This document shows, piece by piece, positions 1-64,000 of a stretch of DNA of 64,000 nt. Made by a program: the position numbers and the translations under genes. The notes under the pieces were generated by a model that saw only the letters and a program-made list of their open reading frames with translations, had not been told where the DNA came from and searched no databases. This stretch comes from Qipengyuania aquimaris (GTDB lineage: Bacteria > Pseudomonadota > Alphaproteobacteria > Sphingomonadales > Sphingomonadaceae), in NCBI RefSeq assembly GCF_009827445.1, contig NZ_WTYI01000001.1, positions 558,001 through 622,000 on the forward strand, given 5' to 3'. Every line of letters begins with the position of its first letter. Within the stretch, counting starts at the first letter, position 1.

Positions 1-1
1 C

Positions 2-1153
2 ACCGTGAACGTAGCGTTCGGCGAAAGCGCGGGCGACGTGGCCCTTGTCGAAGTCGCCCAGCGAATCCGCCATTTCGCTTCCGATGAACTGGAAAGCGGC
101 GTCTGGCTCGCCGCGCGGCTTAACGGCGGCAATTTCATGCTGCTTGCGCGCGAAGAATGCAGCCGCGAACGCTGGCAATGGCTGGCGGAAGCTCTCTGTG
201 ATGCCATTGCCGGTCCCATCGCAAGTCCCGGCGGTGGCGCAAACTTGCGACTGTGGCCGCGCGCCGCCTTGATGCGGGCAAGCGAGCATGACGATGCAGA
301 CACGATGCTGGATCGCTTGTCCGAACTGGCTGAACGTAACCGCCAGTCGGCCGGATCGCGCATTGCCTGGTCGAGCGGGGTCGTGGCGCAGGGCAAGCGG
401 TCGAGCCACGAGTTAGAGGCCGACTTGCTCGCCGCGATCGACCGTGATGAAATCGAAATCCTTTTCCAGCCGCAATTTTCCCTCGACGATGACAGCGTTA
501 TCGGGGCCGAGGCGTTGGCAAGATGGCATCACCCTGTAATCGGCAAAGTCGGGGCAGGCGCCCTGTTCCAGATCGCGGAACGGGCCGATCATACGGCCCA
601 GCTTTCGCGGCACATCGCAGAGCGCGCGCTGCAGGGTGCGCGCAGTTGGCCGGAGGGCCTGCGCCTGTCGCTGAATATCACTCCTGCAGACTTGGCGGTC
701 GAGAACTTCGCTCTCGACTTTGCGCGCTTGTCCGATTCTGTGGGCTTTCCGATGGAACGGGTGACCCTTGAGATCGTCGAACAGGTCTTGCTCGCGGACC
801 TGGACCGGGTGAAGAGTGTGCTTGACCAGCTCAAGCTGCTCGATTGCCGGATTGCGCTCGACGATTTCGGCGCAGGTTTTTGCAACTTCCGCTACCTCAA
901 GGTTCTGTCGCTCGATTGCATCAAGCTTGACCGGTCGATGGTGGATGGTGTGATCGAGGATGAGCGTGACCAGGCGGTTTTTCGTGCCATCATGGGCATG
1001 GCGAGCGCGCTGGACCTGAGTGTCATAGTCGAAGGCGTTGAAACCCAGGAGCAGCGGGATTTCTGCGCACGCGAAGGCTGCGAATACTATCAGGGTTTCC
1101 TGCGCGCAGAACCGATGACCGCCGCGGAATTCGACAATCTTGTGAGCAGCTAG
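2..1153 (+). CDS. EAL-domain c-di-GMP phosphodiesterase, 5' end missing
   Basis: The gene enters from outside the window; the reading frame is open to base 2, so the GTG at 5 is probably internal. The first ~110 residues look like the second half of a GGDEF domain in which the signature has become NGGNF (in ARLNGGNFMLL), so cyclase activity is unlikely. The rest is a full EAL domain: EAL in GAEALARW, then the LNIT Asn, EIVE, DDFGAG, KLDRS, EGVET and YYQGF motifs that bind metal and c-di-GMP. The catalytic residues I can check are present, so hydrolysis of c-di-GMP is the expected activity. The 3' end overlaps the convergent mfd gene by 4 bases. Confidence 0.9.
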   Translation, partial: TVNVAFGESAGDVALVEVAQRIRHFASDELESGVWLAARLNGGNFMLLAREECSRERWQWLAEALCDAIAGPIASPGGGANLRLWPRAALMRASEHDDADTMLDRLSELAERNRQSAGSRIAWSSGVVAQGKRSSHELEADLLAAIDRDEIEILFQPQFSLDDDSVIGAEALARWHHPVIGKVGAGALFQIAERADHTAQLSRHIAERALQGARSWPEGLRLSLNITPADLAVENFALDFARLSDSVGFPMERVTLEIVEQVLLADLDRVKSVLDQLKLLDCRIALDDFGAGFCNFRYLKVLSLDCIKLDRSMVDGVIEDERDQAVFRAIMGMASALDLSVIVEGVETQEQRDFCAREGCEYYQGFLRAEPMTAAEFDNLVSS

Positions 1154-4100
1154 GCCTTCTCGCGCTTGCGAGCTTTGCGCGCGATCCCGGACAACCCCTT
1201 CGTCAGCTGGAACAGGCCGTTCAGCCTGCTCTCCGGCGAATTCCACGCCCTGCTGATGACCAGCTTCATATCGGGGCGCAGCTTAGCGGTGCCTTGGAGC
1301 CGATCGACATAGGCGATGAGGCCCGGACCGTCGGGGAAATTGTCCTGGTGGAACGTCACCAAAGTGCCAGCCGCGCCGACGTCGATCTTTGCGATGTTCG
1401 CCTCTATCGCCTGCAGCTTGATCCTGATCAGCCTGACGAGGTTTTCCGTGGCCGAGGGCAGCGGGCCGAAACGGTCGATCATCTCTGCCGCCAGCGCTTC
1501 GATCTCGGCAGCATTTTCTGCATCATTCAGGCGGCGATACAGTGCCATGCGGACGGCCAGGTCCGGCACGTAGTCTTCCGGGATCATGATCGGGGCATCG
1601 ACCGTGATCTGCGGGCTGACAGTCTCGGGCTTGGCTTCGAGGCCCATCTCGCCGGCCTTGGCCGCCAGGATCGCGTCTTCCAGCATCGACTGGTAGAGTT
1701 CGAAGCCGACTTCGCGGATGTGGCCGGACTGCTCGTCGCCCAGCAGGTTACCCGCGCCGCGTATGTCGAGGTCGTGGCTGGCGAGCTGGAAGCCCGCACC
1801 GAGGCTGTCGAGATCGCCGAGAACCTTGAGGCGCTTTTCCGCGACCTCGGAAAGCTGCGTGTCCTTTTCGTACGTCAGATATGCGTAGGCGCGAAGCTTT
1901 GCGCGACCCACACGGCCACGCAGCTGATATAGCTGGGCCAGGCCGAAGATATCGGCGCGGTGGATTATGATCGTGTTCGCACTCGGCAGGTCGAGACCGC
2001 TTTCAACGATCGTGGTCGCGAGCAGGACGTCGTACTTGCCTTCGTAAAACGCGCTCATGCGTTCTTCGATTTCGCCTGCGCTCATCTGGCCGTGTGCGGA
2101 CACGAATTTCACTTCTGGCACGTTCTCGTGCAGCCAATCCGAAATGGCGTCCATGTCGGAGATCCGGGGCACGACGATGAAGCTCTGCCCGCCGCGATGG
2201 TGTTCGCGCAGTAGGGCTTCGCGCATCACCATGTCGTCCCATTCCATCACGTAAGTACGCACTGCCAGCCGGTCGACGGGCGGGGTCTGGATGGTCGAGA
2301 GTTCGCGCAGGCCCGTCATCGCCATCTGTAAGGTGCGTGGGATCGGCGTAGCGGTCAGGGTAAGCATATGCACGTCGGCGCGCAGCTGCTTGAGCTTTTC
2401 CTTGTGCGTCACGCCGAAACGTTGCTCCTCGTCAACGATGACGAGGCCGAGTTCCTTGAACTTGGTGTTCTTCGACAGGATTGCATGGGTGCCGACGACG
2501 ATATCGATATCGCCTTTCTCCAACCCCTCGCGCGTATCCTTCATTTCCTTGGCGGAAACGAGGCGCGACAGGCGGCCGACCTTGAGCGGGAAGCCGTTAA
2601 AGCGCTGGCTGAAATTCTCGAAATGCTGGCGGGCGAGTAGGGTGGTCGGGGCGACCACGGCGACCTGCTGTCCGTTCATGGCCGCAACGAAGGCTGCACG
2701 CAGCGCGACCTCGGTCTTGCCGAAGCCGACATCGCCGCACACCAGCCGGTCCATCGGCCTGCCGCTTTCGAGGTCCGACAGCACATCGGCGATGGCGCGG
2801 TCCTGGTCGTCGGTTTCCTCGTACTGGAAGCGGTCGAGGAACTGGTTGTAGGGTCCTTCTTCAACCTCCAGCACCGGCGCTTTCTTGAGCGCGCGCTGGG
2901 CTGCAACCTGCATGAGTTCGCCTGCAATCTCGCGGATACGCTCCTTAAGGCGCGCACGGCGTTTCTGCCATGCCTCGCCGCCGAGCCGGTCGAGCTGAAC
3001 CGCCTCTTCGGACGAGCCATAGCGGCTTAGCACGTCGATATTCTCGACCGGGATGAACAGCTTGTCGCCGCCGCGATATTCGAGCTGGACGCAGTCGTGC
3101 TTCGACTTGCCCACCGCGATCGGTTCGAGGCCGAGATACTTGCCGATGCCGTGTTCGGTATGAACGATCAGGTCGCCGACGGAGAGCGCCTGAAGTTCCG
3201 CCAGGAAGGCATCGGCATCCTTGCGCTTCTTCTTGCGGCGCACGAGGCGGTCGCCGAGGATGTCCTGCTCGGTAAGCAGTTCCATCTCGTCATTGGCGAA
3301 GCTGGCCTCCAAGGGGAGGACCATGGCGGCAGGCTTGCCCTTGGCCGACAGGCCAAGCGCTTCCTGCCAGCTTTCCGCCAGCGCGACCGGCTGGCCCGCT
3401 TCCTCCAGGATCGAGGCGATGCGCGAACGGCTGCCTGTCGAATAGGCCGCGAGGAGGGGGCGTTTGCCCGCCTTGCCTAACGCCTTCAGGTGATCGGCTA
3501 GGACCGGATAGACGTTGTCGCCGCGCGCACGCTCGGGTGCGAAATCGCGTCCCGAACGGAAGCCGAAGCTGACGACCGTATCGCTCTCCGGCTCGTCGAA
3601 GGGCGTCGCGCGGTGGGCGGGGGCCTCGGCGAGGGCGGATTTGAATTCGTCCTGCGTCAGATACAGCGCCTCGGGCTTCAGCGGCCGGTAATTGCCCTTT
3701 GCCTGACCTGTGGTCGCGGTGCGTTGTTCGTAATAATCGGACACGTCCCCGATGCGCTCTTCCGCAGCGGCGAGCGATGCCTGGTCGATCACGACGAGAT
3801 CGTCTTCGCTTAGGTGATCGAACAGGGTCGTCAGGCGCTCTTCGAACAGCGGGAGCCAGTGCTCCATCCCCGCGAGCCGCCTACCGTCGCTCACCGCTTC
3901 ATAAAGCGGGTCCTGCGTCGCATTGGCGCCGAACATTTCGCGATACCGGCTGCGGAAACGCTTGATACTGTCTTCGTCGAGCAGCGCCTCGCTGGCAGGC
4001 AGCAGCAAGTGATTGCCCAGCCGCCCGGTGCTCATCTGGGTGTTGGGATCGAAGCTGCGCAGCGATTCCAGCTCGTCGCCGAAAAAATCGAGGCGCAGCG

Positions 4101-4635
4101 CTTCGTCCATGCCGGATGGGAACACGTCCACGATCGAGCCACGGATCGCGTATTCGCCCTTGTCGATGACCGTGTCGGTGCGGCTGTAGCCCTGGCGTTG
4201 CAGGAGCGCGGCAAGGCTTTCGCGGCCGATCTCCGTGCCGGGTTTGAACTCGCGCACGCTCTCGCGAATGCGGAACGGCGTGAGGACGCGCTGTAGCACG
4301 GCATTGGCCGTGGTTACGACCAGCTGTGCCTTCGCCTTTCCCGTCTGCAGGCGGTGCAGCGCGGCGAGGCGCTTGGCGCTGACCGACAGGGCCGGGCTGG
4401 CCCGGTCATAGGGGAGCGAATCCCAAGCGGGAAATTCGATGACTTCCAACTCCGGCGCGAAGAAATGCGCCGCATCCGTCACGGCCCTCATCGCCGCATC
4501 GTCCGGCGCAATGAAAACCGCGCGTCCGGTGCTGGCACGGGCGAGGTCGGCCATCACCAGCGGCTGCGCACCGCGCGCGACCTGTGCCAGCGTCAGCGGC
4601 TGTTTTGCTTTGAGGATGCGGGAAAGGTCGGGCAT
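1150..4635 (-). CDS. mfd: Transcription-repair coupling factor Mfd
   Basis: Mfd is an ATP-dependent translocase that displaces stalled RNA polymerase and recruits UvrA to the lesion. The 1161-residue length is normal for the family. Visible parts in order are an N-terminal UvrB-like UvrA-binding region, a CarD-like RNA-polymerase interaction domain around residues 480–545 (with GDLIVHTEHGIGKYLGLE), and RecG-like helicase lobes with Walker A GDVGFGKTE and the DEEQ box (VDEEQRFGV). Motif VI is QLRGRVGRA, and a C-terminal TRCF domain follows. The gene is convergent with the EAL gene and lies downstream of sdhE on the same strand, about 55 bases away. Confidence 0.98.
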   Translation of the reverse strand: MPDLSRILKAKQPLTLAQVARGAQPLVMADLARASTGRAVFIAPDDAAMRAVTDAAHFFAPELEVIEFPAWDSLPYDRASPALSVSAKRLAALHRLQTGKAKAQLVVTTANAVLQRVLTPFRIRESVREFKPGTEIGRESLAALLQRQGYSRTDTVIDKGEYAIRGSIVDVFPSGMDEALRLDFFGDELESLRSFDPNTQMSTGRLGNHLLLPASEALLDEDSIKRFRSRYREMFGANATQDPLYEAVSDGRRLAGMEHWLPLFEERLTTLFDHLSEDDLVVIDQASLAAAEERIGDVSDYYEQRTATTGQAKGNYRPLKPEALYLTQDEFKSALAEAPAHRATPFDEPESDTVVSFGFRSGRDFAPERARGDNVYPVLADHLKALGKAGKRPLLAAYSTGSRSRIASILEEAGQPVALAESWQEALGLSAKGKPAAMVLPLEASFANDEMELLTEQDILGDRLVRRKKKRKDADAFLAELQALSVGDLIVHTEHGIGKYLGLEPIAVGKSKHDCVQLEYRGGDKLFIPVENIDVLSRYGSSEEAVQLDRLGGEAWQKRRARLKERIREIAGELMQVAAQRALKKAPVLEVEEGPYNQFLDRFQYEETDDQDRAIADVLSDLESGRPMDRLVCGDVGFGKTEVALRAAFVAAMNGQQVAVVAPTTLLARQHFENFSQRFNGFPLKVGRLSRLVSAKEMKDTREGLEKGDIDIVVGTHAILSKNTKFKELGLVIVDEEQRFGVTHKEKLKQLRADVHMLTLTATPIPRTLQMAMTGLRELSTIQTPPVDRLAVRTYVMEWDDMVMREALLREHHRGGQSFIVVPRISDMDAISDWLHENVPEVKFVSAHGQMSAGEIEERMSAFYEGKYDVLLATTIVESGLDLPSANTIIIHRADIFGLAQLYQLRGRVGRAKLRAYAYLTYEKDTQLSEVAEKRLKVLGDLDSLGAGFQLASHDLDIRGAGNLLGDEQSGHIREVGFELYQSMLEDAILAAKAGEMGLEAKPETVSPQITVDAPIMIPEDYVPDLAVRMALYRRLNDAENAAEIEALAAEMIDRFGPLPSATENLVRLIRIKLQAIEANIAKIDVGAAGTLVTFHQDNFPDGPGLIAYVDRLQGTAKLRPDMKLVISRAWNSPESRLNGLFQLTKGLSGIARKARKREKA

Positions 4636-4690
4636 TGAAGGGACAGCGCGATAACGCGCCGCGTGTTCCCGTCAACGCACTAATGCGCGC

Positions 4691-4969
4691 TCAGCGCGGA
4701 ATATCGACGTAATCGAGCTCTTGCATCTTGGCCATCAGCGCGCCTTCGAAACGCGGCGGCGTGGGCTGGGTCTTGAGCGCCCAGGCCATCACGTCGACAT
4801 CGTCTTCTTCCAGCAGGGCTTCGAACCAAGCCAGTTCTTCCGCGCCCCAATCCGCATGATAGCGGTCGAAGAAGCCGCCGATCATGTAGTCGGCTTCGCG
4901 GGTGCCACGGTGCCAGGCGCGAAACCGGGCGCGCTGTTTCCTGCCTTCGAAGGTGAGCAATTCTGCCAT
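4691..4969 (-). CDS. sdhE: Succinate dehydrogenase assembly factor 2 (SdhE)
   Basis: This 92-residue protein helps insert FAD into the succinate dehydrogenase flavoprotein. It shows the family pattern: an early RGTREAD stretch (here HRGTREADYMIGGF, the SdhE RGxxE motif), then acidic helices ending WFEALLEEDDVDVMAWA. The start was taken at the ATG whose complement lies at 4967–4969 because the protein then begins exactly where SdhE proteins do. A much longer open frame continues upstream of this ATG, antisense to recG, and is not coding. The divergent sdhE/recG order is common in alphaproteobacteria. Confidence 0.93.
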   Translation of the reverse strand: MAELLTFEGRKQRARFRAWHRGTREADYMIGGFFDRYHADWGAEELAWFEALLEEDDVDVMAWALKTQPTPPRFEGALMAKMQELDYVDIPR

Positions 4970-5026
4970 GGCTGCGCGGGTAGGGCACTCGCCAAATGCG
5001 CGCAAGCGGCTATAGCGCAAATCACT

Positions 5027-7090
5027 ATGCGGCCCGACGTGCTCAATCCCCTGTTTGCCGAAACCGACACGCTGGAAGGCGTGGGGCCAAAGCTGAAGAA
5101 GCCGCTGGAGAAACTGGGCCTCACGCGGATCTGGGACGTCGCCTATCACCTGCCCGATCGCTTCGTCACGCGGCGCGCGGTCGAAACGCTGGACGAGGCG
5201 GGCGAGGGCGAGAATATCGTCATCCGCCTGACCGTGACCGAACATCGCGGCGGCAGGTCGCCGCGCGCGCCCTATCGTGTTCTGGCGCAGGACAGCATCG
5301 GAAATGTGCTGTCGATCACCTATTTCGGCCGCGCCTCCTATACGGCGAAAAAACAGCTGCCGGTGGGCGAGACCCGCTGGGTGGCGGGCAAGCTGGAACG
5401 GTACGGCGACATGCTCCAGATGGTCCATCCGGATCACGTGGTGGAAGAAGGCGGCGATACTCTCCAGCGCTTGTGCGAGCCGGTCTATCGCCTGTCGGAA
5501 GGCCTGACGCAGCCGAAAGTTGCAGGCCTGGTTGGCCAGGCGCTGGACCGTTGTCCCGCACTGCCCGAATGGATCGAGCCGACGCAGGTCGACAAGCACG
5601 ACTGGCCCGCCTGGCAGGAGGCCATGCGCCTTGCGCACAAGGGCGAACACAAGGCTGCGCGCGACCGGCTGGCTTACGACGAACTGCTGGCCAACGCGCT
5701 GGCGCTGATGCTGGTCCGCGCGGATAACCGCAAGCGCAAGGGCCAGCCGCTCCAAGGCGATGGCAGCTATCGCGGGAAACTGGACCTGCCGTTCCCGCTG
5801 ACGGGCGCGCAGAAGCGGTCCATTGCCGAAATCGAAGGCGATATGGCGCAGGAAGCGCCCATGCTGCGCCTGCTCCAGGGCGATGTCGGTGCGGGCAAGA
5901 CCGTCGTCGCGCTGGAGGCGATGCTGATCGCGGTGGAGGCAGGGGCGCAGGCCGCCTTGCTGGCACCGACGGAAATCCTCGCCCGCCAGCATTACGAGAG
6001 CCTGCGCCGCATGGCCGAGCCGACCGGGGCAGAGGTCGCGCTGCTCACCGGGCGCGACAAGGGCAAGGCGCGCGAAGCGACGCTGATGGGCCTGCTCGAC
6101 GGAAGCATCGACTTCGTCGTCGGCACCCATGCGATATTCCAGGACAAGGTGGCTTATCGCAATCTGGCCATGGTGGTGATCGACGAGCAGCACCGCTTCG
6201 GGGTCGGACAGCGTCTGATGCTGGCGAGCAAGGGCAAGCGCGCACCGCACGTGCTCGCCATGACGGCCACGCCGATCCCGCGCACGCTGACGCTCGCCCA
6301 GTATGGCGAGCTCGATGTGAGCAAGCTGGACGAGCTTCCGCCTGGCCGCCAGTCGATCGACACCGTGGTTATGGGGCAGGACAAGATCCCTGCACTGGCG
6401 GAGCGGCTGGCCGCGCAGTTCGAGCAGGGAAGGCAGGCCTTCTGGGTCTGCCCGATGGTGCGCGAAATGGACGGGCCGGAGGAAATTGCTGCGGCCGAGG
6501 CGCGCTACGCCTCGCTGAAGGAGCGGTTCGGCGACGACGTGGTGATGGTCCACGGCCAATTGGCACCGGAAATGAAGGACGCCTCCATGGAGCGCTTCGC
6601 CCGCGGCGATGCGCGCCTGCTTGTGGCGACTACGGTCATCGAGGTCGGTGTCGACGTTCCCAATGCTACGCTGATGGTGATCGAACAGGCAGAACGCTTC
6701 GGGCTTGCGCAATTGCACCAGCTGCGTGGCCGGGTTGGGCGCGGAAGCGAAAAGAGTTTCTGTGTGCTCCTCCATGGCGAAAACCTGTCCGAAACGGCGC
6801 AGAAAAGGCTGGCTTTGATGCGGGAAACACAGGACGGCTTCCTGCTCGCCGAAGAGGACCTGCGCCTTCGCGGTGGGGGCGAATTGCTCGGCACGCGGCA
6901 ATCGGGCGACACGCCGTTCAGCATCGCGAGTTTCGAACAGATCACGGAGCTTTTGCCCAAGGCCCACGACGATGCGCGCCTGTTGATGGAACGTGACGGG
7001 GGGCTGGAAGGAAAGCGCGGGGAGGCGGCGCGGATCCTGCTCTATCTCTTCGAACGCGATTTCGGCGTGAAAACCCTGCGCGGGGGCTAG
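5027..7090 (+). CDS. recG: ATP-dependent DNA helicase RecG
   Basis: RecG is a monomeric double-stranded DNA translocase that reverses stalled forks and branch-migrates recombination intermediates. The 687-residue product has an N-terminal wedge/OB domain, Walker A GDVGAGKTV, a DEQHRFGVGQR box, the TATPIPRTL motif III and the motif VI region QLRGRVGRG. The ATG at 5027 gives a normal RecG N-terminus (MRPDVLNPLF). The open frame runs further upstream, but that part lies antisense to sdhE. The gap to sdhE is only 57 bases and must hold both divergent promoters. Confidence 0.97.
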   Translation: MRPDVLNPLFAETDTLEGVGPKLKKPLEKLGLTRIWDVAYHLPDRFVTRRAVETLDEAGEGENIVIRLTVTEHRGGRSPRAPYRVLAQDSIGNVLSITYFGRASYTAKKQLPVGETRWVAGKLERYGDMLQMVHPDHVVEEGGDTLQRLCEPVYRLSEGLTQPKVAGLVGQALDRCPALPEWIEPTQVDKHDWPAWQEAMRLAHKGEHKAARDRLAYDELLANALALMLVRADNRKRKGQPLQGDGSYRGKLDLPFPLTGAQKRSIAEIEGDMAQEAPMLRLLQGDVGAGKTVVALEAMLIAVEAGAQAALLAPTEILARQHYESLRRMAEPTGAEVALLTGRDKGKAREATLMGLLDGSIDFVVGTHAIFQDKVAYRNLAMVVIDEQHRFGVGQRLMLASKGKRAPHVLAMTATPIPRTLTLAQYGELDVSKLDELPPGRQSIDTVVMGQDKIPALAERLAAQFEQGRQAFWVCPMVREMDGPEEIAAAEARYASLKERFGDDVVMVHGQLAPEMKDASMERFARGDARLLVATTVIEVGVDVPNATLMVIEQAERFGLAQLHQLRGRVGRGSEKSFCVLLHGENLSETAQKRLALMRETQDGFLLAEEDLRLRGGGELLGTRQSGDTPFSIASFEQITELLPKAHDDARLLMERDGGLEGKRGEAARILLYLFERDFGVKTLRGG

Positions 7091-7131
7091 TAAACGGGCT
7101 CGCAAGCCCTAAAATGCCGCCGGGAGGAAGC

Positions 7132-7812
7132 ATGTTCGGCCCCGATCCAATCGACCTTTACGATCCGACGCCCTACGGCCCTTTCGCCTATTATGGCCAT
7201 TTGCTTCTTGGGACTGTGGCCCTGCTTGCCGCTTCGATCGCCTTCTTTGCACGCAAGGGGAGCAAGCGACATCGAGCCGCGGGCTTTGTTTTCGCGGCGG
7301 CCGTCGCGATCACCTGCCTGACATCGATAGCCATGCTGGCCAATGTTTTTATTCCTCCGCTCTTGATGGCCGTATTTACCGCTGCCTATGCGGTGGGTGG
7401 TGCATGTCTTGCCTTGCAAAAAGGCACCACGACCGTGCGGACAGCCGAAGTCGCGCTGACCGTTTTCGAGATTGCAGGCGTGATCCTCTTCCTTCGAATA
7501 GCTTTGGCTGCAGTGCAAGACGGGCTCATTCCCGCATTCGGCCCCGTTGTCATAATAACCATTCCGCTGATTTTGCTCGCCGGTGACCTAAACTGGTTTC
7601 TCAAAGCACAAGACCGCACAAGACTGAGGACAGCGCGCCATCTGAACAGAATGGTGTGGGGCTTCGTGGTAGTACTGCGCGCTCCGCTCGTGGAGTTGGC
7701 GGCAGGCGGGCTACCAGTTCCCCCGCAGGTGGTTATCGCGGGGCCCATCCTGCTAGGGTGTGGTATGCTGTGGTACTTCCAACGACGCTACGGCACCTTG
7801 AAAAAAGCCTGA
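7132..7812 (+). CDS. Multi-pass membrane protein, DUF2306-like
   Basis: A 226-residue protein with about six to seven hydrophobic helices and a basic C-terminal tail (RRYGTLKKA). After the first helix it has GSKRHRAAGFVF, which resembles the HRxxG segment of DUF2306-type membrane proteins; the assignment is tentative. The ATG at 7132 was chosen over one 18 bases upstream because GGGAGGAAG sits just before it. No enzymatic motif is visible and the function is unknown. It follows recG by 41 bases and could share its transcript; its stop abuts the convergent kinase gene. Confidence 0.75.
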   Translation: MFGPDPIDLYDPTPYGPFAYYGHLLLGTVALLAASIAFFARKGSKRHRAAGFVFAAAVAITCLTSIAMLANVFIPPLLMAVFTAAYAVGGACLALQKGTTTVRTAEVALTVFEIAGVILFLRIALAAVQDGLIPAFGPVVIITIPLILLAGDLNWFLKAQDRTRLRTARHLNRMVWGFVVVLRAPLVELAAGGLPVPPQVVIAGPILLGCGMLWYFQRRYGTLKKA

Positions 7813-9144
7813 TCACGCGGTTTCCGCTAGTATGCGCTCGACCGTGCCGCGAACGTCGACGCGCGCACCCAGCCTTGCGCCGAGCAGGGCGGTGCCGCTG
7901 ACCTTGCGCTGGACGAAGAGGGTTTCGGGCGGAGGGAGGTGCCAGCTCGCCTTGTCTTTCGCGATCGGCATGACTTCCTCGCGGATTTGCGGGACGAAAG
8001 CGCGGTCGCCGAAGTCGAGTTGCCCCTCGCGCGACATTTCCGTGACCACGATATCGATCGCGCGTTCGATGCGCTCGGGATGGCGTTCGATAGCTTGCGG
8101 GGCAATGAAACCGGCAGCCACCGCTTCGTCGCGCACGCGCGGGCGATCTTCGGCAAGGCCCGCTTCAAGCAAGCGCCGGTAATCCGCCGATATCGCGGGA
8201 TCGACTTTCCTTGCCGCGCCGAAATCGAGCAGCACGATCTGCCCGGTGTCGGCACGATAGCGGTAGTTGGCAAAGTTGGGGTCGGTCTGCATGAATCCGA
8301 AATCGAACAATTCGCGCCCGACCAGTTCGATCAAATTGGCGAAGGCCACGTCGCGCACATCCTGCGGCTCGTCGGCCAGCGCCTCGATCGGGCGTCCTTC
8401 CTCGAAACTCATCGCCAGGATTTGCGAGCGTGTAAGTGCGGGATCGAGTGTGGGAAGGGCAAAGCGATCGTCGCCCTCAAGCAATTCGGCATAGCATTGC
8501 ATCATGCGGCCTTCGCGCTCGTAATCCGCTTCCTCGCGCAGTTGGGCCTTCGCCGCAGCTAGCATCGGCGCAATGTCGAGTTCCTCAGGTAAAAGCCCCG
8601 TCATCCGCAACAGTCCGGCCACGTTGTCTACGTCGGATTCAATGCTCTGCGCGACGCCGGGATACTGGACCTTGATGGCCAATGTCCGGCTGTCGCGAGT
8701 AAGGGCGCGGTGCACCTGCCCGATCGATGCTGCGGCAATCGGTCTCGGCTCGAACCGCCGGAACTGCTTGCGCCAGTCCTTGCCCCATTGCTCCGCAAGG
8801 ACCTTGTCGAGCTGGCGCGGCGGCATGAAATCGGCCTGTTCGCGCAAACGGGCGAGGATGGCGGCAAGCTCGGGCGGCAGGACATCGCCTGCGTCCATGG
8901 AGATCATCTGGCCCAGCTTCATCGCCGCACCGCGCATATGGGCGAGCCGGTCTGCAAGGCGTCTGGCGTTGCCCGGCGTCAGCAGCATCTGGTCCATGCT
9001 GGGCCGCTCGCCCGCAGCAAGACGCCGCGCCCCTTCGCCCAGCGCGCCTGCAACCATGCCTCCGGCAAGGCCGCCGAAGCCTGCCAGCCTCCCTAGGCGG
9101 GACGAGGGAACCGAGCGCGCGCGGCGCTTGTCTTCATCAGCCAT
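7813..9144 (-). CDS. ABC1/UbiB (COQ8-type) atypical kinase
   Basis: A 443-residue member of the UbiB/ABC1 protein-kinase-like family, whose members support ubiquinone synthesis by an ATPase-linked mechanism. The family's KxGQ motif is present (AAMKLGQMISMD) and is followed by the invariant ATP-site Lys in LAIKVQYPGV. The catalytic region reads MQTDPNFANYRY and then LLDFGAAR. The DPNFANY form resembles COQ8/ADCK3-type proteins more than E. coli UbiB, and I see no C-terminal membrane helices. The start overlaps the stop of the upstream phosphatase gene by 8 bases, so the two are cotranscribed. Confidence 0.88.
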   Translation of the reverse strand: MADEDKRRARSVPSSRLGRLAGFGGLAGGMVAGALGEGARRLAAGERPSMDQMLLTPGNARRLADRLAHMRGAAMKLGQMISMDAGDVLPPELAAILARLREQADFMPPRQLDKVLAEQWGKDWRKQFRRFEPRPIAAASIGQVHRALTRDSRTLAIKVQYPGVAQSIESDVDNVAGLLRMTGLLPEELDIAPMLAAAKAQLREEADYEREGRMMQCYAELLEGDDRFALPTLDPALTRSQILAMSFEEGRPIEALADEPQDVRDVAFANLIELVGRELFDFGFMQTDPNFANYRYRADTGQIVLLDFGAARKVDPAISADYRRLLEAGLAEDRPRVRDEAVAAGFIAPQAIERHPERIERAIDIVVTEMSREGQLDFGDRAFVPQIREEVMPIAKDKASWHLPPPETLFVQRKVSGTALLGARLGARVDVRGTVERILAETA

Positions 9145-9610
9145 TTTCGGACAACATCACGGCCACCAGCGCCTGGGCCCCGGCATCGACCTCGCTCCAG
9201 GTAATGGCAAATCCGTCGGCCCCGCCGTAGTAGGGATCGCCGACCTCGCGTCCTTCCTGCCCGGGCAGGATATCGAGCAGCATGGCGGTTTTCGCCTTGC
9301 CATTGCCCGGATCGCGCCGTGCGATGTCCTGCATGTTCGAGCGGTCCATGCCGATGATGAAGTCGAACTCGTGAAAATCTTCCTTCGACAACTGCCTGCC
9401 GCGATAGCCGGTGATGTCGATCCCTTCGCTGCGGGCCTGGTCGATGCTGCGCGGATCGGGTGGTTCGCCCACGTGGTAGCCGGCAGTCCCCGCGCTTTCG
9501 ACCTCGACTTCGAGGCCCGCATTCTCGGCCGCGCGCCTGAAAGCAGCTTCGGCGAGGGGGGAGCGGCAGATATTGCCGAGACAAACGAACAGAACGGATT
9601 GGGATGCCAT
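9137..9610 (-). CDS. Low-molecular-weight protein-tyrosine phosphatase
   Basis: A 157-residue cytosolic phosphatase. The active-site loop is VCLGNICRS (Cys-x5-Arg-Ser) within the first 20 residues, and the general-acid loop DPYYGG lies near residue 125. The start at 9610 gives the compact family N-terminus MASQSVLFVCLGN; the 12 codons upstream are not family-like. It is the first gene of a two-gene unit with the UbiB-like kinase. The substrate cannot be told from sequence. No exopolysaccharide kinase lies beside it, so a Wzb-type role is not indicated. Confidence 0.93.
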   Translation of the reverse strand: MASQSVLFVCLGNICRSPLAEAAFRRAAENAGLEVEVESAGTAGYHVGEPPDPRSIDQARSEGIDITGYRGRQLSKEDFHEFDFIIGMDRSNMQDIARRDPGNGKAKTAMLLDILPGQEGREVGDPYYGGADGFAITWSEVDAGAQALVAVMLSENG

Positions 9611-9721
9611 GACGCTTGAACGTGGCAGGCAAGCAGGGGTTTCCAACCATCGGCGATTATGTGGGATGCGTAGGAGAAAGGTCGCAATGCGGATTTTCGC
9701 ACGATCTGCTATGAGTACGCG

Positions 9722-11584
9722 ATGGCGAGCGAATTGAGCGAGATCGAGAGCTTCCTTAGAGCAACCGCTCCCTTCGACCGGCTTGACGAAGAGCAGGTCC
9801 GCTCAATCGTCCGCAAGATCACCGTTCGCTATTTCCGCACCGGCGATGAAATCCTGCGCAGCGGAGAGCACAACGACTTCCTGTTCGTCGTGCGATCGGG
9901 TGCGGTCGAACTGCGACTGGCCGGGGACGAGTTGACCGCGCGGCTGGAGCGAGGCGGGTGCTTCGCTTTCCCCTCTCTGCTACGCGGCGGCGAGGTGCGC
10001 AATACGACGACCGCACTGGAAGACACGCTCTGTTATTTGCTTCCGGCGGACGACTTCCATGGCTTGCGGAAAAACTCGCAAGGCTTTCGCGACTATTTCG
10101 CCGATAGCGAGCAGGAACGCATTCGCAGCGCGGTCCGCGACCTCAAACGCAATCGTTCCCAATCGCTCGAACAGATAACAATCGGCTCACTGGTCCCGCA
10201 CCGCGAGCCGGTGTCGTGCAGTCCCAATCTTTCGGTAGCCGATGCCGCCTCGCTCATGAGCGACCGGGACGTCAGTACATTGGCCGTGTGTAGCGACGGG
10301 CGGCTGAAGGGCATTTTCACGGACAAGGACTTGCGCAACCGCGTGGTCGCCATGCGCAGGTCGCTCGATGCGCCGATTTCCGACGTCATGACGCCGTCCC
10401 CGCTAACGCTTCCGGAAGGGGCGAGCCTGTCCGAAGCCATGGCAATGATGGCAGCCGGGGGCTTCCGGCACATTCCCGCCCTCGGCCCCGCAGGAGAGCT
10501 GCGCGCAATCCTGAGCGCGACCGACATCCTCGCGCATCTTGGCGACAGTGCGATCGACACGGGAATGCTGGTGTCGAATGCCGCGACGCCCGACGCCCTG
10601 ATAGCGGCCTCGAGGCAGATTCCCGATGGCTTTGCGCGCATGGAGGCCGGCGGTTTCCATGCCGAGCACACCATGCGTTTCACCTCGGCCCTCGGTGAGG
10701 CGGTGCACCGCCGTGCGGCCCAGCTGGCAGAAGCGGAACTGGGGCCGCCTCCGGTCCCCTATGCCTTGCTGGTATTCGGCTCGCTTGCCCGCGGCGAACA
10801 ATTGGTTGGATCGGACCAGGACAACGGCATTGTGATCGATGATGCAGTGGACGGGGCAGGGCGTGACTACTTCGCCGATCTGGGAGGCCGCATTTCGGAT
10901 ATCCTGAACGAGGCGGGCTATGTCTATTGCAACGGCGGGATCATGGCGAAGAACGCCGATCAGCGGCTTACCGTCGGCGAATGGCGGGACCGCTATTCGC
11001 GCTGGATATCCGATCCCGACGAAGACAGCATCCTGCGCGCGACGATCTTCTTCGATATGCGCGCTGTGCACGGTTCTGCCGAGCTTGCGGCGAAAGTGCG
11101 CGGTCCTGTGCTGGAACAGGCGGAGGCTAGTCCGCTGTTCGTCAGTTATCTGGCGCGCGATGCCCAGCGCAGCCGCGTGCCGCTGGGCATCTTCCGCAAC
11201 CTGGTGCTGGAAAAATCGTCGGACGGGGAGAAGGTGTTCGACGCCAAGGCGCAGGCCATCCTCCCGGTCATCGACATCGCTCGCAGCCTTGCCTTGTCCG
11301 AGGGCATTGCCGCCGTCGGCACGCTCGAACGGCTGGATGCGCTGGCCGAGGCAGGCAAGATGGCGCGGGGCGATGCGGAGAGCCTGAAGGACGCATTCCT
11401 GCTCGTGAACGAGTTGCGCATCGCACATCAGGCGGCACAGGTGCGCGCCGGTATCGCGCCCGACAACCGCATCGCTCCGGCGACTCTTTCGCCCTTGGAG
11501 CGCGATTACCTGAAGGATGCATTCTCCGTCGTCAGGGCTGGGCTGGAATCGCTCAAACGCAATCTGGCGGGCGGCATTGCGTGA
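9722..11584 (+). CDS. Cyclic-nucleotide-binding / CBS / DUF294 nucleotidyltransferase-like protein
   Basis: A 620-residue regulatory protein with three parts. Residues 1–130 form a cNMP-binding-type β-roll. Residues 160–290 hold two CBS repeats, which typically sense adenine nucleotides. The C-terminal half is a DUF294 nucleotidyltransferase-like fold with the metal signature FGSLARGEQLVGSDQDNG, so the G-S and D-x-D residues are intact. GlnD-like enzymes share this fold, but the target here is unknown. The gene is followed by an overlapping exonuclease gene and then by the acetate permease, an arrangement seen beside actP in other proteobacteria. A role tying C2 metabolism to energy state is inferred. 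Confidence 0.9.
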   Translation: MASELSEIESFLRATAPFDRLDEEQVRSIVRKITVRYFRTGDEILRSGEHNDFLFVVRSGAVELRLAGDELTARLERGGCFAFPSLLRGGEVRNTTTALEDTLCYLLPADDFHGLRKNSQGFRDYFADSEQERIRSAVRDLKRNRSQSLEQITIGSLVPHREPVSCSPNLSVADAASLMSDRDVSTLAVCSDGRLKGIFTDKDLRNRVVAMRRSLDAPISDVMTPSPLTLPEGASLSEAMAMMAAGGFRHIPALGPAGELRAILSATDILAHLGDSAIDTGMLVSNAATPDALIAASRQIPDGFARMEAGGFHAEHTMRFTSALGEAVHRRAAQLAEAELGPPPVPYALLVFGSLARGEQLVGSDQDNGIVIDDAVDGAGRDYFADLGGRISDILNEAGYVYCNGGIMAKNADQRLTVGEWRDRYSRWISDPDEDSILRATIFFDMRAVHGSAELAAKVRGPVLEQAEASPLFVSYLARDAQRSRVPLGIFRNLVLEKSSDGEKVFDAKAQAILPVIDIARSLALSEGIAAVGTLERLDALAEAGKMARGDAESLKDAFLLVNELRIAHQAAQVRAGIAPDNRIAPATLSPLERDYLKDAFSVVRAGLESLKRNLAGGIA

Positions 11585-12251
11585 ACGGGTGGGCCGCTGG
11601 CGTTTCGCGCGCGGCTTGAAGGCCTGCGCTGCGGCCGACGACGAGGTCCTGACCCGCTACGCCGGTGCTACATGGCCTTCGCCGGACCTTCCCGCACGCG
11701 AGGCGCCGCTGCTGGCGCTCGATTTCGAGCTCGATGGCCTGGCGCGGAATGCCCATGTCCTGCAAGCGGGATGGATCGGTTTCGATAGTGGCGGGATAGC
11801 TCTTGCGGGAGCACGATCGATCGATGTGCGCAGTCTCAGGCAGTTGGACGATAGCGCTGTCGCAGTTCACGGCATCGGAGAAGAGCGAGCGCGGCAGGGC
11901 GTGGCATTGCAGGAGGCAGCGCGCAGCTTCCTGGGCGACCTTACGGGCAGGATACTGGTCGCCCACGGCGCATCGATCGAGCGAGACGTCATCCGGCGGA
12001 TATCCAGGGCGATGTTCGGTATCGAAGCGCCGGTGCGCTCGATCTGCACGCTGCAACTGGAACGGAGGATCAGTCCCAACCTGGTGGTTAGCGATGCCTA
12101 TCGCCTGTCAGCCGCGCGCAAGCGGCACAATTTACCCGCCTATGCCCAGCACGATGCCCTGTCCGATGCCTTGGCGGCTGCCGAACTGTTCCTGGCCCAG
12201 CTTTCGAAGCTGCCGCCGGACGTCAGGTTGGGATCGCTCGAAAGCTGGTAG
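11577..12251 (+). CDS. DnaQ-like 3'-5' exonuclease (DEDDh)
   Basis: The three exonuclease motifs of the DEDDh family are present: Exo I DFE in LALDFELDG, Exo II around AHGASIERDV, and Exo III HDALSDA near the end. The family includes DNA polymerase III epsilon proofreaders, but this protein stands alone and probably acts on RNA or short DNA. The start is uncertain: a TTG at 11577 overlaps the upstream stop, a GTG lies at 11589, and the frame stays open inside the DUF294 gene. Translational coupling to that gene is likely. Its place in the acetate locus is conserved in related bacteria, with no proven reason. Confidence 0.82.
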   Translation: MRERVGRWRFARGLKACAAADDEVLTRYAGATWPSPDLPAREAPLLALDFELDGLARNAHVLQAGWIGFDSGGIALAGARSIDVRSLRQLDDSAVAVHGIGEERARQGVALQEAARSFLGDLTGRILVAHGASIERDVIRRISRAMFGIEAPVRSICTLQLERRISPNLVVSDAYRLSAARKRHNLPAYAQHDALSDALAAAELFLAQLSKLPPDVRLGSLESW

Positions 12252-12362
12252 CGGGCCCTATTAGACTTATGTCGCTCTCGCCCTTGTGACGTCTCTTCCA
12301 TAGCCTCGTGCAGAAGCTCCCGAATCTGCGGGTGCTCGACACATAGGAAGAAGGGGGAGGCC

Positions 12363-12641
12363 ATGGCCGAAACAAACGAAACCCATGAAACCAGCGAAGC
12401 GGAGGGCGCCTACTGGCGCGACAACATCCGCCTGCTGGTCAGCTTGATGGCAATCTGGTTCGCCTGCTCCTTCGGGGCGGGCATCCTGTTCCGTGAATGG
12501 CTCGACCAGTTCATGCTCGGTGGATACCCTCTCGGCTTCTGGTTCGCCCAGCAGGGTTCGATCTACATCTTCATCGCGCTCATCGTCTTCTACGTCGTCA
12601 GGATGAAGAAGCTCGAGCGCAAGTACGATCTCGACGACTAG
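12363..12641 (+). CDS. DUF4212 small subunit of sodium/solute symporter
   Basis: A 92-residue protein with two membrane helices (LLVSLMAIWFACSFGAGIL and SIYIFIALIVFYVVRM) and a charged cytoplasmic tail. This is the DUF4212 family, which is almost always encoded just before an ActP-type sodium:solute symporter and is thought to be an accessory subunit. The ATG at 12363 follows GGGGGAGG. The stop lies 11 bases before the symporter start, so the two genes form one unit. The 111 bases upstream presumably carry the operon promoter; no clear operator was seen there. Confidence 0.93.
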   Translation: MAETNETHETSEAEGAYWRDNIRLLVSLMAIWFACSFGAGILFREWLDQFMLGGYPLGFWFAQQGSIYIFIALIVFYVVRMKKLERKYDLDD

Positions 12642-12652
12642 AGGAGGCGATC

Positions 12653-14428
12653 ATGGACACACAGACCCTGATTTACATTTTCGTCGGCCTCAGTTTCGCA
12701 CTGTACATCGGTATCGCGATCTGGTCGCGCGCCGGTTCGACGAAAGAATTCTACGTTGCCGGCGGCGGGGTGAACCCGGTCGTCAACGGCATGGCGACGG
12801 CGGCCGACTGGATGAGCGCGGCAAGCTTCATTTCGATGGCCGGCCTCATCGCCTTCCTGGGCTATGATGCTTCGGTCTACCTGATGGGCTGGACCGGCGG
12901 CTACGTGTTGCTAGCGCTGCTATTGGCACCGTATCTGCGCAAATTCGGCCAGTTCACCGTACCCGATTTCATCGGCACGCGGTACTATTCCAAGACCGCA
13001 CGCGTGGTGGCGGTGATCTGCCTGATCTTCATCAGCTTCACCTATATCGCAGGCCAGATGCGCGGCGTGGGCATCGTGTTCTCGCGCTTCCTCGACGTGC
13101 CGATCACCCTGGGTGTCATCATCGGTATGGGCATCGTCTTCGTCTATGCGGTGCTCGGGGGGATGAAGGGCATCACCTATACGCAGGTCGCGCAATATTG
13201 CGTGCTGATCTTTGCCTATATGGTTCCGGCCTTCTTCCTCAGCTTCATGATCACGGGCAATCCGATCCCGCAGATCGGGCTGGGTTCGACGGTCGACGAC
13301 GGGTCCGGGTTATACGTGCTGCAGAAATTGAACCTCGTACTATCTGACCTGGGCTTCGGAAATTACACCGACGGTTCCAAAAGCATGATCGACGTGTTCT
13401 GCATCACGCTGGCCCTGATGGTTGGTACGGCAGGTCTGCCGCACGTCATCGTGCGCTTCTTCACCGTGCCCAAGGCATCGGATGCACGCAAGTCGGCAGG
13501 CTGGGCGCTGATCTTCATCGCCCTGCTTTACACCACCGCTCCGGCAGTCGGCGCCTTCGCCCGTCTCAACTTCATCGATACGGTGAACGAGACGAGCTAT
13601 ACCGAGGCACCCGGCTGGTTCAAGAACTGGGAGCGCAATGATCTCATCGCTTTCCAGGACAAGAACAATGACGGCGTGATGCAATACCGCAGCGGCGACG
13701 CCTTCGAAGGCGCGCCGGAATTCGCGGAAGGCACCGGCCCATCCGGCGAGCGTGTGGTGACCAACGCTCCTGTCGCCGACAGCGAGAACGAGGTCTATGT
13801 CGACCGCGACATCATGGTGCTGGCCAATCCGGAAATCGGCAATCTGCCGGGATGGGTGATTGCGCTGGTCGCAGCCGGCGGCTTGGCCGCGGCCTTGTCT
13901 ACGGCGGCCGGACTGTTGCTAGTGATTTCCAGCTCGGTCAGCCACGATCTGCTCAAGTCCACCTTCAAGCCGAATATCTCGGAGAAGGGTGAGCTGCTCG
14001 CGGCCCGTGTCGCGGCGACTGCGGCAATCGTGGTGGCTGGCTATCTCGGCATCTACCCACCGGGTTGGGTGGCGCAGGTCGTGGCATTCGCCTTCGGGCT
14101 TGCTGCCGCCAGCCTGTTCCCGGCCATATTCATGGGCATATTCTCCAAGTCCATGAACAAGGAGGGAGCCATTGCCGGCATGGTCGTCGGCCTCGTCTTC
14201 ACCTTCGGCTACATCTTCTACTTCAAGTTGATGAACCCGGCGGCGAATGTCGCGGAAAACTGGCTGTTCGGTATCTCGCCAGAAGGTATCGGCGTGGTCG
14301 GCATGGTGCTGAACTTCGCGGTCGCGATCGCGATCTCGAAGGTGACTGCCAGCCCGCCGGTCGAGATCCGCAAGCTGGTGGACTCCATCCGCGTACCGCG
14401 CGGTGCCGGGGACGCCCACGCGCATTGA
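12653..14428 (+). CDS. ActP-like sodium:acetate/solute symporter
   Basis: A 591-residue SSS-family transporter with about 13 membrane helices. Typical features are FYVAGGGVNPVVNGMATAADWMSAASFI near the N-terminus and a KSTFKPNISEKGELLAARVAA segment in the second half. A hydrophilic insert near residues 310–390 is usual in this ActP-like subgroup, whose best-known substrate is acetate. The start follows GAGGAGGCG. The substrate is inferred from context: CrbS-like sensor, CrbR-like regulator and acetyl-CoA synthetase are adjacent. A strong terminator follows. Confidence 0.92.
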   Translation: MDTQTLIYIFVGLSFALYIGIAIWSRAGSTKEFYVAGGGVNPVVNGMATAADWMSAASFISMAGLIAFLGYDASVYLMGWTGGYVLLALLLAPYLRKFGQFTVPDFIGTRYYSKTARVVAVICLIFISFTYIAGQMRGVGIVFSRFLDVPITLGVIIGMGIVFVYAVLGGMKGITYTQVAQYCVLIFAYMVPAFFLSFMITGNPIPQIGLGSTVDDGSGLYVLQKLNLVLSDLGFGNYTDGSKSMIDVFCITLALMVGTAGLPHVIVRFFTVPKASDARKSAGWALIFIALLYTTAPAVGAFARLNFIDTVNETSYTEAPGWFKNWERNDLIAFQDKNNDGVMQYRSGDAFEGAPEFAEGTGPSGERVVTNAPVADSENEVYVDRDIMVLANPEIGNLPGWVIALVAAGGLAAALSTAAGLLLVISSSVSHDLLKSTFKPNISEKGELLAARVAATAAIVVAGYLGIYPPGWVAQVVAFAFGLAAASLFPAIFMGIFSKSMNKEGAIAGMVVGLVFTFGYIFYFKLMNPAANVAENWLFGISPEGIGVVGMVLNFAVAIAISKVTASPPVEIRKLVDSIRVPRGAGDAHAH

Positions 14429-14451
14429 GTGTGACAGGTCGTAGCAGGAAG

Positions 14452-14479
14452 GGGCGGTGCCGACAGGTGCCGCCCTTTT
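14452..14479 (+). terminator. Rho-independent terminator after the symporter
   Basis: A 10-bp stem (GGGCGGTGCC / GGTGCCGCCC) closes on a GACA loop and is followed by TTTTC. It separates the DUF4212–symporter unit from the sensor kinase gene, which therefore probably has its own promoter in the 50 bases that follow. Confidence 0.85.
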
Positions 14480-14531
14480 CGTTGCATAATCGGACGCTTG
14501 CGATAGCTTCGGTCACGGAGGGAGGAATGCG

Positions 14532-17500
14532 ATGCTGTTCGGCGCCGCGATAGCTGCAGCGACACTGTATCTGATCGCGCTGTTCTGGATTGCCGCGCGG
14601 CAGGACCGTCGGGTGGAGGAAGGGTTCTCCCCTTCGCGCCGTCGTCGGGACTGGATCTACGGTCTATCGCTTGCGGTCTACTGCACGAGCTGGACTTTCT
14701 TCGGCGGCGTCGGGTCGGCGGCGAACAGTGGACTGCACTATTTGCCGATCTACCTTGGCCCGATCCTGGTATTCACCTTCGGCTTCGGCTTGGTGCGCCG
14801 CGTCCTTGCCCAGGCTAAGGCCCAGCATTCGACCTCGATCGCGGATTTCCTGTCGGCGCGATACGGCAAGAGCGCGAGCGTGGCGGCGCTGGTCACTATC
14901 ATCGCGACAGTCGGATCGCTGCCCTACATGGCCTTGCAATTGCAGTCGGTCGGCAGCTCGCTGCTCGCGCTCGATCCTGAGTTGCAGGCAAGCGTTTCGG
15001 CGCAGGAACTTGTCCTGCTGGTCGCAGCCAGCATGGCGTTGTTCGCCATCCTGTTCGGCTCGCGCCGCGGGGACATGGCAGGTGACAATGCCGGGCTCGT
15101 CCTGACGATTGCAGTGGAATCGGTGGTAAAGCTTCTAGCGCTGCTGGCAGTCGCTGCGCTGGCGGTGGCGGTCCTTGCCGGTGTCCCGGCAGAAGCCACG
15201 GTGTCTCCCTTTTCGATGGCGCAGCTGGACGCGCGTTTCGTCATCCTGACGATTATTGCCGCATGCGCGGCCCTGTGCCTGCCGCGCCAGTTCCACATGG
15301 CTTTCGTCGAAGCGCAGACCGATCGCACGACGCGAACCATGCAGTGGCTGTTCCCCGCCTATCTGGTCCTGACGTCGCTGGTTATAGTGCCTATCGTGCT
15401 CGCGGGAATGGCAGTGCTTCCCCAGGGCACGCAGGCCGACATGATCGTGATGGCCTTGCCCCTTGCGACGGGCAGCGAGGCATTGGCGCTGCTTGTGTTC
15501 ATCGGCGGATTCTCGGCGTCGACCGGCATGATCGTGGTGGCCAGCGTGGCCCTGTCGACGATGATCACGAACGACCTTGTTTCCCCGCTGCTGTTCCGCA
15601 GGGAATTGCGCGGCACGGGCGATCGCACCCGGCTCGCCGCACGGCTCCTCATGGTGCGCCGCCTCATCATCGCGGCGCTGCTCTTCCTCGCCTATCTCTT
15701 CTATCTCGGCTTCGGAGCGGTGGCGGACCTCGCAGGGCTCGGCACGCTGGCATTTGCCGCCATGGCACAATTCGCGCCCGGCCTCGTGCTTGGAGTGACG
15801 AGCCGCCACGGGAACAAGGGCGGCATGGTTTCCGGGCTGGTGGCGGGATTTGCATGCTGGCTGGTCCTCCTGATCGTGCCCGCAGCAACGGGCGAACCGG
15901 CAATTTTCGCCATCCACCCCGATCCGCTGGTCTCGGGGGTATTGCTCAGCCTCGGGGTGAATATCGCGGCATACTGGATGGGATCGGCAGTGAGCCGCGA
16001 GACACTGGCCGATGCCGCGCAAGCTGCCGCTTTTGTCGGCACTACGCCGCCGGGCACGCGGCCGGGTTTCATCACGGCCAAGCGCGTAGCCGACATCCGC
16101 CTCCTTCTCGCCCAGTTCGTCGGCCAGAAGCGTGCCGGTGCAGCGATAGAGGCGATGGGGACGGGGCTGCGCGACAGCGATCCTGCGGACCAGGAGATGC
16201 TGGCCATGGTGGAGCGCACCATCGCAGGCGTCGTGGGCACTTCGTCCGCGCGCATGCTCTTGTCGAGCTGGTCGCAGGGTGATCCCGTGCCGCTCGAACA
16301 GGTGGTGGCCATGTTCGACGAGACCAACCGGCGCCTCACCTTCAGCGGAGACCTGTTGCAGCTCGCGATCGAGAACATCGACCAAGGTGTGGCGCTGGTC
16401 GACAAGGACATGAACCTCGTCGCGTGGAACAGCCGCTACCAGGAGATGTTCGCCCTGCCGGATGAATTGGCGAGCGTTGGCACCCCGATCGCCGACCTGA
16501 TCCGCTTCAACCTGCGGCAGAGCGGTACACCCGACGCGGAAATCGAGCTCCAGGTCTCTCGAAGGCTCGAGCATATGCGCGCAGGTCGCCAGCACCGGAT
16601 GGAGCGCGAACAGCACGACGGGCGGATCATGCGGATCGTCGGCAATCCGGCGCCCGGCGGCGGATATGTGACCAGCTACAGCGACGTGACCGCCGACCGC
16701 AGGGCGGAACAGGCGCTCGAATCAAAGGTGGCCGAGCGCACGCAGCAATTGAGCGAGGCCAATGCGGCGCTCGAAGCGGCAACACGCTCCAAGACGCGCT
16801 TTCTCGCGGCTGCCAGCCATGACCTCATCCAGCCCCTTAACGCGGCCCGCCTGTTCGCCTCGGCCTTGGGCGAGGAGGTGCGGGGCAGGGACCAGCTGGT
16901 GCGGCTGGTCAAGGATCTCGACGGCTCGATCACCTCGGCTGACCGCCTGATCCGCGCCTTGCTGGATATTTCCAAGCTCGACGGTGGCGGCATCGAACCG
17001 CGCTTGGAACCGGTCGCGCTCGACGATATTTTCGACGAGATCATGCGCGAATTTGCCGTGCAGGCGCACAGCAGGGGCCTGCGCTTCGCGCGCGTTCGCA
17101 GCAGCGCCTGGATTTTGACCGACCGGGCCTTGATGGCCAGCATCGTACGAAACCTCATGAGCAATGCGATCCGTTACACACAAAGCGGCGGCGTGCTCCT
17201 GGGTGCGAAAAGGGTCGGTGACGCAATCGATCTATGCGTTTGCGATACCGGTCCCGGCATTCCGGAGAAGGACGTCGAGCGGTTGTTCGACGAATTTCAG
17301 CGCGGGGAAACCAGCGACAGGGAAGGCCTAGGGCTTGGCCTCGCGATTGTCAGGCGTATTGCGGCCTTGCTGGATGTAGAAGTCGAGACGCGCTCCGTGG
17401 TCGGGCAGGGGACGACTTTCGCAGTGCGCCTGCCGGTCCTGCGCTGGGGTGCGCGGACAGCGGTCGCTCCCAGACGCAAGGCCTCGACGCTGGCCAATGC

Positions 17501-17897
17501 GCGCGTGCTCGTGGTCGATAACGATCCCGCCGCCCTCAGTTCGACCACCGCCTTGCTAAAGAGATGGGGGCTGGAGGTCGTCTGCGCGCTCGGCGAGGAA
17601 GAGGCGCTTCGTGCCGCGCCCGCCGCGCCTGACGTCGCGCTCATGGATTTCCGCCTCGACGGCGATGCGCGCGGCGATGGCGTCTATGAAAAGCTGTGCG
17701 CACACTGGGGTACACGCCCTCCGGCCATATTGCTGACTGCCGAAGCGGGAGAGGAGACGGAGCAAGCCGCACGGCGCATGGGGGCCAATCGCCTGCTCAA
17801 GCCATCTTCGCCCGCCGCATTGCGAGCCCTGATCTCCGATTGCGTCGCCCGCAGCGGGGCCGCCAGTCAGCCCGAGGCGGATTCCGCCGCTTCCTGA
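14532..17897 (+). CDS. CrbS-like hybrid histidine kinase with SSS transporter domain
   Basis: A 1121-residue sensor. Residues 1–480 form a sodium:solute-symporter-like membrane domain, and a STAC-like linker follows near 515–580. A PAS domain lies near 615–700 (AIENIDQGVALVDKDMN). The kinase core has phospho-acceptor His 763 in AASHDLIQPLN and ATP-lid motifs DTGPGIPEKD and GLGLGLAIVR. The C-terminal receiver has Asp 1039 in LMDFRLD and the conserved Lys in LLKP. This matches the CrbS/MxtR family, which with CrbR controls acs in Vibrio and Pseudomonas. The 3' end overlaps the convergent regulator gene by 31 bases. The ligand is probably acetate or a related flux signal, by inference. Confidence 0.93.
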   Translation: MLFGAAIAAATLYLIALFWIAARQDRRVEEGFSPSRRRRDWIYGLSLAVYCTSWTFFGGVGSAANSGLHYLPIYLGPILVFTFGFGLVRRVLAQAKAQHSTSIADFLSARYGKSASVAALVTIIATVGSLPYMALQLQSVGSSLLALDPELQASVSAQELVLLVAASMALFAILFGSRRGDMAGDNAGLVLTIAVESVVKLLALLAVAALAVAVLAGVPAEATVSPFSMAQLDARFVILTIIAACAALCLPRQFHMAFVEAQTDRTTRTMQWLFPAYLVLTSLVIVPIVLAGMAVLPQGTQADMIVMALPLATGSEALALLVFIGGFSASTGMIVVASVALSTMITNDLVSPLLFRRELRGTGDRTRLAARLLMVRRLIIAALLFLAYLFYLGFGAVADLAGLGTLAFAAMAQFAPGLVLGVTSRHGNKGGMVSGLVAGFACWLVLLIVPAATGEPAIFAIHPDPLVSGVLLSLGVNIAAYWMGSAVSRETLADAAQAAAFVGTTPPGTRPGFITAKRVADIRLLLAQFVGQKRAGAAIEAMGTGLRDSDPADQEMLAMVERTIAGVVGTSSARMLLSSWSQGDPVPLEQVVAMFDETNRRLTFSGDLLQLAIENIDQGVALVDKDMNLVAWNSRYQEMFALPDELASVGTPIADLIRFNLRQSGTPDAEIELQVSRRLEHMRAGRQHRMEREQHDGRIMRIVGNPAPGGGYVTSYSDVTADRRAEQALESKVAERTQQLSEANAALEAATRSKTRFLAAASHDLIQPLNAARLFASALGEEVRGRDQLVRLVKDLDGSITSADRLIRALLDISKLDGGGIEPRLEPVALDDIFDEIMREFAVQAHSRGLRFARVRSSAWILTDRALMASIVRNLMSNAIRYTQSGGVLLGAKRVGDAIDLCVCDTGPGIPEKDVERLFDEFQRGETSDREGLGLGLAIVRRIAALLDVEVETRSVVGQGTTFAVRLPVLRWGARTAVAPRRKASTLANARVLVVDNDPAALSSTTALLKRWGLEVVCALGEEEALRAAPAAPDVALMDFRLDGDARGDGVYEKLCAHWGTRPPAILLTAEAGEETEQAARRMGANRLLKPSSPAALRALISDCVARSGAASQPEADSAAS

Positions 17898-18502
17898 TCC
17901 ACGACCAGCTTGGCGGCCAGCAATACGGCCTGCGTCCGGTTCACCACGCCAAGTTTGCGGAAAATCGCCGTGATATGGGCTTTGACCGTGGCTTCGCTGA
18001 TATTCAGTTCGTAGGCGATCTGCTTGTTGAGCAGGCCTTCGTTGAGCTGTGCCAGGATACGCCGCTGGGCAGGGGTGAGCGTCGCGATTTTCGCCAGGTC
18101 TTCGTCAGGTTCGGCATCGGTCTCGGGAAACCATCCGTCGCCGTCTCTGACGCAGGCGAGGGCATCACGCATCTGCTCCAGCGGCGCGGATTTCGGAATG
18201 AAGGCTGCAGCGCCGAGCTGGCTGGCCGCCGCATAGACGCGCGGATCCTCGCTTGCCGAAACGATAGCCACGGGAAGGGCGGGGAAGTCCTGCCGAAAGT
18301 CCATGAGCGCGGACAATCCGCGGGAATCTTCCATGTGCAGGTCTAACAACAGCGCTTCCGCACCGATTTCCACTTCCGCGCGCGCTTGTGCCGCGGACGA
18401 GGCTTCCACGATCTCTGCCTCCGGCCAGACCTTGCCCACCGCATGGCTCAACGCCGTGCGGAAGAGCGGGTGGTCATCGGCGATGATAATACGCTGCGTC
18501 AT
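17867..18502 (-). CDS. CrbR-like LuxR-family response regulator
   Basis: A 211-residue regulator. The receiver domain begins IIIADDHPLFR, with phospho-acceptor Asp in LLLDLHM and the Lys in FIPKSAPLE. The output is a LuxR/FixJ-type helix-turn-helix (LTPAQRRILAQLNEGLLNKQ, then ATVKAHITAIFRKLGVVNRTQ). It lies 6 bases downstream of acs on the same strand and so is made with its presumed target. Its partner is the CrbS-like kinase encoded on the opposite strand. In known CrbSR systems the phosphorylated regulator activates acs. Confidence 0.92.
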   Translation of the reverse strand: MTQRIIIADDHPLFRTALSHAVGKVWPEAEIVEASSAAQARAEVEIGAEALLLDLHMEDSRGLSALMDFRQDFPALPVAIVSASEDPRVYAAASQLGAAAFIPKSAPLEQMRDALACVRDGDGWFPETDAEPDEDLAKIATLTPAQRRILAQLNEGLLNKQIAYELNISEATVKAHITAIFRKLGVVNRTQAVLLAAKLVVDQEAAESASG

Positions 18503-18508
18503 AGGCGA

Positions 18509-20440
18509 TCAGCGGTTCTGCCGCCCCTCGATCAGCCGCTCGACGAGGCTGGGATCGGCGAGTGTAGAGGTATCGCCCAGGGAACCGTAATCGTTCTCCG
18601 CGATCTTGCGTAGGATCCGGCGCATGATCTTGCCGGACCGCGTCTTGGGAAGGCCGTCGGTGAATTGGATATGGTCGGGTGAAGCGATCGGGCCGATCTC
18701 CGTCCGAACATGATTGCGCAGTTCGGTGTAAAGGGCGTCGGACCCGTCCTCGCCCGCGTTGAGCGTGACATAGCAGTAGATGCCCTGGCCCTTGATGTCG
18801 TGCGGGTATCCGACGACCGCGCTCTCGGCGACCAGCGGGTGCGAGACCAGCGCGCTTTCCACCTCGGCGGTGCCCATGCGGTGGCCGGACACGTTGATCA
18901 CATCGTCCACGCGGCCTGTTATGCGGTAATAGCCGTCCTCGTCGCGCTTGCAGCCATCGCCGGTGAAATACTTGCCGGCGTAGGTGCTGAAATAGGTCTG
19001 CACGAAACGTTCGTGATCGCCGTAAACGGTCCGCGCTTGACCGGGCCAGCTGTGGGTGATGCACAAATTGCCCTCGTTCGCGCCTTCCAGCACCGCGCCG
19101 TCATTGTCGACCAGCTGGAGCCGGACGCCGAAGAAGGGCAGTCCGGCGCTGCCCGGCTTCATGTCATGCGCACCGGGCAAGGTGGTCAGCATGCAGCCAC
19201 CCGTTTCGGTCTGCCACCAGGTGTCGATGATCGGGCAGCGCTCTTCCCCGACCACCTCGAAATACCAGCGCCATGCCTCCGGATTGATCGGTTCTCCGAC
19301 CGTCCCGAGCAGGCGCAGCGAAGAGCGGTCGTGCTTGGTCACGAAGTCGTCGCCTTCGCGCATCAGCGCGCGGATCGCCGTGGGTGCGGTGTAGAGAATA
19401 TTGACCTTGTGCTTTTCGACCACCTGCCAGAAGCGGCCGTGATCGGGATAATTCGGCACGCCTTCGAAAATGACCTGCGTGGCCCCGTTCAGCAGCGGCC
19501 CGTAGGCGATATAGCTGTGCCCGGTGACCCAGCCGATATCGGCGGAACACCAGAAGACTTCGCCCGGCTGGTAGTCGAAAATGTAGTTGAAGGTCGTCGC
19601 CGTCCACACGCCATATCCGCCGGTCGTATGGACCACGCCCTTCGGCTTCCCGGTCGAACCCGAGGTGTAGAGGATGAAGAGCGGATCTTCGGCATCCATC
19701 GGCTCGCACGGGCAATCCGCGTTGGAGCGGACGTCATGGTACCAGTGGTCGCGGCCCTCGGTCATCGGAACGTCTGCGCCGGTGTGCTTCACCACCAGCA
19801 TCCCGTCGAGCGGAGTGTCGTGATCCGGCTCTGCCAGGGCGGCATCGACATTAGTTTTCAGCGGCACCCGCTTGCTACCGCGCAGGCCCTCGTCTGCGGT
19901 TACGACGAAACGGCTGCCGCAGCCCTCGATACGGCCGGCCAAAGCCTCGGGCGAGAAACCGCCGAATACGACCGAATGGATCGCCCCGAGCCGTGCGCAG
20001 GCGAGCATGGCCAGCACGCCTTCGATAATCATCGGCATGTAAATCGTGACGCGATCACCCTTCTTCACGCCGATGGCCTTGAGCGCATTCGCCATAGCGA
20101 CGACTTCGGACTGCAACTCGCTATAGGTCAGCGTGCGACCCGCGCTCTGCGGATCGTCCCGCTCGAAAATCAGGGCCGTCGCATCGGGGCGCGAGGCGGC
20201 ATGGCGGTCGACGGCATTGTGGCACAGGTTGAGCTTCCCGTCCGCGAACCACGCGATGTCGACCGGGTCGAAAGACCACTCACCGCCCTTGGTCGGTGCC
20301 TTCACCCAGTCCAGCCGCTCCGCCTGCTCGAGCCAGAACGCATCGCTGTCTTCGACCGAACGGCGGTACATCGTTTCGTAGTCGCTGCTGGTGCAGTGCG
20401 TGGCTGCCGAACTCTGCGGGCGTTTGACGGTGTCGAGCAT
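18509..20440 (-). CDS. acs: Acetyl-CoA synthetase
   Basis: This enzyme activates acetate with ATP and CoA to acetyl-CoA. The 643-residue product has the P-loop [11 protein letters not shown], the ATP/AMP region WQTETGG, the hinge region [17 protein letters not shown], and the C-terminal [14 protein letters not shown] containing the Lys usually controlled by acetylation. The start at 20440 was chosen because AAGGGAGA precedes it at good distance; the open frame extends 25 codons further. The gene is divergent from the porin gene and followed by the regulator gene. Confidence 0.97.
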
Positions 20441-20581
20441 GAAAGTGTCTCCCTTCAGCGACGGCATAGCAGGTAAGCGGCCAGTCGCGCTTTCAGACGA
20501 AGGTCTTACGACCAATCGCCCATTTATCCAGTCCAGCCTTGCCCATCATAATCGCCCGACAAGAAAAAGAGGGAGGTTGGA

Positions 20582-21970
20582 ATGACTGGGAAGTCCTTGA
20601 AACTGGCGTTGCGAACCGGCTTGCTCGCTTCGACCTGCCTGATCGCCGTGCCAGTTTCGGCGCAGGATGCCGACGTCGAGGAGCGTCTCGAGCGCCTCGA
20701 AGCGCTGGTCATGCAATTGGTGGAACGTCTCGACGCCAAGGATGGCGAAATGGATGCGGCCCGCGCGGAAACCGTCGCGGCCACGCAGCAGGCGCTGGCC
20801 GAGACCCGCGCCCTGCAACTGCGGCAGGAAGAACTGGCCGCGCAGATCGACGAACCCAAGAAGCAGGAAGACAAGGGCTTCCGCGTCGGCAACACAACGG
20901 TGTCCTACGCCGGCTATGTAAAGCTCGACGCGATCAGCCAGCGCACCAGCGGCGGCCAGGTCGCCTCCGGCAGTATCGTGCGCGACTTCCTGATCCCCGG
21001 GGCCATCCCCGTCGGCGGAGACGGGTCGGGCTGGGACACGGATTTCAACGCCCGCCAATCGCGTTTCATCTTCAAGACCGCGACCGATGTCGGCGCCGAA
21101 CATACGCTCAATTCGCAGATCGAGCTCGACTTCATGGTGACTCCCGACGGGGATGAGCGGATTTCCAACGGCTACACACCACGCCTACGCCAAGCCTTCA
21201 TCACTTATGACAACTGGCTGTTCGGCCAGGCCTGGACGACCTTCCAGAATGTCGGGGCCTTGCCGGAAAGCCTCGACTTCATCGGCACGACGCCGGGCAC
21301 GATCTTCGCCCGCCAGCCGATGATCCGCTACACTGACGGCGGGCTGATGCTGGCGGTGGAACAGCCCGAGACGACCGTGACATCGAGCACGGGCGCGCGG
21401 GTCATAGCGGGCGACGATTCGCTCCCCGATATCGTTGCCCGCTATAATTTCAGCGGCGACTGGGGCTCGCTGTCCGCATCGGGCATCCTGCGCAATCTCA
21501 AGATTTCGGAGGACGATTTCGGCACTGATGGCGACAGCGCGTTGGGGTACGGGGTCAGCTTGTCCGGCAAGCTCAAGCTGGGCGAACGCGACGATTTCCG
21601 GTTCATGGGAACGGTGGGTGACGGGTTGGGGCGCTATATCGGCCTCAACATCGTCAATGATGCCGCGCTGGACCTCGACGACAATCTCGACCCGATCTTC
21701 ACTTATTCGGGTTTCGGAGCCTATCGCCACATGTGGTCCGACAAGGTCCGCTCCAACATTGCGGCGTCCTATTTCAAGGCCGACAATCCGGTATTGCTGA
21801 CCTCCGGTGCGGTTACCGACGAAAGCTGGAACGTGCTGGCGAATATCATTTACTCGCCCGTCAAACCGGTCGATATCGGGATCGAGTATATGTACGCGGA
21901 ACGCACGCTGGAAAACGGCCAGTCGGGCAATCTGCAGAAAATCCAGGTATCGACGAAATACTCGTTCTGA
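20582..21970 (+). CDS. DcaP-like outer-membrane porin
   Basis: A 462-residue protein with a clear signal peptide ending VPVSAQ, a short coiled coil (about residues 30–80, heptads of EERLERLEALVMQLVERL), and then a β-strand-rich barrel ending in a terminal Phe (STKYSF). The coiled-coil-plus-barrel plan with SYAGYVKLDA fits the DcaP family of trimeric porins, which pass small carboxylic acids. It is divergent from acs, so it is plausibly the outer-membrane entry route for acetate or other short acids. The start follows GGGAGG. Confidence 0.85.
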   Translation: MTGKSLKLALRTGLLASTCLIAVPVSAQDADVEERLERLEALVMQLVERLDAKDGEMDAARAETVAATQQALAETRALQLRQEELAAQIDEPKKQEDKGFRVGNTTVSYAGYVKLDAISQRTSGGQVASGSIVRDFLIPGAIPVGGDGSGWDTDFNARQSRFIFKTATDVGAEHTLNSQIELDFMVTPDGDERISNGYTPRLRQAFITYDNWLFGQAWTTFQNVGALPESLDFIGTTPGTIFARQPMIRYTDGGLMLAVEQPETTVTSSTGARVIAGDDSLPDIVARYNFSGDWGSLSASGILRNLKISEDDFGTDGDSALGYGVSLSGKLKLGERDDFRFMGTVGDGLGRYIGLNIVNDAALDLDDNLDPIFTYSGFGAYRHMWSDKVRSNIAASYFKADNPVLLTSGAVTDESWNVLANIIYSPVKPVDIGIEYMYAERTLENGQSGNLQKIQVSTKYSF

Positions 21971-22000
21971 CTTCAGGGCATGTAAGCCCGCAAACGAAAA

Positions 22001-22058
22001 CGCGCCGCTGGTGGCTGGATGTTCCCAAAGGAATGCCAGGCCGCCGCGGCGCGATTTT
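22001..22058 (+). terminator. Large terminator hairpin after the porin
   Basis: The arms CGCGCCGC (22001) and GCGGCGCG (ending 22053) enclose further pairing (GGTGGC with GCCGCC, TGG with CCA, TTCC with GGAA) and are followed by ATTTTAG. It lies 12 bases before the left attachment repeat. Before the island arrived it would have separated the porin gene from the convergent tRNA-Pro gene. Confidence 0.85.
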
Positions 22059-22069
22059 AGTTCGTGATC

Positions 22070-22092
22070 GAAATGGTCGGGGAGAGAGGATT
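22070..22092. repeat. Left attachment site (attL), 23-bp core
   Basis: Identical over 23 bases to 35958–35980. It begins GAAATGGTCGG and ends GAGAGGATT. Read on the minus strand it is the last part of a tRNA-Pro gene with its CCA end. This copy is not attached to a complete tRNA and marks the chromosome–island junction. Confidence 0.93.
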
Positions 22093-22163
22093 TTGGACAG
22101 ACTGCGTCACAAGGCTTTGAGGCGCCTATCTTTCTGATTTCACGAGGGGAATTTCCTGACCGC

Positions 22164-22183
22164 TGTATAGGAAACTGTATAAT
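22164..22183. promoter_or_regulatory. Putative integrase arm-type site, left end
   Basis: Two TGTATA words in direct orientation, TGTATA-N6-TGTATAAT. The same words with identical spacing occur near the right end (35890–35909). They start 71 bases inside the left core repeat, as expected of arm-type binding sites of a tyrosine integrase. The function is inferred from position and symmetry. Confidence 0.55.
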
Positions 22184-22286
22184 CGGTGCTCAATAATTCG
22201 GTCCTATATCGGCAGGTAAGTTGCCGAACCAAACATAAAAATAGCCTCGATTGGCGTGCTCGTTCTCGCTCTGTAGGCGTTTGCAG

Positions 22287-24023
22287 ATGAGCACTACACG
22301 AAAGCGCGCGAAGGCGTGCACGCCCGACAAATACCTTTGGCTGCGAGGCTCTATCTATTGGTTCCGATATGGAGTGCCGAAACGTTTCCAGTCTGTGGAA
22401 GCACGCAAGCTGATTCAGGTTTCGCTAAAGACCAATGATTTGCGAGAGGCTCGTCTTTTAACGGGCAAAATGCGGGCAGATTTACATTCGGAATGGGAAG
22501 GCCGGTTGAATGGCTCTGCAAGCCCAGCCGCTTACCCGCCCGATCATCTTGATATGACTTTGGAAGCTACCGAGGCGGCATATTCGCGCATTCGGCCCAA
22601 GCTGGAAAATCTCGCCAAACAGCAAGAGCTTGATAACCAGCAGGCCTATGATGCCTACCTGCGCAAACTTCGCAACACTCGCGATGATTTCCTGAGGGCT
22701 AAGGCTTGTAAGCCCTTATCCGTTTGGTCCGATTTGGCTGATCGCCGCATCAGCAAAAATAACTGGATTCTACCGCAAGGGTCGGAAGGCTACGACACAT
22801 TTGTCGACATGATCGCTGAGGCAGCAATTGAGGCCTTTAATATCGAGATTGCTAGGCGAGAGGGCCAGTTTGCTGCTGAGCCATCGAGTCTGGTCGTTAA
22901 GGCTGGCCTAAAAGCCAAAGATGACACCGCCAAGGACGGGGAGACCATTCTTGATCTCTTTGATCGCTATGCGGCTCAGCGGCTGGCAGAGGGCAGAAAA
23001 CGCGAAGATGGTATCACCCAAGACCGAAAGGTGATTGATTCATTTGCGAAGTTCGTAGGCCCTCGCAAAAGTATCAAGGGTCTCACCCCAGCGGATATTA
23101 GAGATTGGCGCGATACGCTCGCCGCACTGCCTCCAACCTATCAAAAGGCTAAAGCCTATGAAGGCCTATCAATGCGCCAAGCCGCTGCGAAGGCGAAGGC
23201 TATCGGTGCGAAAACTATCAGCCCAGTTACTGTCAATAAGCACCTATCAACACTGTCTCCATTTCTCGGCTGGTGCGTTACCAATGCCTATGCAGACAGG
23301 AACCCATGCGACGGGCTGTTCTTCGGCATTGTAAAAGGAAAGAACCCTAGGCCGCCGTTCTCAAAGGGGCAGCTTGAGAAAATCTTTGCTTCCTCTCTCT
23401 TCACTGGCTTCTTGCGTGAGGGGCAAGAGCATAAGCCTGGAATCCAGAGAGCGGATGATTGGCGATATTGGATACCGATTGTTTGTTTGTTCACCGGAGC
23501 AAGGGTTGGGGAAATCGCGCAGCTTCGGATCGAAGACATTCAGCTTGATGATGGCATACCTTTCCTGCTCATTCGACATGACGAGAGCACAGGACAGCGC
23601 ACCAAGTCAGGTGCCAGCCGCGTTTGCCCCATTCACAGTGAGCTAAAGCGGATTGGCTTTCTAAGCTTCGTGGAAAGACAGCGGAGCCGAGCCAATGGCA
23701 AAGCAACCTGTCAGCTATTTCCAGAATTAGAGCCGAATGAGAGAGGCCATATCGGCGCAAAGCCTTCTCGCTTCTGGCGTGACTATCTCAAGCGAATTGG
23801 TGTCAAATCCGGCAATGATGGCCTCGGAGCGCATTCCTTCCGCCACACAATGGCCGATGCATTGCGGACCGCTGGCTATCTGGATGATGAGATTGAAGTA
23901 GCTTTGGGCCACAATCAGAAGACCGTCACCGCTGGTTACGGGAGGGTAAGGCAAGGGACTGTCAAACGCATCAACACGATGCTGGAAGCTATAACCCACA
24001 GCTATATTTCATTCTCGAAATAG
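22287..24023 (+). CDS. int: Tyrosine site-specific integrase
   Basis: A 578-residue recombinase with an N-terminal Trp/Tyr-rich segment (KYLWLRGSIYWFRYGVPKRF), as in DUF6538-containing integrases, a helical core-binding domain, and a C-terminal catalytic domain. Visible catalytic residues are the first Arg in GARVGEIAQL, HSFRH (His-x-x-Arg), the second His in LGHNQKT and the nucleophile Tyr in TAGYGRV. The ATG at 22287 was preferred over an upstream in-frame ATG because the protein then begins STTRKRAK, directly before the conserved segment. It lies next to attL, reads inward and should catalyse integration into tRNA-Pro. Confidence 0.93.
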   Translation: MSTTRKRAKACTPDKYLWLRGSIYWFRYGVPKRFQSVEARKLIQVSLKTNDLREARLLTGKMRADLHSEWEGRLNGSASPAAYPPDHLDMTLEATEAAYSRIRPKLENLAKQQELDNQQAYDAYLRKLRNTRDDFLRAKACKPLSVWSDLADRRISKNNWILPQGSEGYDTFVDMIAEAAIEAFNIEIARREGQFAAEPSSLVVKAGLKAKDDTAKDGETILDLFDRYAAQRLAEGRKREDGITQDRKVIDSFAKFVGPRKSIKGLTPADIRDWRDTLAALPPTYQKAKAYEGLSMRQAAAKAKAIGAKTISPVTVNKHLSTLSPFLGWCVTNAYADRNPCDGLFFGIVKGKNPRPPFSKGQLEKIFASSLFTGFLREGQEHKPGIQRADDWRYWIPIVCLFTGARVGEIAQLRIEDIQLDDGIPFLLIRHDESTGQRTKSGASRVCPIHSELKRIGFLSFVERQRSRANGKATCQLFPELEPNERGHIGAKPSRFWRDYLKRIGVKSGNDGLGAHSFRHTMADALRTAGYLDDEIEVALGHNQKTVTAGYGRVRQGTVKRINTMLEAITHSYISFSK

Positions 24024-24056
24024 CCCTGCCCTATTGAGGATTCAGGATTGGCAAAA

Positions 24057-24087
24057 AGGTTAGATTAGATGGCAATCTAATCAACCT
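24057..24087. repeat. 13-bp inverted repeat downstream of the integrase
   Basis: AGGTT + GATTAGAT on the left pairs with ATCTAATC + AACCT on the right, giving 13 pairs with one bulged A and a GGCA loop. It starts 33 bases after the integrase stop. No T-run follows, so a simple terminator is doubtful. It could be a protein-binding palindrome or a cruciform. Confidence 0.75.
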
Positions 24088-24233
24088 GATAAACGCCCTA
24101 TGCCGAGGTAGAAAATAAGCCCTTATAACAAACATGAAATAAGCTATTGTCTGAAAAAATGCCATAAAAATTTTTTCAAAGTAAAAATGAATGAAATAAA
24201 TCACCGACGATTTATGGGCTCAGAGAAATCGTG

Positions 24234-24291
24234 CAAACACGAATCACGCCGGACATGAGGTCCGGCGGAATTTATTTGTATTTGCAAGGAA
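24234..24291 (+). promoter_or_regulatory. Structured leader before the small ORF
   Basis: A perfect 8-bp stem, CGCCGGAC / GTCCGGCG (24247–24267), with loop ATGAG, is nested inside a weaker outer pairing of TGCAAACAC with GTATTTGCA. The outer right arm ends next to the AAGGA ribosome-binding site of the ORF that starts at 24298. The inner hairpin is G+C-rich within very A+T-rich surroundings and is followed by AATTTATTT, so it may be a terminator or an attenuator-like leader. Confidence 0.5.
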
Positions 24292-24297
24292 TTTTTT

Positions 24298-24534
24298 ATG
24301 AGTAAACCGCATTCATTTTCAAAGGAATTAAAGACTAAGCAGTTGTTCGAGTCTAAACGGGCTCGCACTGGCGGAGCGATATTCATTGGCAAGGGGCATT
24401 TGATAAAATCGCTTTGCATGAAGACTCTAATTTCAGAGATTAATTGTAGGGCTGGATTTGTATTGATGGAATATGGATCGTTTTACCTAGTTTTATGTAA
24501 TTCAGGAACTGGGACAGTCATTTCAACTAAATAG
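24298..24534 (+). CDS. Small island protein of unknown function
   Basis: A 78-residue product (MSKPHSFSKELKTK…) with a basic N-terminal third and a hydrophobic C-terminal half containing two Cys. An AAGGA lies seven bases before the ATG. I recognise no family. It sits alone between two structured DNA regions and the polymerase-like gene. The good ribosome-binding site and normal composition support coding, but comparative evidence is lacking. Confidence 0.45.
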   Translation: MSKPHSFSKELKTKQLFESKRARTGGAIFIGKGHLIKSLCMKTLISEINCRAGFVLMEYGSFYLVLCNSGTGTVISTK

Positions 24535-24544
24535 ATCATTTGTA

Positions 24545-24606
24545 TTCTCCCTTTGTCCTCCCTTTAGGTGTCACCAATATACTTAAAGAGGAGGAAGGGG
24601 GGAGGG
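24545..24606. repeat. Pyrimidine/purine inverted repeat before the polymerase-like gene
   Basis: TCCTCCCTTTA (24556–24566) pairs with TAAAGAGGAGGA (24584–24595) with one bulge. The loop carries its own small palindrome, GGTGTCACC. A purine run GGAGGAAGGGGGGAGGGGG continues to 24608. Position and structure suggest a regulatory or replication-related site, but no function is shown. Confidence 0.5.
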
Positions 24607-24637
24607 GGCTATACTAGAAACACTTTGGGGATTGTTG

Positions 24638-25915
24638 GTGGAAATAGAGCGGGAAAATGCGTCCTATTTGAACCTGCGTTTAGAGCCTTGCTCCGATGAA
24701 GCTCAGGCGTTCGTCTGTAAGGTTTCAAGCCAGACATGGGCTTCAAGTGACAGCAAGCGCCCCAGGCCTTCTAAACTACACGAAGAAGCTACAGGGGCTT
24801 TTATAGCCGACTTGCTCACTTGTCATGCTCAAGACCCTTCAAAGTGTCTCTACCGTTCGATGATGGCATCTAGCTTCACGGGGGAGCGCATTGGTTATCG
24901 CGCTTTTAGACGGCTGGTCGAAGGCTCGGTCTCTGCCAAACTTGTATCGGTTGTGGGCGGAACTGGGGGAGGAAACGAGATTGGGTTGGCAACTCGCTTC
25001 AAGGCAACGGTATCACTGATTAGTTTAGCTGATAAATGCGGCATTGACCTCGAGAAGCTAGACACGCATTTCCGCCCTATCCCCCGCCCCTCTCGTATCG
25101 CCTATCCCTTATTGCTTAGGGGCGCTTCTAGACAGGTAGGGTGCAAGAAGGAGCAGGGTCGAAACATTCCAGTCGATTATGGAAAGCCTGAGGCCGCTGC
25201 GCTTGCAGAGCAGGTGAACGATCTGAACACCTTTTTTGCAGACATTCAGATCGAACCTGCAAGCGATCACTTGGCCTTCCATCGTATTTTCAACGAGGGC
25301 GACACTCGTGGGTTTGCTTGGAACAAAGGTGGTCGTCTCTACTCCATGGGCAACAGTTATCAGCAGCGGAAGCACGCGGTGCGCTCCTGCATGAAACTAG
25401 AAGGTGAGGCTGTTGTCGAGATCGATATTAGAGCCAGTCACCTAACCATCCTACACGCCAAACTAGGCCAGGCCTTCGACCCAAGTTCCAGAGACCCATA
25501 TTCTCACCCTGCGATTCCGCGTGAGGTGTTGAAGGGGTGGGTAGCAATGACTCTGGGGCATGACCGTTTTCATCGAGCTTGGACAAAAGATAAGAAGGCC
25601 GACTACCACAATGAGACAGGGCGTGACCTACGCAAAGATTTCCCCATCAAGGGCGTTCGAGAAGAAGCTTTGAAACTCCATCCAGTGTTGCGCGGGTGGC
25701 CCACCTGCGATGTTCGGTGGGGTGATTTACAATTCATCGAAAGCTGTGCTGTGATTGATACTGTGCACCAGCTGGCCCGAGAGCCTAGGCTTCCTGCGCT
25801 CCCGGTGCATGACTCAATAATTGTGCCAGTGTCTAAAAGGGAATTGGCGTGCTCGGTGTTAAAGGCCAACTTCAAAAAACATGTCGGAGTTGAGCCAGCT
25901 TTGTCGATCAGGTAG
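24638..25915 (+). CDS. Putative minimal family-A polymerase-like protein
   Basis: About 425 residues; GTG at 24638 is the likely start because GGGG lies at proper distance, but TTG codons at 24632 and 24635 are possible. The C-terminal half follows the order of a family-A polymerase palm: GGRLYSMGNSYQQRKHAVRS (like the pre-motif A region of Pol I), motif A-like VEIDIRASHLTILHA (Asp 263), a motif B-like REVLKGWVAMTLG (Lys 299), a helix LQFIESCAVIDTVHQLARE, and motif C-like LPVHDSIIVPV (His 391–Asp 392). There is no exonuclease domain and the N-terminal ~200 residues are unfamiliar. A replication or primer-synthesis role for the island is inferred, not shown. Confidence 0.6.
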   Translation: MEIERENASYLNLRLEPCSDEAQAFVCKVSSQTWASSDSKRPRPSKLHEEATGAFIADLLTCHAQDPSKCLYRSMMASSFTGERIGYRAFRRLVEGSVSAKLVSVVGGTGGGNEIGLATRFKATVSLISLADKCGIDLEKLDTHFRPIPRPSRIAYPLLLRGASRQVGCKKEQGRNIPVDYGKPEAAALAEQVNDLNTFFADIQIEPASDHLAFHRIFNEGDTRGFAWNKGGRLYSMGNSYQQRKHAVRSCMKLEGEAVVEIDIRASHLTILHAKLGQAFDPSSRDPYSHPAIPREVLKGWVAMTLGHDRFHRAWTKDKKADYHNETGRDLRKDFPIKGVREEALKLHPVLRGWPTCDVRWGDLQFIESCAVIDTVHQLAREPRLPALPVHDSIIVPVSKRELACSVLKANFKKHVGVEPALSIR

Positions 25916-26381
25916 GCACCTTCTACTGGATGATTATTTCTCATTGCGGAGCAGAAATTTGCGAAACGAAGACCTGATCGTCCTAGCGGTTGATATTACC
26001 TCGGCCTACGTTGCTAGCAACCAGATTGCTTCCGAAAGGGTGGGGAGCCTAGTTGCGAACATCCATGGTGCACTCGCTAACCTTGGCAAGGAACAGTTCG
26101 AGGCCGAAGCTCCGGAACCTGCCGTGTCGATAAGGGCCAGCATCAAGAAGGATCATCTTGTTTGCTTAGCATGTGGCAAGAAGATGAAGATGCTTAAGCG
26201 GCACCTTTCAACTGAGCATGGCATGACGCCCAAAGAATACCGCGAAGCCTACGGTCTTCCAGATAGCTACTCTCTTGTAGCTCCGGACTATGCAAAAACC
26301 CGAAGCGACCTCGCTAAGAAAATTGGCTTGGGCAAAAACCCAAATCAAAAGCGCGGCAGGAAGGCGGCTGGTAGCAAATAA
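25881..26381 (+). CDS. MucR/Ros-family zinc-finger regulator
   Basis: The family signature is clear: DLIVLAVDITSAYVASNQIA near the N-terminus, then the Ros-type zinc finger CLACGKKMKMLKRHLSTEHG (Cys-x2-Cys … His … His) and MTPKEYREAYGLP. The basic tail KNPNQKRGRKAAGSK is typical. MucR proteins bind A+T-rich DNA and silence or coordinate genes. The ATG at 25881 overlaps the polymerase-like gene by 35 bases. A TTG at 25959 with GGAG seven bases upstream fits the family N-terminus better and may be the true start. It may control the other island genes. Confidence 0.88.
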   Translation: MSELSQLCRSGRHLLLDDYFSLRSRNLRNEDLIVLAVDITSAYVASNQIASERVGSLVANIHGALANLGKEQFEAEAPEPAVSIRASIKKDHLVCLACGKKMKMLKRHLSTEHGMTPKEYREAYGLPDSYSLVAPDYAKTRSDLAKKIGLGKNPNQKRGRKAAGSK

Positions 26382-27078
26382 TACGACCAAGCTCAGCCGG
26401 AGGACCTGACATACCGCAGGAGGCTTGAGAATGCCCCAGGATTGCGTTTTGGGGCCATTTGGCCAGTAGGGTAGCCAAAACAAATAAAACGCACAGAGGG
26501 CCCTTAAAATCGCTTACGCGGAGAGGCGAAGTTTGCGATTATTATAGGGGCTATGGAAAATAGAAGTCTTAGAATTTATTGGTATTGATTAAACCTATCC
26601 GTTCATAAATTTTCACTCGAAATAACTTAAGCTCACAAACCTATCTTCATTTAGATAAGTTCAGAAATGTTTATGTAAGTTTAGGCCTCTGCGAGCCATT
26701 TCAACGCCCACCGGCCTTTGGCAGGAAGATAACCGCAAAATCGATGGTTGGTTGGGTTGTTTGAAGTCAGGCCGCGCTGATCCTCCAATCCTCACATAGC
26801 GAATGTCTGCTTTGGTCGGCTGGCAAGAAGCGCCGATGTCAGGTTTTGGGTGGAGAGCTAACTCCCATTTTTCTCAGATCTGCGTTCAGCAAGAAACGAG
26901 AGGCATAACTATTATGCCTTTGGACGCGCTATATAATTTGCCGCGCTCCGTTTCGTTGAATTGGGGTCAATCGAAGCATTGTCTTGCGAGCAACCAATGA
27001 GAATTGGTCAGAAGTTTGTCGGTCGTTTGGATTTAGGCTACATTGAGATCAACTGCAAAACCTCAATTGGGACCTCAG
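26382..27078. other. Long A+T-rich intergenic region
   Basis: About 700 bases without a convincing gene. Open frames at 26803–27000 and 26961–27173 have no family resemblance. Bases 26560–26690 are markedly A+T-rich and contain TATCT/AGATA and other short repeats, suitable for promoters or MucR binding. Two similar words, ATGTCTGCTTTGGTCGGC (from 26803) and ATGTCAGGTTTTGGGTGG (from 26836), look like degraded copies of one intergenic repeat. Confidence 0.5.
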
Positions 27079-29820
27079 ATGACGAGACGAGTCTACTTGA
27101 TGACAACAGCAATCTGTCTGTTTGTGCAGCCCCAAAGTGCCTTGGCTCAAGACGAAGGGGAGAAATTAACTAGAAGCCTCACAATCACAACTGCGAAATG
27201 GGGAATAGATCTTTTAGTAGCTGCGCACGATAGTATCGACGATCCGGAGTACATTCCTCCAGTGGACACTGGTTCAACTGGAGAGGTTATGAAGCGTGTC
27301 GTCGATAATTTTAACAGGCAGAAACTGTCCCTTGAGGGGCCTATTACGGTAAAGGAGGCTACAGTCGAAGCTGTTGCTGACGCTGGCTTGGCGCTAGCGA
27401 TCTATAGCACAGGCGGCTCTGCGCTCGTTCCGGCAACAATCATTAGAGCTGGAATCCAGGCTGGATCGGACAAGTATTTCGCCGCGGAGCGCGCCGAAGT
27501 GGATCAGCAGTTGAGGTCATATCTCGCAGCGAAAGAAGAGAGTATCATTGCTGAGACAGGACTAAGCTACCCCGAGTTACGAAAACTGCCCCCTGCCGCG
27601 TTACGTGCAAAGCTAGAGGAAGGAACTGCGGCGTTTGGCGCAATCGAAGAAAACGTTGCTGACCCGCTTTTACAAGAAACGTCGAAACGGCTGATTGTCA
27701 GCACGATTATAAACACTCAAAAATCGACACTCGATTTGGTCGACGAAAACACTTTCCAAATTGCCCAACTCCAATCGGGCCTGGGTGAACTGAATTCTAA
27801 GTTTGATCAATACAGGCAGATTACTGATGCTGTCCTTTCCGAGCATGATAAGCGTATAACTGGCCTTGAAGAGTCGGCGAGACTATTAGAAAGTTCGATT
27901 GCACAGCTTGATAGCCGAGTTGCTATGAATTCCGATTCTATCGGGCTTATCCAAGATTTGATGTTCTCGAAGTTATCTTCCGTTGAGAAGGTTGAAGCGT
28001 TGAAGGGCGGATTCCTTGCGCACAGGTATTATTGTCCAAGCGATGCTGAAGCGTGCGAAAAGGAGGCCGTGAAGGCTGACTTGATCTCGCATTTCGAAGC
28101 TCAAGCAGAATTTGAAGCGAATATCAAAGCAGCGGGGAATTTAATCGACGATACCAAACAAGTGATCGGGATTGCTGAAGCACTAGGTGTCGAGACCGGA
28201 AAAGCGGGAGAGATTGTCCAATTTGGATCGGTTGCTCTGTCCGCGTTCACCTCATATGCGACTGGAGATTATTTGGGTGTCGTGTCGTCGATCACGGGTG
28301 CCTTCGCGAAGAAAAAACCGGATCCTCAGTTGGCAATGCTTCGGCAGATGGATGCGAAGCTTACTCAAATATTGAGGAATCAGCAGGCTCTAAGCAATCA
28401 GATGAAAAGCATTAGTGAACGTGTCGATATTCATTTCGATAAATTGAACGAGCGATTTGATACTGTGGAGTTCGGTATAGATCGGATCGGCAGGCTAGCG
28501 GCAACGGCACTTAACGAGGATTGGCGATCGTGTCCGAAGTTATACGAGCACGCCCTTGATCCGGCAAACGCGGCTGCATTCGGGTTCAATCCTTCAACAG
28601 GTCGATTTCCCAGCTTTGACAAGGCAAGTCAATTCGCTTTCAACTTTAACTATGACGCCGAAGCCTGTGGTCAAAAGATGGACAATACCTTGGGCCAATT
28701 CTCCAGCCAGTCGTGGTTCATTAACTTTCTAACAAAGGAGATAGACGTCAAGGCGGAGAATTATGTTCTTAAAGAGCTCGCTGAGAATCAAGCGGCGAGT
28801 TGGAAGTTAAATGCAGATTACATTAGAGCATCTGGGATCTCATCAGCAGAGGCAATGTTTTCCTATTCCCGGCCCGCTCAATCGTTTGACCAACTTGAGA
28901 ATCGGATCGATGGCCTGCGAGGCCTAGGAGCTTGTGCCGAGGATCGAAAAATTGAAATGGTCGCTCTTGAGCGATTAGTATGCGTGAAATTGCCTATTGC
29001 AGAGCAAAATGTTCCAGAAGCGACCGCTAATTTACTCCGCGTTCCTATGTCAGCCTCGCACGCTCGAGACGTCATTAAGTGGGCTTTGTTAGAACATAAT
29101 CTCGCAAATTTTTCTCAATTTGCAGATCAAGACAATCCTGTATCGCTAGCAGACGTCCTAGAAGATCCGCGTATCGCGCCCATGTCTCGGTCGGAGCAAC
29201 GGCTAGAAGATGCATTGACCACTCTCGACGTCGCGATTGCCAATTTGGCGATGCCTGTCGGCGATCTAACGATTCTCAGTATTGCAAGAGCATTGACTGA
29301 TCCTCCGGCCGATACCGGTAAAGCGTCGGAGCAAACAAAAGTCGTGAGAGAATTATTGTTAAGGAGGAAAATTCTAGCAAGAAACGTCGCAACTTTTTTG
29401 GTTCGGGAGCGAATGGGTCTTTATGATGGAGAAAATCCGTCCGGTGTTGAACCCGACCGAGGAGCTTACGCAGCAGCTCTAAACTTCGCAAAGTCGACGA
29501 AAGAAGGTGATCCGCTCATATTGTTGAACACCTTACTTGGACCGAAATCAGTCCTACGGAAGAGTGAAGATGGATTGGTATTTATCGAGCTTTTGCCCGG
29601 TGGTGAAAAGGCCGACGCGGTTCTGGTTGAGCTTCCCGGGCCCGCCTTGGTATTCAGCGGGGAGATAATTTATACGAACGACATTTATGAATTGAGCAAG
29701 CTACGCTCTTTGGTCGTTGACCGATTGATGAACTTCAAAGCGCTAAAAGGCCTTTCCATGGACGATCGGGAGCACTTTTCAATAAATGCGATCCGCGCTT
29801 CGCAAGGATCTGAGCAATGA
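27079..29820 (+). CDS. Large secreted coiled-coil protein of unknown function
   Basis: About 913 residues from the ATG at 27079, which gives a clean signal peptide (MTRRVYLMTTAICL… ending ALAQ). Two long coiled-coil stretches are visible, about residues 230–300 and 430–485 (LRQMDAKLTQILRNQQALSNQ, then DKLNERFDTVEFGIDRIGR). Two Gly/Ala-rich hydrophobic segments precede them (DAGLALAIYSTGGSALVPAT and GSVALSAFTSYATGDYLGVVSSITGAF). The C-terminal half is helical with scattered Cys. No catalytic motif or known domain is recognised. Helical coiled coils around hydrophobic hairpins recall α-pore-forming toxins in general plan only. It overlaps the next gene by 4 bases. Confidence 0.75.
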   Translation: MTRRVYLMTTAICLFVQPQSALAQDEGEKLTRSLTITTAKWGIDLLVAAHDSIDDPEYIPPVDTGSTGEVMKRVVDNFNRQKLSLEGPITVKEATVEAVADAGLALAIYSTGGSALVPATIIRAGIQAGSDKYFAAERAEVDQQLRSYLAAKEESIIAETGLSYPELRKLPPAALRAKLEEGTAAFGAIEENVADPLLQETSKRLIVSTIINTQKSTLDLVDENTFQIAQLQSGLGELNSKFDQYRQITDAVLSEHDKRITGLEESARLLESSIAQLDSRVAMNSDSIGLIQDLMFSKLSSVEKVEALKGGFLAHRYYCPSDAEACEKEAVKADLISHFEAQAEFEANIKAAGNLIDDTKQVIGIAEALGVETGKAGEIVQFGSVALSAFTSYATGDYLGVVSSITGAFAKKKPDPQLAMLRQMDAKLTQILRNQQALSNQMKSISERVDIHFDKLNERFDTVEFGIDRIGRLAATALNEDWRSCPKLYEHALDPANAAAFGFNPSTGRFPSFDKASQFAFNFNYDAEACGQKMDNTLGQFSSQSWFINFLTKEIDVKAENYVLKELAENQAASWKLNADYIRASGISSAEAMFSYSRPAQSFDQLENRIDGLRGLGACAEDRKIEMVALERLVCVKLPIAEQNVPEATANLLRVPMSASHARDVIKWALLEHNLANFSQFADQDNPVSLADVLEDPRIAPMSRSEQRLEDALTTLDVAIANLAMPVGDLTILSIARALTDPPADTGKASEQTKVVRELLLRRKILARNVATFLVRERMGLYDGENPSGVEPDRGAYAAALNFAKSTKEGDPLILLNTLLGPKSVLRKSEDGLVFIELLPGGEKADAVLVELPGPALVFSGEIIYTNDIYELSKLRSLVVDRLMNFKALKGLSMDDREHFSINAIRASQGSEQ

Positions 29821-30323
29821 AGCGCGCGATGCTGATCACTATACTCGCATTTGGTGGGTTAGTTTTCTCAGATCCTGCTCAAGGTCAAGCTCAGATTGAG
29901 AGATGCAGCGAAGCTGCAAACGTAAAGTATGTTGAATTATATGCTGCTATAAATACTGAGGCTCATAAGAACGCATATTATTCTGTGGAAGCGGAAAAGT
30001 ATGAGGCCAAGGTTCGGGAGATAGTTCGCTTCATTTTCAATAAATCCACCAAGGACCAAGGTAAGCTCATGGCCGTCCCACCTGCGCCACCCATCATGCA
30101 ACTGGATCCAGTGTCTCTTGGGGTTGCAGGGCAGAATGAATGCACCAACATCAAAGGCGGCACTTTTGTTGGGCCATGGACGGGTCGAGCTGAATATAAA
30201 AGGTTGGTCAAAAAGAAAGAAGAGTGGGAAGAGCTAAGGAAAGATCGAAGCGCAATTCTCGATCGTTTTTCCAGAGCGAGGGCAAACCTAAAGCTCATCA
30301 AGGATTTTCTCGCCAATTTTTAA
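29817..30323 (+). CDS. Small secreted partner protein
   Basis: A 168-residue protein whose ATG overlaps the stop of the large secreted protein (ATGA), so translation is coupled. It has a signal peptide (MKRAMLITILAFGGLVF… ending near AQGQA). The mature part is helical and highly charged, with two Cys (QIERCSEA and QNECTNI) and a Lys/Glu-rich C-terminal helix (YKRLVKKKEEWEELRKD). No family is recognised. Shared export and tight coupling suggest that it binds the large protein, as a chaperone, an immunity factor or a subunit. Confidence 0.7.
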   Translation: MKRAMLITILAFGGLVFSDPAQGQAQIERCSEAANVKYVELYAAINTEAHKNAYYSVEAEKYEAKVREIVRFIFNKSTKDQGKLMAVPPAPPIMQLDPVSLGVAGQNECTNIKGGTFVGPWTGRAEYKRLVKKKEEWEELRKDRSAILDRFSRARANLKLIKDFLANF

Positions 30324-30467
30324 TCGAGAGCTGGTCGCAAGGCCTTGAGAATTGTTTTCAAATGGTTCTAAAAATTGGCTCAGCAATCGAAAGAGCCGCA
30401 GAAGGTAACCTGTTGGCGCCAAATTGAAGATTGGTGCTTGCAAAGTAAAGGAGCTCGAAACTTGTAA

Positions 30468-30564
30468 GCTTTGAGCCACCCTCAAAGCCATTACCGGAAA
30501 TGGCTCAAAACCTACTAGACTCTTTTATGAGCCTAGCGCATAAACTTACTCATATCTTTTGAGC
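30468..30564. repeat. Nested TTTGAG/CTCAAA repeats upstream of the serine recombinase
   Basis: GCTTTGAG (30468–30475) pairs with CTCAAAGC (30481–30488). TTTGAGCC (30470–30477) can instead pair with GGCTCAAA (30502–30509). A further TTTTGAGC lies at 30557–30564, 16 bases before the gene. Such clustered inverted sites are typical of resolvase res sites or recombinase operators. The assignment is inferred from position. Confidence 0.5.
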
Positions 30565-30579
30565 GAGTCGGAGTGCCAT

Positions 30580-31161
30580 ATGAGCCGCATTGCATATTTC
30601 AGGGTTTCTACCGAAGGTCAGAGCATTGAAAGCCAGCGAAAAGCTTTGGGTGGCAGCTTCGACAAGGAGTTTGCCGATGAAGGTGTGTCAGGTGCCACTA
30701 GGGCAGTTGATAGGCCAGGATTTGCAGACCTGCTCTCGTATGTGCGTGAAGGCGATACAGTTTGCGTAACTGCGATAGACCGTTTGGGTCGCGATGCTTT
30801 GGACGTTCAAAGCATAGTTCGTGATCTAATCGGCAAAGGTGTCATCATAGATGTTCAAGGCCTTGGGCCGATAGCCAAAGGCGTTGGTGAACTTGTGGTG
30901 GCTGTGCTTGCTCAGATTGCCGATATGGAACGTCAACGTATCAAAGAGCGCTGCGATGCAGGTAGAGCGGCAGCTAGGGCTTCATTGGCTAAGAGCGGTA
31001 AGACCCATAGAGGCAAGGTTAGCCTAGGCCGTCCAATGGCTGCTGATGCTTCCGCCGTGGCGCAGTGGAGAAAGGCTAATAAAGCTAGCATTTCACAGAC
31101 GGCGAATGAGTTTGGTTTATCTGCCGCGACAGTGAAACGCTATTGCATGTCGCAGCGGTGA
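30580..31161 (+). CDS. Serine recombinase (resolvase/invertase family)
   Basis: A 193-residue enzyme from the ATG at 30580, preceded by GGAG. It has the nucleophile Ser 10 in YFRVST, the catalytic-core segments GVSGATRAVDRPGF and DRLGRDALD, the long E-helix region AQIADMERQRIKERCDAGR, and a C-terminal helix-turn-helix (SISQTANEFGLSAATVKRY). The size fits small resolvases and invertases rather than large phage integrases. It may resolve multimers of the excised island or invert a segment. The repeats at 30468–30564 are the obvious candidate site. Confidence 0.93.
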   Translation: MSRIAYFRVSTEGQSIESQRKALGGSFDKEFADEGVSGATRAVDRPGFADLLSYVREGDTVCVTAIDRLGRDALDVQSIVRDLIGKGVIIDVQGLGPIAKGVGELVVAVLAQIADMERQRIKERCDAGRAAARASLAKSGKTHRGKVSLGRPMAADASAVAQWRKANKASISQTANEFGLSAATVKRYCMSQR

Positions 31162-31305
31162 TCGACGCTATGCCTCATTCTAATTCAACGATGCGGAGTC
31201 GGTCTCTGGCTTTATGAGCACCCGTCTGCGGGTGAGCGGGAGCGAAAATGCTGTGCGAAGAGCGGCGGTTGGAGTTGCGGCAAGTTCGTGAAGTGGTTCA
31301 AGAAC

Positions 31306-31345
31306 TTGAATCACGAGAAGCTGCGCGTCCACTTTAGGTGGTCCA
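31306..31345 (+). repeat. Imperfect direct repeat, copy upstream of the Type IIG gene
   Basis: Shares the pattern TTGAAT-ACGAG … GCG … GTCCAC … TTAG … GG-TCCA with 35253–35290. The two copies flank the restriction gene, and each lies about 90 bases before the start of a defence-type gene. It may be a shared promoter or operator, or the scar of a cassette insertion. Confidence 0.45.
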
Positions 31346-31432
31346 TTCACATTTACTGATAAGGCCGTCGCAGACCTTGAACCGATTTAAATTTTGGCTT
31401 GGCTGTTTCAGTCAAAAAGGAAATGCGTGGCA

Positions 31433-34400
31433 ATGCCCAAGAAACCTTCGGAATCTGCTTTTGATGAAGCAATTCGCACTATTCGAGAAACCAAGAAGGG
31501 CCAGGAGGCGGCCATGTATGGCCCGCTCCGCGATATATTTTGTGACGTTCTTGGCTATCCCCGCAGTTCCGTTCACATTGATATTGCTGGAGAGGCCGGA
31601 AGGCCGGACGTAACTTGTCGAGCCCCGTCAGGGATCATGGATCGTAACGGAAAGTCACTCGATATCGATTGGATGGTTGTCGAAGCCAAGGACGAACACG
31701 ACGCCTTTTCGACAATTAGTAGGCGGGAGGCGATCTTCGCTCAAAAGGCGAAATACGTTCGCCCCGATACGGCTTGGTTCATCATGGCTGATCCTACCAT
31801 AATTGTTGCTCGTCCCGTGATGAATTCGACGCATGATAGCGCGAGTGATATCATTTTTACTTTGGACTCAGCGACGGACGAGGCTCAGTTCCGGAGCACC
31901 TTTGCTCGACTGTCATATGGTGTTGCCGGTGTTCCACAGCGCTTAAGGGCATTTCGCGAAGGCGATACCAGCCTCATTGCCACTGAGAAGCTGACATTGT
32001 CAGAGAACGCCACAAAGCGTCAGGAAAATCAGGTCGCCGTTGCTCGGCGTAACTTCTACGAAACCTTGCGCACAACGACCAGTCACTTGCAGGAATCTAC
32101 CCTTGGAACCCTGCATTCAGTTCTTAACATGGCAACCGATGTTTCAACCGCCTGGAAGACATTCGCTGACAAATACCCCGATGCATCTTTCGATCCATAC
32201 ACCTTAACTGCGACAGCAAAGCCCAACAATTACGAACTGGCAATTACATATGGCGGTGACGTTGCCCGCCTTAATCGAAAGCTTAAAAAGGCGGGAAGCA
32301 TCGCGCGATTGGCGCTCGATGGATTGCCAGAATTCAAGGCGAGGCTGAACGGCAAAGAGAACGACGCGAAAGAGGAAAAGAAGATATTAGAGATGTTCGC
32401 GACTGAAACCGCGAACCTCATTCTTGCACGTATTTTGCTTATCCGCTTCTTTGAGGATCACGGCTTTTTCGGTGCCAATCGCTTCCTCTGCAATGGCGGT
32501 GTTGAAGCTTTCCAGATGCTTCGAGAAAAGTTCGCATTCGGATACACTCGGTTGCTCAAAATGGCCTACGAAAAGGCCCAAGCGCTTTATGCGGCTGCAT
32601 TTGACGAAACCGAACTGGATTGGGTTTTCGCGACGAATGATGCGAACCTGTCTAACGCTATCGAATGGGCGATGTATCAGCTATCGCGCTACGATTTCAC
32701 TACGGTGAAAGGCGACATTCTCACTGGCGTTTATGACCGGTTTCTCGACCGCGAACAGCGTAAGAAATTTGGGGAATATTACACTCCACCTTCGATCGCC
32801 CGTTACATCGTAGATCGTCTAGAGTTGAAGCCGGAAGATCGATTTATGGACCCGGCTTGCGGGAGCGGAACGTTCCTTATCGAACGCTACCAACAAGTGG
32901 TCGGGGAAGATGCCGATCAAGGACTTGCAACCTATTCAGAAGTAGTCGCGGCGTTGGCCCGATTGGCAGGCAATGACCTAAACACGTTTTCTGCCGTTTT
33001 GGCGCAAATCCAAATTCTCTGGCACGTTCTTAGTTTCAAAGATGATTTGATCGCAGCAGAAGAGTTTCCCGATATCGCAATCAGCGACAAGGCGAACAGC
33101 ATCATTCGGCCAGGGGTTGAATTCTCTCAGCACGGTCGCTTTGTCGAACTCGACCGCCCATCCTATGGCGGGATCGGGGGCAATCCACCCTATGTCCGAC
33201 CAGAACGCTCTGGCGAAATCGACGAGGCTACCAAGCAGTATTTCGAGAGCGATCGCGAAGAATGGAAAGGTATTTCCGCCGAGGCTAACCTCTATGCTCT
33301 GTTCATCTACCGGGCGCTCGATGGTTGGTGCCGCCTCCCTAACAAGTGGGGCGAAGGTGCCGGGCGGCTTGGGTTTGTTGTGCCGCTCGCCCTGTGCGGG
33401 ACCAAGGAAAATGCAGAGCTACGGCAGCTGTTCGCTGCCGATGGCCGCTGGACGATCAGGGAAATTGTCGATTTGGAAGTCATCTGGCGTAACGTGTTTG
33501 ACGCCGACGTTTTGCCGATCGTCCTGATTGCGGAGGCGCGACCGCCCAGATTGCCGCTTGATCCCAAGTGGCTGGACAGATCGGAGCCTCTGCCGGATCG
33601 GAAAGCTCTGCGATACCAAGTCCGCGCCGCACGGCTACAACCTTGGATTGATGCTCGCCTTGCGAAAGCTGCGCCAGAAACAGCAGATGTCTGGCGGAGC
33701 CTTTCGAAACGAAATCAGAAACGGTGGGAGCATGATCAAGTCACTATCAAACTGGCCGACAAGAGGTGCATTGATTTTGGCGATGGCACGAAGCGCCCCA
33801 CCTTCAACCTAGCAGGGATCCCAGCTTCGCGCCTCGACTATGCAGACCTTTTCACCCCCGATGGTCGGATTGTAACTCGGGTAACCCCGGAGCGACGAAC
33901 GATCATCAATAAGCTTCGCGCAAATCCGCAAATGTCATCGGCTTTCCAGGAATATTGGTATAAGAGGAAAGGGGCGAAGAAATCGGCTTCGGACTCAAAC
34001 AGTCTTCACCTACCGTTGGTAAGTCAGCAGGCCGATGGATTGCCACGCGGGTCAGTCACATTGGTAAAGCCCGCGGGCGATCTCACAATGTGGGAGCATC
34101 GCGAGATGATCTCTCGCGGTATCGTCTTTGCGGGCCGCAAGAAGGATGCCCCCAAGGGAAGGGGACACACAATCTACAAAGCCGAGAACATTGTTTCGGG
34201 CGGGATTCATGGCGACCCACAAGATCAAGGCATCGACATTTCAGCGGCTCGCAACCGTTACCTATTCGAATATATGGACATTTTGCCTGAACGCCTTTGG
34301 GCGGTTGCTCGAATTGAACGCTCTCCCAACGCAGTGCCTTTCGATCCCCGCAAAGTGGCGTTCACAGATACCGCGACAATATTCGCGCCTCGGGCTGAAT

Positions 34401-35209
34401 TGGTTGACGTTCCGTTCGATATGATTTTTGTTTCCAGAATATACCGCTATTATTACGCTCTTGCGGCCAAGATGTCATACTTAAATACTTATCGTGGCGA
34501 CATATATCCAACAAATCTGCGTTTATTGCCTTGGAACGATGCCATTGCGGATAAGGCCGTTGAGCTGGAGGGATTGCGAGGCGATCTAGTTAGTGCGTGC
34601 GAAAACCATTTCCGGACAGAGGCAGCGATGTTTGCGGCGCTAGGCCAGTTGCCGATCAAGCCCTTCCGCGAAGTTGTTAAGGAAGCGGTGAAAACGACCG
34701 GCAGTAAGGTCGAATGGTCCGAAAGCCTCAACAAGGGAACGGAGGCAATCGAAATCGCGCCCGATAGCAAGGCGGTCGCCGATGGGGATGCGTGGCACAT
34801 CCAGATCTCGGAATATTTACTCGATTGGGTGAAGGTTCCGGATGAATGCGCAGCGCTTGGCCTCGCTATGGCACTCTCGGCCCGCGCGGGAACTTCAAAG
34901 AAGATGGTAGATCGTGCGATTCTGCTCGATATGCCGATCCCATCCAACGCCGATTCACGCGACAAGTTCGATGCCGTAGTGAAGCAATTTCGAGAGTCCG
35001 ATCACGCCAGCGCAATCGATGCGGTGGTGGACAAGATCGATGCTCTTATCGGCCCCGCACTTGGGTTGGCAGAGGATGACATAGCGTCGATCCGAGCGGA
35101 CATGACAGACGACCCGTTCTTGCGGAATATTACTCCACGTTGGCCTGCGACGGAAACCCGAATTCATGGCTATCGAACGGGGCTGGACAGCTCAGACCGC
35201 TATAGTTGA
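31433..35209 (+). CDS. Single-chain Type IIG-like restriction-modification enzyme
   Basis: About 1258 residues. The N-terminal region has a PD-(D/E)xK-like nuclease pattern (GRPDVTCR … DWMVVEAKDE). The centre is an N6-adenine methyltransferase: FGEYYTPPSIARYIVDRL, motif I DPACGSGTFL and motif IV GNPPYVRP. The C-terminal ~600 residues should hold target recognition. No helicase Walker A is visible, so this is not Type I, III or ISP. One chain would both methylate and cut, as in Eco57I-like enzymes. The start at 31433 begins MPKKPSESAF; an in-frame start 13 codons upstream is possible. Target sequence unknown. Confidence 0.88.
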   Translation: MPKKPSESAFDEAIRTIRETKKGQEAAMYGPLRDIFCDVLGYPRSSVHIDIAGEAGRPDVTCRAPSGIMDRNGKSLDIDWMVVEAKDEHDAFSTISRREAIFAQKAKYVRPDTAWFIMADPTIIVARPVMNSTHDSASDIIFTLDSATDEAQFRSTFARLSYGVAGVPQRLRAFREGDTSLIATEKLTLSENATKRQENQVAVARRNFYETLRTTTSHLQESTLGTLHSVLNMATDVSTAWKTFADKYPDASFDPYTLTATAKPNNYELAITYGGDVARLNRKLKKAGSIARLALDGLPEFKARLNGKENDAKEEKKILEMFATETANLILARILLIRFFEDHGFFGANRFLCNGGVEAFQMLREKFAFGYTRLLKMAYEKAQALYAAAFDETELDWVFATNDANLSNAIEWAMYQLSRYDFTTVKGDILTGVYDRFLDREQRKKFGEYYTPPSIARYIVDRLELKPEDRFMDPACGSGTFLIERYQQVVGEDADQGLATYSEVVAALARLAGNDLNTFSAVLAQIQILWHVLSFKDDLIAAEEFPDIAISDKANSIIRPGVEFSQHGRFVELDRPSYGGIGGNPPYVRPERSGEIDEATKQYFESDREEWKGISAEANLYALFIYRALDGWCRLPNKWGEGAGRLGFVVPLALCGTKENAELRQLFAADGRWTIREIVDLEVIWRNVFDADVLPIVLIAEARPPRLPLDPKWLDRSEPLPDRKALRYQVRAARLQPWIDARLAKAAPETADVWRSLSKRNQKRWEHDQVTIKLADKRCIDFGDGTKRPTFNLAGIPASRLDYADLFTPDGRIVTRVTPERRTIINKLRANPQMSSAFQEYWYKRKGAKKSASDSNSLHLPLVSQQADGLPRGSVTLVKPAGDLTMWEHREMISRGIVFAGRKKDAPKGRGHTIYKAENIVSGGIHGDPQDQGIDISAARNRYLFEYMDILPERLWAVARIERSPNAVPFDPRKVAFTDTATIFAPRAELVDVPFDMIFVSRIYRYYYALAAKMSYLNTYRGDIYPTNLRLLPWNDAIADKAVELEGLRGDLVSACENHFRTEAAMFAALGQLPIKPFREVVKEAVKTTGSKVEWSESLNKGTEAIEIAPDSKAVADGDAWHIQISEYLLDWVKVPDECAALGLAMALSARAGTSKKMVDRAILLDMPIPSNADSRDKFDAVVKQFRESDHASAIDAVVDKIDALIGPALGLAEDDIASIRADMTDDPFLRNITPRWPATETRIHGYRTGLDSSDRYS

Positions 35210-35252
35210 TGTAGCAATGTTAAAGCTTAGAAAACTTAGAGCCTGGAAGTCT

Positions 35253-35290
35253 TTGAATTACGAGCATGCGGTCCACCCTTAGCGGCTCCA
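35253..35290 (+). repeat. Imperfect direct repeat, copy upstream of the DpnI-like gene
   Basis: Second copy of the element at 31306–31345, sharing TTGAAT-ACGAG, GTCCAC and TTAG blocks in the same order. It lies 44 bases after the Type IIG stop and about 90 bases before the DpnI-like start. Confidence 0.45.
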
Positions 35291-35379
35291 CGCGACACAA
35301 AAGTCCTTGCACTTATTGGTATTAGGTTGAGCGGGCAGCATCACCACTCCATAACTTAGTGTGCAGCGAAGGGGATTTG

Positions 35380-35829
35380 ATGCCGACGGACAAACAGAAA
35401 CTAGGCGATTTTGGCGAAAATTTGGTCGCTAAGTCCTGCTCTTGCCCGAAATGCAAGCGGAGCAAGACGCTGAAAAAGCTTCCACCAAATTTTAAGTGCG
35501 CTGATCTGATTTGCGATTTCTGTGGCTATCTGGCGCAAGTGAAAACTGCGAATGTCGGAGATGTCGAAAAGCTACCATTGAAGATCTTAGGGGCGGCTTG
35601 GGGCCCTCAGAAGGAGCGAATGGATGCTGCTATCTACTTTCCACTCTTTCTGGTTCTCTCCGAGAAAGAAGGTAGTGCTGCGGCCATTTACTACTTGCCC
35701 TCCGATCTGCAATCACCAGAGCTCTTCAAGCCTCGGAAACCATTAAGTGAGAATGCGCGACGAGCCGGTTGGCAAGGCTTCATCTACGATATTTCGGCAA
35801 TCCAAAGCCATTTCGTTCGGCTTGTCTAA
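35380..35829 (+). CDS. DpnI-like nuclease domain protein with QxK active site
   Basis: A 149-residue protein that matches the catalytic domain of DpnI / Dam-replacing proteins. A four-Cys zinc site (Cys 22, 25, 45, 48) surrounds the active site. Asp 42 aligns with the DpnI catalytic Asp, and the E-x-K element appears as Gln 53-Val-Lys 55 with exactly DpnI-like spacing. Near the end, RKPLSENARRAGWQGF closely follows the DpnI RKPLxxxARRAGWxG block. The winged-helix domain that DpnI uses to read methyl-adenine is absent. ATG at 35380 follows AAGGGG. It may be a methyl-dependent endonuclease or a partner of the adjacent restriction enzyme; activity is uncertain because Glu is replaced by Gln. Confidence 0.82.
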   Translation: MPTDKQKLGDFGENLVAKSCSCPKCKRSKTLKKLPPNFKCADLICDFCGYLAQVKTANVGDVEKLPLKILGAAWGPQKERMDAAIYFPLFLVLSEKEGSAAAIYYLPSDLQSPELFKPRKPLSENARRAGWQGFIYDISAIQSHFVRLV

Positions 35830-35889
35830 TCGCAGAAAGATGCACACGAGAGGTGGCCGATAGTGTCCACCGCCGCCTCTTTCGTGCTA

Positions 35890-35909
35890 TGTATATTTTA
35901 ATGTATAAT
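35890..35909. promoter_or_regulatory. Putative integrase arm-type site, right end
   Basis: TGTATA-N6-TGTATAAT, with the same words, spacing and orientation as 22164–22183. It lies 48 bases inside the right core repeat. The six spacer bases differ between the ends, so the words rather than the whole segment are kept. Confidence 0.55.
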
Positions 35910-35957
35910 TCCGACGCGGCATTTCTCAGTAACAAACTGAAAAATGACGCTTTTATG

Positions 35958-35980
35958 GAAATGGTCGGGGAGAGAGGATT
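35958..35980. repeat. Right attachment site (attR), 23-bp core
   Basis: Identical to 22070–22092. Nineteen of its bases are the 3' end of tRNA-Pro including CCA, and four lie just beyond it. The island therefore carries a replacement tRNA 3' end, so the tRNA gene stays functional after integration. Confidence 0.93.
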
Positions 35981-36038
35981 CGAACCTCCGGCCCCTGCCT
36001 CCCGAAGACAGTGCTCTACCAGGCTGAGCTACTCCCCG
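35962..36038 (-). tRNA. tRNA-Pro (anticodon CGG)
   Basis: A 77-base cloverleaf with acceptor stem CGGGGAG/CTCCCCG, anticodon stem CTGTC/GGCAG around loop TTCGGGA (anticodon CGG), T-arm with GGTTCGAATCC, and CCA encoded. The gene is complete although the island is integrated at its 3' end. Confidence 0.96.
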
Positions 36039-36088
36039 ACCGGATCGGCCCGCAGTGAACAATCGCTGCGGGTGCGAAGCAGGCGCGC

Positions 36089-36117
36089 CCTATAGGTGTG
36101 GATTGCGGCACACGCAA
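36089..36117 (-). promoter_or_regulatory. Probable promoter of tRNA-Pro
   Basis: On the minus strand TTGCGT is followed after 17 bases by TATAGG, about 50 bases before the tRNA 5' end. It lies in the short gap shared with the divergent thyA gene. Confidence 0.5.
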
Positions 36118-36155
36118 GCAGGCATTTTGCCGAAAATCGGGATAGGGCTTCCGCC

Positions 36156-37082
36156 GTGTCACACCAGCATTACGAACAGCAATATCTCGACCTCATGCGC
36201 CGCATCTGGCGCGAAGGCGACGAACGCCGCGATCGCACGGGCATTGGCACGCGATCCGTGTTCGGTGCGATGCTGCGCTTCGACCTCGCCGGGGGCGCAA
36301 TGCCGCTGATCACCACCAAGCGCGTCTACTGGAAAACCGCCACGCGCGAGATGCTGTGGTTCCTCACGGGGGACACCAACATCCGCCCTCTGGTGCAGCA
36401 GGGGGTCAAGATCTGGAACGAGTGGCCGCACGCGAAATATGTGAAGGCGACCGGTCAGGACATCTCGGTCGAGGACTTTGCGCAGCGCATCGCGGATGAT
36501 GCGGACTTTGCCGCGAAATGGGGCGATCTCGGCCCGGTCTATGGCAAGCAATGGGTCGACTGGCCGGTCTACACGCCCACGGGCGATGGCAGCTATGCCC
36601 GCACCGGCAGCGTCAACCAGGTCGCCGAGGTCGTCGAATCGCTGAAGTCGAACCCGGGTAGCCGGCGCCACATAATCGAGGGTTGGAACGTCGCCGAACT
36701 CGATTCGATGGCGCTGCCACCGTGTCACAAGACCTATCAGTTCCATGTCGCAGGCGATCGGCTGAACTGTCTTCTCTACCAGCGCAGCTGCGATGTCGCA
36801 CTGGGCCTGCCGTTCAACCTGTGGTCGGCGGCTCTCTTGCAGCGGATGATCGCGCAGCAGGTCGACCTGGAGCCGGGAGAACTCGTCTGGACCGGAGGGG
36901 ATACGCACCTCTACCTCAATCACGAGCACTTGGTGGAAGAGCAACTGTCGCGGGAACCGCAAGGGCATCCGACCTTTGAGATTCTGCGGCGTCCGGCCTC
37001 GATCTTCGACTATCGCATTGAGGATTTCGCGGTTCACGACTACACGCCGCACGGGCCCATCAAGGCGCCCGTCGCAGTGTGA
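36156..37082 (+). CDS. thyA: Thymidylate synthase ThyA
   Basis: Makes dTMP from dUMP with 5,10-methylene-THF. The 308-residue protein carries the ThyA motifs RTGIGTRSVFG near the start, the catalytic Cys in LPPCHKTYQFHV, RRHIIEGWNV, and RSCDVALGLPFN for dUMP binding. The GTG at 36156 (protein SHQHYEQQYLDLMRR) fits the family N-terminus; the upstream frame is open but runs into the tRNA promoter region. It lies just outside the island and was probably next to tRNA-Pro in the ancestor. Confidence 0.96.
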   Translation: MSHQHYEQQYLDLMRRIWREGDERRDRTGIGTRSVFGAMLRFDLAGGAMPLITTKRVYWKTATREMLWFLTGDTNIRPLVQQGVKIWNEWPHAKYVKATGQDISVEDFAQRIADDADFAAKWGDLGPVYGKQWVDWPVYTPTGDGSYARTGSVNQVAEVVESLKSNPGSRRHIIEGWNVAELDSMALPPCHKTYQFHVAGDRLNCLLYQRSCDVALGLPFNLWSAALLQRMIAQQVDLEPGELVWTGGDTHLYLNHEHLVEEQLSREPQGHPTFEILRRPASIFDYRIEDFAVHDYTPHGPIKAPVAV

Positions 37083-37159
37083 TCCGGCTCTCACTTGACC
37101 GTTTCACTCCTGTGAAATAAAATAACGCGCAAGCGTAAGATTGCGTCTGGAGAGAGTTT

Positions 37160-38491
37160 ATGGCCGAACGGCCCCCCGCCGAGGGAGATCGGAATGCCGC
37201 GAGCGCGGGCGACAATCGCCCTGCGCTTTCGCTCCATGTCCCCGAACCCAAGTACCGTCCCGGCGATACGGTCGATTTTTCGCACATCCAGGTTCCCGAG
37301 GCTGGCGCTCAGGCACGGCCCGACGAAACCGCCGATCCGAAGGAAATGCTGGATCTCGCGCATGACCTGATCCGCGTGCTGGGTGAAGACAACAAGGCGC
37401 ACGGACCCTGGGATCCCAAGCTCGATCCCGAGACCTTGCGCACGATGCTTGGCCACATGGCCATGACGCGCGCTTTCGACGAGAGGATGTTCCGCGGCCA
37501 GCGCCAGGGCAAGACCAGCTTCTACATGAAGTGCACCGGCGAAGAGGCGACCAGCGTGTCCGCATCCATGGCGCTTGCCGCCGACGACATGATCTTTCCC
37601 AGCTATCGCCAGCAGGGCATCCTGATCCAGCGCGGCTATCCGATGATCGAGATGATCAACCAGATCTACTCGAATCGGGGCGACAAGCTGAAGGGCCGCC
37701 AGCTGCCGATCATGTATTCCAGCCGCGAGCACAGTTTCTTCTCGATTTCGGGCAATCTCGCCACGCAAACCCCGCAGGCGGTCGGCTGGGCGATGGCAAG
37801 TGCGATCAAGGGCGACAGCCGCATCGCCGCCACCTGGGTGGGCGAGGGGAGTACGGCGGAAGGCGACTTCCACTCCGCCTGCCTGTTCGCGACCGTCTAT
37901 AACGCGCCGGTCATCCTCAACGTGGTCAACAACCAGTGGGCGATCTCCAGCTTCAGCGGCTTCGCCGGGGCGGAGCGTTCGACCTTCGCCGCGCGCGGCG
38001 TGGGTTATGGCATCGCCTCGCTGCGCGTGGACGGTAACGACCCGCTCGCCTGCTATGCGGCAGAGCAATGGGCCGCCAATCGCGCCCGCGCCAATGCCGG
38101 GCCGACGCTGATCGAGTTCTTCTCCTACCGTGCTGAAGGCCATTCGACCTCCGACGATCCGAGCGGCTATCGTAGCGCGCAGGAGCGCGAAGAATGGCCT
38201 CTGGGCGATCCTGTCATGCGCCTCAAGAACCACCTCATCGCCATCGGCGAATGGGACGAGGAACGTCAGGAGAAGATGGACCTCGAAGCGGCGGAATACG
38301 TCAAGAAGGTCACCAAGGAAGCGGAAGCCAACGGCATCCTCGGCCATGGCCTGCACCATCCGTTCCGCACCATGTTCGAAGACGTGTTCGAAGAGCTGCC
38401 CTGGCACCTTCAGGAACAGAGCGAACAGGCGATCCGCGAACGCGAGACCAAATTCCCCGAAGGACTCCCGAACGGAGGGAAGGGCGCATGA
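37160..38491 (+). CDS. bkdA1: Branched-chain 2-oxoacid dehydrogenase E1 alpha
   Basis: The thiamine-diphosphate-binding α subunit of the E1 component, which decarboxylates the 2-oxoacids from Val, Leu and Ile. The 443-residue protein has the TPP motif VGEGSTAEGDFHSA … NNQWAIS, the FYMKCTGEEA segment and the phospho-loop region YRAEGHSTSDDPSGYR. A ~70-residue N-terminal extension (LSLHVPEPKYRPGD) is typical of the branched-chain rather than the pyruvate enzyme. The ATG follows GGAGAG. The next gene overlaps by 4 bases. No E3 (lpd) gene is in this operon. Confidence 0.93.
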   Translation: MAERPPAEGDRNAASAGDNRPALSLHVPEPKYRPGDTVDFSHIQVPEAGAQARPDETADPKEMLDLAHDLIRVLGEDNKAHGPWDPKLDPETLRTMLGHMAMTRAFDERMFRGQRQGKTSFYMKCTGEEATSVSASMALAADDMIFPSYRQQGILIQRGYPMIEMINQIYSNRGDKLKGRQLPIMYSSREHSFFSISGNLATQTPQAVGWAMASAIKGDSRIAATWVGEGSTAEGDFHSACLFATVYNAPVILNVVNNQWAISSFSGFAGAERSTFAARGVGYGIASLRVDGNDPLACYAAEQWAANRARANAGPTLIEFFSYRAEGHSTSDDPSGYRSAQEREEWPLGDPVMRLKNHLIAIGEWDEERQEKMDLEAAEYVKKVTKEAEANGILGHGLHHPFRTMFEDVFEELPWHLQEQSEQAIRERETKFPEGLPNGGKGA

Positions 38492-39549
38492 GCGACACGC
38501 AAACCAAGACTGCGCCTGCTTCGGAAGAGGGCACTGAACGCCGCCTCAACATGATCGAGGCGATCAACGAAGCGCTCGACGTGACCATGTCGCGCGACGA
38601 CAATATCGTCGTGATGGGCGAGGACGTCGGCTATTTTGGCGGGGTTTTCCGCTGTACCGCCGGTCTCCAGGAGAAATACGGTAAGAGCCGGGTCTTCGAC
38701 ACGCCGATTTCCGAATGCGGCATCATCGCCGCCGCAGTCGGTATGGGCGCTTACGGCCTGCGCCCCGTGCCCGAAATCCAGTTCGCCGATTACATCTATC
38801 CAGGCCTCGACCAGCTGATCTCCGAAGCGGCGCGCCTGCGCTATCGTTCGGCAGGCGAATATACTTCGCCGATGACGGTCCGCAGTCCTTTCGGCGGCGG
38901 CATCTTCGGCGGCCAGACGCACAGCCAGAGCCCGGAGGCGATCTTCGCCCACGTCTCTGGCCTGAAAACGGTCATCCCGGCCACGCCTTACGATGCGAAG
39001 GGCCTATTGATATCCTGCATCGAGGACAATGACCCTGTCATCTTCTTCGAACCGAAGCGCATCTACAACGGCCCGTTTTCCGGCTATTACGACAAGCCAG
39101 TGCAGCCGTGGAAGAGGTTCGATGCGAGCATCGTGCCCGAAGGCCACTACACAATCCCGCTCGGCAAGGCGCGGCACGCGACAGAAGGCGAGGAACTCAC
39201 CATCCTCGCCTACGGCACCATGGTCCACGTGGTCGAAGCGGTCTGCGCAGAGAAGGGCGTCGAGGCCGACATCCTCGACCTTCGCACGATCGTCCCGCTC
39301 GACATCGAAGCGATCGAGGAAAGCGTGAAGAAGACCGGCCGCTGCCTGATCGTCCACGAGGCGACCCGCACCGCCGGTTTCGGCGCCGAACTCTCGGCGC
39401 TGGTGACCGAACGCTGCTTCTACCATCTCGAAGCCCCGGTCGAACGCGTGACCGGCTTCGACACACCCTATCCCCACAGCCTCGAATGGGCCTATTTCCC
39501 CGGCCCGATCCGCATCGGCGAGGCCCTCGAAAAGATTCTGGCGGAGTAA
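38488..39549 (+). CDS. bkdA2: Branched-chain 2-oxoacid dehydrogenase E1 beta
   Basis: The β subunit that completes the E1 α2β2 tetramer. The 353-residue protein contains NMIEAINEALDV, VVMGEDVGYFGGVFRCT and FGGGIFGGQTHSQSPE, which are characteristic of branched-chain E1β, and a transketolase-type C-terminal domain (GRCLIVHEATRTAGFGAE). The ATG overlaps the α-subunit stop (ATGA), giving coupled, equimolar synthesis. The E2 gene starts 5 bases after its stop. Confidence 0.94.
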   Translation: MSDTQTKTAPASEEGTERRLNMIEAINEALDVTMSRDDNIVVMGEDVGYFGGVFRCTAGLQEKYGKSRVFDTPISECGIIAAAVGMGAYGLRPVPEIQFADYIYPGLDQLISEAARLRYRSAGEYTSPMTVRSPFGGGIFGGQTHSQSPEAIFAHVSGLKTVIPATPYDAKGLLISCIEDNDPVIFFEPKRIYNGPFSGYYDKPVQPWKRFDASIVPEGHYTIPLGKARHATEGEELTILAYGTMVHVVEAVCAEKGVEADILDLRTIVPLDIEAIEESVKKTGRCLIVHEATRTAGFGAELSALVTERCFYHLEAPVERVTGFDTPYPHSLEWAYFPGPIRIGEALEKILAE

Positions 39550-39554
39550 CCGCA

Positions 39555-40850
39555 ATGGCAAAGTTCGTATTCAACATGCCCGACATCGGCGAAGGCATTG
39601 CCGAGGCGGAAATCGTCCAGTGGCACAAGAAAGTCGGCGACACGGTTCGTGAGGACGAGGAATTCGTCGACATGATGACCGACAAGGCGACTGTCCCGAT
39701 GGAAAGCCCCGTCGACGGCAAGATCTTGGAGATCGCCGGCGAAGAGGGCGACATGGTCTCGATCGGCTCCATGCTCGTCGTGATCGAGGTCGAAGGCGAA
39801 GTGCCCGAAGATGTCACGGAAGACGTCGAACCTGCGCCTGCTCCGAAGGCTGAGAAAGTCGAAGAGCGCATCGAGGTGGAAACCTCCGACGCGAGCGATG
39901 CCGACGATGCGATGGCGGCCGATCCCAGCCCGCCGCCGGCTCCGACACCGACGCCCGCGCCCGAACCTGCTCCGGCACCTTCGGCGAAGGTTCTCGCCAC
40001 GCCTGCCGTGCGCAAGCGCGCCAAGGACCTCGGCGTCGACCTCTCGCAGGTAAAGCCTGCCGAAGATGGCCGCGTGCGTCACGGCGATCTCGACCAGTTC
40101 CTCTCCTATAACTCCGGCTATTCGGCGGCTGCGCCGACCCGCCAGGACGAGGAGAAGAAGGTCATCGGGATGCGCCGCCGCATCGCCGAGAATATGGCGG
40201 CTTCCAAGCGCAACATCCCGCACTTCTCTTATATCGAGGAAGTGGACGTCACCGATCTGGAAGTCCTGCGCGCGCAGCTGAACACCAATCGCGGTGACAA
40301 GCCGAAGCTGACGATCCTGCCGCTGCTGATCACGGCGATTTGCAAGACCTTGCCGCAGTTCCCGATGATCAACGCGCGCTATGACGACGAAGCGGGCGTG
40401 GTGACGCGGTTCGGTGCGGTCAATATGGGCATGGCGGCACAGACCGATGCGGGCCTCATGGTGCCGGTCATCAAGAATGCCCAGGGCATGAACCTGTGGC
40501 AGCTCGCCAACGAGATTTCGCGGCTTGCGGAGGCGGCCCGCAACGGCACGGCCAAGAAGGAAGAGATGGAAGACGGCACGCTCACCGTGACGTCTCTCGG
40601 ACCGCTTGGCGGCGTGGCGACCACGCCGGTCATCAACCGGCCGCAGGTCGCAATCATCGGACCGAACCGGATTATCGAACGCCCGATGTATGTCAGCGAC
40701 GGTGCTGGCGGGGAACGGATCGAGAAGCGCAAGCTGATGAACGTCTCGATCAGCTGCGATCACCGCGTCGTCGATGGTTACGATGCGGCGAGTTTCGTCC
40801 AGGAGCTCAAGAAGCTTCTCGAAACGCCCGCATTGATACTGGTCGACTGA
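39555..40850 (+). CDS. bkdB: Branched-chain 2-oxoacid dehydrogenase E2 (lipoamide acyltransferase)
   Basis: The core acyltransferase of the complex. The 431 residues comprise one lipoyl domain (1–80) with the lipoylated Lys in DMMTDKATVPM, a Pro/Ala/Glu-rich linker (PSPPPAPTPTPAPEPAPAP), a peripheral-subunit-binding domain (LATPAVRKRAKDLGVDLSQV), and the catalytic domain ending with the active-site HRVVDGYDAASF. It is the last gene of the three-gene operon. A small ORF on the opposite strand has its stop directly after this gene's stop. Confidence 0.95.
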   Translation: MAKFVFNMPDIGEGIAEAEIVQWHKKVGDTVREDEEFVDMMTDKATVPMESPVDGKILEIAGEEGDMVSIGSMLVVIEVEGEVPEDVTEDVEPAPAPKAEKVEERIEVETSDASDADDAMAADPSPPPAPTPTPAPEPAPAPSAKVLATPAVRKRAKDLGVDLSQVKPAEDGRVRHGDLDQFLSYNSGYSAAAPTRQDEEKKVIGMRRRIAENMAASKRNIPHFSYIEEVDVTDLEVLRAQLNTNRGDKPKLTILPLLITAICKTLPQFPMINARYDDEAGVVTRFGAVNMGMAAQTDAGLMVPVIKNAQGMNLWQLANEISRLAEAARNGTAKKEEMEDGTLTVTSLGPLGGVATTPVINRPQVAIIGPNRIIERPMYVSDGAGGERIEKRKLMNVSISCDHRVVDGYDAASFVQELKKLLETPALILVD

Positions 40851-40964
40851 TCAGGGCGCGGGCGCCTGGTAACAGTCGTACTGGATATCGATCGCCGATT
40901 TCGCGACCAGCGCGCCGCCTCCAAGCAGCGCCAGCGATGCGGCGAGTAATGCGCCCTGCAACAT
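40851..40964 (-). CDS. 37-residue small hydrophobic peptide
   Basis: ATG at 40962–40964 (complement) gives MLQGALLAASLALLGGGALV, then a short polar tail with one Cys and QAPAP. The sequence resembles a short membrane helix or an uncleaved signal. A strong GGGGGAAG lies five bases before the ATG, which is the main evidence for translation. It is convergent with the E2 gene and has no recognised family. Confidence 0.5.
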   Translation of the reverse strand: MLQGALLAASLALLGGGALVAKSAIDIQYDCYQAPAP

Positions 40965-41080
40965 GCGACTTCCCCCGTTACCCCACGTGGAAATGCGTGG
41001 GTCACTGTCGCGCGCAAGTGGTTACTTTCAGGTAAATTGCACCGCGGGAAAAAGAAGCGAAAAAAGGCGAGAAAACTGCA

Positions 41081-41109
41081 TTGACAGGAATCGGACCGCC
41101 GCCTAGATG
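41081..41109 (+). promoter_or_regulatory. Promoter of tRNA-Asp
   Basis: TTGACA at 41081–41086 is followed after 17 bases by TAGATG at 41104–41109, some 32 bases before the mature tRNA. The −35 box is consensus and the −10 box is partial. The −10 region is part of a 14-bp direct repeat, GCCTAGATGCGCGG, that recurs at 41132–41145 across the tRNA 5' end. Confidence 0.6.
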
Positions 41110-41141
41110 CGCGGCTCCCAAGAGGCACAGCGCCTAGATGC

Positions 41142-41218
41142 GCGGGTGTAGCTCAGTTGGTTAGAGTATCGGCCTGTCACGCCGAGGGTCGCGGGTTCGA
41201 GTCCCGTCACTCGCGCCA
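41142..41218 (+). tRNA. tRNA-Asp (anticodon GTC)
   Basis: A 77-base cloverleaf: acceptor GCGGGTG/CACTCGC, anticodon stem TCGGC/GCCGA around CTGTCAC (anticodon GTC), T-loop GGTTCGAGTCC, and CCA encoded. A terminator follows about 30 bases later. Confidence 0.97.
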
Positions 41219-41250
41219 CTTGGGACATTCTTCGAATGACGGATGCGAGA

Positions 41251-41275
41251 GCGGGGCTTCGGCCCCGCTTTTTCG
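41251..41275 (+). terminator. Terminator after tRNA-Asp
   Basis: AGCGGGGC / GCCCCGCT stem with a TTCG loop, followed by TTTTCG. It also faces the end of the convergent transporter gene and may serve both directions. Confidence 0.85.
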
Positions 41276-41283
41276 TTTGGGCG

Positions 41284-42735
41284 TTATTGCGCGGCTGCGC
41301 TTTCGCGAAGGCGGCGCAGGTTCTCCTCGTGCCCGCGTTTATCGATCTTGTAACGCGTGACGAAGAACAGCGCGCTCAAATATAGCACGAGCAACGACGG
41401 TGCGTAGAATGCGCCCAATTTCCATATCGTGTCCGTATCAACCGTTCCGGGATCCGCGCCTTCGGGGAAACCGATGCCCGACAGGATGAGGCCGGCGGCC
41501 AGCACGCCCAGGCCTTGCGTTGTTTTCCGCGTGAAGGTCATAGCGGCGTAGTAGACGCCTTCGGACCGGCGCCCAGTCTTCACCTGGTTCGCTTCGACCA
41601 GATCAGCGATCATGGAGAATGAAACTGCCTGGACCGCGATGATGAGCGCGAGGTCGATGACATTGACGCCGAGGACGATCGGGAACAGCAGCGGGTCCCC
41701 GTTTTCGGGCATAATTCCCACCAGCCGCAGCAAAACAGGCGCGGGCTGGATCGTGAAAGCGAGCAGGCCGAGAACAATGACCGCTGGCTTCTTGCCAATC
41801 TTGCGCGTGGCCCAGGGTGCCAGCAGGAAGCCGAACAGGGCCGACAGGACCACTGTGCAGGTCCAGAGGAAGATCTGGTACGACGAAAATTCCCAGAAAT
41901 AGGTCAGCAGCAGGTAATTCAGCGAAGCTGCAAGCCCGGTCGCGATGGCGAAAAGCACGGTCGCGAAGAACAGCGCAATGAAGCTCTTCTCGCTCAGCGT
42001 CTCGATCATTTCGCGAAAGATCCTGCCGACGCTGTATCTCTCGGACCGGGTCACGGGGCGATGCAGGTGAGAAATGCGGCTATGCGTGCCGACCGCCGAA
42101 ATCATGACGAAGATGAAGATTAGCGCGCTGCCGATCATGCCGTAGGTGGCGTAGGCATCCCGATCGAGGAGCCCTTGTGGGCCTGTCAGCAGCGCACCGA
42201 ACATGATCACGCTCATCAGGGCGCCGAAGGTCCAGCCGAAGAACAGGCGATAGGATTGCAGGCTGGTCCGCTCTTCGTAATCGGTCGTCAGTTCGGGGAT
42301 CAGCGCCGAACTGGGCGTTTCGTAAAAGGTGATGAAGGTGCGGATCAGGATCGCGAGGCTGGTCAAATAAAGGAACAGCGAGGTCTGGCCCATTTCGGGC
42401 GGATTCCACAGCAGGAAATAGCTCAGCGCCACCGGGATGGCCGCCGCATACATGAAGGGATGTCGGCGGCCCCAGCGCGATTGTAGATTGTCGGACCAGT
42501 AGCCGACCAGCGGATCGGACACCGCGTCGAACACCAGCGCTATCAGTATGGCGAGGCCGACCAGTGAAGGCTCCAGCCCGATGACGGTGCCGTAGAAAAT
42601 CAGCAGGAAATAGTCGAAGCCGTTGTTCTTGATCCCGAAGGCGGCCGCCCCCGATCCGTGCGCCAGCTTCAGCCAAACAGGCATCTTCTCGCTCGCGTCG
42701 ACGGACGCTGCCGTCGCCATTGTCTCATGCGTCAA
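41284..42735 (-). CDS. GPH-type MFS transporter
   Basis: A 483-residue protein with twelve predicted membrane helices. The loop between helices 2 and 3 reads DAVSDPLVGYWSDNLQSRWG, the signature of the glycoside-pentoside-hexuronide:cation symporter group. The ends are charged (KRGHEENLRRLRE). A TTG at 42735 has GGAGGAG at good distance and is the likely start; an ATG lies five codons later. The neighbourhood has no sugar catabolic genes, so the substrate is open. Confidence 0.85.
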   Translation of the reverse strand: MTHETMATAASVDASEKMPVWLKLAHGSGAAAFGIKNNGFDYFLLIFYGTVIGLEPSLVGLAILIALVFDAVSDPLVGYWSDNLQSRWGRRHPFMYAAAIPVALSYFLLWNPPEMGQTSLFLYLTSLAILIRTFITFYETPSSALIPELTTDYEERTSLQSYRLFFGWTFGALMSVIMFGALLTGPQGLLDRDAYATYGMIGSALIFIFVMISAVGTHSRISHLHRPVTRSERYSVGRIFREMIETLSEKSFIALFFATVLFAIATGLAASLNYLLLTYFWEFSSYQIFLWTCTVVLSALFGFLLAPWATRKIGKKPAVIVLGLLAFTIQPAPVLLRLVGIMPENGDPLLFPIVLGVNVIDLALIIAVQAVSFSMIADLVEANQVKTGRRSEGVYYAAMTFTRKTTQGLGVLAAGLILSGIGFPEGADPGTVDTDTIWKLGAFYAPSLLVLYLSALFFVTRYKIDKRGHEENLRRLRESAAAQ

Positions 42736-42782
42736 GGGGCTCTCCTCCCGTTACGGGGAGGGTAGGGCACTTGGGCGGGAGG

Positions 42783-43016
42783 TCAATCTTTCTCGGGCGG
42801 GGCGGACCAGTGACCTGTTTCCATCCAGGTCAGGAAACGACGCAAGGGGGCGAGCCAGATCAGGCCGAGGAAAAGATAGATCACGGTCTGCACCAGCGCG
42901 TTCCAATCGCCGATCAGGCCGGGAAGGTAGCGGGCGATCAGGATGCCGTAGACGAGCAGGGCAGCCAGAAGTCCGAGGAGTCCGACGGGAATGCGCCAGG
43001 TGGGTTCGTCTCTCAT
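42783..43016 (-). CDS. DUF2842 small membrane protein
   Basis: A 77-residue protein with two membrane helices and the family pattern PTWRIPVGLLGLLAALLVYG … LIWLAPLRRFLTWME. DUF2842 is confined mainly to alphaproteobacteria and has no assigned function. Its ATG overlaps the stop of the cyclo-ligase gene by 4 bases, so it is translated with it. Confidence 0.9.
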   Translation of the reverse strand: MRDEPTWRIPVGLLGLLAALLVYGILIARYLPGLIGDWNALVQTVIYLFLGLIWLAPLRRFLTWMETGHWSAPPEKD

Positions 43017-43585
43017 GCGAATGGTCCGTAAAAGCGTGTGGTCGTTACGATGGCGTCGAGGCGTGCATCGTGATCCTCGGTGGGCAGGCTGTCTACGCGC
43101 TGGCAGTCCCAGGCGAGCCCGATGGTGCGGGTATCCGGATGCGCGGATAGCCAGCGGTCGTAGTGGCCCCCACCCTGACCGAGCCTCTCACCGCTATCGG
43201 TAAAGCCGATGAGCGGCACGAACAGCACGTCCGGTTCCAAGGTGGGCGCGTCGGCGTATGGCTGGAGCAGGCCGAATGGTCCGACCTCCAGGTCTTCTTC
43301 GTCGAACGGATCGGAGTGGCGGGCAAATTCCATCGGTGCATTGCGGCTAGCGAAGCGCGGGAGGGCGATTTCGTGGCCCCTGTCGAGGAAGAACTTGGCA
43401 TAGGATGCCGCGGGTGCCTCGAACGGGTTTGCCCGGTACAGTCCGATCCTGGCTCCTTGCGGGACCAGGTCCAGAAGCGGCGCGGGCGGACGATGAAAGA
43501 CAAGCGCGCGCATACTGTCCGGCAGCGCCGCCACCTGGTCGCGGCGCGCGGTGCGCAATTGCTTGCGAAGTTCGTCCTTGGTCAA
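43013..43585 (-). CDS. 5-formyltetrahydrofolate cyclo-ligase
   Basis: Converts 5-formyl-THF to 5,10-methenyl-THF with ATP. The 190-residue protein has the C-terminal signature LVPLIGFTDSGERLGQGGGHYDRWL (GxGGGYYDR-type loop) and a basic N-terminus (TKDELRKQLRTARRDQ). The probable start is a TTG at 43585 preceded by GGTGGG. It is encoded directly downstream of the proposed 6S RNA and zapA, the classical zapA–ssrS–ygfA order. Confidence 0.92.
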   Translation of the reverse strand: MTKDELRKQLRTARRDQVAALPDSMRALVFHRPPAPLLDLVPQGARIGLYRANPFEAPAASYAKFFLDRGHEIALPRFASRNAPMEFARHSDPFDEEDLEVGPFGLLQPYADAPTLEPDVLFVPLIGFTDSGERLGQGGGHYDRWLSAHPDTRTIGLAWDCQRVDSLPTEDHDARLDAIVTTTRFYGPFA

Positions 43586-43587
43586 AT

Positions 43588-43735
43588 ACCCACCTGCTTA
43601 TCTCGATGAGGCCGTAAGCGCCCGGCCGCGCTCAAGCAGCGAAGCGGTAGCGCGACAAATCAGGTGACGGGACCGCCATGGGTCGTTGCCGGAAAATCCT
43701 CTGACGCCTTCACGTCAGGTGGGCGCCATATATCC
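43588..43735 (-). ncRNA. ssrS: Probable 6S RNA
   Basis: The gap between zapA and the cyclo-ligase gene is where 6S RNA lies in many proteobacteria. On the minus strand CCCACCTG near the 5' side (43716–43723) pairs perfectly with CAGGTGGG at the 3' side (43589–43596), forming the closing stem of a ~140-base RNA. Inside is a CTGACG/CGTCAG hairpin and a G+C-rich distal region. The ends are estimates. 6S RNA binds housekeeping RNA polymerase in stationary phase. Confidence 0.55.
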
Positions 43736-43843
43736 AGATCGCCAGGACAAACCCGCCAATCCGGTAGGGACGGCTCCCTTGGATTGCTTATAGCCTCAGG
43801 GATGTTCATGCGGCTCGTGCCGGGCAGCCCCGTCGCCGCCTAT

Positions 43844-44185
43844 TTAGGAGGCCGCAGGTCCACCCTCAAGGGCCGATGCAGCGTTTTCGAATGCGGTGGC
43901 CAGGCGTTCGAGCCGCGCGGCAATGGCATCGCCCTGTCCGGCATCGGTATTCGCCGCAGCAGGCGCAGCTTCCACGGGTGCTTTCTTGCCTGCCTCGTCC
44001 ACTTCGTCGGCCAGCATCAGTGCAGCGAACAGGAGATTCTTCGCCTCGTTCGCGGTGAGGTTGCCGCCCATGGCCTTGAGCTTGGCATCGACCATGCCGG
44101 CGAGATGTTCGACATGCTGTTCCTGACCGTCTGCGCAGGAGACGGTATAGGAGCGTTCGCCGACGGTCAGCTTGACGTCGCTCAT
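43844..44185 (-). CDS. zapA: Cell-division protein ZapA
   Basis: A 113-residue FtsZ-bundling protein. The N-terminal β-region (VKLTVGERSYTVSCADGQEQHVEHLAGMVD) and the central helix KAMGGNLTANEAKNLLFAALMLADEVDE are typical, followed by an Ala/Glu-rich C-terminal helix. It overlaps the upstream coiled-coil gene by 4 bases. Confidence 0.93.
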   Translation of the reverse strand: MSDVKLTVGERSYTVSCADGQEQHVEHLAGMVDAKLKAMGGNLTANEAKNLLFAALMLADEVDEAGKKAPVEAAPAAANTDAGQGDAIAARLERLATAFENAASALEGGPAAS

Positions 44186-44373
44186 CGCTCCATCTCCGCG
44201 ATCAGCGTGTCGAGTTCGGCAAGGCTGGCGCTCACCTGGTTGCGCAGCGCGTCGTGCTTCGCGGCGAGATCGCCGGATTGCCCCGCACTCCCTGCAAGAG
44301 CGGCCTGCGTCTCGATTCGCGCGAGCGCTTTTTCAATCCTGTCGATGGCAGATAAGATGCGCGCTTCGCTCAT
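44182..44373 (-). CDS. Small coiled-coil protein upstream of zapA
   Basis: A 63-residue, wholly helical protein (MSEARILSAIDRIEKALARI … LAELDTLIAEMER) with heptad spacing. Similar short coiled-coil proteins (DUF4164-like) are encoded before zapA in other alphaproteobacteria, suggesting a divisome role by association. The start is the ATG at 44371–44373 (complement); the longer frame upstream is not family-like. It is divergent from tkt. Confidence 0.78.
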   Translation of the reverse strand: MSEARILSAIDRIEKALARIETQAALAGSAGQSGDLAAKHDALRNQVSASLAELDTLIAEMER

Positions 44374-44549
44374 GGCGGGAAGAAATACCAAGATTGGCGT
44401 TGCAGCGCAAAGGTTTGCACCGTGCTGTTGATAAATCGCTCCAAAACCGGGTGTCCGTGCATCTCTGGCGCACCGAGGTTGACCTCGCGCGCGGCGTTCG
44501 CGAAGGGTGCGCGCGCGTCGAATCGACCCCTCTCGCGGAGATACAAAGC

Positions 44550-46529
44550 ATGACAATCGACACTGCCCGCATGGTCCAGATGGCCAACGCCATCAGGGCT
44601 CTTTCGATGGATGCGGTGCAGGCGGCGAATTCGGGGCACCCCGGCATGCCGATGGGCATGGCCGATGCCGCGGCCGTGCTATGGTCGGAATACCTCCGCC
44701 ACGATCCCAAGGCACCTGACTGGGCAGACCGCGACCGTTTCGTGCTGTCGGCAGGTCACGGGTCGATGCTGATCTACTCGCTGCTCCACCTTGCCGGGTA
44801 CGAACAGCCCACGATCGAAGACATCCGCAACTTCCGCCAGATCGGCAGCCCCTGCGCAGGACATCCGGAAAACTTCCTGCTGCCAGGCGTGGAATGCACC
44901 ACCGGTCCGCTGGGCCAGGGCCTGGCGATGGCAGTCGGCATGGCCATTGCCGAGCGTCATCTCAACTCTGCCTTCGGCAACGCCCTGGTCGATCACAAAA
45001 CCTGGGTGATCGCGGGCGACGGCTGCCTTATGGAAGGCATCAACCACGAAGCGATCGGTATCGCCGGCCATCTCAAGCTGGGCCGGATGAACGTGCTGTG
45101 GGACGACAACAATATCACCATCGACGGTTCGACCGACCTTTCGACCAGCGAAGACATCAAGGCCCGCTACGAAGCGACCGGCTGGCACGTCACCACCTGT
45201 AATGGCCACGATTTCGACGACATCCGCCGCGCGCTGGACGAAGCGCAGGCCGACGAACGCCCCTCGCTGATCGCCTGCAAGACGGTCATCGGCAAGGGTG
45301 CTCCGACCAAGCAAGGCACCAGCGCAACGCATGGTGCGCCGCTTGGTGACGAAGAGATCGCAGCTGCGCGTGAGGTGCTGGGCTGGGATGCCAAGCCCTT
45401 TGAAATTCCCGAGCAGGTCTATGCCGACTGGCGCGCAAAAAACGCGGACCATGCCAAGGCCCGCGACGAATGGCAGGATCGCCTCAACGCGAGCGGCCAG
45501 CGCAAGGAATTCGAACGCCGCATGGCGGGCGACCTGCCCGAAAGCTTCAGCCTCGATAATTACATCCAGAAGCTGATGGCCGAACCGCAGAAGGTTGCCA
45601 CCCGCAAGGCCAGCGAAATGGCTCTGGCGCAGATCAACGGCAAGCTTACCGAAACCATCGGCGGCAGCGCCGACCTCACCGGTTCGAACAACACCAAGGC
45701 TGGCGGGATCGGCCCGCTCACGGCCGACGATTACTCGGGCCGTTACATCTATTACGGCATCCGCGAATTCGGCATGGCCGCCGCGATGAATGGCATGGCG
45801 CTGCATGGCGGCGTGATCCCCTACGGCGGCACCTTCCTCGTCTTCACCGATTATTGCCGCGCTGCGATCCGCCTGTCGGCCCTGCAGCAGACCCGGGCGA
45901 TCTATGTCATGACCCATGACAGCATCGGCCTTGGCGAAGACGGCCCGACGCACCAGCCGATCGAGCACGTGCAGAGCCTGCGCATGATCCCGAACCTGCT
46001 CGTCATGCGTCCGGCGGACGTCGTCGAAACGGCGGAGTGCTGGGAAATCGCGCTGCGCGAAAAGGACCGCCCGACGGTCCTGGCACTGACGCGCCAGGGC
46101 CTGCCACAGCTGCGCAATGCACCCGATGAAACGGACATGTGTTCGAAGGGCGCTTACCGCCTCAAGAAATCGAGCAACGCCCACAAGGTCACGCTGGTGG
46201 CCAGCGGTTCGGAAGTGCACGTCGCTCTCGAATGCGCAGAGCGGCTCGAGAAGGAAGGCATCGGCGCCAGCGTGGTTTCGATGGTCTGCACCCAGCTCTT
46301 CGACGAACAGTCCGCAGACTATCGCGCCGACATGATCCCGGCGAACACACTGCGCGTGAGCGTCGAGGCGGGTACCACCTTCGGCTGGGAACGCTACACC
46401 GGGACGGATGGTCTCAACATCGGCATTGACCGCTTCGGCGCATCGGCACCGGCCGGCGATCTCTTCAAGAAATTCGGTCTCACGGCGGACGATATCGTTC
46501 CGCAAATCATGAACAAATTGCCTAATTAA
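44550..46529 (+). CDS. tkt: Transketolase
   Basis: A TPP-dependent enzyme of the pentose-phosphate pathway that links it to glycolysis. The 659-residue protein carries GHPGMPMGMAD near residue 30, the TPP motif GDGCLMEGINHEA … WDDNNITIDG, EFGMAAAMNGMALHGG for the catalytic Glu, and HDSIGLGEDGPTHQPIEH. Start at 44550 gives MTIDTARMVQMANAIR and has GGAG upstream. It is the first gene of a tkt–gap–pgk cluster, 27 bases before gap. Confidence 0.96.
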   Translation: MTIDTARMVQMANAIRALSMDAVQAANSGHPGMPMGMADAAAVLWSEYLRHDPKAPDWADRDRFVLSAGHGSMLIYSLLHLAGYEQPTIEDIRNFRQIGSPCAGHPENFLLPGVECTTGPLGQGLAMAVGMAIAERHLNSAFGNALVDHKTWVIAGDGCLMEGINHEAIGIAGHLKLGRMNVLWDDNNITIDGSTDLSTSEDIKARYEATGWHVTTCNGHDFDDIRRALDEAQADERPSLIACKTVIGKGAPTKQGTSATHGAPLGDEEIAAAREVLGWDAKPFEIPEQVYADWRAKNADHAKARDEWQDRLNASGQRKEFERRMAGDLPESFSLDNYIQKLMAEPQKVATRKASEMALAQINGKLTETIGGSADLTGSNNTKAGGIGPLTADDYSGRYIYYGIREFGMAAAMNGMALHGGVIPYGGTFLVFTDYCRAAIRLSALQQTRAIYVMTHDSIGLGEDGPTHQPIEHVQSLRMIPNLLVMRPADVVETAECWEIALREKDRPTVLALTRQGLPQLRNAPDETDMCSKGAYRLKKSSNAHKVTLVASGSEVHVALECAERLEKEGIGASVVSMVCTQLFDEQSADYRADMIPANTLRVSVEAGTTFGWERYTGTDGLNIGIDRFGASAPAGDLFKKFGLTADDIVPQIMNKLPN

Positions 46530-46556
46530 AACAAGGTTTAAGCAGGAGCTTCTCGC

Positions 46557-47564
46557 ATGGCTACCAAGGTTGCAATCAACGGTTTCGGACGCATCGGTCG
46601 CCTGGTGGCGCGCGCTATCCTGGAGCGTGACGATCACGATCTCGACCTCGTGTCGATCAACGATCTGGCCGACACTAAATCGAATGCCCTGCTGTTCCAG
46701 TACGACAGCACGCACGGCCGCTTCCCCGGCACTGTGGAAGTCGGCGACAATGCCATCATCGTGAACGGCAAGTCGATCGCGGTCACTTCCGAGCGCGAAC
46801 CCGGCAAGCTGCCGCACGGCGAACAGGGCGTCGACATCGTCCTCGAATGCACCGGCTTCTTCCAGTCCGACGAAGCATGCCGTCCTCATCTCGACGCAGG
46901 TGCCAAGCGCGTCCTGATCTCGGCCCCGGCCAAAGGCGTTTCGGCAACCATCGTCTACGGCGTGAACCACGATGTGCTGACCGCCGAAGACGTGATCGTC
47001 TCGAACGCAAGCTGCACCACCAACTGCCTGTCGCCGATGGCCAAGGTGCTGCACGACACCGTCGGTATCGAGCGCGGCTTCATGACCACGATCCACAGCT
47101 ACACCAATGACCAGCGCATGCTCGACCAGATGCATGGCGACATGCGCCGTGCCCGTGGCGGTGCGCAGAACATGATCCCGACCACCACCGGCGCTGCCCG
47201 TGCGGTCGGCCTGGTCCTGCCGGAACTCGCCGGCAAGCTCGACGGCAGCTCGGTCCGTGTGCCGACCCCCAACGTCAGCCTCGTCGATCTCGTCTTCACG
47301 CCGGGCCGCGACACCAGCGCGGATGAACTGAATGCTGCGCTGAAGGCCGCGGCAGAAGGTCCGATGAAGGGCGTTCTCGACTACACAGACCAGCCGCTCG
47401 TCTCGAGCGACTTCAACCACTATCCGGCAAGCTCGACCATCGACAGCCTCGAGACCAGCGTCATGGAAGGCAAGCTGGCTCGCGTGGTTTCGTGGTATGA
47501 CAACGAGTGGGGCTTCTCCAACCGCATGATCGACACCGCCGGTGTCATGGCGAAGTTCCTCTAA
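46557..47564 (+). CDS. gap: Glyceraldehyde-3-phosphate dehydrogenase, type I
   Basis: The glycolytic/gluconeogenic enzyme of 335 residues. It has the NAD motif [15 protein letters not shown], the catalytic Cys in [12 protein letters not shown], the active-site His in TIHSYTNDQ and the C-terminal [21 protein letters not shown] lies before the ATG. A long open frame on the opposite strand is a composition artefact. pgk starts 8 bases after its stop. Confidence 0.98.
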
Positions 47565-47572
47565 GGAACGCG

Positions 47573-48775
47573 ATGATGGCCAGCTTCAGGACCCTCGACG
47601 ACCTCGGTGATGTTGCAGGCAAGGTCGCGCTCGTGCGCGTCGACCTCAACCTGCCGATGAAGGACGGTTCGGCCACCGACGTTACGCGCGTCGAGGCGGT
47701 CAAGCCGACCATTCTCGAACTGACCGAGAAGGGCGCGAAGGTCCTGCTGCTGACTCATTACGGACGTCCGAAGGGACAGCGCCACTCGACCATGTCGACC
47801 AGCTTCGTGCAGGGCGACGTGGAAGACGTGTTGGGCAAGGAGATCATGTTCATCCCCGAGGTGATGGGCCCGGTGGTCGAACAGTCGATCGGCATCCTGC
47901 GCAATGGCGATATCGGTCTGCTGGACAATGTCCGCTTCTGGCCCGGTGAAGAAGCCAACGACCCCGAATTTGCCAAGGGCATTGCCGCCCACGGCGATTT
48001 CTACGTCAACGACGCTTTCTCTGCCGCGCACCGTGCCCATGCTTCGACCGAGGGGCTGGCGCATCATCTTCCGGCTTATGCGGGACGCGCGATGGAGGCC
48101 GAGCTCAAGGCCCTCGACGCAGCGCTCGGTAACCCGGAAACGCCGGTCGCAGCCGTGGTGGGCGGGGCCAAGGTCTCGACCAAGCTCGACGTGCTCGAAA
48201 ATCTGGTGGGCCGCGTGCAGCACCTGATCATCGGCGGCGGCATGGCCAATACTTTCCTCGCCGCGCGCGGTGTGGATGTCGGCAAGTCGCTTTGCGAACA
48301 CGACCTGACCGCCACTGCAAACAAGATCATGGACACGGCCGATCACGCCGGTTGCACCGTGCACCTGCCCTACGATGTTGTGGTGGCGAAGGAATTCGCG
48401 GCGAACCCCGCATCGCTGCGGACCTGCAACGTGCACGAGGTCGGCCCGGACGAGATGATCCTTGATGTCGGCCCGCAGGCTGTCGAAGCGCTGGGCGACG
48501 TGCTCAAGACGTGCCGCACGCTGGTGTGGAACGGCCCGCTCGGGGCCTTCGAGACGGAGCCTTTCGATGCAGCGACCGTCGCGCTCGCGCGCACTGCGGC
48601 TGCACTGACGCAGGACGGTTCGCTGACCTCGGTCGCAGGCGGGGGCGACACCGTCGCCGCGCTTGCCCATGCAGGGGTGAAGGACGATTTCACCTTCGTT
48701 TCGACCGCAGGCGGCGCCTTCCTCGAATGGATGGAAGGCAAGGACCTTCCCGGCGTCGCTGCGCTGACTGCCTAG
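47573..48775 (+). CDS. pgk: Phosphoglycerate kinase
   Basis: A 400-residue glycolytic kinase. Family segments are [37 protein letters not shown], the hinge/active-site stretch [29 protein letters not shown] and the nucleotide loop [11 protein letters not shown]. Two ATGs stand in tandem at 47573 and 47576; the first is favoured by AAGGA five bases upstream. The stop overlaps that of the convergent flavodoxin-like gene by 4 bases. Confidence 0.97.
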
Positions 48776-49530
48776 CGGTATTCGGGGTTCGGCGCGTCGA
48801 AGCGGCGGCCCTCGTTCCACAGATCGACCGAGTTGCCGTGGCATGGGATGCCGCCGGCGTCCTTCAGCATGCGCGCCATGTGCATCAGGTTCCAGGTCAT
48901 GAAGGTCGTGTTGCGCTTGGTGAAATCGTTGTCGAAACCGACATAGCCCGACCCGTCTTCCTTCGCGTCGCCATAGCTCGGGCCGGGCCCTGCCTCGCCG
49001 ATCCATCCCGCATCGGCTTGCGGCGGGATGGTGTAGCCGACGTGCTGCAATGAATAGAGCACGCCCATGCCGACGTGCTTGATGCCATCTTCGTTGCCCG
49101 TGACGATGCAGCCCCCGACCTTGCCGTAGAAGATATACTGACCCCGATCGTTGCGCTGGCCGGAGTGGGCATAAAGCCTTTCGATGAGGCGCTGGCAGAC
49201 GGATGATTTCTCGCCCAGCCAGATCGGCGTGCCGATCACCAGAATATCGGCGGCCTCGACCTTCTCCCAGATTGCCGGCCAGTCGTCACTCGGTGCGCCA
49301 TGATCCGTCATGTCGGGATAGACGCCAGGCGCGATGTCATGATCGACCAGTCTTACCTGCTCGAGCGAGACGTCGTTTCGCACCAGGATCGTCTCGACCA
49401 CGCCAAGCAGCTTGTCCGTGTGCGAGCCGTCGGGCGATCGCTTCAACGTGCAGTTGATCGTCAGCGCCTTGAGGTCGGAAAAGTCCGTCTTGTTCTCGGC
49501 GCAAAGGCGCTCTTGGGTATCGTCCAGCAT
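48772..49530 (-). CDS. Flavodoxin-fold FMN reductase-like protein
   Basis: A 252-residue protein of the NAD(P)H-dependent oxidoreductase/flavodoxin-like group. It has the phosphate-binding region [17 protein letters not shown], then [21 protein letters not shown], which contacts flavin, and [16 protein letters not shown]. The substrate is unknown; quinone or metal-flavin reduction is typical of relatives. The start at 49530 follows AAAGGAGA. The frame is open far upstream, but that part is antisense to the aldolase gene. Confidence 0.87.
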
Positions 49531-49650
49531 TGTCTCTCCTTTGCCACTATTACGAACGAGGGCGGGTAAAGTTACCGGCAGGGCGTTGCGGCAGGGCGAA
49601 GCCCTTTGTATGGGCCGCGCATACCTATGCATGCACCAGCGAGGACGGAC

Positions 49651-50544
49651 ATGAATTTCGAGGAAATGACGGCGAAAATGCGCGACGGACAGGGCTTTAT
49701 CGCGGCTCTCGACCAGTCGGGCGGTTCCACTCCCAAGGCGCTTCGGGCCTATGGCGTGGAAGACGGCGAGTGGGACGGCGATGACGAGATGTTCGCCAAG
49801 ATCCACGAAATGCGCTGCCGTATCGTCGATTCCCCGTCCTTCTCGAACGGCAAGGTGATCGGTGCGATCCTCTTCGAGAAGACCATGGAAGGCTGCAACG
49901 CCGAAGGTTCGCCCATTCCCGAATTGCTGAGCCGCCGCGGCGTGGTTCCTTTCCTCAAGGTCGACAAGGGCATGCATGACGTCGAAAACGGCGCGCAGCT
50001 CATGAAGCCGATCCCCGAACTCGAAGCGATGTGCAGGCGCGCGAAGGAACTGGGTGTTTTCGGCACGAAGATGCGTTCGGTCATCCACGAAGCGAACCGC
50101 GAAGGCGTAGCTGCCAACGTCGCGCAGCAGATGGATTACGGCCTGGAAATCCTGTCCTTCGGCCTCGTCCCGATCCTCGAGCCGGAAGTCAGCCTCGACA
50201 GCGCAAGCCGTCCGCAGGCGGAAGCCCTGCTGCTCTCCAACATGCTCGACCAGCTGGAACGGGTGCCGGAAGGCAAGCAGGTCATGCTCAAACTCACCAT
50301 CCCGAGCGAGCCGAACCTCTACAAGCCGCTGATCGACCATCCCAAGGTGCTGCGTGTCGTGGCGCTGTCGGGCGGTTACAGCCGCGAGGACGCCTGCCGC
50401 GAACTGGCGAAGAACGACGGCATGATCGCCAGCTTCAGCCGCGCGCTTCTCGAAGTGCTTCAGGCCAAGATGGACGACCAGCAGTTCGACCAGGCGCTGG
50501 GCAATGCGATCGACGAGATCGCCTGCGCCAGCACCGGGGCCTGA
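49651..50544 (+). CDS. Class I fructose-bisphosphate aldolase
   Basis: A Schiff-base aldolase of 297 residues. Family segments are FIAALDQSGGSTPKAL at the N-terminus, ILFEKTMEG, FLKVDKGMHD, LVPILEPEV, and the Lys-containing MLKLTIPSEPN that should form the Schiff base. It is the short bacterial/plant-like class I form rather than the zinc-dependent class II enzyme. The ATG at 49651 gives the expected start MNFEEMTAKM. It extends the neighbouring tkt–gap–pgk glycolytic cluster. Confidence 0.94.
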   Translation: MNFEEMTAKMRDGQGFIAALDQSGGSTPKALRAYGVEDGEWDGDDEMFAKIHEMRCRIVDSPSFSNGKVIGAILFEKTMEGCNAEGSPIPELLSRRGVVPFLKVDKGMHDVENGAQLMKPIPELEAMCRRAKELGVFGTKMRSVIHEANREGVAANVAQQMDYGLEILSFGLVPILEPEVSLDSASRPQAEALLLSNMLDQLERVPEGKQVMLKLTIPSEPNLYKPLIDHPKVLRVVALSGGYSREDACRELAKNDGMIASFSRALLEVLQAKMDDQQFDQALGNAIDEIACASTGA

Positions 50545-50598
50545 CACCTCTTTACGATCTGCTTGGCCTATCGGTCATGCGGCGATAGAGCGCGTTGC

Positions 50599-51228
50599 AT
50601 GACCGAAACTCCGTGCCAGCTTTACCTGATCTCCCCGCTCGAAACGGGTGGGGATTTTCCGCAGCGTCTCGAACGGGCGCTCGATGCCGGGAAGGGCGTC
50701 GTGACCGCGTTCCAGTTCCGCGTGAAGGGACTGGACCAGCACGATGCTGCCGCGCTCGCCGAGCCGCTGCAGGAAATCTGCGCAGCTCGTGAAGTGGCCT
50801 TCATTGTCAATGACGACATTTCGCTCGCCAAGCGGCTCAAGGCCGACGGTGTGCACTTGGGCCAGGGCGATGGCGACCCGCGCGACGCAAGAGAGGAACT
50901 CGGTCGCGAAGCTCAGATCGGCGTGACCTGCCATGGCTCTCGCCACCTTGCCTTGGAAGCGGGCGAAGCCGGTGCAGACTACGTCGCATTCGGAGCCTTC
51001 TTCCCCAGCACGACCAAGGAAACCGAGCACACGGCGGACACGGACCTGCTCGAATGGTGGCACGAGATGGTCGAAATCCCCTCGGTCGCGATCGGCGGGA
51101 TCACGCCTGCCAATTGCAAGCCCCTGATCGAGGCCGGGGCAGACTTCCTGGCCGTGTCGGGCGCGGTCTGGTCGGGCGATGAAGTCGAGGCAGTTCAAGC
51201 CTTTGCGGAGCAAATCGCCGCCGCGTGA
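50599..51228 (+). CDS. thiE: Thiamine-phosphate synthase
   Basis: Joins the pyrimidine and thiazole halves of thiamine. The 209-residue TIM barrel has FIVNDDISLAKRLKADGVHLGQGD, the phosphate-binding GVTCHG (GxSxH-type), VAFGAFFPSTTKE and PSVAIGGITPAN. It may be coexpressed with the aldolase gene 54 bases upstream. Thiamine diphosphate is the cofactor of the transketolase and branched-chain E1 encoded nearby. A terminator follows its stop. Confidence 0.93.
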   Translation: MTETPCQLYLISPLETGGDFPQRLERALDAGKGVVTAFQFRVKGLDQHDAAALAEPLQEICAAREVAFIVNDDISLAKRLKADGVHLGQGDGDPRDAREELGREAQIGVTCHGSRHLALEAGEAGADYVAFGAFFPSTTKETEHTADTDLLEWWHEMVEIPSVAIGGITPANCKPLIEAGADFLAVSGAVWSGDEVEAVQAFAEQIAAA

Positions 51229-51244
51229 GTTGTAGCTTCCGAAA

Positions 51245-51267
51245 GGGGCGGACTGCGCCCCGTTTTT
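51245..51267 (+). terminator. Terminator after thiE
   Basis: GGGGCG / CGCCCC stem with a five-base loop GACTG, followed by GTTTTT. It ends 12 bases before the start of the L,D-transpeptidase gene. Confidence 0.85.
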
Positions 51268-51278
51268 GGGGAGCACTC

Positions 51279-52490
51279 ATGCGCCAATTCCTGTTTATCG
51301 CCGCCTCGTCCCTCGCTCTTGCCGCCTGCGGCATGGATGGTGCGGAGGACGACACCGATACCAACACCGCTTCGGCAGAGACCGGGTCCGCGCCCGACCA
51401 AGGCTACGAAACCTATAGCGACGACAATTATGCCGACAGCATGGCGTCGAACGACGATGCGAGCGACACGTCAGGCAATTCCGACGCGCAGATCGAAGAT
51501 CCCGAAGATCGTCCCGTAATGCAGGCGCAGATCGTGCTCGACCGGATCGGCTTCGGTCCCGGCGTGATCGACGGCAAGATGGGCATGAGCACCGAGAACG
51601 CTCTGACCGGCTTCCAGGAAGCGAACGACCTCGAAGTGACCGGCAAGCTCGACGAAAAAACCAAGAGCGCCCTCGCCGAGTGGGACCGCATTCCCGCTAC
51701 GCGCGTGGTGACGATCCCGGCCAGCTGGGGCGATATCGAATTCAAGGAAATTCCCGAAGACACGGCCAAGAAGGCCGAGATGGAAAACCTCGGCTACACC
51801 TCGCTCGACGAGAAGCTGGCAGAGCGGTTCCACACCACGGTCGAGGTGCTGCGCCAGCTTAACCCGAATGGCCGCCCTGCAGGCGCTTCGGATTCGAGCG
51901 AGTCGAACACGAATGATGCCGAGGCCGATGCGCCCCCGACCAAGCGTCCCGTCGATGGCTATTTCCGCGCAGGCCAGCAAATCCGCGTCCCGAATATCGG
52001 CGGCGACGCCATCGAGCCGGGCGCGATCACCGACAAGGGCTGGCAGCAGACGCTGGCCGCGCTCGGCGTCGGTAGCGACCAGCCTGAGGTCGATCGCATC
52101 GTCGTGAGCAAGTCGGAAGATACGCTCAAGGCCTATCAGGGCGACAAGCTGGTCGCCATGTTCACCGTCAGCTCCGGTTCCAGCCAGTTCCCCCTGCCGA
52201 TCGGCGAATGGGATATTCTGGGTGAAGCCTATAATCCGCCATATTCCTACGATCCCGAGGTCCTTGGTGAAGGCGAGGGCGAAACCTACCAGCTTCCCCC
52301 CGGTCCCAATGGCCCGGTGGGTGTCGTCTGGATCGACCTGTCGAAGGAACACTATGGTATCCACGGCACGCCGGAGCCAGAAACCATCGGCCGCGCGCAG
52401 AGCAGCGGCTGTGTGCGCCTGACCAATTGGGACGCTGCACGTCTTGCGCGAATGGTGTCGCCGTCGACACAGGTGATATTCGAAGCCTGA
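51279..52490 (+). CDS. L,D-transpeptidase lipoprotein
   Basis: A 403-residue cell-wall enzyme that cross-links peptidoglycan or anchors proteins to it. It starts with a lipoprotein signal (lipobox LAAC, Cys at residue 17), then an acidic Asp/Ser-rich linker, a peptidoglycan-binding helical domain (RPVMQAQIVLDRIGFGPGVIDG … TENALTGFQEAN), and a C-terminal YkuD domain with the active site HGTPEPE … SSGCVRLTNWD. The ATG follows GGGGAGC. A peptidase gene follows by 17 bases, so the two may act together on the wall. Confidence 0.93.
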   Translation: MRQFLFIAASSLALAACGMDGAEDDTDTNTASAETGSAPDQGYETYSDDNYADSMASNDDASDTSGNSDAQIEDPEDRPVMQAQIVLDRIGFGPGVIDGKMGMSTENALTGFQEANDLEVTGKLDEKTKSALAEWDRIPATRVVTIPASWGDIEFKEIPEDTAKKAEMENLGYTSLDEKLAERFHTTVEVLRQLNPNGRPAGASDSSESNTNDAEADAPPTKRPVDGYFRAGQQIRVPNIGGDAIEPGAITDKGWQQTLAALGVGSDQPEVDRIVVSKSEDTLKAYQGDKLVAMFTVSSGSSQFPLPIGEWDILGEAYNPPYSYDPEVLGEGEGETYQLPPGPNGPVGVVWIDLSKEHYGIHGTPEPETIGRAQSSGCVRLTNWDAARLARMVSPSTQVIFEA

Positions 52491-52507
52491 TCGGCTAGGG
52501 AGGGGAC

Positions 52508-53182
52508 ATGAATATCGTCGACCGCATTCTCACCATCGTCGTCACCGCCACGATTACCAGCATCGTCTGGATCGTGGCGGGGGGTAGCCTGATCGAAAAC
52601 GCGACCAGCGAAAGCCAGCGCAAGAACACCCGCCCTGCCGAAGTCGCGCCGAGCCCGGAGGCCACTCCCACCGGCGATGAAACTGCGGAAGAAGCCGCCG
52701 GTCTCGATACGGCAATGCCGACATCACCGGCACAGAATGCAAGCAACAGGCTGCTGATCCCGGTCAAGAACATCCGCATATCCGACCTGACCGATACCTT
52801 CAGCGATTCGCGCGGCGAAGGCGTACGCTTGCACGAAGCGATCGACATCATGGCCCCGACAGGAACCAGTGTCGTTGCGGCGGCACCCGGTACGGTGGAA
52901 AAGCTGTTTCGCTCGGATGCGGGCGGCAACACGATCTACGTGCGCTCGAACGATGGCGAGACCATCCATTATTACGCCCATCTCGATGAATATGCGGAAG
53001 GGCTGAAAGAGGGCCAGCGCGTGCGCCGCGGTCAGCGGCTCGGCACGGTCGGCTCCAGCGGCAATGCCTCGGAAGAGGCGCCGCATCTTCACTTTGCGGT
53101 ACTACAGACGACGGCTGATGCGGAGTGGTGGGAGCCCGCCAATGCGGTGAACCCCTATCCGCTGCTTACCGGAGAGCAGTAG
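52508..53182 (+). CDS. M23-family peptidoglycan endopeptidase
   Basis: A 224-residue protein with an N-terminal membrane helix (ILTIVVTATITSIVWIVAGG), a Pro/Glu-rich linker, and a LytM/M23 domain. The zinc ligands are visible as HEAID (His-x3-Asp) and HLHF near the end, with HYYAHLDEY between them, so the enzyme should be active, unlike the EnvC/NlpD type. GGGAGGGG precedes the ATG. It is convergent with the next small gene, with 1 base between the stops. Confidence 0.92.
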   Translation: MNIVDRILTIVVTATITSIVWIVAGGSLIENATSESQRKNTRPAEVAPSPEATPTGDETAEEAAGLDTAMPTSPAQNASNRLLIPVKNIRISDLTDTFSDSRGEGVRLHEAIDIMAPTGTSVVAAAPGTVEKLFRSDAGGNTIYVRSNDGETIHYYAHLDEYAEGLKEGQRVRRGQRLGTVGSSGNASEEAPHLHFAVLQTTADAEWWEPANAVNPYPLLTGEQ

Positions 53183-53183
53183 G

Positions 53184-53555
53184 TCAGTCTTCGAGCGGGC
53201 CGGAGCGGTGACAGCGCAAGCGGCCGAGTTTTCCGTCGCCTCCCAATTCCTGCAGTAGCCCCGAGGAGAGCAGCATCATCCGATGCCCCTTCATCGGTCC
53301 GCGGGTGAAAGTGACGCGCTTGCCTTCGAGCAGGTATGTGCCGACGCCTTTGTCGGTGCGATAGCTGGACGCGCCCGTAATCGCGAAATTATGCGCTTCC
53401 ATCTCCTGCCAGGCAGGTCCGGTCGCGCTTCCGGGCAGTGCGCAGACATATTCGCCCTGTTCGAGCAGGCCCAGGCGGCCCTGAGCCTGTCCCGTGGCGG
53501 GGACGAGCGTGCAAAGCGAAGCTGTAGCGATGCTGATAGCGATGCGGCGTATCAT
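53184..53555 (-). CDS. Secreted protein of unknown function
   Basis: A 123-residue protein with a signal peptide (MIRRIAISIATASLCTLVPA, cleavage near GQAQ). The mature part is small and probably β-rich (GEYVCALPG, GTYLLEGKRVTFTRGPMKGHRM) with two Cys that could pair. No family is recognised. The start at 53555 gives the signal peptide; the longer frame upstream lies in the efp promoter region. Confidence 0.75.
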   Translation of the reverse strand: MIRRIAISIATASLCTLVPATGQAQGRLGLLEQGEYVCALPGSATGPAWQEMEAHNFAITGASSYRTDKGVGTYLLEGKRVTFTRGPMKGHRMMLLSSGLLQELGGDGKLGRLRCHRSGPLED

Positions 53556-53717
53556 GACCAATTCCTCCGCCGACCCATATAGGGCGGACAAGCTGAATTT
53601 TCCATTGCCTTGCCCCTTGGCCCCGGCTCGGGTAAGGCGCGCGGCGCACGACCGCCCCGCACGAATCCGCGTGTCATCCAAGGGGCGGCGCTCTTTCACA
53701 TCGAAGGCAGGTTCCTC

Positions 53718-54281
53718 ATGAAGATCAGCGGCGTGGACATCCGTCCGGGCAACATCATCGAATACGAAGGCGGCATCTGGAAGGTCGCCAAAATCCAGCA
53801 CACCCAGCCCGGCAAGGGCGGCGCCTACATGCAGGTCGAGATGAAGAACCTGCAGGATGGCCGGAAGACCAACGTCCGCTTCCGCAGCGCCGACACGGTC
53901 GAAAAGGTGCGCCTCGATACGCAGGAATACCAGTTCCTCTATGAAGACGGCGACATGCTGGTTTTCATGGACCAGAACACCTACGAGCAGATCAACCTGC
54001 CGAGCGACCTGTTAGGCGATGCCCGCCCGTTCCTTCAGGATGGCATGCAGGTGAAGCTGGAACTGTGGGAAGAAAAGCCGATCTCGGTCGAACTGCCCGC
54101 ACAGATCGAAGCCGAAATCGTCGAGGCCGATGCCGTGGTGAAGGGCCAGACCGCTTCGTCCAGCTACAAGCCCGCCGTGCTCGACAATGGCGTTCGCATC
54201 ATGGTCCCGCCGCACATCGAAAGCGGCACGCGCATCATCGTCGACGTCTACGAACAGAGCTACGTCGGCAAGGCGTCCTGA
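53718..54281 (+). CDS. efp: Elongation factor P
   Basis: A 187-residue factor that relieves ribosome stalling at polyproline. It has three β-barrel domains. The modification loop is [14 protein letters not shown], where the Lys after PG is the residue usually lysylated. The C-terminus has [19 protein letters not shown]. The start is the ATG at 53718. The next gene begins 3 bases after its stop. Confidence 0.97.
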
Positions 54282-54284
54282 TCC

Positions 54285-54638
54285 GTGGGCAAGTCCATCG
54301 CCAGCCGGTTCGACAATGTCGATATCGCCAGGAGCACCCTGCGTGCGGTCATCATCAACGATGACGAACTGACGCTGGAGATGGATTTCTGCCTCGAGCC
54401 CGAGCACCCCGAATACGAGGCGCCGGGCGAGGGCGAGGAATGCTGCTTCCACCCCGGAATGCTCAAGTTCGCGGGCATTTCCAAGCTTAGCCTAGACCGC
54501 CGCGAAACCGGCGGCGAGGGCAAGCAACGCCGCTTCGCAATCGACAAATTCAACATTGAAGGCACGAAATTCGACATGGCCTGCGAGTGGGGGGACATCC
54601 ACCTGCAAGCCCGTTCGATCCGCGTGCTCACCGAGTAA
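54285..54638 (+). CDS. Conserved-looking protein of unknown function
   Basis: A 117-residue cytoplasmic acidic protein starting at a GTG three bases after efp. It shows alternating β-type segments (STLRAVIINDDELTLEMDFC) and the segment EECCFHPGMLKFAG with two adjacent Cys and a His. I recognise no family. Its position between efp and the inositol-phosphatase gene, with tight spacing on both sides, makes it a genuine operon member. Confidence 0.75.
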   Translation: MGKSIASRFDNVDIARSTLRAVIINDDELTLEMDFCLEPEHPEYEAPGEGEECCFHPGMLKFAGISKLSLDRRETGGEGKQRRFAIDKFNIEGTKFDMACEWGDIHLQARSIRVLTE

Positions 54639-54647
54639 GAGATACCC

Positions 54648-55466
54648 ATGGCCGCAATTTCCGGACTGATCCGCGTTATGGAGAAAGCCGCGCGCAAGGC
54701 GGGTGGCCGCCTGCGCCGCGATTTCGGCGAGATCGAACATTTGCAGGTGAGCCGCAAGGGCCCTGCCGACTTCGTGTCGAAAGCCGACATGCGTGCAGAG
54801 CGCACGATCTACGACGAGCTGCTACAGGCGCGCCCCGACTGGGGCTTCGAAATGGAAGAAGCCGGCACCATCGAAGGTGCCGAGGGCATGCCGCGCTGGA
54901 TCGTCGATCCGCTCGACGGCACCAGCAATTTCCTTCACGGCATCCCGCATTTCGCGATCAGCATCGCGGTGCAGGAGCGCAAGCTGGGCAGTGACGATTG
55001 GGGCGATGTCACCGCCGCCGTCGTTTACAACCCCGTAACCGACGAAACCTTCTGGGCAGAAAAGAGCCGCGGTGCATGGCTTCACGACGGCCGGTTGCGC
55101 GTCTCCTCGCGCCGCGCGCCGTCCGAAGCGCTGATCGCGACCGGCATTCCCTTCCAGGGGCATGGCGATTTTTCCGAATGGTCGCGCATCTTCGGTGCCA
55201 TCGGTCCCAATGTCGCAGGCATCCGCCGCTTCGGCGCGGCCTCACTCGACCTTGCGTGGCTCGCGGCAGGCCGCTTCGACGGTTTCTGGGAAAGCGGTCT
55301 AAACGACTGGGATACTGCAGCCGGTTGCCTGATCGTGCGCGAAGCAGGAGGCTTTGTTTCCGACTTCCGTGGCCGTTCGCAGCCGATCCATTCAAAGCAG
55401 GTGCTTGCCGCGAACGACGTCCTGCACTCCAAATTGCACAAGATGCTGGTGGGCGCGCTCAAATAG
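54648..55466 (+). CDS. suhB: Inositol monophosphatase family protein (SuhB-like)
   Basis: A 272-residue Mg-dependent phosphatase. The metal motifs are present: FVSKADMRAE, the WIVDPLDGTSNF signature (usual DPLDGTxNF) and the C-terminal GLNDWDTAAGCLIVREAGG. Substrates may be inositol monophosphate or another sugar phosphate; some relatives act in rRNA processing instead. It is third in the efp operon, 9 bases after the preceding gene. Confidence 0.93.
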   Translation: MAAISGLIRVMEKAARKAGGRLRRDFGEIEHLQVSRKGPADFVSKADMRAERTIYDELLQARPDWGFEMEEAGTIEGAEGMPRWIVDPLDGTSNFLHGIPHFAISIAVQERKLGSDDWGDVTAAVVYNPVTDETFWAEKSRGAWLHDGRLRVSSRRAPSEALIATGIPFQGHGDFSEWSRIFGAIGPNVAGIRRFGAASLDLAWLAAGRFDGFWESGLNDWDTAAGCLIVREAGGFVSDFRGRSQPIHSKQVLAANDVLHSKLHKMLVGALK

Positions 55467-55525
55467 GGTGAAAACAGCGCTTGATGGCATGGGCGAGCGG
55501 GGCTAATCCCCGCCGTCCATCATGG

Positions 55526-55610
55526 GCCTCCGTGGCGGAATTGGTAGACGCGCTCGACTCAAAATCGAGTTTCTTACGAAGTGCCGGTTCGAGTCCGGCC
55601 GGGGGTACCA
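55526..55610 (+). tRNA. tRNA-Leu (anticodon CAA)
   Basis: An 85-base cloverleaf with a long variable arm. The acceptor GCCTCCG pairs with CGGGGGT using two G·T pairs. The anticodon stem CTCGA/TCGAG surrounds CTCAAAA (anticodon CAA). The variable arm is TTTCTTACGAAGT, the T-arm GCCGG-TTCGAGT-CCGGC, and CCA is encoded. Confidence 0.96.
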
Positions 55611-55693
55611 CACGCTCTTTGCCGTAACCTTCTTGCCTGCCGGCACGAATGGTGGTGCATGACAGCCCACAAGGGGCGGCAAGGGGACTAATC

Positions 55694-56290
55694 TTGAAAA
55701 CACAATCACTGGTGGGCGCGGTTGGCGCAGCGCTCCTGCTTACCGTGGCGAGCCAGGTGTTCTACATCACCGTCGTGTCGGGTTCCGAGAATGAAATGTT
55801 GCGGCCACTGACGTGGTTTACCGAGCTTTTCGCTTTCTCGGCAGTGTCGATCTTCGCGCTGGCCCTTGCCGCACGCAGGCCGGACCAATCGCCTCTATGG
55901 GCTGCCATCGCGGTGTCGGGTATGCTCAACCTGCTCCAGGTGGGCATGGGCCTTTCGATGTTCGCACCCGCCATGGAAGCCAGCGAGAGCGAGCCGCAAT
56001 TGTTTGCGGCCATCCTTGCAGGCGCATTCTTCCTCTACTTCCTCGCCAAGCTGATTCTCGGCGCGGTGGCTATTGCGCTTGGCAGCGGCATTTGGCGCAG
56101 CGGCCCGGTCTGGGCGAAGGGCCTTGGCGTTTTGACGGCGCTTGCCGGGCTGGGGGCTATCGGCCTGAACCTGCTCGCGATGGTGGATGCCAAGGCGTGG
56201 ACCTTCCCCGCTGGCGGCGTAGGCACGGTCGCGACCGCTCTCGTGGCTTTGTCCCTGCTGTGGGCGGAAAGAGCGCGCAGTACCGCGTAA
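55694..56290 (+). CDS. Membrane protein of unknown function
   Basis: A protein of about 198 residues with five to six membrane helices (LVGAVGAALLLTVASQVFYI, FAFSAVSIFALALAA, and more). The likely start is a TTG at 55694 because AAGGGG lies seven bases upstream; an upstream in-frame start at 55649 lacks such a site. No family or catalytic motif is recognised. It lies between tRNA-Leu and the SLC13-type permease gene. Confidence 0.7.
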   Translation: MKTQSLVGAVGAALLLTVASQVFYITVVSGSENEMLRPLTWFTELFAFSAVSIFALALAARRPDQSPLWAAIAVSGMLNLLQVGMGLSMFAPAMEASESEPQLFAAILAGAFFLYFLAKLILGAVAIALGSGIWRSGPVWAKGLGVLTALAGLGAIGLNLLAMVDAKAWTFPAGGVGTVATALVALSLLWAERARSTA

Positions 56291-56353
56291 TCAGCCGGTC
56301 GAGGCGCGAAAACCCTTGATATTCCTGCCTAGCGGTGGAATTCATCGCTGCGA

Positions 56354-58189
56354 ATGATCGGCATGCCGTCCTATCACGCGATTGCCGCAATGGCGGTTAC
56401 CCTCGCCATGTTCGTCGCCTTTGCGCGCGGGCGAATGTCCATTGAGATCATCTCGCTCCTGACAATCGCGGTTATTGCGGTCGGTCTCTATTTCTTCCCA
56501 CTCGAAGGCAGCGCACCCACGGACGGGCTGCAACTCGCTTTCTCGGGCTTTGGCCATTACGCCCTGATCACGATCTGTGCGCTTATGGTGATGGGGCGCG
56601 GCCTTGTCGTCACGGGCGCGCTTGAGCCTGCAGCGCGCTTTCTCGAGCGGGTGTTCAAGGTAAACCTCCAGCTGGGACTGCTGTTCTCGCTGGTGGTTTG
56701 TTTCGTCCTTTCCATGGGCGTCAACAACACGCCCGTCCTGGTCCTGTTGATCCCGATTTTCGTCGCCTTGGCGGAACGTGGGCTGATGCCTGCATCTAAA
56801 ACGCTGATTCCGCTCAACGCGGCATCGCTGCTAGGCGGTCTTGCGACCACCATCGGGACATCGACCAACATCCTCGTCGTTTCCATCGCGGTGGACCTGG
56901 GGATGGAGCGAATGGGCGTGTTCCACTTTACCCCGATCGTCATCGTCGCCTGCCTGGTCGCCTTGCCATACGTCTGGCTAGTCATGCCGCGCATGCTGAA
57001 GAGCAACCGGATCGAGCAGGTGCACGCCCTGCGCAAGTTCGAGACGCGCCTGCGTATTACCGAGAATTCTATCCTGAACGGACGCGAATTGTCCGAAGTG
57101 GCCTCGCGCCTTCCCGACGGGATCGAATTTCATGACGTTCCGCCGGGACTTTTAAGGCCGCAGCATCGCTTGCTGATGACCGGCACGCACGAAGCGATCG
57201 AAGAAGCAATGTCAGTCCTGCGCGGCGACGCAGCGCCCAGCTGGGTAATCGACCGTATTCGCCGCAATTCGCATGACAAGGGCGTCGACATCGCAGTCGT
57301 CGAAATGACCGTGACTGCGGATTCGCGCCTGATTGGCCGGACGCTGCCGAGCTCAGGCATTGCAGACCTTTACGGTGTTGCCGTGATCGGCACGCACAGG
57401 CCAGAGCGCTTGCTTGGCGAAAAGGACCAGTACTCCGAAGGCGGCGACATGCGCCTGATTGAAGGCGACGTCCTGCTCGTGATGGGCCTGCCTGCGGATA
57501 TCGAACATTTCGAACGTGCCGACGGCCTGCTGACACTGGAAGGCCGGCGTGAATTGCCGCGTCGTTCCAAGGCGGTGCTCGCGGCGACGATCATGGGCGC
57601 TTCGGTGGCGCTCGCATCCGTAGGCCTGCCGTTTTACGGATCGGGCGGCTTCTATCTCCTGAAGGTTCCGATTGCGATTTCGGCGCTGCTCGGTGCGATC
57701 CTGATGTTCGTGACCGGATGTGTGAAATTCGACCGTGTGGGCCGCGCCCTTTCGGCCTCGGTCATCGTGCTGGTCGCGGCCAGCATCGCGCTTGGCCGTG
57801 TGATCCTCGAAAGCGGGGCGGCGGACTGGATCGGCCTGGTGATGGCCAGCGGCCTGCAATATCTCACCCCGGCCGCATCGCTTGCCGTGATCATGCTCAC
57901 CATGACGCTTATTACCAATTTCGCCTCGAACGCCACGGCTGCAACGGTCGGCACGCCCATCGCTTTTGCCATTGCGAACCAGCTGGGCCTGCCGCCGGAA
58001 CCGATGGTTCTGGCCGTCCTTTTCGGCTGCAACCTCTGCTACGCGACCCCGATCGCTTACCAGACGAACATGCTGATCATGTCGGAAGGCAGCTACGAAT
58101 TCTTCGATTACGTGCGCACTGGCGTGCCATTGGTGATCATCATGGTCGTCGCGCTCTCCGCCACTCTCGTTTTCACCTACGGGCTCTAG
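56354..58189 (+). CDS. SLC13/DASS-type permease with central TrkA-C domains
   Basis: A 611-residue transporter with two membrane halves split by a soluble region of about 200 residues. The halves carry the inverted-repeat hairpin motifs of this group: MGVNNTPVLVLLIPI … GTSTNILV in the first, and NFASNATAATVGTPIAFAIA in the second. The central part resembles paired TrkA-C domains (DVPPGLLRPQHRLLMTGTHE and VEMTVTADSRLIGRTLP). Substrates of relatives include dicarboxylates, sulfate and citrate; the present one is unknown. Confidence 0.9.
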   Translation: MIGMPSYHAIAAMAVTLAMFVAFARGRMSIEIISLLTIAVIAVGLYFFPLEGSAPTDGLQLAFSGFGHYALITICALMVMGRGLVVTGALEPAARFLERVFKVNLQLGLLFSLVVCFVLSMGVNNTPVLVLLIPIFVALAERGLMPASKTLIPLNAASLLGGLATTIGTSTNILVVSIAVDLGMERMGVFHFTPIVIVACLVALPYVWLVMPRMLKSNRIEQVHALRKFETRLRITENSILNGRELSEVASRLPDGIEFHDVPPGLLRPQHRLLMTGTHEAIEEAMSVLRGDAAPSWVIDRIRRNSHDKGVDIAVVEMTVTADSRLIGRTLPSSGIADLYGVAVIGTHRPERLLGEKDQYSEGGDMRLIEGDVLLVMGLPADIEHFERADGLLTLEGRRELPRRSKAVLAATIMGASVALASVGLPFYGSGGFYLLKVPIAISALLGAILMFVTGCVKFDRVGRALSASVIVLVAASIALGRVILESGAADWIGLVMASGLQYLTPAASLAVIMLTMTLITNFASNATAATVGTPIAFAIANQLGLPPEPMVLAVLFGCNLCYATPIAYQTNMLIMSEGSYEFFDYVRTGVPLVIIMVVALSATLVFTYGL

Positions 58190-58308
58190 GCCTTCCCTAC
58201 GGCCTCCGGGCGTGCCAGACAGTTGCGCAATCGAACGCCGGAAGTGGCTCCGGGGATTCCTTCCCCTGGACCGTGCTCCACGTGTTCCACTCTGTGGGGG
58301 AGATACCA

Positions 58309-59643
58309 GTGAAGTCCAACTTGCGTCCTACACTCGCCGCGCTCGCCGTGATGGCTTTCGCAACACCCGCCTCGGCGCAGGACCTGCGCGCTTCGCTGGC
58401 CGACGACATGCCCGGCCTGATGGAACTTTACCGCGACCTGCACGCGCATCCGGAATTGAGCTTCGAAGAGCACAAGACCGCTGCCAAGCTGGCCAAAAGG
58501 ATGCGTGATCTCGGCTTCGAGGTGACCGAAGGCGTCGGTCAGACCGGCGTCGTGTCGGTGATGAAGAACGGTGACGGTCCGGTGGTCATGCTGCGCGCTG
58601 ACATGGACGGACTGCCGGTGATCGAACGGACGGGGCTGCCCTTCGCCAGCAAGGAAACGGCAACGCCTGCCAGCGGCGTGACGACCGGCGTCATGCACGC
58701 CTGCGGCCACGATACGCACATGGCTGGCTTCATCGGCGCGGCGCAGCTGCTGGTCGAGCATAAGGATGACTGGCAGGGCACGCTGGTCATGATCCTCCAG
58801 CCCGCAGAAGAGCTTGGCCTTGGCGCGATCGCGATGATCGAAGACGGGCTCTACACGCGCTTTCCCAAGCCGGACTACGTGCTGGCCTTCCACGATGCCG
58901 CTGCGCCCGCTCCGGCAGGCACCATCGGCTATACGCCGGGCTATGCGCTGGCCAATGTCGACAGCGTCGACATCACAGTGAAGGGCATCGGCGGGCATGG
59001 TGCTTATCCGCACACCACGGTCGACCCGGTGGTGCTCGGCAGTGCCATCGTGATGAAGGTGCAGACGGTGGTGAGCCGCAATTCCTCGCCGCTCGATCCG
59101 GCGGTGATTACGGTCGGCAGCTTCCATGCGGGAGCAAAGCACAACATTATCTCGGATGAAGCCAAGCTGCAGCTGACAGTGCGCAGCTATTCCGACGAAA
59201 GCCGCCAGCTGTTGCTCGATGGCATCCGCCGCGTTGCGAAGGGCGAGGCGATTACGGCAGGCTTGCCCGAAGAACTGCATCCCGTGGTGACGGTCGAAGA
59301 TCCATATACGCCCTCGACCTTCAACGATCCGGAATTTTCCGAAGAGCGCGCCGCATCCTTCCGCGCTCGTTTCGGCGAGGAGCGCGTGATGCAGTGGCCG
59401 GCGGTCATGGGAGGCGAGGATTTCAGCCAGTTCCGCCGCGCGTCGCCCGAAGACGTGAAGAGCATGATCTTCTGGATCAGTGGTACGACCGACGAAATGC
59501 TGACCGCGCTGAAGGAAGAGGGCAAGCCGCTTCCCTCGCTCCATTCGCCGTTCTGGGCCCCCGATGCAGAGAAGGTGGTGGCGACCGGCGCCGAAGCGCT
59601 GGCCGGTGCCGCGCTCGACCTGATGCCGCGCAGCGGAGGCTGA
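58309..59643 (+). CDS. Secreted M20-family amidohydrolase
   Basis: A 444-residue metallohydrolase with an N-terminal signal (LRPTLAALAVMAFATPASAQ), so probably periplasmic. Zinc ligands fit the M20D aminoacylase/carboxypeptidase group: RADMDGLP, HACGHDTHMAG, the catalytic Glu pair in LQPAEELGLGA, and HGAYPH for the dimerisation domain. The likely start is a GTG at 58309 after GGGGGAG. Relatives release amino acids from N-acyl derivatives. Confidence 0.9.
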   Translation: MKSNLRPTLAALAVMAFATPASAQDLRASLADDMPGLMELYRDLHAHPELSFEEHKTAAKLAKRMRDLGFEVTEGVGQTGVVSVMKNGDGPVVMLRADMDGLPVIERTGLPFASKETATPASGVTTGVMHACGHDTHMAGFIGAAQLLVEHKDDWQGTLVMILQPAEELGLGAIAMIEDGLYTRFPKPDYVLAFHDAAAPAPAGTIGYTPGYALANVDSVDITVKGIGGHGAYPHTTVDPVVLGSAIVMKVQTVVSRNSSPLDPAVITVGSFHAGAKHNIISDEAKLQLTVRSYSDESRQLLLDGIRRVAKGEAITAGLPEELHPVVTVEDPYTPSTFNDPEFSEERAASFRARFGEERVMQWPAVMGGEDFSQFRRASPEDVKSMIFWISGTTDEMLTALKEEGKPLPSLHSPFWAPDAEKVVATGAEALAGAALDLMPRSGG

Positions 59644-59654
59644 CCCATAAATTG

Positions 59655-59695
59655 ACGGCCGCCGCAGCATTGGGGGTGCTGCGACGGCCGTTTCT
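59655..59695 (+). terminator. Terminator after the amidohydrolase
   Basis: A 15-base stem with one mismatch (ACGGCCGCCGCAGCA / TGCTGCGACGGCCGT), loop TTGGGGG, followed by TTCTCC. The T-run is short, but the stem is very stable. Confidence 0.75.
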
Positions 59696-59756
59696 CCTCC
59701 CCAGGAGAAAGTATGGTCCGCGCTATCGTATCAATGCTTGAGCGCGGACGATCAGT

Positions 59757-59948
59757 TTAACCGTCCGAGGGAACGTAGGTCCCCAGGCGATGGTGCAGGG
59801 CGTTGATCTTCGCCAGCTCCTCGCGATCTTCGGTCTGGCGCGCGTAGCTCGTGAGAGCGGTGCGCAGGAGACGGAAATCGGCGGTCGAGAACAGGGCGCG
59901 TGCGCGGCCCGGCTCGGTCTTGGGAGTGTCTTCGGTCATCGTAGTCAT
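59757..59948 (-). CDS. Small protein downstream of isocitrate lyase
   Basis: A 63-residue polar protein (DTPKTEPGRARALFSTADF … ALTSYARQTEDREELAKINA) starting 12 bases after the aceA stop on the same strand. Two ATGs are possible; GGAAGG abuts the first and is well spaced for the second at 59939, which would give 60 residues. It has no recognised family. Tight coupling with aceA suggests coexpression. Confidence 0.65.
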   Translation of the reverse strand: MTTMTEDTPKTEPGRARALFSTADFRLLRTALTSYARQTEDREELAKINALHHRLGTYVPSDG

Positions 59949-59960
59949 CCTTCCTCTCCG

Positions 59961-61559
59961 TTAGGCTGCAGCGAACTGGTTCATGGTGTTGTCCTTGCCG
60001 CCGGCCTTCAGGGCCGCTTCGCCGGCAAAGTATTCCTTGTGGTCATCGCCGATGTCCGAACCGGCCATGTTCTGGTGCTTCACGCAAGCGATACCCTGGC
60101 GGATTTCCTCGCGCTGCACGTTCTTGACGTAACCAAGCATCGCCTGTTCGCCGAAGTATTCCTTGGCGAGGTTGTCGGTGCTCAGTGCAGCCGTGTGATA
60201 AGTCGGCAGCGTGATGAGGTGGTGGAAGATACCGGCACGCTTCGCGGCATCGGCCTGGAAGGTGCGGATCTTCTCATCGGCTTCGGCCGCCAGTTCGGTG
60301 CCGTCGTAGTCGATGCTCATGAGCTTGGCGCGGTCGAAACCCGACACGTCCTTGCCCTCTGCTTCCCACTTGTCGAAGATCTGCTGGCGGAAGTTGAGCG
60401 TCCAGTTGAAGCTGGGCGAGTTGTTATAGACCAGCTTGGCGTTGGGGATCACCTCGCGGACCCGATCGACCATGCCGGCGATCTGTTCGACATGCGGCTT
60501 CTCGGTTTCGATCCACAGCAGGTCGGCACCCGCTTCCAGCGCGGTGATGCAATCGAGCACGCAGCGATCTTCGCCGGTTCCGGGGCGGAACTGGTAGAGA
60601 TTGCTCGGCAGGCGCTTGGGCGCAAGCAGCTTGCCGTCGCGGCTGATGAAGACCTGGCCGTTCTTGATGTCGGCAGCGTCGACTTCGTCGCAATCGAGGA
60701 AGCTGTTGTACTGGTCACCCAGATCGCCCGGTTCCTTCGAATAGGCGATCGACTTGGTCAGGCCTGCGCCGAGGCTGTCGGTGCGGGCAACGATGATGCC
60801 GTCGGGAACGCCGAGTTCGAGGAAGGCGTAGCGGATCGCGCGGATCTTCTGGTGGAATTCCTCGTGCGGAACCGTGACCTTGCCGTCCTGGTGGCCGCAC
60901 TGCTTTTCGTCAGACACCTGGTTTTCGATCTGCAGGGCGCAGGCACCCGCTTCGATCATCTTCTTGGCGAGCAGGTAGGTCGCCTCGGCATTACCGAAAC
61001 CTGCGTCGATGTCTGCGATGATCGGCACGACATGCGTCTCATGCTCGTCGATTTCCTTGAGCAGGCGGTGCGTGTTGACCGCGTCGCCCTTGGCCTTTGC
61101 TTCGTCGAGTTCGCGGAACATGCCGCCTAGCTCGCGAGCGTCGGCCTGGCGCAGGAAGGTGTAGAGTTCCTCGATCAGCGCCGGAACGCTGGTCTTCTCG
61201 TGCATCGACTGGTCGGGCAGGGGACCGAATTCGCTGCGCAGAGCGGCAACCATCCAGCCCGAGAGGTAGAGGTAACGGCGCTTCGTGCTGCCGAAATGCT
61301 TCTTGATCGAAATCATCTTCTGCTGCGCGATGAACCCGTGCCAGCAGCCGAGCGACTGGGTGTAGTTCGCCGGGTCGGCGTCATAGGCTTCCATGTCTTC
61401 GCGCATGATCTTTGCGGTGTAGCGCGCAATGTCGAGACCAGTGGGGAAGCGGTTCTGAACTGCCATGCGTGCAGCGCTGGCAGCGTCGATCGCGCCCCAC
61501 GGCGCGCCGTTTTCCGAGATGGTCTGGCCGAGTTCGGCGATGCGGCTTTGATAGGTCAT
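59961..61559 (-). CDS. aceA: Isocitrate lyase
   Basis: First enzyme of the glyoxylate bypass; it splits isocitrate to glyoxylate and succinate. At 532 residues it is the long form. The catalytic motif is KQCGHQDG (KKCGH in the short E. coli type), and metal/substrate segments include YPLADIDAGFGNA-like IIADIDAGFGNA and YNNSPSFNW. AGGAG precedes the ATG. It is divergent from the RamB-like regulator gene across 148 bases. It complements the acetate locus at 10–20 kb: acetate can support growth only with this bypass or an equivalent. No malate synthase gene is in the window. Confidence 0.97.
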   Translation of the reverse strand: MTYQSRIAELGQTISENGAPWGAIDAASAARMAVQNRFPTGLDIARYTAKIMREDMEAYDADPANYTQSLGCWHGFIAQQKMISIKKHFGSTKRRYLYLSGWMVAALRSEFGPLPDQSMHEKTSVPALIEELYTFLRQADARELGGMFRELDEAKAKGDAVNTHRLLKEIDEHETHVVPIIADIDAGFGNAEATYLLAKKMIEAGACALQIENQVSDEKQCGHQDGKVTVPHEEFHQKIRAIRYAFLELGVPDGIIVARTDSLGAGLTKSIAYSKEPGDLGDQYNSFLDCDEVDAADIKNGQVFISRDGKLLAPKRLPSNLYQFRPGTGEDRCVLDCITALEAGADLLWIETEKPHVEQIAGMVDRVREVIPNAKLVYNNSPSFNWTLNFRQQIFDKWEAEGKDVSGFDRAKLMSIDYDGTELAAEADEKIRTFQADAAKRAGIFHHLITLPTYHTAALSTDNLAKEYFGEQAMLGYVKNVQREEIRQGIACVKHQNMAGSDIGDDHKEYFAGEAALKAGGKDNTMNQFAAA

Positions 61560-61690
61560 GGCGAATCTCCTGTAAGTTCTGGCGCGTTGGCCTTGCTCAT
61601 GAACTTGGGGCGATTAGCCGCTCCAGGACAGGAAAATTTACAGAATTTGTTGTCTAAACCGTGCTGATCTGCCAGATCGATGTGTAATGA

Positions 61691-61706
61691 TGTAAAGGAA
61701 TTTACA
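61691..61706. promoter_or_regulatory. Palindromic operator overlapping the regulator gene start
   Basis: TGTAAA-GGAA-TTTACA, a perfect 6-bp dyad ending one base before the ATG of the RamB-like gene. The spacer GGAA is also its ribosome-binding site. A further TTTACA half-site lies at 61637–61642 on the aceA side. Autoregulation by the encoded factor is the simplest reading. Confidence 0.65.
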
Positions 61707-61707
61707 A

Positions 61708-63093
61708 ATGGCGGACGCCGCTCTCATGGCAGGACCGGCTATTCGTCGACTGCGTAAACGTGAAAACCTGACCCAGGCGGCCATGGCGACGCGGCTGGCG
61801 ATCTCGCCGAGTTATCTCAACCTGATCGAACGCAACCAGCGTCCGGTGAGCGCCCGTGTTGTAATGGCATTGGTCGAGAAATTCGACTTCGATCCCCGCT
61901 CCCTTAGGGAGGATGAGGCGGTCGGTGGCCTCGATGGCCTTATGCGCCGGCTTGCCGATGAACGCTTCTCCGATCTCGATATCGACCGCGACGAGGCGGA
62001 GGAGTTCCTGTCCACTGCGCCCCAGGTCGCGGCGGCCTTCGCCCGGCTGTACGACAAGGCCGGTCCCGGTACCGATAAGCATGACGATGCCCTTGCGGCG
62101 TCGCGCCGGGAAATCGAACGGTGGCGCAACCACTTCGCCGACCTCGACCATTCGGCGGAAGGACTGGCGGATGAAATGCGGTTGTCGCGCGGAGACATCG
62201 GGCTGGCCTTGACCGAGCGACTGCGTGAGCGCCACCAGCTTTCGGTTCGTATCCTGCCTCGCGATGTGCTTCCGGAAAGCCTTAGCCGCTTGGACCTTCA
62301 CGCAAGACAGATCCAGTTGTCGGAGATGCTCGGTCCGGCATCGCGCAATTTCCAGCTCGCGCTCAAGGTGGCGCAGTTGGAAAAGCGCGACGAGATCGAA
62401 GCGGTGGCTCAGGGCGCGGAGTTCGAGGATGAAGCCGCACGCGCCCTGTTCAGACGCCATCTCGAAGGCTATTTCGCGGCGGCTCTGCTGATGCCCTACG
62501 GCCGCTTCCTGCGCGCCTGCGAGGCGACAGGATATGATCTCCCCGTCCTGGAGCGGCGCTTTTCGGTGAGTTTCGAGCAATTGGCGCATCGTCTCACTAC
62601 CCTTCAGCGAGTAGGGCAGCGGGGCTTGCCGTTCTTTATGGTTCGCATCGATCGGGCAGGCCAATTTTCCAAAAGCTTCATCGGCGCTAGCACCGCCCAT
62701 TTTGCCAGCGCAGATGTGTCCTGTCCACTTTGGGACGCACACCGCGCATTCGAAACCGGTGGTGAGCTTGTCACGCAATTCGTAGCGCTGGAGCAGGCCG
62801 GAGAAGGTCAGGCGGGCGGATGGCTGACCATTATGCGTAGCGTAGAAGGCAGCGGAGCTCCGGGCGAAGCACGTTTTGTCGTGGCGATCGGAATTGAGGC
62901 AGTGCTAGCCGCCGACCTGGCGCAGGCGAGGGGATTGTCGCTCAATCCGGTGGATGCACAGCCGATCGGGCCTGGGTGCGCGGCCTGTCAAAGACAGAAC
63001 TGCCGTCAGCGTTCGCTGCCTCCGCGCGGCAGGAAATTGCAGTTCGACCGGATGCGTCGCGGCAACACTCCGTTCGAATTCGGTGAGCGGTAA
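61708..63093 (+). CDS. RamB/ScfR-like XRE-family regulator
   Basis: A 461-residue regulator. Residues 8–65 form an HTH_3 DNA-binding domain (IRRLRKRENLTQAAMATRLA … YLNLIERNQRPVS). The middle resembles the IrrE/DUF955-type region of short-chain fatty-acid regulators, and the C-terminus ends with a Cys cluster (GCAACQRQNCRQRS) typical of this family. RamB and its relatives control glyoxylate-bypass and propionate genes and sense metabolites or CoA esters. The divergent position next to aceA supports control of that gene. Confidence 0.9.
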   Translation: MADAALMAGPAIRRLRKRENLTQAAMATRLAISPSYLNLIERNQRPVSARVVMALVEKFDFDPRSLREDEAVGGLDGLMRRLADERFSDLDIDRDEAEEFLSTAPQVAAAFARLYDKAGPGTDKHDDALAASRREIERWRNHFADLDHSAEGLADEMRLSRGDIGLALTERLRERHQLSVRILPRDVLPESLSRLDLHARQIQLSEMLGPASRNFQLALKVAQLEKRDEIEAVAQGAEFEDEAARALFRRHLEGYFAAALLMPYGRFLRACEATGYDLPVLERRFSVSFEQLAHRLTTLQRVGQRGLPFFMVRIDRAGQFSKSFIGASTAHFASADVSCPLWDAHRAFETGGELVTQFVALEQAGEGQAGGWLTIMRSVEGSGAPGEARFVVAIGIEAVLAADLAQARGLSLNPVDAQPIGPGCAACQRQNCRQRSLPPRGRKLQFDRMRRGNTPFEFGER

Positions 63094-63168
63094 CCATGAT
63101 CCGGGGAACGGAGCTGAATTCTTGTGCGTTGGCGCCGCAGTAAAACATGGATGGGAAAGGATTTTTCC

Positions 63169-63462
63169 ATGGCAGAAGAACGTATTACCGAAACGCGCAC
63201 GCCCGACGGCAACACGCATACCACTCACACGGTCGTCACTGACCTACCGCGTCGCGGCGGCGGCTTTGGCTGGGTTATGGCTATCATTCTCCTGATTGCC
63301 GCAATCGCAGCAATCGTCGTTTTCACGCAGATGGGCGGAGCGGAAGTCGCCAAGGACGAAGCGATCACGGATGCTGCCAACCAGGTCGGCGAGGCAGCCG
63401 GACAAGTTGGAGACGCTGCACAAGAAGCCGGCGAAGCCGTGGGCGACGCCGTCAACAACTGA
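63169..63462 (+). CDS. Small single-span membrane protein
   Basis: A 97-residue protein: a polar N-terminus rich in Thr/His (RITETRTPDGNTHTTHTVV), one membrane helix (WVMAIILLIAAIAAIVVFTQM) and a C-terminal Ala/Gly/Glu helix with repeated VGEAAGQVGDAAQEAGEAV segments. The repeats recall stress-type (LEA-like or YtxH-like) proteins, but no family is certain. Start 63169 was chosen as the first residue of this pattern. Confidence 0.72.
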   Translation: MAEERITETRTPDGNTHTTHTVVTDLPRRGGGFGWVMAIILLIAAIAAIVVFTQMGGAEVAKDEAITDAANQVGEAAGQVGDAAQEAGEAVGDAVNN

Positions 63463-63481
63463 CCAAATTGACAACTGAAAC

Positions 63482-63518
63482 ACGGCGGCGTCCCGGTAAT
63501 TCGGCGCGCCGTTTTGTT
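63482..63518 (+). terminator. Possible terminator
   Basis: ACGGCG pairs with CGCCGT, with additional G·C pairs inside, and TTTTG follows. It lies 20 bases after the small membrane protein gene. Confidence 0.5.
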
Positions 63519-63597
63519 TGCTGTAAAGTTTACCGACAGTTCACCAATGGCATGGTAAGGAAAGGTTTAACCAACCTTCGGGATATCGCCGCCTGCC

Positions 63598-64000
63598 ATG
63601 ATCAGAGTCTTCAAGCACTACATCCCCATTGAGGTGATGCTGCTATGCCTGTTCGACCTGCTCATGCTTGGTCTGGCAGGCGAGGCGGGCTGGAGGCTGC
63701 GGACTTTCCAGCTTTCCATCGATCCTGGGTCTTTCGCGGACAGAGCGGTTGCGATTGTCGGTTTCGCCCTGATCGTCTGGCTTGCCGCTATTGCCGTCGG
63801 AACATACACGCCGCTTGCCTTGCGCTCGATCCGCTTCGCCACGGCTCGGCTGTTTGTGGCCTTGGGTCTCGGCATGCTCACGATTTCCTTTGTAAATCTC
63901 GTCCTGCCCGGCACGGCACTTTGGCGTTCCATCCTGCTTTACGCGATGGCGATCGGTCTCGCCTTGTTGGTCGTGAATCGCATTGTCGCGACACGTGTGG
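63598..64000 (+). CDS. N-terminal part of a probable exopolysaccharide sugar transferase
   Basis: An open frame from ATG 63598 (MIRVFKHYIPIEVMLLCLFD) runs to the window end without a stop. About 134 residues are visible, with four hydrophobic segments. The opening MIRVFKHY and the membrane pattern resemble sugar transferases of PEP-CTERM/exosortase-associated exopolysaccharide loci, whose catalytic domain would lie beyond the window. The assignment rests on the N-terminus only. Confidence 0.6.
   Translation, partial: MIRVFKHYIPIEVMLLCLFDLLMLGLAGEAGWRLRTFQLSIDPGSFADRAVAIVGFALIVWLAAIAVGTYTPLALRSIRFATARLFVALGLGMLTISFVNLVLPGTALWRSILLYAMAIGLALLVVNRIVATRV

Follow-up and report, generated by a model that had tools for sequence, protein, structure and literature searches.

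The closest described relatives of the protein considered here come from phages and from mobile elements. The first, divPolA2, is a PolA that phages carry in addition to their regular polymerase; as described in PMC11348598, it has a palm and no exonuclease, lacks a homologous thumb and begins with a region that contains no known domain and is unrelated to the N-terminus of single-subunit RNA polymerases (RNAPs). Roles as a repair polymerase or an RNA polymerase were suggested there. That study surveyed phage genomes, and the word 'integrase' is absent from its main text. The second, the TV-Pols, belong to mobile elements with a resolvase, a lambda-type integrase or a transposase near restriction–modification (R–M) genes; their described features are a beta-hairpin Arg, an RRM-like palm with two catalytic Asp residues, a fingers region with an Asp and an RxxxK motif and a two-helix thumb, alphaproteobacterial members are listed, and some members begin with an additional domain that is called all-helical (PMC2579912). 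CcPol, of the PolA-SSB primases of SCC elements, has been placed among the TV-Pols; together with MP, a small partner protein that grips ssDNA, it synthesizes DNA primers de novo (PMC7581432, PMC10061031). It keeps residues E710 and F762 of Pol I and uses dNTPs, and a winged-helix ssDNA-binding protein is described from other SCCmec elements (PMC7581432). Literature searches by title and abstract returned nothing on the clade of island-borne polymerases described below, and for divPolA2 or PHROG 4756 they led to PMC11348598 and its preprint only.

Our protein is encoded in Qipengyuania aquimaris, within a stretch of 64,000 nucleotides that we call the window (contig NZ_WTYI01000001.1, positions 558,001 to 622,000; Table 1). 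Its reading frame, on the + strand, ends at 25915 and starts either at a TTG (24632, giving 427 aa) or at a GTG (24638, giving 425 aa); the start codons in the open frame 5′ of 24638 are TTG, TTG and GTG, with no others. Comparison with an 81%-identical homologue indicates purifying selection (dN/dS about 0.14–0.20; dN 0.099 and dS 0.70 by NG86, 0.106 and 0.54 by YN00), and a chance reading frame is thereby ruled out. So is a fragment or pseudogene of Pol I, since the frame has no stops, the motifs are intact and the family is a separate one; the Pol I gene of the host sits elsewhere in the genome.

Direct sequence routes to a polymerase assignment failed or were weak. The protein has no match in Pfam or NCBIfam at E-values up to 1 and no credible match in PADLOC (one at chance level, E = 0.031). 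Sequence searches of the PDB for known polymerases failed or gave weak results; with profile A2 no polymerase was among the matches, and a FadR-type winged helix–turn–helix chain was matched weakly (E = 0.27). Aligning the family profile with 16 Pol I sequences in hhalign gave a weak probability of 3, with D263 paired with the Asp of DYSQIE and the hairpin and motif A in register. Our identification of the protein as a polymerase is therefore based on fold and on conservation within the family.

That family is PHROG 4756, annotated 'unknown function', which residues 192–419 match at E = 1.1e-18. Our alignment of it (A3) holds the window protein and 43 relatives, nine of the 44 being viral, and every member matches PHROG 4756. 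They were taken from 73 extracted ORFs; most of the 30 that did not enter A3 were short or broken, ran into a contig end or nearly duplicated another sequence, and the rest were a 1045-aa fusion and a few full-length viral ORFs (for example L050 and L066) that were simply not picked. No Pfam family covers the 44 members, five families matching one member each, the best of them PF08220 (HTH; E = 0.0048). Profile A1, built from 14 sequences (the window protein, 12 genome proteins and one plasmid protein, with no phage), matches the divPolA2 representative AUR84708 at E = 7.6e-12 (Z = 1000, filters off), and profile A3 matches MG592441 at 25490–26647, inside AUR84708, at E = 3.0e-32; the window protein alone reaches AUR84708 at only E = 0.014. 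These profile matches place the window protein in the sequence family of published divPolA2. The two are alike in having a family-A palm without an exonuclease, an unusual N-terminal domain and structural matches to DNA polymerases and mitochondrial RNAP. They differ in that the island clade is nearly all alphaproteobacterial and lies beside an integrase and a serine recombinase.

A sequence-only reading of this DNA had recognized the motifs of a family-A palm in the second half of the protein, and the alignment bears this out. Eight residues are invariant in all 44 members (G232, R233, R249, D263, Y288, K299, H391 and D392), and E261, R295 and D286 are nearly so (43, 42 and 41 of 44). The two catalytic Asp residues, D263 (codon 25424–25426) and D392 (25811–25813), on whose presence in homologues that reading had hinged, are thus kept throughout the aligned relatives. 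Together with the hairpin Arg R233 and with D286, R295 and K299 they reproduce the residue set described for TV-Pols. The reading had also proposed a His in place of the Pol I gate Glu, and position 268 of the window protein (codon 25439–25441) is indeed His, as it is in 29 of the 44 (22 of 35 bacterial and 7 of 9 viral members). No member has Glu there; the phage protein AUR84708 does, when read ungapped from the motif-A Asp. Four residues beyond K299, at the position that aligns with Phe762 of Pol I, 26 of 44 members have N, T or A and none has F, and at eight residues beyond K299 (Tyr766 of Pol I) 40 have G, N or S and none has Y. Because the gate residue varies across the family, the choice of sugar is not readable from sequence. 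Use of ribonucleotides by the window polymerase is possible, and the His at its gate, which is bulky too, does not imply such use.

Structure prediction and fold searches likewise yielded a family-A palm, as anticipated. With A3 as input, AlphaFold2 modelled the full protein at pLDDT 93.5 and pTM 0.89. The motif-A Asp is placed at the end of strand 257–264, the motif-C Asp in the turn that joins strands 388–390 and 393–397, and R233 in strand 231–236, with helix 184–200 lying N-terminal to the hairpin. Against the PDB, Foldseek ranks Pol I structures highest, those of Taq type and that of M. smegmatis (best E = 5.6e-5), and all 50 matches listed are of Pol I type. VIA-align, for which no absence was counted as evidence, gave a tie among yeast mitochondrial RNAP (Z = 14.9; 3.4 Å over 250 residues), T7 RNAP (Z = 14.4; 3.2 Å over 247 residues) and the apicoplast polymerase (Z = 14.2; 3.9 Å over 239 residues). 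In the comparison with viral models, Aeromonas phage 4L372D ranked first, and a Rheinheimera Barba31A protein named DNA polymerase ranked eighth. The core fold is thus shared with Pol I, from which the protein differs in giving no match to PF00476 at E-values up to 1, in lacking the exonuclease domains and in being about half the size.

The two RNAPs at the top of the VIA-align rows raise the alternative of a very small single-subunit RNA polymerase, which would transcribe the genes of the element or make RNA primers and whose N-terminal domain would read a promoter. We consider this quite unlikely. The absence of the Pol I gate Glu from all 44 aligned members speaks for such an enzyme, but the gate is mostly a bulky His and is Glu in AUR84708; the apicoplast polymerase ties with the RNAPs, and the Foldseek matches listed are all of Pol I type. 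Annotation points both ways, one A3 member weakly matching PHROG 414 'RNA polymerase' (E = 0.0081) and one PHROG 5995 'DNA polymerase' (E = 0.025). Transcription was also raised for divPolA2, the N-terminus of which is nevertheless described as unrelated to that of RNAPs (PMC11348598), and residues 1–150 of the window protein resemble a winged helix instead. The close T7-type RNAP loci that we retrieved numbered three, at 84–91% identity.

The absence of an exonuclease domain, noted in the sequence-only reading, fits this N-terminal prediction. Folded alone, residues 1–150 reach pLDDT 91.8 and resemble mainly winged-helix chains of the MarR/LmrR type, with VIA-align Z scores of 7.0 or less and a best Foldseek E-value of 0.026 (none at 0.001 or below). 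Two weak sequence matches of helix–turn–helix type, PF08220 in one of the 44 members and the FadR-type chain, point the same way. We regard a winged helix as likely, with moderate confidence, the reserve being that the VIA-align Z lies in the range that the tool calls common. A winged-helix profile matches the N-termini of L071 (E = 5.9e-17), L018 (2.1e-15), L064 (1.4e-5) and the Aeromonas phage PAc protein (0.004), and at E-values up to 10 it has no match in AUR84708, ICP1 gp100, the KASIA protein, L057 or L070. The prediction, again of moderate confidence, is accordingly confined to the island members and some relatives and does not cover AUR84708, ICP1 gp100 or KASIA. For the island members it supplies a domain prediction for the N-terminus that is new here. 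Such a domain could bind a promoter rather than an origin or template.

Within the order, 21 of 346 genomes contain a match, and PHROG 4756 is matched in 23 of 349 genomes of the phylum, all but one of the same class (the genome of the window is included in both counts); none of 14 control genomes has a PHROG 4756 match. A single peptide pattern, run over named genome contigs, yielded at least 45 loci, nearly all from Alphaproteobacteria, the best relative being that of Qipengyuania huizhouensis (81%). The window protein itself directly matches two phages and one plasmid, of Sphingomonas parapaucimobilis, and a scan of viral contigs with the single window protein gave no match. A search that starts from the protein of Aeromonas phage PAc reaches 290 phage records at E-values up to 1e-3, 115 of them Rheinheimera, and also ORF100 (gp100) of Vibrio phage ICP1. 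That protein, annotated as hypothetical (L186 7114–8781, equivalent to NC_015157 53113–54780), belongs to the polymerase family, matching profile A1 at E = 1.6e-15 (Z = 1000, filters off). An acyl-carrier-protein-like gene lies near the polymerase both in ICP1 (L186 6295–6615) and in Vibrio phage 1.063.O (L187 3887–4201). In a midpoint-rooted tree, read by its topology, the island clade separates from the phage members used, with the exceptions of viral L071, which lies beside bacterial L112 and L113, and of bacterial L014–L016, L018 and L020, which lie on the phage side.

The sequence-only reading had assigned the gene to an integrative element, which is confirmed by the 23-bp att repeats, by an empty site and by a sister island. 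The empty site is found in the same-genus genome G138 (L122), where the left flank runs into an intact tRNA-Pro gene. Two further genomes of the genus, G205 and G220 (L120 and L121), carry other DNA behind this att core, which makes the tRNA-Pro site look like a hotspot of integration. The sister island, L073 of Q. huizhouensis, adjoins the same tRNA-Pro and shares the integrase (73% identity), the polymerase (81%) and the serine recombinase (88%); an exact search with the 18-bp core found no left att copy there. At E = 1e-3, BLAST gave no match in L073 for the MucR-family, 925-aa, 168-aa, R–M and DpnI-like proteins. Since the polymerase is kept with the integrase and the recombinase while these other genes differ, we reject it as a cargo gene and count it as backbone, a view resting on one close sister island. 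The 925-aa protein, with weak coiled-coil matches and, by eye, a signal-like N-terminus, and its overlapping 168-aa partner (27043–30323) have no clear families and look like island cargo.

Table 1. Coordinates (in the window) of the tRNA-Pro island and of the features of its polymerase gene
Feature	Position	Strand	Basis or remark
Integrated island, 13,888 bp	22070..35957		att repeats and empty site
Left copy of 23-bp att repeat	22070..22092		
Tyrosine integrase, backbone gene	22251..24023	+	PF00589, DUF6538; 73% identical in L073
Minimal family-A polymerase-like protein, 425 aa	24638..25915	+	PHROG 4756 / divPolA2 family
N-terminal domain (residues 1–150), predicted winged helix	24638..25087	+	Fold search, moderate
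Polymerase core (residues 185–425): hairpin R233, D263, R295/K299, H391-D392	25190..25912	+	Model and alignment
Motif A D263 to gate position H268	25424..25441	+	Sequence, alignment
Motif C Asp D392	25811..25813	+	Sequence, alignment
ROS/MucR-family regulator, overlaps end of polymerase gene	25881..26381	+	Pfam; no homologue found in L073
Short intergenic block, possible cis element	26430..26513		77% over 86 columns with L073
Serine recombinase, resolvase family, backbone	30559..31161	+	PF00239; 88% identical in L073
Type IIG-like restriction–modification protein, cargo	31394..35209	+	No homologue found in L073
DpnI-like methyl-directed restriction protein, cargo	35359..35829	+	No homologue found in L073
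Right copy of att repeat, overlaps 3′ end of tRNA-Pro(CGG)	35958..35980		
tRNA-Pro(CGG), integration target	35962..36038	−	

The linkage to recombinases extends well beyond these two islands. Within 8 kb of the polymerase, 39 of 62 loci have a serine recombinase and 38 a tyrosine integrase; 26 have both and 51 have either. The 62 derive from 67 loci examined, of which 65 had the polymerase by BLAST and three were dropped as duplicates; broken polymerase ORFs and nearby contig ends are included, and the ORFs come from a simple greedy script and not from a gene finder. In a controlled comparison, with self-locus queries removed, serine recombinases and tyrosine integrases occur at 16 and 15 of 20 polymerase loci (including L044, where the polymerase is matched by a fragment that contains a stop), as opposed to none of 20 random 20-kb stretches for either; these stretches were drawn from 17 genomes (16 with polymerase loci and that of the window). 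Homologues of type I R and M proteins are found at 6 and 5 of the 20 polymerase loci and at one random stretch each. This excess, like the R–M genes of the window island, could be taken to mean that the protein is cargo whose polymerase fold is put to use in defence or anti-defence, as in polymerase-based phage defence systems. That is very unlikely in our view, because the polymerase is kept in L073, which lacks the restriction genes of the window island, and because PADLOC offered nothing better than the chance-level match mentioned above.

Motifs and neighbourhood fit the TV-Pol polymerases. Besides the shared residues, the island has both kinds of recombinase and the wider set of loci shows the recombinase linkage, and locus L038, in which a polymerase and a resolvase accompany a Bro-N gene (PF02498, E = 3.8e-18), repeats the three-gene element described for TV-Pols (PMC2579912). 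There are also differences: the extra N-terminal domain is called all-helical in that work, whereas a winged helix is predicted here, and many TV-Pols, like CcPol, adjoin a helicase, of which there is none among the eight island ORFs scanned. A direct sequence comparison was also made with phage Ma-LMM01. Its protein MAP_030, which we take to be the TV-Pol of that phage, was the best ORF of 50 kb against the core profile (E = 3.5e-4), with a weak hhalign probability of 29; the whole Ma-LMM01 record gave no match with A3.

We tentatively read the window protein as an exonuclease-less family-A polymerase of the divPolA2/TV-Pol type that serves its element as a primase-polymerase, an assignment to which we give a little less than an even chance. 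The fold, the invariant catalytic set, the predicted winged helix, the element context and the association with recombinases, including the in-frame L088 fusion described below, support it. The enzyme is probably active, judging from its model and conserved residues; we infer polymerization, DNA binding by the winged helix, and priming or copying of the excised island alike. In outline, excision by the integrase would turn the island into a circle; the winged helix would then grip the template or an origin sequence, and the palm would start and/or extend DNA on the element with help from the host helicase and replisome. Copying of the circle would thus be kept up until re-integration or exit from the cell, and the serine recombinase would resolve multimers or assist movement. 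By analogy, this would be an action like that of CcPol–MP with the template-binding part within the same chain; the winged-helix ssDNA-binding protein of other SCCmec elements (PMC7581432) makes it reasonable that a winged helix could hold the template. Both polymerases are family-A palms on mobile islands and linked to recombinases, and CcPol, as described, has only part of an exonuclease domain. They differ at the gate, where E710 and F762 of CcPol correspond to H268 and A303 here, and in the partners recognized: neither an OB-fold partner nor a D5-like helicase turned up in the island, and the next gene is the ROS/MucR-family regulator.

Several results count against a primase-polymerase. 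Pfam searches with the eight island ORFs found no replicative, D5-like or DUF927 helicase, no OB-fold partner was identified in the island, and the gap between integrase and polymerase genes contains short repeats only, with no convincing iterons or origin. The winged-helix profile misses the N-termini of the five relatives named above, and the domain might serve a promoter. The hhalign comparison with Pol I was weak, and our literature searches found no biochemistry of divPolA2 or of members of the island branch. In phage KASIA, moreover, the polymerase relative stands beside that phage's own Pol I, primase, helicase and RNAP, so a replicative role is not required of it there. An additional enzyme of this sort, and an element with no helicase family in its scanned ORFs, would suit a primer-dependent repair, gap-filling or translesion DNA polymerase that fills gaps after integration, excision or damage; the link to recombinases would suit it too, and repair has been suggested for divPolA2 (PMC11348598). 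Retention of the gene with integrase and recombinase in L073 is, however, what would be expected of a replication or maintenance gene, and this alternative appears unlikely to us. We know of no gap-filling polymerase with a winged helix.

The primase-polymerase reading can be widened to a proposal that we regard as rather doubtful, namely that the island clade and phage divPolA2 form one class of single-chain, primer-independent polymerases. Each would have its own DNA-binding domain, for the island clade a winged helix, that recognizes the element origin or grips ssDNA, so that the palm could begin synthesis with no SSB partner or element helicase, and the choice of sugar may be relaxed, given that both the gate Glu and the Phe of Pol I are gone. 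The sequence-only reading had held a dedicated mini-polymerase or primase on an integrative element to be notable; the palm and the island stand, and the kind has already been described (TV-Pol in 2008, divPolA2 in 2024). What the present locus adds is a join between two sets described separately, the TV-Pols of islands and transposons and the divPolA2 of phages, together with a concrete island that has a backbone, att sites and an empty site, and with varied gate residues among the members. Whether the activity is that of a primase, a repair polymerase or an RNA polymerase is testable on one protein of 425 residues.

The genes around the polymerase vary. Directly upstream on the same strand, the 62 loci have an integrase in seven cases, a recombinase in six, another gene in 30 and none found in 19, so a fixed operon is not general. 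A common small upstream partner gene was considered and rejected, as only one of 10 small upstream ORFs matches Pfam (L022, HTH_17). Ten further ORFs were compared with Pfam (the 78-aa ORF upstream of the window polymerase, eight polymerase neighbours and the Bro-N gene of L038): five, the 78-aa ORF among them, had no match, and single matches were obtained to Bro-N, SNase, HNH_3, DUF5677 and OMP_b-brl. Ten large neighbour genes in other loci include type I R proteins, a ResIII/DEAD protein, AIPR and a caspase-like protein, and no replicative helicase, D5-type or other. The caspase-domain protein (PF00656, E = 1.6e-7) adjoins the polymerase in Roseomonas harenae (L100 11536–13023).

Some arrangements with the recombinase genes are closer. 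The polymerase gene shares a 4-bp overlap with a recombinase gene in L025 and with an integrase gene in L043. In Bradyrhizobium japonicum in8p8 a single ORF of 1045 aa (L088 8069–11209) carries an N-terminal integrase and a C-terminal polymerase in frame. This fusion could be the result of a lost stop; in three Bradyrhizobium relatives, gaps of 83, 85 and 327 bp separate integrase and polymerase genes. In the window island and in L073, a 22-bp imperfect palindrome precedes the start of the serine-recombinase gene (window 30523–30544; L073 12298–12319). The flanks are collinear, but the 9 bp at its centre have opposite orientations in the two islands, and the window copy matches that of L073 exactly in reverse orientation only; from the sequence, recombination seems to have inverted a small site here.
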